Assembly (NCBI GenBank): GCA_024709505.1 | Contig: JANJWP010000028.1 | Span: forward strand, 1 to 38,344 | DNA from: Candidatus Altimarinota bacterium | GTDB taxonomy: Bacteria > Patescibacteriota > Gracilibacteria > BD1-5 > UBA2023 | Direction of reading: 5' to 3' | Length of the DNA: 38,344 nt | In this document: one piece after another, positions 1 to 38,344 of the stretch | How positions within the stretch are numbered: position 1 is the first letter of the stretch | How the letters are laid out: each line of letters begins with the position of its first letter | Made by a program: the position numbers and the translations under genes | The notes under the pieces: generated by a model | Database searches by the model: none | Seen by the model: only the letters and a program-made list of their open reading frames with translations | Told to the model about the DNA's origin: nothing

Positions 1-1
1 C

Positions 2-961
2 ATGCTCATCATCATCGGAGGTTTCGTAGCGCTCTTTGCCTTCTTTAAGGCTTCCAACCGCAATCCGGCCCTTGGATTCCAAGATTTCATTATTGAGAAG
101 ATATTCGCCGGAACCCATCATGACGCGAAGCCCGCACCTCCTGCTCAAAACGCCATGTCGAAATCGGGAGAACCTTTCAAGCCGACGGAAGTCCCGAAGC
201 CGACGGAAGAAAAATCCGCTCCCGCTGAAACCGTCATTGCCGACCCCCTTGCGGCCGTCGCGCCTTCCGTTTCGCTTGCCGACCCCCTCGCCGCCGCTTC
301 CGAACCCCCGGTTCCCGAATCTCCCGCTCCCGAGTCCGCGACTCTTGAAAATTCTTTCGTTCCTTCTCTTGATGCGGAGGTTTCGCTTCCGGCATGGCTG
401 AAAGGCTCGTCGCTCGATCCTTCGCCGCTTGCCGACCCCCTCGCCGCCGCTTCCGAACCCCCGGTTCCCGAATCTCCCGTTCCCGAATCTCCCGCTCCCG
501 AATCTCCCGCTCCCGAGTCCGTGGCATTGCCAGAAATTATTCCGGATTCCTTCGAAACGCCGCCCGAATCCACCCCGTCTCCCGACGACTTGCCGGATTG
601 GCTCAAAGGCATGGATGTCGCCGCCGTGGAGAAGGAAGTGGAGGCCGAATTATCGGAATCCGAACCCGTTTCCGGAGAACCGTCCCAACAAAAACCTGCC
701 GAAGAGGGGCTGACGGAGGAGCGGCCTGCCGAAACCGAAGCCGAAGTTCCCGCCGCTTCTCCCGACGACTTGCCGGATTGGTTGAAATCCAGTATCGTAA
801 CGACCGGAACTCCGGAAGCCAAAGAAATGACTTCCGGAGAAAAATCCGAAAAGAAACCGAAACGCGCTTCGAAAAAAGCCCCGTCGGAAGAAACGAAGAA
901 GGACGACGCTTCGACGGTAGCACCGCCTTCCGACGATCTTCCGGAATGGCTTAAGCCCTAG
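2..961 (+). CDS. Proline-rich low-complexity membrane-anchored protein with LPxWLK repeats (5' end possibly cut)
   Basis: I do not recognise a family. The reading frame begins one base into the window, so the ATG at 2 may be internal and the true N-terminus may be missing. The visible N-terminus has one hydrophobic segment (residues about 1-16). The remaining ~300 residues are Pro/Glu/Ser/Ala-rich and look disordered. Four copies of LPxWLK occur at residues about 129, 197, 257 and 313, the last at the C-terminus, three of them preceded by DD. The phrase ADPLAA also recurs three times. This pattern suggests a cytoplasmic or periplasmic tail that displays short binding motifs to a partner. The gene ends in TAG 15 nt before the PKD membrane protein, whose N-terminus also holds a DPLAA phrase, so the two probably form an operon and may act together. 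It contains no UGA codon. Confidence 0.6.
   Translation: MLIIIGGFVALFAFFKASNRNPALGFQDFIIEKIFAGTHHDAKPAPPAQNAMSKSGEPFKPTEVPKPTEEKSAPAETVIADPLAAVAPSVSLADPLAAASEPPVPESPAPESATLENSFVPSLDAEVSLPAWLKGSSLDPSPLADPLAAASEPPVPESPVPESPAPESPAPESVALPEIIPDSFETPPESTPSPDDLPDWLKGMDVAAVEKEVEAELSESEPVSGEPSQQKPAEEGLTEERPAETEAEVPAASPDDLPDWLKSSIVTTGTPEAKEMTSGEKSEKKPKRASKKAPSEETKKDDASTVAPPSDDLPEWLKP
273..523 (+). repeat. Internal DNA repeats in the proline-rich gene: 54-bp direct repeat plus a 15-bp tandem array
   Basis: Positions 273-326 and 426-479 are identical over 54 bp and encode the same ADPLAAASEPPVPESP phrase. Directly after the second copy, 464-523 holds four units of a 15-bp repeat encoding V/A-P-E-S-P. 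Identity at the DNA level, not just in protein, indicates recent duplication by slippage or recombination and predicts length variation between strains. Confidence 0.85.
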
Positions 962-976
962 TAATCCTTCCAGGAA

Positions 977-3481
977 ATGAACGGATCAGAATCCCAAAAA
1001 GACGGATCTTCGAGCATGCTCGAAGCGCTCTTGAACGCATCCCCCGGAACCCAAAAGGTTCCAGGGGATGATCCGCTTGCGGCAATGGCGGAGACCGTTT
1101 CGGATAATTTCGTCCCCCCGCAAACTCCCGATGCCGTGGAAGGGAGTGCCGGAGCCGTTTCTTTCGTCCCGCCCATGCCGACCGAGAACCTTCAAAATGG
1201 AGAAAACCTCCAACATTCCGAAAATCCGGGGATTCCCGAAAACCCGCTCTCATCCATTCCGGGAATCGTGCTTGAAAACCCTGATTCTCCCACCGTTTCG
1301 GTACCGCCTCCTCCGAAACCCCCCAAAAAAAAGGAACCGATGCGCCCGATGGACTTTTTGAAGATCGTCGGGGCCCTCTTTGTCGTTTCGCTCATCTTTT
1401 TCGGCTCGTTTTTTGCCTACATCGTCTTCAATCCGGAAGAAGCGAGGCTGTTCGTACAGTTCGGAATCAATCGGGCTGACATTCAAAACCTTCTCGCGCT
1501 TCTCGTAAATTCGACCTTTGGTACGATTACCTTCGCGCTTTCGGTCGTTTGGGCAATCTACCTGTTCAAAGCGGTTATCACCAAGAAGGAATACAAGCGG
1601 AAAAAAACCGTCGCGACGATTCTCGCAACCTTTTTCGGAATCGTGCTTTTTTCGAACATTACGTTTTGGGCCTTCCTCATTCAAAAGATCGGCGCCGAAG
1701 ATTTTGCCAATCCGAACGGCGGGGTGAAAGTTTTTGATAATGACCGCCTGCTTTCCGAACAATTCAAAGATTCGAGCGAAATTTTCGAATTCAATAACCT
1801 TATCGGTCCGGCCGTCCTTAAGTTCGATCTCGCGGCTGATGCCAATTACGTTCGCAAGAAGTACATGGAAATCGATTCCTTTGAAATCGATTTCGACGGT
1901 GATGGAACGATCGATAAGGAAGGGGCTAATCCGGCCGCGGCCCTCGATCTTATTTTCACGTATGCGAAAAAGGGAAAGTACGCTCCCAAAGGAACCTACC
2001 AAGGTCGCGACAACATTACGGGAGAGCCGGTGGTTCGTAAAATCGACCTTCCGATCGTCAACGTTTCGGCCGTCGTAACGGTGACTAAAACGGCGAAGGG
2101 AATCGTTTTTGACGCCAAGGATGCTTCGCAGCTCGGTTCGCCCAAATGGTACGAAAGTTCGAATCTGAATGTTCCGGCGGGAACCTCGGCCGTTTATACC
2201 GCCAAACTTGCCAAGGAAGAACGGTTTTTGTGCCTTGCGCTCGTTACCAATAAGAACGAGGAGGAAAACTGCAACAAGATATTCGTCATCCGTCCAGAGG
2301 GCGAAACCCCCATTACCGCCGACATCAAAGTTGAAAGGGCGGTTGAGAGCGATCCTTTCACGTATCTTTTCTCTTTGGAAAACGTCAAAGTAAAGACCGG
2401 CGGCGACGTCTCGACGTACCGTTGGGTACTCGACAACGGCTCCGTATTCTGCCAGAAAGACGAATGTGAATATTCCTTTAACGAATACGGAAAACAGAAA
2501 TTTACCGTTTATCTTACCGATGCGGCGGGAAATCCGGCTGAATTGGAAGGGGAAATCGATATCCGCCGCCCCCTCAGTCTGAGATTCGGCGACGGGGGAG
2601 TCCCGCTTTTGCGAGTGCTTGATGGAAACGACCGCAACCTCCTTCTCAATTCTTACGTAAGGAGTCTTGAGGCTTACCGGGTTGAAAAGGTTACGGTCCC
2701 TTCGAGGCTCGTGTTCGATGCTAACGACGTGCGGGTGAACAACGAAGGATACGTTCTCGATTCGGTCGAATGGACGTTTGGAAAGAACGGTTCCAAAAAA
2801 TCCGGATTGCGGGTCGAATACGAACTCGTCAACGACGGACGCCTTGAGGTCGCGGTCAAATACCTTTTCGTCAATTCGTCCCTCGATATCCGGAGCGAGG
2901 TCACCGAAAGGATCGTTTTTGAGGGGAAGCGCAAAGATTTGGCGGCCAACATCGTCATCTCGTCTCCCGATTCGACCGACGAGAATTTCTACGCCCCTAC
3001 CACGATTAAATTCGACGGTTCGGCGAGCCGGACTTCGGAAGGTTCGATCTCGAAATTCATCTACGATTTCGGGCTGGGGAAAGCGCCTGCAGAAGGCGAT
3101 GCGATCCAAACGATCCGGTACGACAATCCCGGAGAATACGTCGTAAGCCTCACTGTCGTAAAGGACGACGGATCGAAAGATACCGTGACTCGGAAAATCG
3201 TTATCAAGGACATTCCCAAAAGCCTCGTCATCAATATGAGCGTTTCTTCCGGGATTGCCGGTTCCGCGATTGACTTCGACGTATCGGGATCGAAGGGGCA
3301 GATAGAATCCTATTCCTGGGATTTCGGTGACGGAACCGCTCCTTCTGCGGATGCCAACCCGACCCATACGTTCGAGAAATCGGGACGATTCAACGTCACG
3401 CTTCAAGCCAGGTATGCCGACGCGACCATTCGGACCGCCGAAAAAACCGTCATTGTTCGCCCCGCTCCGAGCGACGAATAA
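977..3481 (+). CDS. Multi-pass membrane protein with C-terminal PKD-like domains
   Basis: This 834-residue protein has a disordered, Pro-rich N-terminus (1-120), then three transmembrane segments at about 124-152, 180-201 and 211-234, then a ~600-residue ectodomain. The last two domains are clear PKD folds: one around 670-745 with a YDFGLG core, the next around 750-832 with the canonical YSWDFGDG core followed by HTFEKSGRFNVTL. Earlier stretches (about 450-540 and 570-660) look like diverged PKD/Ig-like domains. PKD domains are beta-sandwiches common in surface and adhesion proteins. The start ATG at 977 is the first after the upstream stop and has a short AGGAA immediately before it. The gene follows the LPxWLK protein by 15 nt and ends in TAA just before a bidirectional hairpin. 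It contains no UGA codon. The function is unknown; a cell-envelope structural or adhesive role is an inference. Confidence 0.75.
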   Translation: MNGSESQKDGSSSMLEALLNASPGTQKVPGDDPLAAMAETVSDNFVPPQTPDAVEGSAGAVSFVPPMPTENLQNGENLQHSENPGIPENPLSSIPGIVLENPDSPTVSVPPPPKPPKKKEPMRPMDFLKIVGALFVVSLIFFGSFFAYIVFNPEEARLFVQFGINRADIQNLLALLVNSTFGTITFALSVVWAIYLFKAVITKKEYKRKKTVATILATFFGIVLFSNITFWAFLIQKIGAEDFANPNGGVKVFDNDRLLSEQFKDSSEIFEFNNLIGPAVLKFDLAADANYVRKKYMEIDSFEIDFDGDGTIDKEGANPAAALDLIFTYAKKGKYAPKGTYQGRDNITGEPVVRKIDLPIVNVSAVVTVTKTAKGIVFDAKDASQLGSPKWYESSNLNVPAGTSAVYTAKLAKEERFLCLALVTNKNEEENCNKIFVIRPEGETPITADIKVERAVESDPFTYLFSLENVKVKTGGDVSTYRWVLDNGSVFCQKDECEYSFNEYGKQKFTVYLTDAAGNPAELEGEIDIRRPLSLRFGDGGVPLLRVLDGNDRNLLLNSYVRSLEAYRVEKVTVPSRLVFDANDVRVNNEGYVLDSVEWTFGKNGSKKSGLRVEYELVNDGRLEVAVKYLFVNSSLDIRSEVTERIVFEGKRKDLAANIVISSPDSTDENFYAPTTIKFDGSASRTSEGSISKFIYDFGLGKAPAEGDAIQTIRYDNPGEYVVSLTVVKDDGSKDTVTRKIVIKDIPKSLVINMSVSSGIAGSAIDFDVSGSKGQIESYSWDFGDGTAPSADANPTHTFEKSGRFNVTLQARYADATIRTAEKTVIVRPAPSDE

Positions 3482-3486
3482 GGCGC

Positions 3487-3517
3487 TAAAAAAACTCCCC
3501 GAAAAGGGGTTTTTTTA
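3487..3517. terminator. Bidirectional rho-independent terminator between convergent genes
   Basis: An A-run, CTCCCC, a GAAA loop, GGGG and a T-run form a symmetric hairpin. It works from both sides: it ends the PKD protein gene on + and the prepilin gene on -, whose TAA overlaps the T-run at 3515-3517. Confidence 0.85.
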
Positions 3518-4132
3518 GAAGTTCGGTTTCCAATTCGTCAGCACGTGTTCGAGTTCGATTTGATACGGAGCCGATCGCGATGCGTCCCTCCAGGTCACGA
3601 GGCTTCTTATCCGCATGCGCTTCATGCCAACGATGCTTTCGTCGGATACCGTGACCGTTCGAAAATACTTCGTCATGCAGCCGGTAGGTCGCTTCGATTG
3701 GCAGGGATCGAGCGCTGGCAAAGCACCCGGATATTGCACGGAAAGCCCCCGGTCGTCATAAGCGACTCCCGAAGACGTAAATGCCGAAAGTCGCCATTCT
3801 CCGTTTTGGTTGAGAAGAACCGACGGGGTTCCGGAGGTTATTTTCGGTGCGGAAGGATTGCCAATGCAACCTTGGTCGTAATCGGCGACGTCGAAACAGT
3901 TTTCGAAATCGCTCGAAAACTTGATCCAATTGGTATTCCGGATGTTTTCCACCGCCTCGATACCCTCCCGGGCGAGATTTATTGCCTGTATGCGGGATTC
4001 GGTGGAAGACGCGAGCTTTACGCCCCCGTGGAGAAGTTCGTAAGTTCCCACGAGCCCGATGGTGACGATGACCAATACGATCATCGCCTCGACGATGGTC
4101 GCTCCTGAACGGGATTCGGTATTGAATGCCAT
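3515..4132 (-). CDS. Type IV prepilin / pseudopilin-like protein
   Basis: This 205-residue protein has a short charged leader, then a class III signal: S-G at residues 9-10, cleavage before Ala11, and the conserved Glu15 at +5, followed by a ~20-residue hydrophobic helix (VEAMIVLVIVTIGLVGTYEL region). The remainder is a globular head with four Cys (CFDV, GCIG, PCQS, GCMT regions) that may form disulfides, as in minor pilins of the PilV/GspI type. It is a likely substrate of the prepilin peptidase encoded at 6427-7479. It lies 36 nt downstream of the FecR-like gene, on the same strand, and ends inside a bidirectional terminator. It has no UGA codon. The prepilin class is strongly supported; major versus minor pilin cannot be told. 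Confidence 0.82.
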   Translation of the reverse strand: MAFNTESRSGATIVEAMIVLVIVTIGLVGTYELLHGGVKLASSTESRIQAINLAREGIEAVENIRNTNWIKFSSDFENCFDVADYDQGCIGNPSAPKITSGTPSVLLNQNGEWRLSAFTSSGVAYDDRGLSVQYPGALPALDPCQSKRPTGCMTKYFRTVTVSDESIVGMKRMRIRSLVTWRDASRSAPYQIELEHVLTNWKPNF

Positions 4133-4168
4133 GGGATTTTGGGAAACGGTAGGGTCTTCGGAAGCCGG

Positions 4169-5611
4169 CTATTCGGCGGCTTGGGTTCCCGAAGAAGTCG
4201 CCGAAGGAGTTGCGATCGGAGCCGGAGCGGGCTTGGGAGTTTCTTTCACGATGATGAACTGCGAGGTTTTGAGGACTTGGTCGTTATCTCCGAAATACTT
4301 GATTTCATAGGTATTGATCCCGTCGTTCATCGTTCCGTAGTCCTGGTTGGCAAAATAGTACCAGTAGGTTCCGTATTGGGTGAACTTGGTCAGGCGAAAT
4401 CCGTTCACGGTAATGTATTTGGCCGTTCATTTCGGCAATCTCCCTTCGATTCGTACGACGTTTTCGGTCGTCTTGTAGGGGTTTTCGGTCGGAGCGACGA
4501 TCTGAAAATCCTTGTCGGAAACTGGATAAGTAGTGACAGTGGGCTTCGAAGCTTGTGATGTTTGACCCTGTTTTACGCTCGAATACACCGTGAGCACGCC
4601 CTTGGCGAGAAGGTTTCCGTCCCGGTCAAAAGCCTTGTACACGAGATTGTTGACGTTGCTTTGAAGGGGGAAGGATTTGAAAGAAAACGATTTCGCTTCG
4701 GCATTGATTTTCGCTTCCTTGTCATCGACGGTGACTTTGGTAACGGCAGGATTGGTAATTTTTCCTTCGATATCGACGGTTGCGCTCTCGAGGCTCGCTT
4801 CGTCTTCGGGCGAAGTGATTACGACGGCTTTCGCCGATGCCGGAGCGATGGTTTGCAGTGATCCGGTAAGCACCGATCCGGATCCGTCGGTCGGAAGTCC
4901 GGAAACGAGAAGGTATTTGTCGCCGTCATGTTTGACGTAGACGTTTTCGGTACGGAAAAACGAATCGATCGGCTTGATGGCCTCGGGAAGCTTTATGGTT
5001 TTCGCCTCGTTCGTTAAAACGGTAACCATCTGGTTTACTCCCACGTTTGCGTTGGACGCCTCGGTCGCCACGTCGGCGGTTCCTTTCAGAACGTAGACGT
5101 TGCTTCCGACCGCATTTTGAGAAAGGGCGACGACGCTTCCGGATTTTGGCTTCACGACGAAGCTTTTGAGCTTGAATGCGGTATCGTCAGCCCCCGCTTC
5201 AATCCAAAGATAGGAACTCTGAAGTTCGAAATTATGGAGCGCGTCGGAACCTTTTCCCCGGTAGGAGACTTCGGTGAGACGATCGGCATACACTTTCGAT
5301 GCCGAATTGGCAATGACGAGTTCGGCATCCCCGGATTTCACTTCCAAACGATTATCCGTGGGGAACATTTTTTCTTCGCCCTCGATTCGTTTTTTGGAAT
5401 CCCCGGACATGTAGATATAGATTTCGGAATTTTCGCTTTTCGGAATGATGCTCACGCTGTCGTCCCCGGCACGGGTGTTCGCGGAATCGTCTCCTGAAAA
5501 AAGCGCCCGAACGATGACGACGAGCACAATGACCGCCACCGCGACGGGCACGGCGAAGGAAATGAGGCTGTTTCGGCGCGCGGCGCGTTCGTTGCGCATC
5601 ATTCTGGACAT
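4169..5611 (-). CDS. FecR-like domain protein with Ig-like (glucodextranase-type) domain, membrane anchored
   Basis: Reading the in-frame UGA at 4427-4429 as Gly395 joins a 394-codon segment to an 85-codon tail, giving 480 residues ending in TAG. Residues 1-15 are basic and 16-37 form one transmembrane helix. Residues about 70-200 resemble FecR-type beta domains (ITSGD-like phrases, SGSVVALS, GVNQMVTV). An Ig-like module with the VVITSPEDEASL start spans about 260-345, and a second, similar module with the motif QIVAPTENPYKTTENVVRIEGRLPK-G (described, not continuous UGA-free) spans about 375-455. The C-terminus is Pro/Ala-rich. The protein probably projects outside the membrane. Its gene has its own promoter with an inverted repeat over the -10 box and lies upstream of the prepilin gene, so the pair may be co-transcribed. 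In this family FecR-like domains bind polymers or partners; the exact role here is unknown. Confidence 0.75.
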
Positions 5612-5638
5612 GGGCGGAAAAAATTACGAAAAAACAAT

Positions 5639-5662
5639 CGCTTTCGAATATATCCGAAAGCG
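5639..5662. promoter_or_regulatory. Inverted repeat over the -10 box, possible operator
   Basis: CGCTTTCG and CGAAAGCG form perfect 8-bp arms around an 8-bp AT-rich spacer that contains the -10 hexamer of the FecR-like gene promoter. There is no T-run, so this is not a normal terminator. The placement fits a dimeric repressor site; no regulator gene is adjacent. Confidence 0.45.
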
Positions 5663-5674
5663 TCTTCGAATCAA
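5647..5674 (-). promoter_or_regulatory. Sigma70-type promoter of the FecR-like gene
   Basis: On the minus strand TTGATT (5669-5674) is followed after 16 nt by TATATT (5647-5652), about 36 nt upstream of the ATG at 5611. The -10 lies inside an inverted repeat (see separate entry). Confidence 0.6.
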
Positions 5675-5696
5675 GCGGGCTTCCTTGGGGAAAGCC

Positions 5697-5728
5697 AAAA
5701 AATCCCCCGTTCGAAAGGAAGGGGGATT
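5697..5728 (-). terminator. Rho-independent terminator after the CPR hypothetical gene
   Basis: On the minus strand AATCCCCC, a 10-nt loop and GGGGGATT are followed by TTTT. It lies 22 nt past the TAA at 5750 and separates this gene from the FecR-like gene. Confidence 0.8.
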
Positions 5729-5749
5729 CAAGGGGCTCCAAGAGGGGGC

Positions 5750-6304
5750 TTACGCCTCCGGGGCTTCGTCTTTCGGAATGAGGGCTTCAAGAGCGGCGTA
5801 GGTCGCCTCTTTTCCTTTGGGGATGCGAATGGAAACGGTGTCTCCGATGCCGGCCTTCAAATACGTGACGCTCGCCATGAGCAGGTTGTAGGCCTTTCCG
5901 TCGGCAATTACCTGAAACTTGTCCCGATTGGCCGCGATGAGTCCGATTTTCGTCTCATACGGCATTTCTTCGATGATTTTGTAGACGATTTTTCCGTCTT
6001 CTCCGATAATGGCCTTCAACTTGCTTCCCTGTACCAAATGCGATTTCGAAGCGTAGTTTTGTGGAACCGGATAGGTATTTCCATCCGAACCGAGCATTGA
6101 TTCGCCGGTAAAAACGCCCTCGACGATCTTTTCGTTCCCGCTTTTGTACGAGTTGAGATTGGAAGCGTCCAAATATTCGAGTTCTCGCTTCGCGGTATCT
6201 CCGTCGGCCATGGTGGCGAGGATTTTCCGGGCGGAGGTGATGGATTTTTGAGCGGCGTCGAGAAGGTCGCGCACGGCGGCGATTTTTTTCTGATCGGTTT
6301 CCAT
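5750..6304 (-). CDS. Conserved CPR-type hypothetical protein (helical N-terminus, beta-rich C-terminal domain)
   Basis: This 184-residue soluble protein starts with a helical hairpin-like region (1-45, AAVRDLLDAAQKS..) and continues with a beta-rich domain (about 60-180) that has phrases such as GVFTGESMLGSDG, KLKAIIGEDGKIVYK and GDTVSIRIPKGKEA. I recall similar proteins of unknown function in CPR genomes but cannot name a family. It has no signal peptide, no transmembrane segment and no Cys. It is monocistronic: a clear promoter is found 25 nt upstream and a terminator directly after. No Shine-Dalgarno is seen before ATG 6304. It contains no UGA codon. Confidence 0.72.
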   Translation of the reverse strand: METDQKKIAAVRDLLDAAQKSITSARKILATMADGDTAKRELEYLDASNLNSYKSGNEKIVEGVFTGESMLGSDGNTYPVPQNYASKSHLVQGSKLKAIIGEDGKIVYKIIEEMPYETKIGLIAANRDKFQVIADGKAYNLLMASVTYLKAGIGDTVSIRIPKGKEATYAALEALIPKDEAPEA

Positions 6305-6328
6305 GATTTGTTTTGAAAATACTTCGCC

Positions 6329-6357
6329 AGTATACCATTGCTGGCCGGGGTTTCCAA
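6329..6357 (-). promoter_or_regulatory. Sigma70-type promoter of the CPR hypothetical gene
   Basis: On the minus strand TTGGAA (6352-6357), a 17-nt spacer and TATACT (6329-6334) form a near-consensus promoter. The predicted transcription start lies about 18 nt before ATG 6304. The -35 sits in the centre of a short inverted repeat (GGTTTC/GAAACC, about 6350-6362). Confidence 0.75.
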
Positions 6358-6426
6358 GAAACCTGACTTGACGGTCCTAAAAAACGTGGGGGACATCGTC
6401 GCTTTTTCGTCCTGGCGGAATGCCCG

Positions 6427-7479
6427 TTATCGAACCGAGAGTCCGAGAACCATTCGGGTTATCGGTTCGTAGAAGAGGAACGAGAGGAACAGTCCGATAG
6501 CCAGAAACGGTCCGAAGGCGATGGCAACGTTCCGCTCTTTGCGAACGGCAAGAACGTACAATCCAACCACGCTCCCCACGAGATAGGCGAGAAAAACGCC
6601 GAGACCCGCGATTTTCGCGCCCCCGAGGAATCCCATGAAGACCGCAATGCGGAGGTCTCAGAGTCCGATCCAAGCCGGAAGGGCTTCTTCGGCGTTCCCC
6701 GATTCTTCCGAACGGCCAAAAACCTTGGCGATAGGGGATTCCACCATCGCAAAGAACCGTTCGAACGGCTTGCCAAGAAGCTGTTTCGCGGTATCCCACG
6801 TTACCGCGAAGGGGAGTATCACGTAGTACGCCAGCACTTCCGCCGCGTCACGGTACCGGCCGTTTCTCAGGCAATGAATTCCTGCCGGGATAAGGAATTG
6901 CAAATAAAAGAACGTATATATCGCTCCAGCCCCAAGGAGGGCGTTCCAGCCTTGGCTCAAGAGCGCGTCGTTCCAAAGGACGGGTTCGAAGTGTCGGAAG
7001 AGCGAATTTCCTTCCGGAAGGAACGCTAGGAGCCCCCCCATGGCGAGAATGGCCGGAACAAGGACTTCGTCGGGAATCTCTTGGTAAAGGAGATCGTAAA
7101 ATACGAACGCGACCGTTACGAACGCCGCAGCAAGAAAAAATCCAAGCCGCGCCATTTCCGAAAAATCTCCTGCGAGCACTTGGGGCAATTCGACGAAACG
7201 CGTTCCGATAAGAACGAACAATCCTCCCGTTACGATTTCGAGGGCCGGATAGATTGCGGAAATGCGTTTTCCGCATCCAACGCAGCGCCCTCTTTGAAAC
7301 GCCCAGGAGAAAATGGGGAATAATTCCTTCCAGCCAAGCTTTTTTCCGCAACTTCCGCATTCGCTTCGACCCGAAAAGATGCCGGTCTTTCCGCTTTTCA
7401 GGCGATAAACGAGCACCGAGGCGAAGCTTCAAAAGCAGGCTCCGATAAAGAAGAGGTAGGCAATGGCAACGGTTTCCAT
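6427..7479 (-). CDS. pilD: Prepilin peptidase (leader peptidase / N-methyltransferase)
   Basis: This membrane aspartyl protease cleaves prepilin leaders and N-methylates the new N-terminus. Two in-frame UGA codons read as Gly (7429-7431, Gly17; 6658-6660, Gly274) restore a 350-residue protein. The N-terminus then reads ACF-G-SFASVLVYRL, the usual GSFxNVxxYR motif. Two CxxC pairs (CGSC and CVGC, residues about 40-75) form the zinc-binding cytosolic loop. The first catalytic Asp lies in FYDLLYQEIPD; the second is Asp275 in IGL-G-DLRI, whose Gly is the UGA codon beside the active site. Multiple transmembrane helices fill the rest. The gene is last in an operon, 6 nt after the RecO-like gene. Its substrates in this window are the prepilins at 3515, 16063 and 20699. 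Confidence 0.95.
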
Positions 7480-7485
7480 GGAAAG

Positions 7486-8061
7486 TTAGAGATGGTATCG
7501 GGCAAGGGCGAGTTCGGCGGCAAGGACGGCCTCCCGGACGAGCGGAGGATCGATGCCCTTCATTTTGCAAACGGCTGCCACCCCGTAGCGTTCGATGGCC
7601 TTTTCGAATTTTCGAAGCAGCGGAGAAGCCGTTTCCGGAAGGGAATAGGTCCCCATGGTTTTTGCGAGTTTCGTGAGGAACGCCGCCGTGGTCCGGGCGT
7701 TTTCGGCGCCTTCGAAAAACGTGAGCGCGTCCACGTAGGATTCGAAAAGCGAATGGTTCGGAACGCCTTCCGGAAGGGATTTCGAAAGGGCGGAAACGGT
7801 TTTGAGAAACGAAATCGCCGAACCGTAGTCCATCGCTTCGGAGGAAACGTTCTTTCGAATCTTAAAGGAAACGAGGCGGTTTTTTTCGCCCTTGGTTTCG
7901 ATATTGGCCTGAATGAGGCTTCCGACATCGGGGAACGTCTCGGTGCGTTTTTCCTTGGCGAACGCCCGAATCTTTCCGAAATCGCGGCTCCAGAGTTCGT
8001 AGACGAACTCGCGGTCGCCTATGTGGGTGCGTTTGAAGAATACGCACTCGGTCACGTGCAT
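7486..8061 (-). CDS. recO: RecO-like DNA repair protein
   Basis: RecO helps RecR load RecA and anneals single strands in recombinational repair. The first ~75 residues match a RecO OB-fold: TECVFFKRTHIGDREFVYELWSRDFGKIRAFAKEKRT has the typical 'xxGExDRxxxLxTxxxGKxxxxAKGxR' layout. The C-terminal half is helical. At 191 residues it is shorter than the usual ~240, and the Zn-binding Cys cluster of many RecO proteins is missing, which lowers certainty. ATG 8061 follows the TAG of the upstream gene by one base, and the prepilin peptidase gene starts 6 nt after its TAA, so all three are one transcript. It has no UGA codon. Confidence 0.62.
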   Translation of the reverse strand: MHVTECVFFKRTHIGDREFVYELWSRDFGKIRAFAKEKRTETFPDVGSLIQANIETKGEKNRLVSFKIRKNVSSEAMDYGSAISFLKTVSALSKSLPEGVPNHSLFESYVDALTFFEGAENARTTAAFLTKLAKTMGTYSLPETASPLLRKFEKAIERYGVAAVCKMKGIDPPLVREAVLAAELALARYHL

Positions 8062-8062
8062 G

Positions 8063-10090
8063 CTATCGGATGACGAGTTTTCCGTCGGCCACTTCGAAGC
8101 CGATTTGATACGCTCCGGCGTCCGTCACGGCAAATACCGTTCCGTCCTTGGGGACGAAAATCGACCGGACCGGACTCTCGACGACTTCGACTTGCCCGAC
8201 GTAACGGACGCTTTTGACGTTTCGGAAGTCGCGGGAATCGGGCTCGAACACCCAAATCCGGTTGGAGAGGATGACGTAGAGGTAATTGGTATTCGAAAAG
8301 ACGTGGAATTTCGGGATTTCGGAATCGGAAGAAAGCGAATAGTCGTCGGGGAGTCCGTTGATGACGATGGATCTGATCGAATAGCTTGGAGCCGTGAAGG
8401 TTTTATCGAGCATGAGATCCTTGCGGAAGGAATAAATTCCTCCGTCGATTCCAAAATCGAGGATCGCGGGTGATTTCGAGCGGTCTCATTCGAGAACCCC
8501 GCTCTTCGAAGAGAAACCGTTCACGCTCGGTTTGTGTTTGTAAATTTGGCTTCCGTCGGACGAAAGGACGTAGAGATTCCCGTTGAAGGTCTTAATGGCG
8601 CGCCCCTCTTCCCACGTTTTTTGCCCATCGACGTTGGCGTAAGAAAATTCGCCCTTATAAAAGCGCAGGACGCGGTTGGTTTTAGTGAGAACGTAGATCG
8701 TTCCTTCGGCGCTTGCATCGGCCGAAACCGCCTCTTCGGCGTCGGGGTAGGCGAAGGTTTTCGCTTCGGCGCCCTTTACGAACGGGCCGATGAGGGAACG
8801 TTTTCCGACGAAGTAGTATTTCTTTTGGATTTCAAACACTCCTACCGGTTCGAATTTGGCATCGGTAAAAGCGTATTCGGACTGGTGCGATTTCGGATCG
8901 AATGATTCGATGCCGTTCATCTGCTTTTTCAGTATCGAGATGGTATCGAGCAGGCGCTTGACGTCGTTGAGGTACACTCCCTTTCCGCGAACCTCGAAAA
9001 TAAGGTCTTCGGCTTTTTTCAAATTCGCTTTGAACACGTCTTTGTTCGCGAGGTCCTTTCCTGCTTTCTCAAGAATGATCTGCGCTTCGATGAGGCGGTT
9101 TTTATATTCTTCCGGAACGGCCAGGTCGGTTTTTTGTTGGAAGATGGCCGAAATCGTAGCGAACAGCAATACCGCGCAAACCACGACTCCCGCTCCGAAA
9201 GCCCCCGCACGGAGCTTTTCATTTTTCCAAGCCGGATGGTTTCTCACCCATTCGAAGGCTTTTTTCGCTGCGGGCATTTGCGAAATCGAAGCGCCGATTC
9301 TCGCGGCCGCATCCCGGGCGATGGGTGCCGCTTTGGCGAATGCTACCTTGGCGGCCGCGGTGGCTTTTTCGATGCTTCCGGCTTCTTCGGAGACGGATAT
9401 GTCGGTAACGTTGGCGTTGGTGAGGGCGATGCAGTCGATGGTGCGTTTTCCGGCTTCGCGGCGGATGAGGTTTTCTATCGCGAGACGTTTCTCGTCGTCT
9501 TTCCCGACGGTCGCGAGTTCGGCGACGTCTTCTTCGGTAAGGTAGTCGAGAAGGTCAATATTGGAGACATAGAGGGAATCCGGGTGCTTGACGCTCCCGG
9601 AAGAAACGTAAGAAAATTCGGGAGTTCCGCTTGCCATCCCTTCGGCGATGTCGGTTACGCGGCCTCATCGGATCAAGTAGGCGTTATAGCTTCCAAGTAC
9701 CGAAAAATGAATGTCGTCGCCGTCAATGGCCGCAAGGAAGACCCGCACGTCTTCGGGGGTCAAATCGGGGAGGGTTGAGCGTATGTGCCGGTTGAGGCGG
9801 TCGAGGACGTAGGAAAAATACGTCCCGGTTTCTCCAGCCTTTCCGCTCTCGGCGACGGTATCGACGATGGCGCCTTCCATGAGCGAGGCCGCGTGAGCCT
9901 TTTTCGCGTCGATTTGGAGAAGTATCTGGCGACGGTCATCAATGCGGATTTTTTTTGTGACGACGACGGAATCCGAAAGTTCGGAAGCATGCCGGAGTAG
10001 GCTGACTTGCAGCATGGGACGAAGAAAGCGTGTAGTTATGTCCGAATGTATGGAAAAACCGTTCAGCGTCAAGACGGAATCCGCATCCAT
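8063..10090 (-). CDS. PP2C-like domain / transmembrane / propeller-like protein
   Basis: Two UGA codons (9665-9667, Gly142; 8486-8488, Gly535) join three segments into 675 residues. Residues about 1-200 look like a PP2C/SpoIIE-type phosphatase fold: there is a phrase FLAAIDGDDIHFSVLGSYNAYLIR-G-GRV, similar to the beta strands around the metal site of that fold, but several expected acidic metal ligands are not obvious, so it may be inactive. A helical linker precedes a single transmembrane helix at about 297-317. The outer part (about 320-675) has repeated beta-strand motifs (GTIYVLTKTNRVLRFY, GNLYVLSSDGSQIYK, NYLYVILSNRIWVFE) typical of a beta-propeller. An in-to-out sensor or scaffold is inferred. 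The start ATG 10090 is the first after an in-frame TAA and lies inside a long palindrome. Confidence 0.68.
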
Positions 10091-10132
10091 AAAAGGAAAG
10101 CGCGGGATTAATCCCGCGCTTTCCTTTTATGG
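10087..10132. terminator. 46-nt perfect palindrome, terminator of the small coiled-coil gene and overlapping the next start codon
   Basis: The sequence is fully self-complementary from 10087 to 10132 with a TTAA centre and GC-rich arms flanked by AAAAGG/CCTTTT. On the minus strand it follows the TAG at 10139 and ends in TTTT, so it should terminate the coiled-coil gene. The ATG of the PP2C-like gene (10088-10090) is the distal edge of the stem, so readthrough RNA would hide that start codon in a hairpin. Confidence 0.8.
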
Positions 10133-10138
10133 CCTGCC

Positions 10139-10516
10139 CTAGAGGTTGTTGAGCATGTTGAGAATGTCTTCGGTATCCTTTCCGTTCGCGTCTTTCGCTT
10201 CGGCTTGCTGGATCTTCTTCCGGCTTTCCTGGGATTGGAATTCCTGCCATTCGATGAGATGCTTTTCGTTGAGGTTCTTGATTTCTTCCTGGTACTTGAG
10301 TTCGAGTTCTTCGAGTTTGCGGCGTTCGGTTTCGAGGATGTCGAAGAGGCGATCGACCTGTTCGTCCGTCATGGATGGAAGGATGTCGAACCAGTACTGT
10401 TTTTCGCCCGAATCCATGCTTTCGGTCGCGAGGACGAGCTTCACGAGTTCGGGATATTCGGCTTGGATTTCGTCGAGAATGGTGAATACGTGTCCGTCTT
10501 TGGTAACCTGTGCCAT
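10139..10516 (-). CDS. Small coiled-coil protein, CPR-type hypothetical
   Basis: This 125-residue soluble protein is almost all helix. Residues about 70-112 (ETERRKLEELELKYQEEIKNL.. region) form a strong charged coiled coil. The N-terminal half has the phrases FTILDEIQAEYPEL and YWFDILPSMTDEQVDRLFDIL, reminiscent of short regulatory or adaptor helices. I do not recognise a named family. It has its own good promoter and a Shine-Dalgarno-like AAAGGA about 6 nt upstream of ATG, one of the few in the window, and a strong terminator after it. It is therefore probably expressed at a high level and separately from the operon downstream. It has no UGA codon. Confidence 0.72.
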   Translation of the reverse strand: MAQVTKDGHVFTILDEIQAEYPELVKLVLATESMDSGEKQYWFDILPSMTDEQVDRLFDILETERRKLEELELKYQEEIKNLNEKHLIEWQEFQSQESRKKIQQAEAKDANGKDTEDILNMLNNL

Positions 10517-10543
10517 ACGTTCCTTTTGGTAAATATCCGCTCC

Positions 10544-10571
10544 ATTATACGGGATTCGACCGCAAATACAA
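10544..10571 (-). promoter_or_regulatory. Promoter of the small coiled-coil gene
   Basis: On the minus strand a consensus TATAAT (10544-10549) lies 16 nt from TTGTAT (10566-10571). The predicted start of RNA is about 20 nt before ATG 10516, and AAAGGA precedes the ATG. Confidence 0.72.
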
Positions 10572-10643
10572 AATTTTCACCAACCGGGGCTTGCGCATTT
10601 CCTTTTATGATGCGGACTTCCAGGGATGTACCCGAAAAAACGT

Positions 10644-10671
10644 TTGTATTCCTCGCGCACATGGATAGACT
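10644..10671 (+). promoter_or_regulatory. Possible promoter of the MurF-like gene
   Basis: TTGTAT (10644-10649), 16 nt and TAGACT (10666-10671) lie just before ATG 10691. The -35 is the same hexamer as in the divergent coiled-coil gene promoter. If real, it favours the ATG at 10691 over the in-frame ATGs at 10607 and 10661. Confidence 0.4.
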
Positions 10672-10690
10672 GCCTCGGTTTTCCGAACCT

Positions 10691-11989
10691 ATGAAAACCA
10701 TTCTCCTCGCGCTTCTGCATCTTCTCTCGAGGAAGATTATCGAGAAGCACCGCCCCTTCGTCGTTGGCGTTACCGGTACCGTCGGAAAGACGACCACCAC
10801 CCACTTCGTCTACGACTTCCTCCATTCCCTTTACGGGGAGACGGTCTACATGTCGCCGCACAACTACAACGGCGAATACGGGCTTCCTCTCACCATCATC
10901 GGAGCCAAGGCCCCGTATTCCAATCCGATTTTGTGGATATGGGTCTTTATTCGGGGAATTCTCCGTCTCTACGACAAGAAATATCCCAAATACCTCGTTC
11001 TCGAGTACGGAATCGACCATCCGGGCGAAATGGAATCCCTTCTCTCGGTCGCCAAGCCCGACGTCGGAATCGTGCTCAACGTTTCGAAAAATCACGTCGC
11101 GAATTTTTCGTCTTTTGAGGAATACGCCAAGGAAAAAATCCTTCTTGCGGATTCGTGCGGACGTTGCTTGTACAATGCCGATGACGCCGTCATTTCGCAG
11201 GGGATGTCGGAGACCGCCAAGGCTCGCGGAGTCTCTTTTTCGGCAAAAAAGAAGACTGCCGACGTCTACGTCCGTTCGGTAAGCGCCAAAATCGACGGAA
11301 TCTCGTTCGACGTATGCGCCGGAGAGGTTTGCGCTACCGCGGGATTTCCAGTAGTCGGATCATTTCAGGCGTACAATTTGTTGCCGGTTTTCGCCCTCGG
11401 ACTCGAAATGGGGCGCGACCTGCACGACATCGTCACCCATCTCTCCGACGTCCATCCGCAAAGGGGGCGCGGTTCGATCCTTAAGGGGGTCAAAGAATCG
11501 GTCATCATCGACGGGACCTATAACGGGGGTTTCGCTGCCATGACGGCCGGAATCGAATACGTTTCCCAACTCCCCGAAGAATACGCTCGGGTTTTCTATT
11601 TGGGCGACATGCGCGAACTCGGTCCCGATTCCGAAGAAATGCACGGCGAAATCGCCCAAGCGATCCTCGCGACGAATCCTGACGCGGTCATTCTCGTGGG
11701 CGACGAAATGCGAAAATACGTCCAGCCGATCCTTTCGGAGGTTTTTCCGGAGCGCGTCTGGCGATTTTCTTCGAGCCGCGTTGCCGGAGCGAAGGTTCGG
11801 GAGGTTCTCGTTTCCCTTGAAAAACCGGCGGTCGTCTTTGCGAAGGGAAGTCAGACCAACCTCTATCTTGAGGAAGGCATTAAGGAATTCCTCTTCGATC
11901 TGCGCGACACCGAAAAGCTTTGCCGACAATCGGAGAGGTGGATGAAAATCAAGGCGCACTTCTTCGATACCATCTGCGCGAAGGATTAA
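10691..11989 (+). CDS. murF: Mur ligase family protein, MurF-like (lacks the usual N-terminal domain)
   Basis: MurF-type ligases use ATP to add D-Ala-D-Ala to UDP-MurNAc-tripeptide in peptidoglycan synthesis. The ATP-binding P-loop GVTGTVGKT is at residues 26-34, followed by NYNGEYGLPLTIIG, EYGIDHPGEM (metal/lysine region), NVSKNHVANF and the C-terminal domain start IIDGTYNGGFAAM and FYLGDMRELG, all typical Mur ligase blocks. The protein is 432 residues from this start and lacks the ~80-residue uridine-binding domain of standard MurF, so the substrate may differ; a related cyanophycin- or CapB-like ligase is possible. In-frame ATGs at 10607 and 10661 are alternatives; I chose 10691 from the promoter position and the hydrophobic N-terminal helix. 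It contains no UGA codon and ends in TAA. A small membrane protein gene and ychF follow on the same strand. Confidence 0.8.
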   Translation: MKTILLALLHLLSRKIIEKHRPFVVGVTGTVGKTTTTHFVYDFLHSLYGETVYMSPHNYNGEYGLPLTIIGAKAPYSNPILWIWVFIRGILRLYDKKYPKYLVLEYGIDHPGEMESLLSVAKPDVGIVLNVSKNHVANFSSFEEYAKEKILLADSCGRCLYNADDAVISQGMSETAKARGVSFSAKKKTADVYVRSVSAKIDGISFDVCAGEVCATAGFPVVGSFQAYNLLPVFALGLEMGRDLHDIVTHLSDVHPQRGRGSILKGVKESVIIDGTYNGGFAAMTAGIEYVSQLPEEYARVFYLGDMRELGPDSEEMHGEIAQAILATNPDAVILVGDEMRKYVQPILSEVFPERVWRFSSSRVAGAKVREVLVSLEKPAVVFAKGSQTNLYLEEGIKEFLFDLRDTEKLCRQSERWMKIKAHFFDTICAKD

Positions 11990-12015
11990 TTGCGGTTTCG
12001 GGCTTTTCCGTTACC

Positions 12016-12288
12016 ATGGCGCCGTCACTTTTTTCTCTCCGTATGGCTTTCTGGATTGGCTTCGCGCTTTACAGCGCGGTCATGGCGTTCGTTTGGGGTT
12101 TCTTCCTCATCGCCCGGATGCACGTTTTTAAATTCAAGGGGTATTCGGTTCACGTCGAACCTGCCACCCGGTTCCTCGCGATATTCCTGCTCGTCATGAC
12201 GATCGTCTGATACCTCGCGGTATTTCAGCTCGGTTCGCCCGCGAAAACGAATACCGTCGCCGAAGAATTCCAATCGGAAGAGTGGTAG
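12016..12288 (+). CDS. Small two-helix membrane protein
   Basis: UGA 12208-12210 (Gly65) must be read through to give 90 residues ending in TAG. There are two hydrophobic helices, about residues 10-33 and 51-71, with a short basic loop between (HVFKFKGYSVHVEP) and an acidic C-terminal tail. It sits 26 nt after the MurF-like gene and 36 nt before ychF, so it is probably in the same transcript. The ATG at 12043 is a possible shorter start. I do not recognise a family. Confidence 0.62.
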
Positions 12289-12324
12289 GCTTTCGCCGCC
12301 CATTGTTTTTTTCTTTTTCCCGCT

Positions 12325-13413
12325 ATGAAAATCGGAATCGTCGGGCTTCCCAATGTCGGAAAGTCCACGCTCTTCAATGCCTTGACTCATTCTTACGCGG
12401 CCGAAGCCGCGAATTTTCCTTTTTGCACGATCGAACCCAACGTGGGAATCGTCAACGTGAACGATTTTCGATTGGACGAACTCCTTAAGGCCGTCGGAGC
12501 TGCCAAAACCGTTCCCGCGAACGTCGAATTCGTCGATATCGCGGGCATCGTCGAAGGCGCTTCGAAAGGGGAGGGGCTCGGAAACAAGTTCCTTTCCCAC
12601 ATACGTCAGGTCGATGCCATTCTCCAAGTCGTGCGCGATTTTTCCGACGGAAACGTCCACCACGTTTCCGGTTCGGTCGATCCGAAACGCGACATCGAAG
12701 TCATCAACGCCGAACTCATTTTGGCCGACCTCGAAACGCTCGAACGACGTATCGGCGACATGCAAAAGAAAGCCCGCGGAGGCGACAAGGAGTCCGCCGC
12801 GCGCCTTGCCGTTTACGAAAAAGTCAAACCCTTTCTCGAAGCGGGAAACCTCGCCGTGACCATGGATTTGGACGAAGACGAACGCGAACTCTTAAAAGAC
12901 TCGTTCCTTCTTACGAACAAACCCTTCGTCTATGCGGTGAACGTCGCCGAAGACCGTCTCGCCATATCCGAAGACGAACTCCGTTCGATTACCGGCGTCG
13001 CCGACCAGAACGTTCCGGTGTTGGCCGTCAGCGCCAAAATCGAAATGGACATGATGGGATTTTCTCCGGACGAACGGAAGGAGTTCCTTGAGGCCTTGGG
13101 GGTTTCGGAAAACCCCACCGATAAAGTCATTAAGACCTGCTACGACCTCCTCGGCCTCCAATACTATTTCACTGCCGGGGAAATGGAGGTTCGGGCGTGG
13201 ACCATTCATAAGGGATGGAAAGCCCCCCAAGCCGCCGGAGTCATTCATACCGACTTCGAAAAGAAATTCATCAAGGCCGATACCGCCGATTGGAAGGACT
13301 TGGTGGAATGCGGCGGGTGGGCCAAGGCTCGCGAAACCGGAAAAGTCCGCATGGAAGGGAAGGAATACGTCGTGCGGGACGGAGACGTTATGCTCTTCAA
13401 ATTCGGGGCGTAG
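12325..13413 (+). CDS. ychF: Redox-regulated ATPase/GTPase YchF (Obg family)
   Basis: YchF is a universal ribosome-associated P-loop NTPase that prefers ATP. All 362 residues align with the family without gaps that I can see: G1 GLPNVGKS (7-14), the switch region NFPFCTIEPNVG, G3 DIAGIVEGASKGEGLGN, the helical insert, G4-like NVAED (the change from NKxD that favours ATP), the G5 SAK, and a C-terminal TGS domain (about 280-360) with TAGEMEVRAWTIHKG and DFEKKFIKA. The start ATG has no Shine-Dalgarno. The gene has no UGA codon although it holds many glycines, which fits avoidance of the recoded codon in highly expressed genes. A terminator follows the TAG. Confidence 0.97.
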   Translation: MKIGIVGLPNVGKSTLFNALTHSYAAEAANFPFCTIEPNVGIVNVNDFRLDELLKAVGAAKTVPANVEFVDIAGIVEGASKGEGLGNKFLSHIRQVDAILQVVRDFSDGNVHHVSGSVDPKRDIEVINAELILADLETLERRIGDMQKKARGGDKESAARLAVYEKVKPFLEAGNLAVTMDLDEDERELLKDSFLLTNKPFVYAVNVAEDRLAISEDELRSITGVADQNVPVLAVSAKIEMDMMGFSPDERKEFLEALGVSENPTDKVIKTCYDLLGLQYYFTAGEMEVRAWTIHKGWKAPQAAGVIHTDFEKKFIKADTADWKDLVECGGWAKARETGKVRMEGKEYVVRDGDVMLFKFGA

Positions 13414-13442
13414 TTCCGTTGAACCCGCTTCGTTTTTAGAAA

Positions 13443-13470
13443 AATCCCGTCCGGTTTTCCGGGCGGGATT
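13443..13470 (+). terminator. Hairpin terminator after ychF
   Basis: AATCCCG-T-CCGG, a TTTT loop and CCGG-G-CGGGATT make a 12-bp stem (one G-T pair) 29 nt past the ychF TAG. The T-run is short (TTTG), so termination may be partial. Confidence 0.65.
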
Positions 13471-13500
13471 TGACAAACAACGGTTCTTGATTATTACAAT
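13469..13500 (+). promoter_or_regulatory. Possible promoter of the 224-residue hypothetical gene
   Basis: A consensus TTGACA (13469-13474) overlaps the end of the ychF terminator; TACAAT (13495-13500) is 20 nt further, a long spacer. The predicted RNA start would lie about 20 nt before ATG 13526. Confidence 0.4.
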
Positions 13501-13525
13501 GGACTGTTTCTTTCGTTCGATTTTT

Positions 13526-14200
13526 ATGGAAAACGTCATCATTCCTTCGGAGTTCCTCAAGCGCCGTAACGAACGCATGGAAGCGGAACGCCTTGCTGCG
13601 GAAAACGCCGCTGGAAAAGAACGGTTTTGCGAATCGCAATCCGAGACTGAGAGGGGAATCATGGAATCCATCGTTCGAATTTCCGACGTGGTGCATCCGA
13701 AAGTCGAAGCGATGCTTTCGACTCCGGTACGGGAGTTCCTTACGATCGACGAGGACGGATTCCGTCTTTCGGTCAGGCACTTTTTCTATGAGCGGCTCGC
13801 TAAGCTTTGATGCGGAATCGACCGGATCGACGTTCCGATGAAGGCCTGTTTGGATTACATGGAAGAACTCGTCTTCGACGTTGCGCTCATGAAACCCCGT
13901 GGCGAAATGATCGTTTCCGATCCTTACGTTTCTTCTTGGAAGGAAGCCAACCGTTACGATCTCGCCGGAGACGCGGCCATGATCGGATATATGTTCTATC
14001 ATCGGAAAAAAGGAAATCGTCTCACCCGTCGCGATTATGCCGACATGGGGATCAGGGCGTATTACGGTTGGTACGACCAATGATTGAACCGCCATCAGTT
14101 CAATGTGGGAAAGCACGTTGCCGAAAGGCTTCCGCGGGTTTTGCCGATTCTCACCGATTGTCCCGAAGAAGTGTTTGGAAGGCGGTTTCGCCTAGCATAA
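13526..14200 (+). CDS. Hypothetical protein, 224 residues, unrecognised
   Basis: UGA codons at 13808-13810 (Gly95) and 14081-14083 (Gly186) are read as Gly; the frame then runs to TAA at 14198. No signal peptide or transmembrane helix is present. The N-terminus is helical and charged (PSEFLKRRNERMEAERLAAENAAG). The middle has an even mix of helix and strand with a His/Cys-containing C-terminus (CPEEVFG). I cannot assign a family. ATG 13499 is an in-frame alternative nine codons upstream, but it overlaps the proposed -10 box. A promoter precedes it and a terminator follows, so it is likely monocistronic. Confidence 0.62.
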
Positions 14201-14242
14201 TCCGACGCCATTCAAAAAAGCCGTTTTTACGGATCGGAAGGT

Positions 14243-14270
14243 TCCGGTTCCATGAAGGAGCCGGATTTTT
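14243..14270 (+). terminator. Terminator after the hypothetical gene
   Basis: CCGGTTCC and GGAGCCGG pair (one G-T pair) around a short loop and are followed by ATTTTTT. It lies about 45 nt past the TAA at 14200. Confidence 0.7.
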
Positions 14271-14297
14271 GCGCCCTCCGAAAAATTATGGTACGAT
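14269..14297 (+). promoter_or_regulatory. Promoter of the M23-SLH gene
   Basis: TTGCGC (14269-14274), 17 nt and TACGAT (14292-14297) lie 26 nt before ATG 14323, directly after the preceding terminator. Confidence 0.45.
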
Positions 14298-14322
14298 TGC
14301 CTCGAACGCTAACCGATCAGCC

Positions 14323-15921
14323 ATGTTCCGCAAGCGCAAGAAATACCAAGCCGCCAGGGGTTCGCTCGCCCAGCTTTGGGGGTTCAACCTCTTTCTTTTC
14401 GCGACGTTCGTCACCGCGTATTTTGGAATGCCGTTTCTTAAAACGAGCGTCTTGGAATACCAAAACGTCAAATCCGAACCTTTCGACGGAACCGTTTCGC
14501 CCATTGCCTACGTTCCCAACTGGCTTGACGCTAAAAACTGGAACAAGTCCCTCCGTTTCGAAAACATTCCCACCGACGATTTTTTGGATATTCCCCGCTA
14601 CGATGCGGAACTCCTGCTTGTGGACGATCAAAAAAACCGTATGGCGCTCCTTCAGCGATCAACCTATATCACGCCCTACATGGGAAGCTACCGCATGAAT
14701 TTCGAAGAGTATGACGGAAGCCATCTCGGCGTAGATATCCGTGCTCCGCTCGGAACTCCGGTGCTCGCGATCGCGAACGGCGTGGTTGTCCGCACCAATA
14801 CCCGCGAAACCGCCGACGGAAAATACGTCGTCGTCCGGCATGACCAAGTTCCCGTCGGAGGATCGACCGCCACGATTTACAGTTCGTATTTGCACCTCGA
14901 ATCGGTATCGGTCGAACCCGGAACGAAAATCCGAAAGGGGAGTCCGGTAGGAAAAGTCGGCATGACCGGAATTACCACCACGCCGCACCTGCATTTCCAG
15001 ATCGATAAGGCTTCCGCTCCGTTCCATGCGTATTGGCCGTATTCGTATTCCGATTTGAACGAACTCGGAATCGACTTCTTTGCCGCAGTAAACATGGGAC
15101 TCGGAAAAGAAAACGCTTTGAAACACACCGTTCATCCGATGGAATTCGTTCAGGCGAACCTCGTCGAATGAGCCGCCGGAATCGCCGTGACTCCGACGAC
15201 GGTAACCGTGGCTTCCGCCACTGAACTTCCAGTCGTTCCCGCGGTGGATGAAGAAGCGGAAACCGCTCCGAAAAATTCTGCGCCCGAAGAGCCGAAGAAG
15301 GTCGAAGAACCGAAAAAAATGGAGTTGCCGCCGGTAAAACTTCCTGAAACTTCCAAACCCGAAACCGATTTTGCAGCCGAAGCCTTCGTTCCACCGTTCT
15401 CCGACGTTCCGCGGAACGCTCCGTATCGGGCTTCGTTCGACCGCGTGAACGATTCCGGAGCTTTAAGGCCGCTCGAAGCCGCCTCCTTCCGTCCGAACGA
15501 CGCCATGACCCGACGGGATGCCGCGATGGTTTTTGGTGCGCTCCTCGGGATCCGTCCGGCGGATTCTCCGGAATTGCCCTTTGCCGACGTTCTTCCTTCC
15601 GACAAATCGGCCGGATACCTCTCGGTTCTCGTCGAACGGGGAATCGTCGGTTCGACCAAATGGTTCCGCCCCCGCGAAGCGATCTCCCGTGCGGAGGCCG
15701 CGGTACTTCTCACCCGCGCTTCCAAGATCGCCGGGCTTCCGGGCAAATCGCTCTTTTCGGACGTGGCCGACGATGATACCCGCGTCGCCCCGCTGAACGC
15801 GTTTTCCCGTTCGCTCCGATTGAAAAAGAATCTGAGGTTCGATCCGAACGCTCCCATTACCCGCGCCGAGTTCGTAAAGATGCTCGATACGTGGAGGGAA
15901 AGGACGGGGAAACTGAAATAA
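14323..15921 (+). CDS. M23 (LytM-type) peptidase fused to three S-layer homology domains
   Basis: Reading UGA 15169-15171 as Gly283 joins a peptidase to an SLH segment, giving 532 residues ending in TAA. A single membrane helix lies at about 20-38. The M23 domain has zinc ligands His134 and Asp138 (SHLGVD) and the HLH motif His222/His224 (TTPHLHF); it should cut peptide cross-bridges of peptidoglycan. Residues about 290-350 are a Pro/Glu-rich linker. Three SLH domains follow (about 365-530), with FSDVP, FADVLP, FSDVADD starts and the repeated FRPxxxMTRxxA-type motif (TRRDAAMV, SRAEAAVL, TRAEFVKM). SLH domains bind wall polymer, so the enzyme is anchored at or near an S-layer. A role in wall turnover or in entry into a prey or host wall is inferred. 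It has its own promoter and terminator. Confidence 0.9.
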
Positions 15922-15943
15922 CCCGCCCGCGAACGCCCCCGCA

Positions 15944-15977
15944 TGGAAAACCCCCGCGAAAAAACGGGGGTTTTCCA
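15944..15977 (+). terminator. Terminator after the M23-SLH gene
   Basis: A 13-bp perfect stem (TGGAAAACCCCCG / CGGGGGTTTTCCA) with an A-rich loop. The descending arm carries TTTT. It immediately precedes the next promoter. Confidence 0.75.
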
Positions 15978-16006
15978 TTGACGGAACCGGACACATGGTC
16001 TAGTAT
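15978..16006 (+). promoter_or_regulatory. Strong promoter of the pilin-RCC1 gene
   Basis: TTGACG (15978-15983), exactly 17 nt and TAGTAT (16001-16006) give a near-consensus sigma70 site. The predicted leader to ATG 16063 is about 50 nt, longer than for most genes here. Confidence 0.7.
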
Positions 16007-16062
16007 CCGCCCCGACCGTGTTCCATGCGAACCAAATCTTTCATTGCCCATCATTTTGCCAT

Positions 16063-17877
16063 ATGCGAACGATTTCCAACAAGGTGAGTGCTGGGCGGAA
16101 AGCTATTTCCACCTCCGCCGGCTTTTGATTCACGTTAGCGGAGCTTATCGTCGTCATAGCGATTTTGGCGGTATTGGCCACGATCGGTTTCATTGCCCTT
16201 TCCTGATACGTCCAGGATGCCCGCGATGCCGCTATGAGTACGAACGTCCGATCGGTATATTCCGTGATTGCGACGGAATCGGCATCGACGGGCAATCATC
16301 CCCGGTATTACGTCATCCATGACGATGCCGTCGCCCTTTCCTGAGCCACCTTAAAGATTCAGGGAATGAAACCGACGATTCTTACCGGCGGAATGTTCGA
16401 CGTTCCGGGGACGAACTATTCCGCAGGACGCCCCGATTACGCCAAATTGAAATTGGATCCGAAAAAATTCGAGATGGCATTGCGCGGCTCCTCTTCGTGA
16501 AACTTGGCTTATGCCGAATCTTCCTCGGGAATTCTCGTTGGAGCGACTGAACTCGAAGAAGAATCTTCCACCGATTCGACTTCGTTTTTTCAGGTGGCCG
16601 CAATTCTTCCGGAATCCCAGATCTCGGTCGTGTTGGGAGGTTTTCCTACGCTCGAATGATCCGTAACGGGGCTGATAGATGCCGATTCCGATAAGGCGAC
16701 GCTTGACGCCCTCGTTGACGGAGAGCCGGTTTCCGGATCGTCTTCCGGCGGAGGTTCCGTTCCGGCTCCGGAGGTTCCGAATGGGCCGACCCCCGTGCAA
16801 CTCGCGGCGGGAACGAATTTCTTCTGTGCCATTCTTTCGGATGGCCGAGTGAAATGCTGGGGGGAAAATGCCGCCGGACAACTCGCGAACGGAACTACTT
16901 CGACCCCTCAACCCCCGGCGGTCGTTCCGGAACTTTTCTGAGCCGCGGAAATTCGGCTGTGAGCGAATTTCGGTTGCGCACGGTTCTCCGACGGCGGCGT
17001 GAAGTGTTGGGGAACTGGAACAAACGGCAGGCTCGGAAACAATTCCACTGCGAGCAGCTACCTTCCGGTAAGCGTTCTGGAACCCTCTGGAACGCCGTTG
17101 AACGACGCCGTAAGCCTTCATGTCACCGCCAACAATGCCTGCGTGGTAAACAATTTAGGAAAACTGAAGTGCTGGGGGAATAACGATTCCGGAAAGGTGA
17201 AAGCAGACGGCAGTACCTGGGGTGACATAAAAACCGCGTACACGGTCGCGTCGCTCACCGGTTCGGTTGCGAGCGTAGCGTTGGGAATGAACCATTCGTG
17301 CGTGTCGCTTTCCGACGGGGTCGTCAAATGCTGGGGACTTAACAACGCCGGACAAATAGGTGACGGAACGGTCATCGCAAGGTATTCCCCGGTTACGGTG
17401 ATGTCGGGGGCGGACAAGCTTTTTCCGGGCGGCCACAGTAATTTCTCGTGCGCGAAAATGTCAGATTGAACCGTAAAATGCTGGGGTTCCGGCGGAGTTG
17501 GGGAAATTGGAAATTCCACGCTGAGTTTTACGAATTCGTCGCCGCAGGCAGTGACCGGAATTTCCACGGCGGACGCGATAATGTGACTCGGATACGGACG
17601 GACCTATCTGCGTCTGTCGAACGGAAGCGTCGTGGGATGGGGATCGGCGAATTCAACCTATCAGCCCTTTTGGCCGGGAGTTTCCACGAATCAGAGTTCT
17701 CCAATGGTTCTCGAAATGCCGGCTTGAGCCGCGGAGGTTGCGAGCGGATGATCCGCTTCCTGTCTTCGGACGACGGCTGACGTCAAGTGCTGGGGCGCGA
17801 ACAATAACGGACAGCTTGGTGACGGAACGGTGGGCGGACGTACGGAAATGGCTTCGGTTCCGGGTTTGTTCGATTAA
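16063..17877 (+). CDS. Type IV prepilin fused to a seven-bladed RCC1-like beta-propeller
   Basis: Eleven UGA codons read as Gly (16126, 16204, 16342, 16498, 16657, 16939, 16960, 17467, 17584, 17725, 17749) give 604 residues ending in TAA. The prepilin signal is SAGF-G22|FTLAELIVVIAIL: cleavage is after Gly22, itself a UGA codon, and Glu27 is at +5. A pilin-like head covers about 50-225, then a Gly/Ser-Pro hinge. Residues about 245-604 hold seven repeats of the RCC1 type, six with a C(x9-10)VKCWG core followed by NNxGQLGDGT-like turns; repeat six has lost both Cys. Seven is the exact blade number of an RCC1 propeller. The two Cys per blade probably pair. The protein fits a minor pilin at the pilus tip that carries a binding head. 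It shares its pilin part with the gene at 20699. Confidence 0.9.
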
Positions 17878-17892
17878 TTTTCCGACCCCAGG

Positions 17893-17923
17893 AAAATCCC
17901 CCGCGGAGAGCGGGGGATTTTTT
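17893..17923 (+). terminator. Terminator after the pilin-RCC1 gene
   Basis: AAAATCCCCCGC, a GGAGA loop, GCGGGGGATT and TTTT form a strong hairpin 16 nt past the TAA. Confidence 0.85.
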
Positions 17924-17975
17924 GGAAGATTCCAACAAGCGAGACGCGAGAACGTCCGTTTGTCGGATATGGGCG

Positions 17976-18251
17976 CTACGCGCCGTGTTCGGCCGCGATT
18001 CGAAGTACTTCGCCATAGGCCGGATTGCCGTGAAGCATGACGCGGGCCGTGATTGCGAGGACATTCCAGTCGGCTTTGCTCCAGTTTCCGTTGGCCGCTC
18101 GGAGCACGTCGATCCAGACTTTCCGCCGGGCATGGGACCCAGTATCTTCTCTGGCTTCTTGGAGCAACCCCCAAACGACGGTATTGATGGCCTGGGTTTG
18201 AGCGAAGGAAACTTCGAGTACCGGATTGGTGACGGGGCCGTCGGATTGCAT
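17976..18251 (-). CDS. Small orphan soluble protein, 91 residues
   Basis: I do not recognise this protein. It is mostly helical, with no Cys, no transmembrane segment and three Trp (VVWGLL, KVWIDV, NWSKADW). It ends in TAG and has no UGA codon. What makes it stand out is the best ribosome-binding site in the window, AAGGAGG 7 nt upstream of ATG 18251, and a TTGACA promoter, so it is probably well expressed. It lies between the pilin-RCC1 gene (convergent) and the helicase gene (divergent). Confidence 0.65.
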   Translation of the reverse strand: MQSDGPVTNPVLEVSFAQTQAINTVVWGLLQEAREDTGSHARRKVWIDVLRAANGNWSKADWNVLAITARVMLHGNPAYGEVLRIAAEHGA

Positions 18252-18258
18252 GGTCTTG

Positions 18259-18265
18259 CCTCCTT
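18259..18265 (-). promoter_or_regulatory. Consensus Shine-Dalgarno of the small orphan gene
   Basis: AAGGAGG on the minus strand, 7 nt before ATG 18251. It fixes the start codon and is notable because most genes in this window have no such site. Confidence 0.75.
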
Positions 18266-18285
18266 GGTTTGTGTTTGATGGAGAA

Positions 18286-18313
18286 AATGTAAGTAAAGAA
18301 TTTTATTTGTCAA
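18286..18313 (-). promoter_or_regulatory. Promoter of the small orphan gene
   Basis: On the minus strand TTGACA (18308-18313), 16 nt and TACATT (18286-18291). The predicted start lies about 30 nt before ATG 18251, leaving room for AAGGAGG at about 18259-18265. Confidence 0.55.
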
Positions 18314-18351
18314 ATCCTCCGGGGAATTATTCGCGGCAAAGCGAATTTCCA

Positions 18352-18379
18352 TTGCCTGAAACTCCGGCTTCGATATACT
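18352..18379 (+). promoter_or_regulatory. Promoter of the helicase gene, predicts a leaderless mRNA
   Basis: TTGCCT (18352-18357), 16 nt and TATACT (18374-18379). The -10 ends 6 nt before ATG 18386, so the transcript should begin at or within a base or two of the start codon. Confidence 0.55.
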
Positions 18380-18385
18380 CCCGCC

Positions 18386-20677
18386 ATGCTCAACGAATCT
18401 CAAAAAATCGCGGTCCAACATACGGTAGGGCCAATGCTTATTCTTGCCGGTGCCGGGGCGGGGAAGACCCATACCCTTACCGAGCGCGTCGCCCGAATGG
18501 TCGCCGACGGGATTCCCGCTTCAAAGATCCTCTGCGTCACTTTTACGAACAAGGCGGCCAAAGAGATGCGCGAGCGCATCGGGAAAAAGCTTGGAATCGA
18601 AATCGCCGATAAAGTGAACCCCTACCGCCGTTCGGATTTGCCGCTCGTAGGAACGTTCCATTCCATGGGCGTGTATTTCCTGCGTCTGTTCATTGAACGC
18701 CTCGGATACGACAAGGATTTCGTCATTTTCGACGAAGACGACAAAATCCGCACGATAAAAGGAATCTTAGAGGATAAAAAGATCGACGACAAGGAACTTC
18801 CGGCACGGCAAGCGGCTTCTATGATTTCGGGGGCGAAAAACGAAGGGATTTCGCCCGACGCCTATCGACGGAGTGCGGATAATTACGTCAAATCGCTCGT
18901 TGCCGACATCTACGGCGAATACGAAAAGCGCACCAAATCGATGAACGCGCTCGATTTCGACGACATTCTTTTAAAGCTCCTCCTCATTTTGGAAAATCCG
19001 GACGTTTTGGAATATTTCCACGGACGTTTCGAGTACTTCATGGTGGACGAATACCAGGATACCAATGACATCCAATACCGCATCGTCAAACTCCTCGCCG
19101 GCAAAACCCGCAATCTCGCGGTAGTGGGGGACGACTGGCAGGGAATCTATTCGTGGCGCGGCGCGAACATTAAAAACATCCTTTCTTTCGAGCGCGATTA
19201 TCCGGACGCAACGGTCGTCAAGCTCGAACAGAACTACCGTTCAACCAAAAAGATCATCGAAGCCGCGAACGCGGTCGTCAAATGCAATCGCGAAGCCCTC
19301 GACAAAACCCTTTGGACCGACAACGAAGACGGCGAACCGATTTCGATCGTGGAATCTTACGACGAAAAAGAGGAAGCCCGCGGCATCGCCGAAATGATTG
19401 CCGAAGACAAGAACTCCGCCGATTGGGCCATTCTTTATCGCACGAACGGCCAATCCCGCCTCATCGAAGAAGGATTGATTCGCAAAAACATTCCCTACCG
19501 GGTATTTTGAGGCGTGAAATTCTATGAACGGAAAGAAATCAAAGACGTCCATTCGTATTTGCGCCTCGTATTCAATCCGCACGATCTCGTCGCATTCTCG
19601 CGCATCGTCAACGTTCCTTCGCGCAAGCTTTGAGAAAAATCGGTCGAAGGATTGCGGAATTTCATGAATGCCAACGCACTCAATTTCGCCGAAGCCATTT
19701 CGCGCATAGACGAGGCGGTCGAAGTCTGACCGGCCGCCAAACGGGCATTTTCGGAATTCGGATCGCTTTATTCGGGTTTGGAGGAACTTTCGCGCACGGT
19801 TTGCGTAAAGGATTTGATGGACGCCATGATCAAACGCACGCGCTACGAAGACTACCTCCGCGGAGAATATTCGAAGGAAGAAGTCGAAGGAAAACTCGAA
19901 AACCTGAAGGAATTTCTCAACATGGCCTCGCGCTACGATGGGCTTGAACCGCGCGAATCGCTTTCGCTCTTTTTGGAGGATATCGCGCTCATTACCGACC
20001 AGGACCGAAGCGGGGAATCCGGAGGGGTTTCGCTCATGACCATCCATCTCGCGAAGGGGCTTGAATTTCCAAACGTCGTCATCGCCGGAGCGGAAGAAGG
20101 ACTTTTTCCCCATTCGCGTTCGCTCATGGAGGCGAAGGCTATCGAAGAGGAGCGGCGGCTCATGTACGTGGCGATGACGCGGGCAAAAAAGAAGCTTTTC
20201 ATTACTCGGGCCCGCGAACGCTATACTTTTGGAAACTATTCGGCCAATCCGGCTTCGCGGTTTTTAAAGGAAATCCCCGAACACTTGGTCGTCAAAGCCG
20301 AACCGCAGCCGAAATATACCTTCGGTTCGTTCGGAAATTCCGGTGGATTCAATGCCGGATGATACGGCGGAGGAGGGTACGGAACCAAATCCGCGGGAAC
20401 TTCGGCATATTCGTGGTTGACGGGGGGTACGACGGGCGAATCGCAGGCGCATTCGGAAATCGCCGGTACCGGATTTTCTCCGGCCCCCGCCCCCGCTCGC
20501 CACGCCGTCCGCCATGATCCTTCGGATTTTCATCTTGGCTGCCGCATCCGCCACGCACAGTTTGGAGAAGGCGTGGTGGTGAGCCTTAAGGACGACATTG
20601 CCGAAATCGCCTTTTCGGGACCGAACCGGGGCATTAAAAAAATGAACGTCCGAATCGCGCCGGTGGAGAAAATCTAG
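18386..20677 (+). CDS. pcrA: UvrD/PcrA-type superfamily 1 DNA helicase
   Basis: This 3'-5' helicase unwinds DNA in repair and replication. Four UGA codons (19508, 19631, 19727, 20360; Gly375, 416, 448, 659) restore 763 residues ending in TAG, close to the ~720-750 usual for PcrA. Visible motifs: Q motif LNESQKIAV, Walker A AGAGAGKT (21-28), Ia [48 protein letters not shown], then the block [17 protein letters not shown] where the UGA fills an invariant Gly, [14 protein letters not shown] and [16 protein letters not shown]. The C-terminus has a Gly/Tyr-rich linker and a Tudor-like domain ([12 protein letters not shown].. [10 protein letters not shown]) as in PcrA, which binds RNA polymerase. 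It is flanked by unrelated genes and looks monocistronic and leaderless. Confidence 0.97.
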
Positions 20678-20698
20678 GCCTTTGCTTTTTGGTTCAAT

Positions 20699-22648
20699 CT
20701 AGTCGTAGGCCGGGGAAATGCCGGGGAGGTTTCCGGTGATGGTCATCGTCGAACGGTGTCCCATGAGCTTTATGGTCTCACCCTTGTTAACCCAAATATT
20801 GGCATACCCGTTCGCGCCGTTATTGGAGGTATCGACCCCGGTTTCCACCCATTGTCCAGAATACCGGAGATTTCCGTTGAAGTACGGATCCTTGTCGATG
20901 TTGCCGAATTCCCGTGGGAAGAAGGCTTGCCGATCGTCGATATAAATTCCGCCATAAGCGTAAGTATCGCCCCCGCGTTGGATTTCGAAGCGGAGGTATC
21001 CGCTCGATTTGGCGGTTCCGACGGTTCTCCAATATGCGGAGGTGTCTTTTGGCAGCGTGGTAGAGTAATTGGCGTTCCCGCTCGTCGTCACGTACATGGG
21101 CAAACAGGAAGTTCCTCCCCAAACGTAGGTCGAATTACAGGCGAAACCGCAGGTCGCGGCTCCGTGCGTCCATGAAATTTCCGGGAGCCATGCCAGGACG
21201 TTTCCGTCCCAAGTTTGCGAATATGTCGCGGCAGTGTTGGCCGTCGCGTTTGCCGGAACGCTTCCGGAACAGTTGGCGCTTCGGACGCTTGGGGCGCAAG
21301 AAGGGGTGGTCCAGCTCGAATTCCACCCGTAATTCGTTTGGCAAATGCCCGTTCCCGCGGTGACGTTGACCGTTTGCGACGTGCCGTTCGCGCACGAAAT
21401 TTCGAAATCGGCCGAAAGGGTTCCGTGCGCCGGGGAAGTTCAAAACGCGTGCGTTCCGGTTTTTAGGACGGATTCCCCGTGCGAAAGGACCGCGCCGGTA
21501 GCGAACGAATACGAAAGCGATTGGTACGTTCCCGAAATGACGCTCGCGCAAGACGCCCGGCATACTCCGGTCGAAGAATCCCAAGTGAATCCCGACGCGC
21601 AGGAAAATTTACACGTTCATGCGGTTTGCGAGTACGACCAAGAAGCGGTTCCGGCCGAACCGTTGATTTGGGCTCATCATTGGGCATTCGCCGTATCGAA
21701 GGCCGTTCCGGAACAGGTATCGAGCACGCAGGAGTTTCCGCCTGACGGAACGTAGTTCGCGTTGCAAACGACCGATTCCCCTGAATAAGCGTTCGTTCCA
21801 AACGAACAGGTCGCGGTCATGTTCAGGTTTCCGTTTCCTCCGGACTCTTCCTTGGAGGCGGTGTGGGAGCTTCCGCTTTGGAGTTCCGGAAAGGAATATC
21901 CCGAAGCGGTGGTTGCCGGACATTTTGCCGGAGCTCCTACGATCGCCCCGTCCACGAGGGCTCCGGTCGAAGATTCGGAGTAGGCGGTATCCTTTACGAG
22001 TCCGGATACCGAACCCCCTCCGACGTATTCCCCCGGAAAATCTCCGGTTACCGACGCTTTTGATTCGTGGATTCCGGCCACCTGGGCGAAACTGCGCACC
22101 CGGGGCTTGGCTCCGGAATCGTCGGTAAGATCGGTCGCTCCAACGAGTAAATATTCCGGATTCGCGGTCTCGGCGACGGCGGTTCGAAGCAGGTTTCCCA
22201 TCGCGGCGAGCGATTTTGGAGCGTTAAGGAACGCGGTTTTAAATTTTTCGGCGTCGAGGCGGAGCTTTGCGTAATCGGGATTTCCGACCGAATAGTTCGT
22301 TCCGGAAATTCCACAGGCTCCCCCGACGAGATTTTCGGCATTCGATCCGTCGAACGCGACGAACGCGCCTCATCCGAGCGCGTAGTTGGCGTCATGTTTG
22401 ATGAAACACCGGGCCGACTGGGTCGTCGAAGCGGCTTCCGAAGCGATGGCCGAATAGACCGAACGGACGTTGGTTGCGACGACCGCGCTCTTCGCGTCTT
22501 GCCGGTATCATGAGAGCGAAAGAAGTCCGATGGTCGCGAGCACCGTGAGAATCGCGATGACGACGATGAGTTCGGCGAGCGTGAAAGCTTTTTTGACCGT
22601 GGTCACGGGGATGTTTTGGGAAATTTCCCCCTTTTGGAATTTCGGCAT
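20699..22648 (-). CDS. Large prepilin-like protein with Cys-rich stalk and C-terminal ligand-type domain
   Basis: Six UGA codons (22508, 22370, 21677, 21674, 21617, 21440, given as lowest base; two are adjacent) are read as Gly to give 649 residues ending in TAG. The class III signal is KKA21|FTLAELIVVIAIL with Glu26 at +5; the -1 residue is Ala, not Gly. Residues 22-155 match the pilin head of the RCC1 fusion (TNVRSVYS, GTNYSxGxPDYAKL). Next comes a long Gly/Ser/Thr-rich region with Cys-containing modules of the type CKFSCASGFTW..GVCRASC and CGFACNSTYVWGGTSC, which look like short disulfide-linked stalk repeats. The last ~135 residues form a beta-rich domain (WRTVGTAKSSGYLRFEI, GGIYIDDRQ) that could bind a ligand. 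A pilus-tip or surface adhesin is inferred. The gene converges on the helicase gene with only 21 nt between. Confidence 0.85.
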
Positions 22649-22697
22649 GGTTCATCCGTTAGTGACAGGATTTTCGTCCGTTTAACTGACGGCGCGA

Positions 22698-22725
22698 ATG
22701 CTACCACGTATCCGTTCTCCGTCAA
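22698..22725 (-). promoter_or_regulatory. Promoter of the Cys-rich prepilin gene
   Basis: On the minus strand TTGACG (22720-22725), 16 nt and TAGCAT (22698-22703), about 50 nt before ATG 22648. The hexamers and the long leader resemble those of the pilin-RCC1 gene (TTGACG, TAGTAT), so the two may be regulated alike. Confidence 0.5.
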
Positions 22726-22733
22726 GTTTCTGA

Positions 22734-24254
22734 TTATTTTTTGTACCCCACCAATACGAAATCGTCAGGCTTTCCTCCTCGCGAGCGCCATTCGAAGTGG
22801 AAGGCGTATTTCTTTTGGACGAGGTCGTGGTTGAGGAAATTGTTTCAAAGCACCGTCCAAAGCCGGTATCCCTTGTCGGAATCGAGCTTATGGAGGAAGT
22901 TGGAGTACAATTCCTGCGTGCCTTCGAAAAAGTCTTCCAGATCGTTGGCCCAATAGTCTTCGTCGAAGCGGATTTTTCCTTCTTGGAGACCTTCGCGTAC
23001 GAATCCGGTTTTCGAAAAATCCCAAGCGTAGGTTTTGCAAACGAAGGATTTCGACGTACCGAACCGAACGAGCACCCGGTAGGCGCCGTCGGAACTTTGG
23101 AGGACGAGGTTTTTCAAGTTGTCGTCCGGGTCGGCGAGCTTGGTCGCGAGAAACCTTCCGTTCAAAAGCCCGAGCACGAGTTTGTCTTGCTTTGCTACGT
23201 CGCGTTCTTCGTCGCGAACCGGAGCGAAGGCCCGTTTTACCGGGGGAACGAGCGAAACGTCTTTCCGGCTTTCGAGCGCCGCCTTTGAAAAGACGGCTTC
23301 GGCCTTGATTCCCGGAACGGTGCCGACGCGTTCGGCCTTTCCGTTTTTCACGAGGTAGGAAACTCCGGCTTCGAGAAAATCCTGCGGGAAATCGCGGCCG
23401 TATTTTTTCGCGAGTTCCCGTTCGATCGTCAGGATTTCGGGCAGCGGAAGGACGTTTACCGCGGCGATGTCCGCATCGAGCGCTTTGGGATAGCGGAGTC
23501 ATTGTCCGGCGAAAAGCCGGCAAAATCCCCGGATTTTCGTAAAGTCTTCGAACTCGGTTTCGTATTCGTCGAACATGGCGTACTGCCACTCCATCCATTC
23601 GCCGCGTTCGCGGACGTATTCCTTTTCGAACTTTTTTCGTTCGTTCGGAACCCCGATGTCGTGGATTTTCAGATTGCCTTCGAGTTCGTTCCTCGTGGCG
23701 ACGTAACAGATCGTCCCATAGGGCTTGTCGCTCAAAAACGCCGAGAGTTTTTCGCGTTCTTCGGGGATTTCGGGCGGGAGGGTATCGATTTCGAGGTAGG
23801 CGCAATCGGTACCGTCTTCGACCTTGAGCGTCATGACGTCCTCTTCGTTTCCTACGCCGTCGTTTTGGAATATGAGGCCCGATACCGTGATTCCCGGTCT
23901 CGGCGAATAGGATTCGAGGTTTTTCAGTATTCGTATCCTCGCGTTTTTAAGGTAAGCCTCAAAAACCGGCACGAGATACGCGAGCGTTTCGGGGAGAAGG
24001 AGTTCGAAGCCGTAACGTTCCGAGAGATCGGTCAGGAAGTAGGGGTCGAGATGGTCGGCATGCGAATGGCTGACGAATACGGCGTCGATTCTCGGAAACG
24101 ATTCCCAGTCGATTTCGACGACTGGATTGCGTTCCATATAGTCGCCCACGCTGTAGCGCGAGAGCCACGAATCCGAAAGGAGGCGGTAGGGGAGCCCCGT
24201 GGAATCGGAGACTTCGATAAGGACTTCGGAATGTCCGAGGGAATGGAGAATCAT
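22734..24254 (-). CDS. MBL-fold metallo-hydrolase with long C-terminal extension
   Basis: UGA codons at 23499-23501 (Gly252) and 22845-22847 (Gly470) are read as Gly, giving 506 residues ending in TAA. The N-terminal ~250 residues are a metallo-beta-lactamase fold: the HxHxDH motif is SHSHADHLDP (His63, His65, Asp67, His68), preceded by RIDAVFV and a LLSDSWLSRYSVGD segment like the 'cold box' region of UlaG/CMP-NeuAc hydroxylase-like proteins. The remaining ~250 residues are an unrecognised domain with many Asp/Glu and aromatic residues. The substrate cannot be told; cyclic-sugar, lactone or nucleotide-linked amide hydrolysis are all possible. The start ATG lies 9 nt after the TAA of the small membrane protein gene, so these two are co-transcribed. 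Confidence 0.8.
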
Positions 24255-24263
24255 GCGGGAAAA

Positions 24264-24680
24264 TTATTGCGCGGGAACGTTCCTTTTGCGTTTTTCGAGT
24301 TCTTGTCGGAGATATTCTTTTTGAGCCGGAGTGAGGCTGTTCACGGTTTCCGCGACGTTCGCCGGGGTAACCGCGCCGCCCGTCGGGGAATTTCCGCTTT
24401 GGGTCACTCCCATTTCGCTCGCCATCTGGAGCGCGATGGGCGTCGCGATATCGGCAATGGCTTTGGTGGCGGCGTTTTTGAAATCGCCGTTCGCAAAAGG
24501 AGCGAGAATCGCGCCGGGATTGAGATAGAGTTGGAAAAGCCCGTAGGCGATGAGCGCCCGGATTCCCCATTTCCATCCGGTATTGAGCCGTTCCTCCATT
24601 TCCTTGGCCTTCAGCCTCCGGTAGACGTAGTCGATTTTTTCGGATTCCGAAGAATCGTCGGGAGCGTTCCAAAATGCCAT
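24264..24680 (-). CDS. Small single-pass membrane protein
   Basis: This 138-residue protein has a charged N-terminus, a helix-forming segment IDYVYRRLKAKEMEERL, one transmembrane helix at about 36-60 (WGIRALIAYGLFQLYLNPG region), a Thr/Gly/Pro-rich stretch and a charged C-terminal helix (TPAQKEYLRQELEKRKR). The chosen ATG 24680 follows the preceding terminator directly; an in-frame ATG at 24734 would put the terminator inside the gene. It has no UGA codon and ends in TAA 9 nt before the MBL gene. I do not recognise a family; the operon suggests work with the MBL protein. Confidence 0.62.
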   Translation of the reverse strand: MAFWNAPDDSSESEKIDYVYRRLKAKEMEERLNTGWKWGIRALIAYGLFQLYLNPGAILAPFANGDFKNAATKAIADIATPIALQMASEMGVTQSGNSPTGGAVTPANVAETVNSLTPAQKEYLRQELEKRKRNVPAQ

Positions 24681-24684
24681 GGAA

Positions 24685-24720
24685 AAGAAAAAGCGGATAC
24701 CGGGGAATGGTATCCGTTTT
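24685..24720 (-). terminator. Terminator after the symporter gene
   Basis: On the minus strand CGGATACC, a 7-nt loop and GGTATCCG are flanked by AAAA and CTTTTTCTTTT. It separates the symporter from the small membrane protein gene. Confidence 0.75.
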
Positions 24721-24750
24721 CCTTGTGGACGCAAGCGGCCGAAACCCGTC

Positions 24751-26220
24751 TTACATTTCGGACTTCGGCTTCATTTCGAGCTTGAGGTATTTGGGAAGGT
24801 ACGATCCTACGAGCATTCCCGCAATCGAGAAGAGGAATCCGGCCATTTGCGGCGGAACGGTTCCTTCGGGATTGGTGATTTCGAGGGCGACCCACGCGAT
24901 GATTCAAAACGACATCGACAGAAGGGCTCCCACCGAATTGGCCTTTTTCCAATACACTCCGGCAAAGAGCGGAACTACCGCTCCGGCCAAGGTGATCTTG
25001 TAGGCGTTTTCGACCATTTCGAATATTCCGGCGTCGCTATTGAGCGCAAAGAGCGTCACGAATACCGCGAATACGACGACCGCACCGCGGATAATCCGAA
25101 GAAACTGCGCATCGGAGACGGTTTTGAAGAAGGGTTTCAAAATGTTTTCGACGAACATGGTTGACGGCGCGAGAAGCGTTGCCGAAGCGGTGGACATGAT
25201 GGCCGAAAGAAGCGCCCCGAAGAACAGTACCTGCACGAATGCCGGAGTATAGTTCAAGATGAGGTTCGGCAATACAAGTTGCGTATCGCCGCCTTCGCCC
25301 AAAGCGGCCTGAACCATTGCCGGGTCGATGAGGGATGCGGAATACGCGATAAAGATCGGCACGAACGCGAAGAGGAAATAGAGCGATCCGCCAAGCACGG
25401 CCGAGCGGGTCGCGGTATTTTCGTCTTTCGACGACATGACGCGCTGGAAGACGTCCTGCTGCGGAATGGAACCGAAGCCCATCGTCAAAAGCGCCGTGAC
25501 GAACGCGAACATTCCGGCGTAGTTGATCGCATCGCCGACCGTGATGGCGGGGAAGGGGTTCAAGAGTCCGTTTTCGGCGGCATGGCCCACGACCGTGGCG
25601 ATGTTCCCGCCTTCGGGAAGAAGTCCGGAAACGTAGTATCCGACGATCAGCAATCCCACCATGATGATGACCATCTGGAAGAAGTCGGTCATCGCGACGG
25701 ACCACATTCCTCCAAAGAGGGTATAGGTCAAAACGATGACGGCTCCGGCGACCATGCCGATTTCTTGGGGAATCGCTCCGAGCGAGAGGGCGTGGAAGAC
25801 GACCCCGAGGGCGATGATTTGAGCGCTGACCCAACCAAGATAGGACAGCATGATGGCAATCGACGCGAGAATTTCAACGGTGCGTCCGTATTTTTCGCGG
25901 TAGAAGTCGCCGATGGTAAGAAAATTTCCCCTATAGAACGGCTTTGCAAAGAGCAAACCGACTAAAATGAGACAGAGCGCCGCACCGAAAGGGTCGGCGA
26001 TGATGCCGCCCATGCCTTCGGAGATGAAGGTGGACGAAGTTCAAAGGACCGTCTCCGAACCGAACCACGTGGCGAACACCGTCGCGGTGGCGATGTAAAG
26101 GGGGAGTTTACGTCCGGCAACGACGTAGTCTTTCGACGTTTTGACCTTGCGCGCCGCGTAGAGGCCTATCCCAAGGGATATGAGCACGTAGAGACCCACG
26201 AAAAAAACGAGGGTGGACAT
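24751..26220 (-). CDS. Sodium:solute symporter (SSS/SLC5 family)
   Basis: SSS proteins import solutes such as proline, sugars or short acids with Na+. UGA codons at 26041-26043 (Gly60) and 24904-24906 (Gly439) restore 489 residues, a usual family length, with about 13 hydrophobic helices. The N-terminus reads FATWFGSETVL-G-TSSTF, the conserved start of the SSS core (xxTxxGxxxxxG), where the UGA is a glycine in helix 2. Later motifs include the Gly-rich TLFGGMWSVAMTDFFQ block, typical of PutP-like members, and GFGSIPQQDVFQRVMSSKD, the family signature region, and ALLSAIMSTASATLLA (TM8 Na2 site). Substrate specificity cannot be read. It lies 106 nt downstream of the 7TM gene on the same strand but probably has its own promoter. 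Confidence 0.93.
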
Positions 26221-26299
26221 AGAGAAGGAAGAGAAAGGAAATACCCAGACTCTGCCAGGCCTCCCGTCCTACCGTTCGGCTCTAGGGCATTAGAGACGG

Positions 26300-26326
26300 A
26301 ATATACTGGAATTCCCGCGATTGCAA
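26300..26326 (-). promoter_or_regulatory. Weak candidate promoter of the symporter gene
   Basis: On the minus strand TTGCAA (26321-26326) and TATATT (26300-26305) are 15 nt apart, shorter than usual. They are located between the 7TM gene stop and the symporter ATG. Confidence 0.35.
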
Positions 26327-27928
26327 CTATTCTTCGCGTTTGGTTTCCGAAAGCTTCTCGCGGATAAGGGGAAAGAAGCGGTAGTATTCGGTCGCCTGAA
26401 GGCCGGAATACCGTCCGGTAGCGACGATCGCGGCAAGAATGACGAAGGCCGTTTCGGGATAGCTGAGGAGCGCGTTTCGAACGGAAGCCGATTCCATGAC
26501 GACGTAGGCGGCAAGGCAGACGGTGGAAAACTGTGCGATGGCGGATGCGGACTCCTTGAGTTTTGATCAGGATATGCCTTCCCCGTACAGCTTGTCGGCT
26601 ACGAGGAGTACGAAGATGAACGGAAGGATGGCCACTTGCGTGGAATAGAGGTCGAGTCCGTCGAAGAGTCCCGTCCATTTGAGCGAAGAAAGGAGCGCGA
26701 TGGATATGAGCGCGTAAAGTCCGAGCGAAAAGGTTTTTCTTGCCCCGTAAGAAATTCGGAATTTGGAGAAAGCCTTTTCGGTCATCCAAATCGCGACGAC
26801 GGCCGAAAACAGGAGGACCGCCACGTTGGCGGCGCTGGAAGCCGAAACCGAAACGACCAAAAAGAGCGGACCGAAGGTTCCGAAGGTGTGGAATCCGACG
26901 ATTTGACGGAAAATGACCAGCACGAGCGCTCCCGCCGTGAGCGAAAGGACGAAGCCGACGAACGATATCGGAAATCCGGCATAGGCTATGCGGTTGAAGG
27001 CCTTTCGGAATCCGGAACCTCCGGAGGTTTTTCAAAAGTCGATTTCCGAAGCGATTCCGGTCGCGACGTATCCGGAAGCGCCCATGAGCATGAGGAGGTT
27101 GGAAACGTTTTTTCCGGTGATGGCCCACATGCGTTCCATTCCGAGTTGTTCGGCGTATCCGGCGACCGTGAGCGAAAGCAGGTAACCGTTTCCTTCGTCG
27201 GCCACGTAGATTTCTTTTCCCGAGAACGGGGGTTTTTTAGGGGCGTCGGCGGATTGCGTTTCCAAGGCCTGCATACGCGCGGCGGCCTCGAAAAATTCGG
27301 CGGGCCGCTTTGCCGCGACGATGACGTAGTCGGATTCTTCGACGTCCTTGCGGTATTTTTCGAGAAGCGAGGAATAATCCCGGGAACCCGGAATCGAGGA
27401 TGATCCGGCGGCTCCGGTTTCCCGCAGGAGGATTGACCGCGACTTCAATGCGTCCCGGACGGCCGGAGTAATCGAAGATCCGGCATCGCCGACGTAGACG
27501 AGGGTTTTTTCGTAAATGCGGACGTTTTTCCGAGCTTCCGAAGAACATTCGTTCGCACGGGTCAGAATGGCGCGGATTTCCACCTTTCCGGCTTCCGAGA
27601 AAAACCGCAGGTATTTTTCTTTCGCGACGCTTTCCACGAGCTTCCCGTCCTTTCGAAGCTCATAAACGATCCGGTCGCCTTCGTTCATCGTTCCGTTTTC
27701 CGGAAGCGCGAGGTATTCCTGGGAGGTTCCAACCTTTACTTCCTCGGGACCCGAAATCGCAATGGTTTCCCATTGGCAACCGGCGGCCGGCGTTTTTGGG
27801 TTTTCCGTTGGCGCCGCCGAAGCGGAAAAGCTTCCCGCGGAAAGAACGGCGAGGAGGAAGCCTCCAAACATCGGGGCGATCGAAGATTTGAACGAAGTGG
27901 GGAACATGTTTTTCGGGGGTTTACGCAT
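26327..27928 (-). CDS. Signal-peptide protein with C-terminal 7TM_transglut-like membrane domain
   Basis: UGA codons at 27032-27034 (Gly299) and 26567-26569 (Gly454) restore 533 residues ending in TAG. A signal peptide (1-39, SASAAP end) leads to an outer part: an Ig/PKD-like beta domain (about 55-125), then an alpha/beta segment (about 140-225, KTLVYVGDAGSSITPAVRDAL). The C-terminal half (about 245-530) has around seven helices and the phrases RQIVGFHTFGTFGPLFL and GRYSGLQATEYYRF, which match the 7TM domain known from 'inactive transglutaminase fused to 7TM' proteins. Those are genomic neighbours of RimK-like ATP-grasp ligases. Here the transglutaminase part is absent and replaced. Its start overlaps the end of the ATP-grasp gene by 8 nt, so it is in the same operon. 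It may display or receive the ligation product at the membrane. Confidence 0.78.
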
Positions 27929-28973
27929 AAGAATCCGATACGGCGTCGAGCCAGGTTTTAAGAAACTGCCGTTCTCCGGTTTCGTTAAGGTAACCGGTAA
28001 GGACGTTGTTTTCGATGAAATAGAATTTCCCCTGTTTCGTCACGATGACGTCGAGCCCTCCATGATTATCGATGATGACCGAACAAAAAGTCTGGACGGC
28101 TACCGTGAGTCCTTTGGGGATTTCGCGGGGCTCAAGCGGCGCTATTTCCCCGCCTTCTCCCGGAACGTGCACGACGTGCTTCGGAAGCCGTCTGCGTTTG
28201 TACATCCCCACGATTTTCACTCCTTCTTCGGATTTCGTCCAAAGCACGCGGATTTCGCAATCGAGGGCGTCGAGAAGCTCAAAGGCAGCAAATGATTTCT
28301 TTCCTCCTTCGTAGAGCTGCGAGACGGCTACCAAGAGGTTGTTGGAATCTTTCGGGTCTCAGAGGTCAAAGGCCAAAATCCCCTTCCCCCCGGAGTACCC
28401 GTCGATTTTCAAGACCACGTTCCGCCCCACTCCGTATTCGCTTTTGAGAAAATCCCGAAAAAGCCGGGGATCGGAATCCTTCGTTATCAGTGGGAGCGCC
28501 ATTTTCGGAACGTGGACGTCGCACCCGCTGACTTTTCCCCAATACGAAGAAAACCGCTTGGTTCCAAAAAAATCGAGCCGGAAATCGTAGGCGAAAAGCA
28601 CTTTGATGCCAAAGGCGGCGGCGAGGTATGATTTAAAGAAGGCCAAGTATTCCTTTTCGACGCCTTCGATTCGCGGAAAAAGGATTTCGGAGCCGTCCTC
28701 GAACCGTTCGAAGTTTTCGGATTCGCCGTTCCAGTAGTAGGCTCCGGCTTTGGTTACGTAGACGTTCGGCGAAACAATGGCTCCAAATTCGTCCGGGCTT
28801 CCGAGCCGTTTGGCGAAAACGTAGAAAGTATCAACCGAACTCGCTTGGAATTTTTTGTACGCGACAAGGTTCGATTCGACGTCCCGGAGCATGGGATAAT
28901 CCCAGTTTCGGTAATACTTCCGTATTTCCGAAAGGCGGTGTTCCGAGAATGGGGAGATGAGGTAGCGTTTCAT
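27921..28973 (-). CDS. ATP-grasp family protein (third of operon)
   Basis: UGA 28359-28361 (Gly205) is read as Gly and sits just after the glycine-rich ATP loop. The protein is 350 residues. The nucleotide-binding segment VVLKIDGYSGGKGILAFDL matches the ATP-grasp 'KP..GxGGKGI' loop, and the metal site shows as GGLDVIVTKQGKFYFIENN (Asp and Glu-x-Asn). The N-terminal ~180 residues differ from RimK and include YLISPFSEHRLSEIRKYY. It should form an amide or similar bond through an acyl phosphate; the substrates are unknown. It starts 4 nt after the ATP-grasp/DUF1704 gene and overlaps the 7TM gene by 8 nt, which argues for coupled translation. Confidence 0.8.
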
Positions 28974-28977
28974 GGGA

Positions 28978-31293
28978 TTATTCGAAAAGCGGAAGGTCTT
29001 CTATCTTGATTTTCGCGACGAGGAGCCGGTCGGGGTTTCCTCAGGAGGAAACCCATTTCTCGATTTTTTCCACGCCGTCGAGATAGACTTTGTCTTTAAG
29101 GAACGCGGCTCCCGAATGGGATGAAGACGTATCGCAAACTCCGCGTTTCGCTCGGACGCAAGCTTTGAAGACCCGTTCGAGATCGCGCTCGGGATCGGCG
29201 TTGCGAACGAATTCGGCCAGCGACGAAAACGACGATCCGCAGGCTTTTCGACAGACCTCGTACTTGAAGACGTGCGCATCGCGGTATTCGGGATTTTCAT
29301 AGGTTTGAAGGCTTCGCCATACGGCGAGACCTTCTTCGTCGCGAAGGTAGAATCCCGTTCCGGATTGAAACAGCTTGAGTCCGGTTTTTTCGCCGTTCAT
29401 TCGGCGGACCAAGTGGGTACCGATTTCGTGTTCGAGCGTTCCGGTGATTTCGACGTCGCGGATTTTGGCGCCTTCGGCGACGTTGATCCGAGGAGCGTCA
29501 CCCACCGCGACCGCGATGCGCGATCCTTCCCTCGACACGAATCGTACCGGAACTTCCGGATGTCCGACCTCGCGCAATTTTTCCGAAATGGCGCGCGAGA
29601 GTTCTTCTTTGGAGAGGAGATTGCCTTGAACGACGTTTTTCGGCCGGGTTTTTGAAAAATCGTGGACGACTTTGGAAAAGCCTCCGTAAAGGGCGACGTT
29701 GGCTTCCAAAAGTCCCGCGAAATCCTGTTTCGCGACGGCTTCGATGAGTTCGATGCGGAGTTTGAGTTCACGAATTTTTTCAACGTAGGCGTTCGCGAGC
29801 CGCGGCGATGATTTCAGCCGTTTCCGAACGGCTTCCTCGGCCGTTTCGAGCGATTTCCAATAGTTCGAAAGGGTTTCCGGAGCGGGGAGATCGTATCGGA
29901 AAAACGGATCGTAACGTCCGCCGGAGGCGATGAACGCGTCGAGTTCCTCGTAGTAATTTTTTGGACGGAGGATTCCGGTTACGTTGAGTTTCCGCGAGAT
30001 TTCCGAAACGTCGCGGTCAATTTGGAGCGTTTCGGGAATTTCGTCTTCCGCAATCCCAAAAGATTTGGCGACGGCCCCTTCTCCGGCTTTGTGGACGGGG
30101 CGGATGAAAAAGTCTTTCACGGCCGATTTCCCCAAAACGATTTCCCCCGATTCCGGAGTTTCGGAGACGTGAAATTCCCCGAGGGAAATTTTGGCGCCGC
30201 CTTCGAATTCGATCTTTCCGCCGTCCGCCGCTTCCCGGAGGGATGGATGAACCGAAGTTCCTTCGCGGGAGAGGTCAACGCGCACCATGACCGAAACCTT
30301 CGCGCCCCCTTTCGGGGCGAGCTTCGCGTTTTGCGAAAGGCAGAGTATCCGGTCTTCGGAGACTGTCTGCCGTTTTTCGGGATCAAAGAGGGCCTTCGCG
30401 ATTTCGACGCCTTTTTCCGGGTCGGCAACCTTCATCTTTCCGAGTTTTTCCAAACGATCTTTGAGAGGGAGTCCGCAGACGTTTTGGATTTCGAGTCCCG
30501 CTCGGGCATTGATTTCGAGGATTTTCGGTCCGTCCGGAGTGATGACCCAGTCGAGGGCAAGATACCCGAGGTTGGTAAAAAGCTGGATTTCCGAGGAATA
30601 GAGGAGGATCGAATCCCAGTGGGGAATTTTTCGCTTTTCGAACGGAGCGTATCCTTTGGGGAATCTGGCCGCATAAAAGCGCCGGTCAACGAAACAGCTC
30701 GTGATCTCCCCGCTCGCGATGCCCAATCCGAAGCCTACGCCACCTTGCGCGAGATTGGCCTTCCCGTCGGAACGGTCGGTCGGCATGCGGACCATTGCCG
30801 CCACTGGAACGAGATTGAAAACGATGACCCGAATATCGGCGAGCCCGTGTTCGCAGAATGCCGAAAACGAATCCGAAGGAACGAGCGTTTCTTCTATGAG
30901 GACGCTGTCGGTTCAGGAGGTGACCGAATATTCGCCTTGGAGAATGTCGGAAAGCCGGCGGGCGAATTCGCCGCGTTCGTATTCGCTTCCCGAAGTCTTG
31001 AAGAGGGTCGTTTGGTCACGCCGGATTTTCCGGACGATCATGATTCCCTGTCCTTTGCTTCATCGGTTGGGCTTCACGACGAATTTTTCGGGAAGCGTGT
31101 CGAAATCGAAGTGCCGGAGTTCGTCTTCGGTTTTGATTCGTCCGTAGGTTTCGGCGACGGGGATTCCGCGTTCGGACAAAAACCGTTTGGTACGGTTCTT
31201 GTCGTCGGCCAAACGGATGCCCTTTCGGGGGTTGAATTTTTTGACGTAGTCGAGATTGCGGGCGTTAATCCCGAGAAGTCCGAAATCGAACAT
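28978..31293 (-). CDS. RimK-like ATP-grasp ligase fused to a DUF1704 metallopeptidase
   Basis: Three UGA codons (31060, 30913, 29041; Gly78, 127, 751) are read as Gly, giving 771 residues. Residues about 1-290 are an alpha-L-glutamate-ligase-like ATP-grasp: GINARNLDYV, RLADDKNRTKRFL, the ATP loop FVVKPNR-G-SKGQGIMIV, a NLAQGGVGFGLG loop and the metal site DWVITPDGPKILEINARAG. Residues about 350-750 are a DUF1704 (PF08014) domain with HEIGTH (622-627) and a downstream EEGLA (about 653), the HExxTH...QEGLA layout of this gluzincin family, whose animal members (MATCAP) remove a C-terminal Tyr from tubulin. One chain thus has a ligase and a peptidase. It starts 2 nt after the upstream ATP-grasp gene and ends 4 nt before the next. 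A tagging/untagging or processing enzyme is inferred. Confidence 0.88.
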
Positions 31294-31295
31294 GC

Positions 31296-32240
31296 CTATT
31301 TTACGCGGTTTTTGAAGAATTCTACGACGTTTTCCCAGTGTCGGGCCTCGGCTTCCGGGTGGGGGTATTGGAGGCCGGGGGAATCGTTGGCCTCGATGAG
31401 GTACCAACGGCCTTCGGGCGCCGAGTAGGAGAAATCGATGGAAAAGATTTCCCGACCTTCCGGGTCGATCGAAGCCGCGATTTCGCGGGCGATTTCGCGA
31501 AGGTCTTCCGGAACGTCTTCGATTTTCGGGCAGAATTCGCCCCCTCAGGCCGAAACGTTGCATCGGAATTCGTCGGCGTTTTTTGGATAACGGATGCTCG
31601 CGATGGAGATTTTTCCGCCCACGTGATCGAGGCGGAAATCGTGCACGCCTTCGGCGAGCCCCGGGATTCCTTTGGAAAAATCCTTGAATTCCTGAAGGAT
31701 GTGGACCATTCCCAAAGGAAGGAGCGCTTCTTTGGTTTTGGGGTCTTCGAGCTCGGTTTTGGAAACCTTTCGGATTCCTTTTCCTCCGTAACCTTCGGTG
31801 GGTTTGAGGATGAGGGTTTCGCCTTTGAGGCGGTCGCGGACGTTTTGGTACTCAAAATACTCCGAAACGAGCGCGGTGGCGGGCTGGTGCTTTTTAAACG
31901 CGAGGTAGGTCGCGTGCTTGTTGTTGGCGAGTTCGGCGACCCGGTTGGACGGAACGACCGGAACGTAGGGTTCGATTTCGGTGGCGACGAAGTAGCGCGA
32001 GTGCGACATTTTGCGCCAAAGGATTTTGGGCGAGAGGGGTTCGTTCACGGTCACGATGTCCCCTTCGGACATTTTTTGAAACCGCGAGAAACGCCGGGTT
32101 TCGACGTTGAAATCGTCGAGGGCAACGTGGACGAGTTCGATTCCGCGCGGAAGAAAGAAGTCGTTTCTCCGCGAATAGAGGCGTTTTTGATAATCGGTAA
32201 GTTCGCCGTGAAGCGAAGGGATGAGGATTCCCACTTGCAT
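31296..32240 (-). CDS. ATP-grasp ligase, first gene of the operon
   Basis: UGA 31545-31547 (Gly232) begins a Gly-rich loop, NVSA-G-GGEF, where RimK-type ligases carry an active-site glycine loop. The protein is 314 residues. Other ATP-grasp signs are TLILKPTEGYGGKGI (ATP loop), MVHILQEF (adenine-contact region), DFRLDHVGGKISIAS and the metal site SIDFSYSAPEGRWYLIEAN with the final Glu and Asn. RimK- or YheC-like ligases of this type add Glu or other amino acids to a protein or peptide end. The start chosen is ATG 32240 (an in-frame TTG lies two codons upstream). It follows a consensus -10 box by 26 nt and ends 2 nt before the ATP-grasp/DUF1704 gene. Confidence 0.85.
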
Positions 32241-32266
32241 TCCCAAAGGGGTTAAGGAGCCCGGCG

Positions 32267-32294
32267 ATTATACCGCAAACGACTCCCGATGAAA
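32267..32294 (-). promoter_or_regulatory. Promoter of the ATP-grasp operon
   Basis: On the minus strand a perfect TATAAT (32267-32272) is preceded after 16 nt by TTTCAT, a weak -35. It is placed 26 nt before ATG 32240 and after the malic enzyme terminator, so the four-gene unit begins here. Confidence 0.6.
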
Positions 32295-32306
32295 TTCGGT
32301 TTTTAC

Positions 32307-32335
32307 AAAAATCCCCCGGCTTCCGGGAGATTTTT
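32307..32335 (-). terminator. Terminator after the malic enzyme gene
   Basis: On the minus strand AAAAATCTCCCGG, an AAG loop and CCGGGGGATTTTT form a strong stem with a T-run, 28 nt past the TAA at 32363. Confidence 0.85.
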
Positions 32336-32362
32336 GAGGGATTTCTCCAAAAGGAGCGCGTC

Positions 32363-33505
32363 TTATTGACAGGCTTTTACCGCTTCGGCGACCGTGAGCG
32401 CGACCTTTTTGTCGAGCGGGTCGGGGATGATGCGCTCGACGGTGGGCTCGCCGACGTATTCGGCGAGGGCTTTCGCGACGGCGAGCTTCATTTCTTCGGT
32501 GATCTTTTTCTTTCAAGATTCGAGAACGCCCTTGAAGATGCCCGGAAAGGCGAGGACGTTGTTGATTTGGTTGGGAAAATCGCTCCGTCCCGTCGCGACG
32601 ATGGCGGCGCCACCGGCGCGGGCTTCGTCGGGCATGATTTCGGGAGTGGGGTTGGCCATGGCGAAGACGATGGCGTCCTTGGCCATGGTCGCAATGTCGG
32701 CGCGGTTCAGGAGGTTGGGTTGGGAGAGTCCGACGAACACGTCGGCGCCCATGAGCATTTCCTTTAGGGTTCCGTCGCGGTTTTCCAAATTGGTAATTTC
32801 GAGGAGCTTGGTTTTGGCCGGATCGAGGTCGGCGCGGTTTTTCGAAAGGGCGCCCTTTGAATCGCAGGCGACGATATGGCGGACGCCCGCGCGGTGGAAA
32901 AGTCGGATGGTCGCGTTTCCGGCGGCCCCCGGACCATTGACGACGACGCGGATTTCTTCGAGCTTCTTGCCCGTGACCTTCATGGCGTTGTAGAGTCCGG
33001 CGAGAGCGACGATGGCGGTGCCGTGCTGGTCGTCGTGCATTACCGGAATGTCGAGCTCGGCTTTGAGGCGCTCTTCGATTTCAAAACAGCGAGGGGCCGA
33101 AATGTCTTCGAGGTTGATGCCTCAGAAGGTGGGGGCGACCGCTTTAACGGTTGCGATGATTTCTTCGGTATCCTGAGTGGACAATACGAGCGGGAATGCG
33201 TCCACTCCGGCAAATTCCTTGAAGAGCACGCATTTGCCTTCCATAACCGGGAGTCCGGCCATGGGGCCGATGTTGCCAAGTCCAAGAACGGCCGATCCAT
33301 CGGAAATTACGGCGACGGTGCGGCCCTTGAGGGTGAGCTTGTCCGCGAGCGAAGGATCTTTGGCAATGGCGCGGCAAGGCTCCGCGACGCCCGGAGAATA
33401 AGCGAGCGAAAGGTCGTCGCGGGTGTTCACGGCCACGCGGGTGACGGTTTCGAGTTTGCCACGGATGCGTTCGTGGAGCTTGAGGGATTCGGAGAAGTAG
33501 TCCAT
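32363..33505 (-). CDS. NAD(P)-dependent malic enzyme
   Basis: Malic enzyme oxidatively decarboxylates malate to pyruvate. UGA codons at 33122-33124 (Gly128) and 32513-32515 (Gly331) restore 380 residues, the size of short bacterial malic enzymes without a phosphotransacetylase tail. Motifs: SLAYSPGVAEPC, VISDGSAVLGLGNIGPMAG and MEGKCVLFKEFAGVDAFP; the joint APTF-G-GINLEDISAPRCFE, where UGA replaces an invariant Gly; HDDQHGTAIVALAG; and the NAD-binding VVVNGPGAAGNA. The catalytic Lys and metal-binding Glu/Asp (EDI.. FEIEERL, DDQHG) are present. Upstream on the same strand is glutamate dehydrogenase; the pair would move carbon between amino acids, malate and pyruvate. It has no Shine-Dalgarno. 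Confidence 0.96.
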
Positions 33506-33575
33506 GGCAAGAAGGTTTTTGGTTACGGAGTTTTGGACGGAAGTTTTCCGCGGAACGGTTTTGGACGATGGGCGA

Positions 33576-33604
33576 ATTGTATGGAAAGCCGGGGAAATCG
33601 GAAA
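33576..33604 (-). promoter_or_regulatory. Weak candidate promoter of the malic enzyme gene
   Basis: On the minus strand TACAAT (33576-33581) is preceded after 17 nt by TTTCCG. It lies just past the glutamate dehydrogenase stop and would give a ~64-nt leader. Confidence 0.35.
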
Positions 33605-33608
33605 AGTT

Positions 33609-34859
33609 TTACCACCCCCTCGCGTCCATGGCGGCGATGATCCGGCCCATGGCGAGAACGAACGCCCCCATGCGGAGTTCGCGGCCGTGTTCGCGGGCTT
33701 TGTCCACCACGTCGCGGGTGGCCGAGCGCATGCGCGATTCGAGTTTGACGGCGACTTCTTCGGCGGTCCAATGGAAGTTCGAATCGTTTTGCGCCTGTTC
33801 GAAGTAGCTTACGGTCACGCCTCCGGCATTGGCGAGAATGTCGGGAATGACCGGGATGCCCCGCTTGAAGAGGATGGCATCGGCTTCGGGGGTGGTGGGG
33901 CCGTTCGCGAGTTCGAGCACGAGCTTCGCGCGGACCTTGGGGGCATTGGTTGCGGTGAGGCGGTTTTCGAGCGCGGCGGGAACGAGGATATCGACGTCGA
34001 GTTCGAGGAGTTCGTCCGCGCCAATCTTTTTGGCTCCGGGATATTCCGAGACGGATTTGCGTTCCTTTTTGAGGCGGGCGAGGATTTGGTCGTCGAACCC
34101 TTCCGCGAGGTGGGCGGCTCCTCCGGAATCGGAGACCGCCACGACTTTGGCACCTGCCGCATGGAGGATTCCGATCATGGTGAGTCCGGCATTTCCCGCG
34201 CCTTCGACGGCGACGGTTTTTCCTTGGAGCGATTGTCCTTCTTCGGCGAGGAATTCGGAGAGTACGAAGAAGGCGCCCTGCGCGGTTGCCCGGTCGCGAC
34301 CTTTGGAACCTCCGGCGGAAAGGGGTTTTCCCGTAAATGCGCCCGGCGTCCATTTACCCGCTAGGCGCGAATATTCGTCAACCATCCACGCCATGATTTT
34401 GGGGTTGGTGTTCACGTCCGGCGCCGGAACGTCGGTTCCGGGACCGAGATAGCGGAAAAACCGTGCGACGTAAGCCCGCGAGAGCCGTTCGAGTTCGGTT
34501 TGCGAGAGCTTCGAAGGATCGACGACGACTCCGCCCTTGCCTCCGCCTAACGGAAGGTCGAGAACGGCGGTTTTCATGCTCATCCAGACCGAAAGGGCCA
34601 TGACTTCGTCTTCGGTTACGCCCGGATGGAATCGAATGCCGCCTTTGTAAGGACCCCTCGCCGAGGAATGTTGCGATCGGAAAGAAGGAAACGAGCGGAC
34701 GTCCCCGTCGTCCATTTCGACGACGAGATTCGATTTGAGCACGCGCTCGGGCTCGAGGAGTTTTTTGACCGTGTTTTTGGAAAATCCGGCGATATCGGCC
34801 GCGTCGAGCATTTGTTTGCGGGCGTTTTCGAAAGGGGACTCAAGGGAGGGGGGATTCAT
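33609..34859 (-). CDS. gdhA: Glu/Leu/Phe/Val dehydrogenase (glutamate dehydrogenase)
   Basis: This enzyme interconverts glutamate and 2-oxoglutarate plus ammonia with NAD(P). The 416-residue protein is colinear with hexameric glutamate dehydrogenases: ARGPYKGGIRFHPGV and MSMKTAVLDLPLGGGKGGV (substrate and catalytic lysines), PAPDVNTNPKIMAWM, TGKPLSAGGSKGR, the Rossmann motif AVEGAGNAG, and the C-terminal ELANGPTTPEADAIL and NAGGVTVSYFEQAQN. ATG 34859 is the natural start. It contains no UGA codon although it is Gly-rich, as for ychF. It is upstream of the malic enzyme gene by 103 nt and diverges from the glycosyltransferase genes. Confidence 0.96.
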   Translation of the reverse strand: MNPPSLESPFENARKQMLDAADIAGFSKNTVKKLLEPERVLKSNLVVEMDDGDVRSFPSFRSQHSSARGPYKGGIRFHPGVTEDEVMALSVWMSMKTAVLDLPLGGGKGGVVVDPSKLSQTELERLSRAYVARFFRYLGPGTDVPAPDVNTNPKIMAWMVDEYSRLAGKWTPGAFTGKPLSAGGSKGRDRATAQGAFFVLSEFLAEEGQSLQGKTVAVEGAGNAGLTMIGILHAAGAKVVAVSDSGGAAHLAEGFDDQILARLKKERKSVSEYPGAKKIGADELLELDVDILVPAALENRLTATNAPKVRAKLVLELANGPTTPEADAILFKRGIPVIPDILANAGGVTVSYFEQAQNDSNFHWTAEEVAVKLESRMRSATRDVVDKAREHGRELRMGAFVLAMGRIIAAMDARGW

Positions 34860-34929
34860 GCGGGTGGATTTTTGGAATTCTGGCGTTTTTCCGGGCTTGG
34901 GATTTCGAGCCGAAAAAAGCCATCCGAGA

Positions 34930-34957
34930 AGGTTACCACTCGATGGAAAAAATTCAA
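34930..34957 (-). promoter_or_regulatory. Candidate promoter of the glutamate dehydrogenase gene
   Basis: On the minus strand TTGAAT (34952-34957), 16 nt and TAACCT (34930-34935), in the divergent intergenic region. Confidence 0.4.
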
Positions 34958-34971
34958 ATCGATTTATGAAT

Positions 34972-34999
34972 TTGCCATTCCTTCGCGTCAAGATATAGT
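34972..34999 (+). promoter_or_regulatory. Promoter of the glycosyltransferase genes
   Basis: TTGCCA (34972-34977), 16 nt and TATAGT (34994-34999), about 31 nt before ATG 35031. The three glycosyltransferase genes downstream are spaced 1 nt apart or overlap and should share this promoter. Confidence 0.6.
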
Positions 35000-35030
35000 T
35001 TGCACATCCGGAGTTTTGCCATCCAAGTCC

Positions 35031-36146
35031 ATGAATCTTCTCCAACTTTTTTTCGCGGTATCGGGAATCATTATTTTCGTTATCGCGCTCGACATTTCGA
35101 AGCGGCAAAAGTTCAATGCGCTTCACTTCCTCGTGTTTCTCTGAATCGGTGGCGGACTCCTGCTTTTTGCCTATGTGCCCCAAGCGCTCGATCTTATCGG
35201 CCGCATTTTCGGAATTCCCCGCGGAGCAGACGTGCTCGTATACGGCGGCATCGTCTTCCTGTCGTATTTTTCGCTCCTCCTTTTGAACAAGACCGAAAAA
35301 AACCGCGAAGACACCACCCGTCTGGTCCGTGAAATCGCCATCCACACCGGAGCGCCCGAAAACGCCCGCCTCGACTATTCGGGGGTTTCGGTAGGGGGTT
35401 CGCCATCTTCGTCAGACCCGTCTTCGTTCGACCGGCCCCTTCCATCGACTTCGAACGTGGCGTTTCTCATTCGGGCTTATAACGAATCGTCGCGTCTCGA
35501 AGGCGTGATAGACGGCCTCAAACTCGCCGGATATTCCAAAATCCTCGTCGTTGACGACGGATCGCGCGATGCCACTTCAGCCATTCTCGCGCGCCGGAGC
35601 GACGTGTTTTCGTTGCGGCATCCGCAAAACCGGGGCGGAGGGGCCGCGCTCGAAACCGGATTCGAATTTTTCCGCCGGTACGCGCGCGGACTCTGAATAG
35701 ACTTTATCGTCACGTTCGATGCCGACGGCCAGCACGACGTCGCCGACATGCCCCACTTTTTCTCGGCTTTTGAATCCGACCCCTCCTTGGACGTGGTATT
35801 CGGGTCGAGATTCGTCGTGAAGACCAATTCCAACGTTCCGTTTTTTCGAAAGATCATCCTCATGGGCGGCAGGATATTTACCCGCGTCATCTCGGGCGTG
35901 AGCCTTACCGATTCGCACAACGGATACCGGATGCTCCGCATCTCTTCGGTAGAAAAGATGCGCCTTACGATGGACGGCATGGAATACGCGAGCGAACTCA
36001 TCGACCAAGTGCGCGAGTTCGGTCTGAAATTCCGCGAGGTTCCGGTGAACATCCGCTACGACGCCTACACCCTCGGCAAAGGGCAAAAATCTTCGAACGC
36101 GGTGAACATCGCGGCGAAGATGATTTGGAACAAGTTTTTTAAGTAG
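35031..36146 (+). CDS. DUF2304 membrane domain fused to a family 2 glycosyltransferase
   Basis: UGA codons 35142-35144 (Gly38) and 35694-35696 (Gly222) restore 371 residues ending in TAG. Residues 1-115 are a DUF2304 (PF10066) domain: three helices (ISGII-like helix, then FLVFL-G-IGGGLLLFAYVPQ, then YGGIVFLSYFSLLLL) and a charged tail NKTEKNREDTTRLVREIA. Residues about 145-371 are a GT2/GT-A fold: NVAFLIRAYNES, ILVVDDGSRDAT, NRGGGAALETGF and TFDADGQHD, with the metal-binding DxD as DADGQ. In most bacteria DUF2304 and such GT2 genes are separate neighbours, so the fusion is notable. GT2 of this kind often moves sugar to a lipid carrier. First gene of a glycan cluster, 1 nt before the next. Confidence 0.88.
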
Positions 36147-36147
36147 C

Positions 36148-37281
36148 ATGAAAATCCTCTTCGTTCTCGATTATTACGTTCCCCATGTCGGATGAGCCGA
36201 AACGCTTTTCCGAAACGTCATCGAACGGCTCGCCAAAAAAGGGCATCAAATCAAGGTGCTCACTTGCCGGCATAACGCCGACGTGCCCGTCCACGAAGCA
36301 ATGGGGGCCAATATCGAAGTCTACCGGGTGGGTTCCGGGCGGTTCGACCTCATGTGGCACGCGCTTGGAAAAACCGGGCGGACGCTCGCTCAAGAAGCTG
36401 ACGTCATCCATACCACCACCTATTCGGCGGCGGTTCCGGCCTCGATCCTCTGAGTCCTTTTTCAAAAACGCACGGTCATTACCGTTCACGAGGTCTTTTG
36501 AAAGCTTTGGTACCGTTTCATGGGGTGGAAGGGGTTTTTCCACAAAGCCTTCGAACGGGCGGTTTTTTTGTTGCCGTTCGACGCTTATCTCTGCGTTTCC
36601 AACTATACCAAAAACAGCCTCCGGCTCTTGTTTTGACTGCCCGACGACAAACTTTCGACCGTCTATAACGGCATCGATACCGAATTTTGGGACGCTTCCA
36701 AAACCGATGTCGGACTCGCTTCGCGCATCCGCGCGGAACTTGGGCTCGAAAAAGCCTTTTCGACCCTCTATTTCGGCCGGCCGGGGGTTTCGAAGGGGCT
36801 CGAACATTTTCTCGAAGCGATTCCTCGCGTTTGCCAAAAAATCCCCCATTTCAAGGCCGTGTGCATCGTCTCGGGCGACGATGTCGAACGCGTGGCGGTA
36901 ATGAAACGCAAAATCGCGGAACTCGGCATAGCCGACCGCGTCATTTGGAAAGGGGCCGTGCCTTACGGCGAACTGCGCGAATACCTCATGGCGGCCGATT
37001 CGGTCATCGTTCCGTCGCTCGTGGAAGGATTTTGATTTTCGGCCGCGGAAGCCTCCGCCCTCTGAAGGCCGCTTGTCTATTCGAACGCCGCGGCGTTGCC
37101 CGAAGTGGTTTTTGGAACGACCGTTCCGGCAGAACCCGGAAACAGCGCCGACATCGCCCGTGCGATCGTCGATCTCTCCGAAGGAAAAACCGTCCAAGTC
37201 GCGCGGAAGGTTTTTGATTGGGAAGAGAACGTGGAGAAGACGGAGAAAATGTACGCTAATGGCGTTCGAGCATGAAAATAG
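36148..37281 (+). CDS. Family 4 glycosyltransferase
   Basis: Seven UGA codons (36193, 36451, 36499, 36634, 37033, 37063, 37273) are read as Gly, giving 377 residues ending in TAG. GT4 enzymes (GT-B fold) use nucleotide sugars. The N-terminus YYVPHVG-G-AETLF is the standard GGAE donor loop with UGA as its second Gly. Further signs are FGRPGVSKGLEHFLEAI and VPSLVEGF-G-FSAAEASAL-G-RPLVYSN, both typical EGFG...E.ALGxPVV motifs with two UGA codons. The last sense codons, GCA UGA AAA, overlap the start of the next gene (ATG 37272), then TAG. The density of UGA is high. It follows the DUF2304-GT2 gene by 1 nt. Confidence 0.93.
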
Positions 37282-38344
37282 CCATGGTCATGGACGCTTG
37301 GGATCCCATTCTCGGGGGAGGGCAGGTCCACGTGAAAAATCTCGTGGAACGTCTCGTTTTAGACCATGGTTGCCAGGTTGATCTTTTCGTCCGTTCGCTT
37401 CGGGGCGAAACGGGTGAAAACTTCGATTCCGACGAAACGTTTTTTTGAGGAAAGTTCCGGGTTTTTCGATGCGGCAGACCAAGGCCATTCTTTCAATTTT
37501 CCGAGCGGATATTTTCGATTTTTTCGATGGTTCGGAGAATCGTTTCCGAACATCGTAAATCGCCGTATGACGCGATTCACGCCCATGCCTTCCTTGGTCT
37601 TTTGAGCGGAAAAATCGCCTCGCTTCTTTTGCGTCGGCCCGTCGTAGCGACCGTGCACGGGGCCAACCTTCTCGACAAGGGGGATAAAACCCTTTTTTAC
37701 TGGGTGGAAAAATGGCTCTTGACCCAGATCCGTTACGACGCCCAAATTACGGTCGGATCCAGCTTCTTGCGGTATCCAAACGCCAATCTTCCGGTCGTCA
37801 TTCCCAACGGAGTCAACGTCGAAGAGTTCGACCGCGTAGAAAACTGTCCGGATGATCGGTTTGGAATATTGTTCGTCGGACGGTTCGAATGGACCAAGGG
37901 GCTCGACGTGCTCATCGATGCCGTAAAAATCCTCCGCGATAATGACGAAGCGCTTCTCCGTCGGCTTAAAATCGAATTCCGACTCGTCGGGTACGGATAT
38001 TCGGAAGCCGAATACCGACAGAAGATCGCCTATGGCGGATTGGACGAATATTTCCGATTTCTCGGAAGGATGGAAGGCGAAAAATTGATAGCCGAATATA
38101 AAAAAGTCCGAATCTTCGTGCTTCCAAGCCGGACCGAAGGTTTCTGAATGACGATTATCGAGGCCATGGCGGCGAACGTTCCCGTAATCGCGACGAAGTG
38201 CGGATGACCCGAAGACATCGTCCGCAATGGCGAGAACGGAATCTTAGTCGAAAAAGAAAACCCCGTCCAACTCGCGGAGGCGATATCGGGGCTCGTATCG
38301 GAAGTTTCGGCTTCGAGCCCGAAAATTGGGGCGATGATTGCGGC
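37272..38344 (+). CDS. Family 4 glycosyltransferase, 3' end beyond the window
   Basis: The gene starts at ATG 37272, inside the end of the previous one, and is open to the last base (357 codons visible). UGA codons 37446, 38145 and 38205 are Gly. N-terminal motif WDPILGGGQVHVKNLVERL is the donor-binding GGxxxH-like loop; then ATVHGAN, VIPNGVNVEEFDR, ILFVGRFEWTKGLDVLI and LPSRTEGF-G-MTIIEAMAANVPVIATKCG-G-PEDIV. These are classical GT4 blocks, with UGA at two invariant glycines. The sugar is unknown. It belongs to the glycan operon starting at 35031, whose product may decorate the surface or pili. Confidence 0.93.

Follow-up and report, generated by a model that had tools for sequence, protein, structure and literature searches.

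What do four tightly packed genes achieve together when three of them encode ATP-grasp proteins, one of these three carries a peptidase, and the fourth encodes a 7TM membrane protein? We addressed this question in the window, a stretch of 38,344 nucleotides that forms one whole contig of a Candidatus Altimarinota genome (1.17 Mb, 98% complete). The operon lies on the minus strand and consists of gene A (32240-31296, 314 aa), gene B (31293-28978, 771 aa), gene C (28973-27921, 350 aa) and gene D (27928-26327). All four are open under table 25, in which TGA encodes glycine; a table 11 reading was rejected because it breaks genes A to D. TGA codons are sparse in the operon (1-3 per gene), while B orthologues elsewhere contain up to 48, and one TGA codon specifies G78, a conserved glycine in the ATP-binding loop of B. 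With TGA read as glycine, the packing reported in the preliminary description is exactly right, as genes A and B are separated by 2 nt, genes B and C by 4 nt, and genes C and D overlap by 8 nt. A chance origin of this packing was rejected because the B-D pair recurs among relatives.

A TATAAT promoter had also been proposed for the operon. The hexamer is present 5′ of gene A (32272-32267, minus strand), but its status as a promoter is unproven: no −35 element was found near it, and promoter matches in the operon region equal the shuffled-sequence expectation, so that TATAAT does not rise above chance. A terminator-like hairpin (32330-32313, minus strand) sets the operon apart from the malic enzyme gene upstream. 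The genes directly upstream on the same strand encode glutamate dehydrogenase (33609-34871, minus) and malic enzyme (32363-33505, minus); the former is suggestive, but could be there by chance.

By its sequence, gene B joins an ATP-grasp ligase of the RloC type to a MATCAP peptidase that is intact, which makes it a candidate writer and eraser in one chain. The ATP-grasp half (residues 1-300; 30394-31293, minus strand) matches ATPgrasp_ST (PF14397) above its cut-off (1.3e-50, 172.6 bits) and matches the alpha-L-glutamate-ligase-like family TIGR02291 with 204 bits, which is below the equivalog cut-off of 314; K74, D153, R155, N180, D248, E260 and N262 are conserved. The second half (about residues 426-771; 28978-30018, minus strand) is a zinc-peptidase domain of the MATCAP family (PF08014 / TIGR02421; PF08014 at 2e-19, 70.3 bits, cut-off 27), the family formerly named DUF1704 and also called QEGLA. 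It aligns with human MATCAP (7z5g) through HEIGTH, EEGLA and CVRAKRG..DTS. The HEIGTH zinc motif (residues 622-627; 29413-29430, minus strand) is identical to the human one and, by analogy with human MATCAP, E654 in the EEGLA motif (residues 653-657; 29323-29337, minus strand) would be the third zinc ligand. Across 42 fused relatives, the zinc-site and main ATP-grasp residues of B are at least 95% conserved. Human homologues are the only members for which a C-terminal carboxypeptidase or deglutamylase activity has been shown: they cleave Tyr and Glu from the C-terminus of tubulin and trim chains of poly-Glu (PMC10499314). The genome has a second MATCAP-family gene without an ATP-grasp (L056:6931-8610, G000:C27; 560 aa), and similar paralogues adjoin B in loci L052, L053 and L055.

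The 7TM partner has been rebuilt, as the preliminary description proposed. Gene D matches 7TM_transglut (PF14402; 5.9e-14, 52.6 bits, cut-off 25) and is laid out as a signal segment, a PKD-like domain (residues 54-147), an alpha/beta domain (155-296), a 7TM region (about 321-508) and a short tail. It appears to be an RloB-type 7TM protein in which the PKD-like domain replaces the inactive transglutaminase. The inactive transglutaminase (PF14400) was not found in D by Pfam or by fold; a search of the whole genome for PF14400 carries no information, since its control, like the search itself, gave no match. Relatives of D give matches to PKD and to 7TM_transglut, while in Legionella RloB the inactive transglutaminase is present. 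The C-terminal tail of D is probably cytoplasmic, because a Halobacterium single chain has an ATP-grasp after its 7TM part. This chain is an unannotated 584-aa frame on plasmid CP007061.1 of Halobacterium sp. DL1 (L118:5164-6918), where 7TM_transglut is fused directly to ATPgrasp_ST, and it represents an archaeal Rosetta-stone fusion of the 7TM protein and the ligase.

We found that B and D travel together. Among 59 relatives, 34 contain B; a 7TM search combined with an HMM scan finds the pair complete in 33 and missing altogether from 24. The two exceptions, one in each direction, are G052 and G017, whose B lies on a contig that is too short for D to be seen. The concordance in 57 of 59 relatives, even where the genes are far apart, supports the earlier view of ligase, peptidase and 7TM protein as one functional module. 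In one family of the order (L119-L133 against L023-L035), the genes for the 7TM protein and for the fused ligase-peptidase are unlinked, yet both have been kept. The commonest fused form is B-D alone (37 D-GM runs), and the minimal core system is the two proteins B and D. Beyond the order, a survey of 287 genomes of the phylum found the 7TM family in 87, MATCAP in 64 and both in 52. Among named hosts, fused forms occur in, for example, Gracilibacteria, Peregrinibacteria, Peribacteria, Absconditabacterales, Magasanikbacteria, Uhrbacteria and Dojkabacteria, and unfused forms in Moranbacteria, gamma- and deltaproteobacteria and a cyanobacterium.

Genes A and C are dispensable accessory ligases that come and go and are replaced among relatives. 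Gene A matches GSH-S_ATP/RimK-like ATP-grasps and keeps its catalytic residues (K..GGKGI, NVSAGGG, SIDF and EAND), as expected of an intact RimK/glutathione-synthetase-like enzyme; its orthologues adjoin the core pair in L043, L045 and L048. Gene C has no Pfam match. Its predicted structure matches ATP-grasps, with RimK (5zct) as the best hit (E 6.6e-9), and with a mean pLDDT of 68 the model suggests the fold class alone: a divergent ATP-grasp nearest to RimK. K189, E232, D308, E321 and N323 of C are invariant in six sequences, while the asparagine that follows H269 in most relatives is replaced in the window's copy. The ligase residues are all kept in A and B, and most are kept in C. C is rare: of the order's 77 genomes only 6 have it, besides two marginal matches, and it sometimes lies at another locus. 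The "RimK-like" label given earlier to the ligases is a loose one: no gene reaches the RimK-family cut-off (TIGR00768, 143.4 bits; scores of 39.9 and 47.8). Across Patescibacteria, the B-D core recurs, and A and C are variable.

The preliminary description knew of no described arrangement of this kind; that the arrangement is unique is not supported. In 134 sampled 7TM loci, drawn from two collections with a few genomes counted twice, an ATP-grasp lies in the same run as the 7TM gene in 127, and at least three ATP-grasps are present in 22. Three ATP-grasps, MATCAP and the 7TM gene occur together in other loci as well (L043, L045, L048, L078 and L103). Consequently, the operon belongs to a widespread family of modules, of which the window holds a locally elaborated form with accessory ligases added. 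The clusters of relatives also contain additional ATP-grasps that match the Pfam family of tubulin-tyrosine ligases (L083:3246-4217, 4e-10; L078:6425-7915, 3e-6). A literature search for the Patescibacterial module found no description of it; an earlier prediction is possible in Iyer et al. 2009, who reportedly were the first to predict such ATP-grasp/7TM associations.

The C-terminus of D offers a candidate site of action. It ends in KREE (26330-26341, minus strand), and an alignment of 15 D orthologues, with 20-29% identity to the window's D, has an invariant Glu at the very C-terminus. In the tree set, D proteins of fused systems have Glu as the last residue in 58 of 58 cases and as the penultimate residue in 56 of 58. 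The distance between the last conserved membrane-proximal motif and the terminal Glu pair varies from 8 to 19 residues, indicating that the pair is anchored to the terminus and not to the membrane. As background, two Glu among the last three residues were found in 3 of 154 neighboring proteins.

The tail is restricted to loci with MATCAP. In a hold-out of 40 further loci, fetched before their tails were inspected and counted as tailed when two or more of the final three residues were Glu, the tail is present in 18 of 18 loci with a fused MATCAP and in 0 of 22 without the fusion. Among named genomes, whose organisms partly overlap the other set, the counts are 33 of 34 fused systems and 0 of 41 others. 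Three unfused systems do have the tail, and each has a separate MATCAP in its locus; of the rows whose state is known, none combines an -EE tail with a locus that lacks MATCAP. The rule does not run in both directions: L100 ends in QNE and L204 in KQN while both are fused with an apparently intact MATCAP, and several genomes with a separate MATCAP have no -EE tail. The 7TM protein of L091 (5241-6977), which has no MATCAP, contains an EEE run that is internal to its tail and not terminal. A Shine-Dalgarno origin of the -EE codons was rejected; an ATP-grasp gene is missing downstream of 30 tails, one does follow 73 of the 76 non-EE D genes, and the tail codons are GAA and GAG in a ratio of 188 to 49.

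Much of the association between tail and MATCAP reflects shared ancestry, because few independent changes occur on the 7TM tree, with about four for the fusion state and about five for the tail. Fusion state was assigned per genome, with G052, G403 and G407 entered as unknown. Two supported pairs of independent changes were obtained, a number at which a sign test cannot reach significance; in random pairings on the tree, the tail nearly always changes in the expected direction or does not differ. The association is therefore evidence of conservation and not a proven correlation. Regardless of the tree test, the terminal Glu pair has been kept over long divergence in the MATCAP-fused lineage.

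We propose that B extends and trims the cytoplasmic Glu tail of D and that tail length sets the state of D, a reading to which we assign a probability of roughly 0.48. In this mechanism, B would combine a peptide-bond-forming ATP-grasp of the RloC/RimK kind with a MATCAP-type zinc carboxypeptidase, and its principal substrate would be the cytoplasmic C-terminus of D, whose PKD-like domain would face outward. The ligase half would lengthen the encoded -EE(E) end with glutamate or a related amino acid, the peptidase half would take the added residues off again, and tail length would control the membrane protein, as with RimK/RimB on S6 and TTLL/MATCAP on tubulin. A and C would be optional ligases, perhaps for other residues or with other acceptors. 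Glutamate is the candidate donor, judged by the ligase family and the tail. S6 was rejected as an acceptor of B here, because this genome's S6 ends in VRTDE and has no Glu tail. Profile searches found no match to RimK (PF08443) in the genome, or to the RimB/RloA-type retropepsin protease (PF05618) in the genome and the operon. With S6 lacking a Glu end and the genome lacking both enzymes, D would be the obvious acceptor for B. The general form of the proposal, that a bacterial one-chain writer-eraser reversibly lengthens the encoded C-terminal Glu tail of a membrane protein, is put forward more tentatively.

Several other mechanisms would employ the same genes. The ATP-grasp could make a poly-alpha-glutamate or mixed peptide that the 7TM protein exports or anchors, with MATCAP limiting its length and -EE serving as a primer or docking site. 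In Pseudomonas aeruginosa, loss of RloB or RloC rescues the loss of the secreted, poly-Glu-cleaving RloA proteases (PMC12239564), which is consistent with a periplasmic product; D also resembles PgsC weakly (2.3e-4), and the several ATP-grasps of many relatives would be expected for a mixed peptide. However, the peptidase follows the ligase within a single fused chain and is therefore presumably cytoplasmic, where it could not reach an exported polymer, the genome has no retropepsin, and a polymer model does not depend on a tail fixed at the final residue. We consider polymer synthesis unlikely, if the best of the alternatives. Less probable still, the -EE tail could bind the MATCAP half as a pseudo-substrate that holds B at the membrane or keeps B off, the true product being a small peptide or another protein. 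MATCAP enzymes do act on acidic tails, and the EE end occurs only where MATCAP is encoded, but docking would not call for a motif placed at the very C-terminus, with a varying distance to the membrane.

The preliminary description had envisaged three ligases building a peptide tag in sequence, the peptidase trimming it and the 7TM protein exposing it. The tight packing of the four genes and the ligase residues retained in A, B and C agree with this scheme, but A and C are replaced among relatives, B-D alone is the prevailing fused form, and C is confined to few genomes and not always to this locus; a sequential assembly is thus very improbable. As for exposure of a tag through the membrane protein, the evidence favors instead the cytoplasmic tail of the 7TM protein itself as the probable substrate. 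That the ligases are peptidoglycan, cofactor or ordinary RimK/S6 modification enzymes is the least credible possibility, as the likeness is one of ATP-grasp superfamily resemblance only, no match passes the curated threshold for an enzyme of a named pathway, S6 lacks a Glu tail in this genome and the operon has no cell-wall genes.

The module is real, widespread and built from known families, and as a gene module it is apparently undescribed; what is new is a candidate writer-eraser fusion whose membrane partner has a conserved Glu tail. Very few bacterial proteins are known to be glutamylated, namely S6 and Legionella SdeA (PMC12239564). For a module spread over Patescibacteria, the conserved -EE tail of the 7TM partner provides a concrete and testable candidate acceptor. 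The question of what RloB and RloC do becomes directly testable in a small, two-protein form, and the MATCAP family gains a candidate bacterial role. If glutamate-tail extension and trimming by B is correct, D would stand as the first substrate known in bacteria for the MATCAP family, and the system would be a prokaryotic counterpart of the tubulin-tail code.

Several known systems share parts of this design. In the QEGLA (TIGR02421) sets of Rhizobiaceae, a MATCAP-family gene adjoins a glutathione-synthetase-like ATP-grasp (L179), but an N-formylglutamate amidohydrolase is present there and no 7TM protein was seen. RimK offers a precedent for the proposed chemistry, as this ligase extends the S6 C-terminus with glutamates that a peptidase trims (PMC10092738; PMC11957791). 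The E. coli S6 substrate is itself encoded with an -EE end; here, the ligase subfamily and the peptidase class are different, the two are fused and the proposed acceptor is a membrane protein. MATCAP and TMCP1-2, together with TTL/TTLL, likewise pair an ATP-grasp writer with a metallopeptidase eraser on Glu-rich C-termini, and the peptidase is homologous, with the same HExxxH and EEG motifs; the present system is bacterial, has no tubulin and carries writer and eraser on a single polypeptide. Closest of all is RloABC of P. aeruginosa, its Proteobacterial relative, which combines a 7TM_transglut protein (RloB), an alpha-L-glutamate-ligase-like ATP-grasp (RloC) and a peptidase (PMC12239564); the same order, 7TM gene and then ligase, is seen in the Legionella and Aeromonas loci. 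Unlike the window's operon with its extra ATP-grasps, its fused MATCAP metallopeptidase, its PKD-like domain and its -EE tail, Rlo systems have a secreted retropepsin (RloA, PF05618), and an N-terminal inactive transglutaminase in RloB; the RloB homologues inspected here end in KARS and GKDK. Because two defining features, the retropepsin and the inactive transglutaminase domain, were searched for and not found, we class the operon not with the Rlo systems but as a variant within the broader ATP-grasp/7TM group.

Follow-up and report, generated by a model that had tools for sequence, protein, structure and literature searches.

We found that one gene of a Candidatus Altimarinota bacterium encodes an ATP-grasp ligase, a degenerate retropepsin-like domain and a MATCAP-type (DUF1704) gluzincin in a single chain. 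The motifs of the ligase and the gluzincin are intact, the aspartic protease motif is lost, and the gene is linked to one for an RloB-like protein. It lies on contig JANJWP010000028.1 (assembly GCA_024709505.1), in a stretch of 38,344 nucleotides that was analysed at its full length and is here called the window. The fusion is conserved widely across Patescibacteria, a group of tiny, mostly uncultured bacteria. On balance we lean towards the view that it unites the writer and the eraser of a peptide bond in one chain, as the Patescibacteria form of the RloC/RloA pair.

The fusion gene and its three domains

The features of the locus are as follows.

26327 to 27928, minus strand: RloB-like protein, 533 aa, Pfam match to PF14402 (7TM_transglut) at residues 327-521
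27921 to 28973, minus strand: 350-aa protein encoded between the fusion and RloB genes, perhaps an ATP-grasp protein that has diverged strongly, with a homologue in one relative (L012)
28978 to 31293, minus strand: fusion gene (ligase, degenerate retropepsin, gluzincin), 771 aa in code 25 (TGA is Gly)
28981 to 29979, minus strand: MATCAP/DUF1704 gluzincin domain, residues 439-771, from the PF08014 match (453-770) and a structural match
29041 to 29043, minus strand: UGA codon, Gly751
29332 to 29334, minus strand: E654 of EEGLA, predicted third metal ligand, aligned to the EEGLA of human MATCAP
29413 to 29430, minus strand: HEIGTH, residues 622-627, HExxxH metal motif
30079 to 30357, minus strand: middle domain, residues ~313-405, retropepsin-like by predicted fold and alignment, D[TS]G replaced (VDLS)
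30442 to 31260, minus strand: ATP-grasp ligase domain, residues 12-284, PF14397, RloC/RimK-like
30913 to 30915, minus strand: UGA codon, residue 127, a variable position (R, V, S, L or G among homologues)
31060 to 31062, minus strand: UGA codon, Gly78, in the ATP-binding loop
31296 to 32246, minus strand: RimK/GSH-synthetase-like ATP-grasp ligase, 316 aa, by profile match

The frame of the fusion gene ends at a TAA and contains three in-frame UGA codons, read as glycine under translation table 25. UGA is a stop codon in most bacteria, and this background is what favours the reading that the UGA at 29041 (the last base of the third UGA) or another of the three terminates translation, giving a truncated protein or separate chains. 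We consider that reading very improbable. The same single-chain architecture is encoded without any UGA by 60 standard-code homologues among the best 80 of 456 relatives, and these rule out an assembly or genetic-code artefact. Their codon for residue 78 is GGN in 60 of 60 and that for residue 751 in 50 of 60; in a first set of 39 rows, 37 have glycine at 751. The structural match to MATCAP extends to residue 771, and D766, past the last UGA, is conserved in at least 90% of an alignment of 79 rows made from the best 80 relatives. Because of the glycine codons at 751 and the conserved aspartate downstream, the UGA at 29041 is taken as a sense codon. An earlier note on this DNA had joined the chain by UGA-glycine and had named a real stop at 29041 as what would overturn this; the homologues bear out the single chain.

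The same note had placed a ligase at residues 1-290 and a peptidase at 350-750. These limits are roughly right, and the order was confirmed by a Pfam profile search (PF14397 at residues 12-284, then PF08014 at 453-770). The peptidase really covers about 439-771, and a third domain at about 313-405 had been overlooked. The predicted structure of the full-length protein has a mean pLDDT of 90.9 and a pTM of 0.59, and therefore the domains are sure and their relative arrangement is not. No signal peptide is apparent by eye at the N-terminus.

The ligase domain scores 172.6 bits against PF14397 (ATPgrasp_ST), for which the cut-off is 31.4. Residues K74, G78, G81, G83, D153, R155, D248, E260 and N262 are invariant in the 79 rows, and we take the lysine, the glycine loop and the acidic and asparagine metal ligands to be the ATP-grasp functional residues. 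The ATP loop and metal site are thus intact, as the note had it. The ligase profile aligned to RimK chains, and the nearest folds of the predicted structure are ArgX (Z 18.0) and RimK (5zct, Z 17.4); it also resembles D-Ala-D-Ala ligases (Z up to 16.4). The nearest sequence model is TIGR02291, alpha-L-glutamate ligase-like (E 2.6e-60); with 204.1 bits against an NCBIfam cut-off of 314.2 the domain is a relative of this family, not a member.

The gluzincin domain scores 70.3 bits against PF08014 (MATCAP; cut-off 27) and 71.7 bits against TIGR02421 (QEGLA protein), below the NCBIfam cut-off of 338.65. H622, E623, H627 and E654 are invariant in the 79 rows, and HEIGTH and EEGLA align with those of human MATCAP. 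The note had pointed to both motifs, and both stand; the metal motif reads HExxxH, and not the HExxH that was worded there for the case of a lost site. The best structural match of the whole fusion is human MATCAP (7z5g, Z 24.4, rmsd 2.5 over 266 residues). A second, unfused DUF1704 protein of 559 aa is encoded in the same genome (L002, G000:C27:115464-115985). It scores 30.3 bits against PF08014 and shows HEIGTH and EEGIA by eye.

The stretch that links ligase and gluzincin can be aligned among homologues and shows a pattern of the type VDTG...IGRRDL..FLIDP. Sequence searches with this segment gave faint signals. The middle domains of single homologues match aspartic protease (clan AA) models weakly, the best at 2.3e-4. 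PF05618 (RloA-type retropepsin) has no match in the window protein at E 0.01, matches one of 39 homologous middle domains at E 0.028, and has no match elsewhere in the bacterium's own genome. A PDB sequence search with the middle-domain profile gave nothing significant, and the RloA chain 9g58 came at E 1.9. Two-domain proteins of other Patescibacteria provide a link: L077 and L209 have PF14397 followed by PF05618, both above cut-off, and a profile of stand-alone retropepsins and a profile of fusion middle domains match the same stretch of such two-domain proteins.

A Foldseek search with the whole model is no test of the middle domain, which we therefore folded alone (pLDDT 87.7, pTM 0.78). 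The top Foldseek match is then RloA 9g58, at E 1.1e-3, with none at 0.001 or below. In VIA the domain matches RloA 9g58 with Z 8.9 (85 residues, rmsd 3.1), tied with Lpg0085 of the same family. By their titles, all but one (LolCDE) of the 50 VIA rows listed are aspartic-protease-fold entries, among which we counted 2pma and 4ehc. The domain at about 313-405 is thus predicted to have the retropepsin fold.

Its catalytic Asp-Thr/Ser-Gly is replaced by DLS in the window. Among the 79 fusions from the best 80 of 456 relatives, D[TS]G stands at the catalytic column in 2 and anywhere in the segment in 6; the column has Asp in 50, and Gly, the third residue of the motif, persists in 2. By eye, four rows of the first 39-row set keep D[TS]G (L014, L015, L024 and L027). 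In the 79 fusions the ligase has a mean pairwise identity of 51%, against 35% in the gluzincin and 25% in the middle domain. The ligase of 41 two-domain proteins reaches 49%, and their retropepsin stretch 36%.

Distribution, gene neighbourhood and motif loss

At family level PF08014 occurs in 11 of 27 genomes, and in 11 of 11 the full-length fusion is present. For the class the figure is 118 of 145 genomes, a count of PF08014 matches and not of fusions, and for the phylum it is 85 of 379. The peptidase is fused in 28 of 30 loci fetched from the phylum search; in the other two, ligase and peptidase are adjoining genes (L026) or the peptidase stands alone (L022). Species genomes were also scanned, and we kept the best 80 of the 456 relatives that this yielded. 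Seventy-eight of the 80 have a single full-length frame (standard code in 60, code 25 in 18); L097 and L101 are not full length and were left out of the alignment. The best 80 are mostly labelled Gracilibacteria, Peregrinibacteria/Peribacteria, Absconditabacteria/SR1, Magasanikbacteria and Parcubacteria. Some are labelled only Patescibacteria group or bacterium, and one is labelled Kiritimatiellales, which we take as a binning error.

In order of transcription the genes are the ATP-grasp ligase (31296-32246), the fusion, the 350-aa protein (27921-28973) and RloB, with spacings of 2 nt and 4 nt and, between the last two, an 8-nt overlap of the RloB-like start with the end of the gene before it. 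The 350-aa protein has no Pfam family match; its homologue in L012 has one at E 0.011. The RloB-like protein scores 52.6 bits against PF14402 (cut-off 25) and 32.9 against the NCBIfam RloB model NF052267 (cut-off 900); that model is matched by 26 of 29 RloB relatives at E 0.01. RloB is present in 67 of the 80 best fusion loci, in 56 within 200 nt upstream, and several of the 13 loci that miss it are on short contigs. Tallied by hand over the 145 class genomes, PF08014 and PF14402 are both present in 110, apart in 1 and 8, and both absent in 26. We also considered RloB as a relative of the polyglutamate exporter PgsC; one of 29 RloB proteins matched (that of the window, E 2.3e-4), and the idea was not used.

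From the RloA-like fold in the fusion and the RloB-like 7TM neighbour it follows that the window holds an RloABC-type locus, in which a single chain carries ligase, retropepsin and gluzincin. L163 is the sole genome among the 145 of the class sample with a PF05618 match. It uses code 25, belongs to the same order, and has separate genes for RloB, RloC and a DTG-bearing RloA, with no peptidase fused.

Elsewhere in the window, a malic enzyme is encoded at 32366-33505, near the ligase operon and a glutamate dehydrogenase-type frame at 33612-36149 (minus strand, putative start). The latter has its dehydrogenase part at residues 467-845, preceded by about 460 N-terminal residues without a Pfam match. 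A frame of 797 residues at 22701-25091 (plus strand, code 25) has no Pfam match.

We compared the retropepsin motif in 151 RloC-type proteins, counting a DUF1704 gene as adjacent if it lies within 300 nt on the same strand. L163, in which the ligase has no fused retropepsin and RloA is separate and intact, was counted apart. D[TS]G is kept in 63 of 63 two-domain Patescibacteria proteins without an adjacent DUF1704 gene. With DUF1704 adjacent and not fused it is kept in 3 of 8 and lost in 5, and with DUF1704 fused, among the best 80 of 456 relatives, it is kept in 2 of 79 and lost in 77. In a tree the fused proteins form one clade and the five non-fused losses another, with support 99. Since the losses fall in two clades, the motif was lost independently at least twice, and loss was observed only where a gluzincin is present. 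In the five non-fused cases DTG has become NTG (four) or NTS (one), and the adjoining gluzincin retains HExxxH and EEGLA. The motif is intact in the nearest relatives of this clade, and these have no neighbouring DUF1704.

An independent-pairs test of motif loss against DUF1704 was not significant; with two clades only, significance is out of reach, as the sign test needs at least six independent transitions. A Fisher test of the association takes no account of kinship. Of the 71 two-domain proteins, 41 came mostly from PF05618 matches, and because of this the set favours intact motifs. The other 30 were found through RloB and are free of this bias: 25 of 25 without adjacent DUF1704 keep the motif, and 5 of 5 with it have lost the motif. 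These 30 are the regions, out of 36 fetched by RloB, that yielded a ligase of at least 250 residues. Left out were L268, L301 and L302 (no ligase), L269 (two frames), and L278 and L294 (cut by the end of the region or contig).

Proposed function and alternative readings

We suggest that the N-terminal ATP-grasp domain would ligate amino acids, most likely glutamate, to the carboxyl of a growing chain or protein, and that the C-terminal MATCAP-type gluzincin would remove the ligated residues from the free end, as a carboxypeptidase. A former RloA-type retropepsin would have lost its catalytic site after the gluzincin joined the locus, and the gluzincin would have taken over as eraser of the ligase's peptide tag, which is probably polyglutamate. 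RloB would be the membrane end of the system, perhaps in export.

The degenerate retropepsin may have been kept to bind or activate the ligase: activation of a ligase is a second role of such retropepsins, seen with RimB and RimK. RimB removes glutamates and stimulates polyglutamate synthesis by RimK, and in vitro polymer was detected only with both present, according to the available part of PMC11957791. Taken to its full extent, the proposal would place a whole polyglutamylation cycle in one protein, in which a glutamate ligase would write, a pseudo-protease would serve as its built-in activator, and a MATCAP-type deglutamylase would have replaced the pseudo-protease as eraser. This extended version is tentative and we regard it as rather doubtful. 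The S6 ribosomal protein was considered as a substrate and dropped, the TDE end of the own genome's S6 being a mere hint.

That writer and eraser of a peptide bond might share one protein was the central idea of the earlier note. It is supported by the two intact active sites and strengthened by the RloABC context. In Pseudomonas, as described in the part of PMC12239564 available, the secreted retropepsin RloA opposes RloB and RloC, and deletion of the ATP-grasp gene rloC, or of rloB, rescues the loss of the retropepsin.

These genetics bear directly on another reading, in which the gluzincin matures the product or precursor of the ligase in one biosynthetic direction and nothing is erased. 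ATP-grasp ligases also pair with peptidases in peptide biosynthesis, for instance in graspetide-type systems. Further ATP-grasp genes adjoin the fusion (31296-32246, possibly 27921-28973), and the relative L185 joins RloC-retropepsin to a further ATP-grasp domain. We nevertheless think such maturation unlikely, as the opposition in Pseudomonas, where loss of the ligase rescues loss of the peptidase (PMC12239564, in part), speaks against it, and so does L163, whose separate-gene RloABC has a retropepsin in the position of the peptidase. In a further reading the gluzincin would edit the envelope, and what the ligase adds would not be glutamate; a component of the envelope or of peptidoglycan could be the acceptor. 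The cell-shape, osmotic and cell-wall antibiotic phenotypes of rlo mutants (PMC12239564, in part) and the resemblance to D-Ala-D-Ala ligases fit this. The nearest sequence model, TIGR02291, is glutamate-ligase-like, the nearest folds are ArgX and RimK, and RloA of Pseudomonas cleaves polyglutamate in vitro (same source), all of which argues against it; we give envelope editing a small chance.

The retropepsin fold of the fusions could also still be active in another way, for example as a dimer with an altered site, leaving the gluzincin a separate job. The predicted retention of the fold and the Asp found at the catalytic column in most rows would suit this, as would the two rows with D[TS]G. 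The near-complete loss of the motif glycine makes it quite improbable, together with the low identity of the middle domain beside the ligase in the fusions; the gap is narrower in the two-domain proteins, in a comparison of stretches that differ in length.

The locus is a natural experiment in enzyme replacement, in which an aspartic protease site was lost, at least two times, where an unrelated metallopeptidase joined. The bacterial DUF1704 family gains a testable function, and writing, erasing and regulation could be dissected in one protein by point mutants, in bacteria with a poorly known cell-surface biology. Should the polyglutamylation cycle hold, trimming of a bacterial polymer would be a plausible original role for the family of the animal tubulin-trimming enzymes.

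Comparison with known systems

The locus links RloABC and RimB/RimK, both recently described, with the animal enzymes that trim tubulin tails. MATCAP/TMCP proteins (KIAA0895L, KIAA0895) share PF08014, HExxxH and EEGLA with the fusion; they are eukaryotic, act on tubulin and are not fused to a ligase, whereas the protein described here is bacterial and ligase-fused. TMCPs of human and Tetrahymena trim polyglutamate chains and C-terminal residues of tubulin, according to the part of PMC10499314 available. Tubulin tyrosine ligase and TTLL enzymes together with MATCAP likewise set a ligase against a MATCAP-type peptidase at one kind of chain end, as separate eukaryotic proteins, unlike the fusion. 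The earlier note had drawn this tubulin parallel from removal of tyrosine. It is better than was stated there, since MATCAP/TMCP also shorten polyglutamate (PMC10499314, in part) and the folds closest to that of the ligase are glutamate ligases and relatives of these such as RimK. Close common ancestry holds on the peptidase side only, and a tubulin-like substrate does not follow from the parallel. The Pfam TTL model has weak matches in two RloC relatives (L163 at 1.4e-4, L209 at 7.2e-4).

RimK, LysX and ArgX have the ATP-grasp fold in common with the fusion ligase (Z 17-18) and differ from it in Pfam family and operon. Among the relatives we observed further arrangements. L173/L229 and L170/L228 are RimBK-like hybrids of Patescibacteria with a DUF1704 gene close by, in the order PF05618 then RimK in L173 and ligase then PF05618 in L170. 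In L167, L171 and L176 a stand-alone retropepsin gene directly adjoins a DUF1704 gene. L185/L230 (922 aa) is a different chain of three parts, RloC-retropepsin being followed by an additional ATP-grasp-type domain (PF02655, 7.9e-11); L197 (856 aa) is of similar length, and its last part has no Pfam match.

No paper on a fusion of ATP-grasp and DUF1704 was found in the searched literature, which covers few subscription journals. A ligase and a peptidase in one chain have already been published as RimBK. For the RimBK hybrid of Desulfotalea psychrophila, the available part of PMC11957791 reports protease activity and no ligase activity seen on RpsF. RimBK is like the fusion in joining a retropepsin and an ATP-grasp ligase. 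Its retropepsin is N-terminal and active, it has no gluzincin, and its ligase is of the RimK and not the PF14397/RloC type; the order in the fusion is ligase, retropepsin, gluzincin.

RloABC resembles the locus in its RloC-type ligase of the ATP-grasp kind, its RloA fold and the RloB-type 7TM protein encoded in the operon; in Pseudomonas its ligase and peptidase are genetically opposed (PMC12239564, in part). RloA of Pseudomonas is secreted and catalytically intact, whereas the fusion has ligase and retropepsin in one chain, with the retropepsin motif lost, and adds a MATCAP-type gluzincin. New here are a chain that runs from PF14397 through retropepsin to gluzincin and is conserved widely in Patescibacteria, the RloB partner of this chain, and the finding that the retropepsin site was lost more than once.
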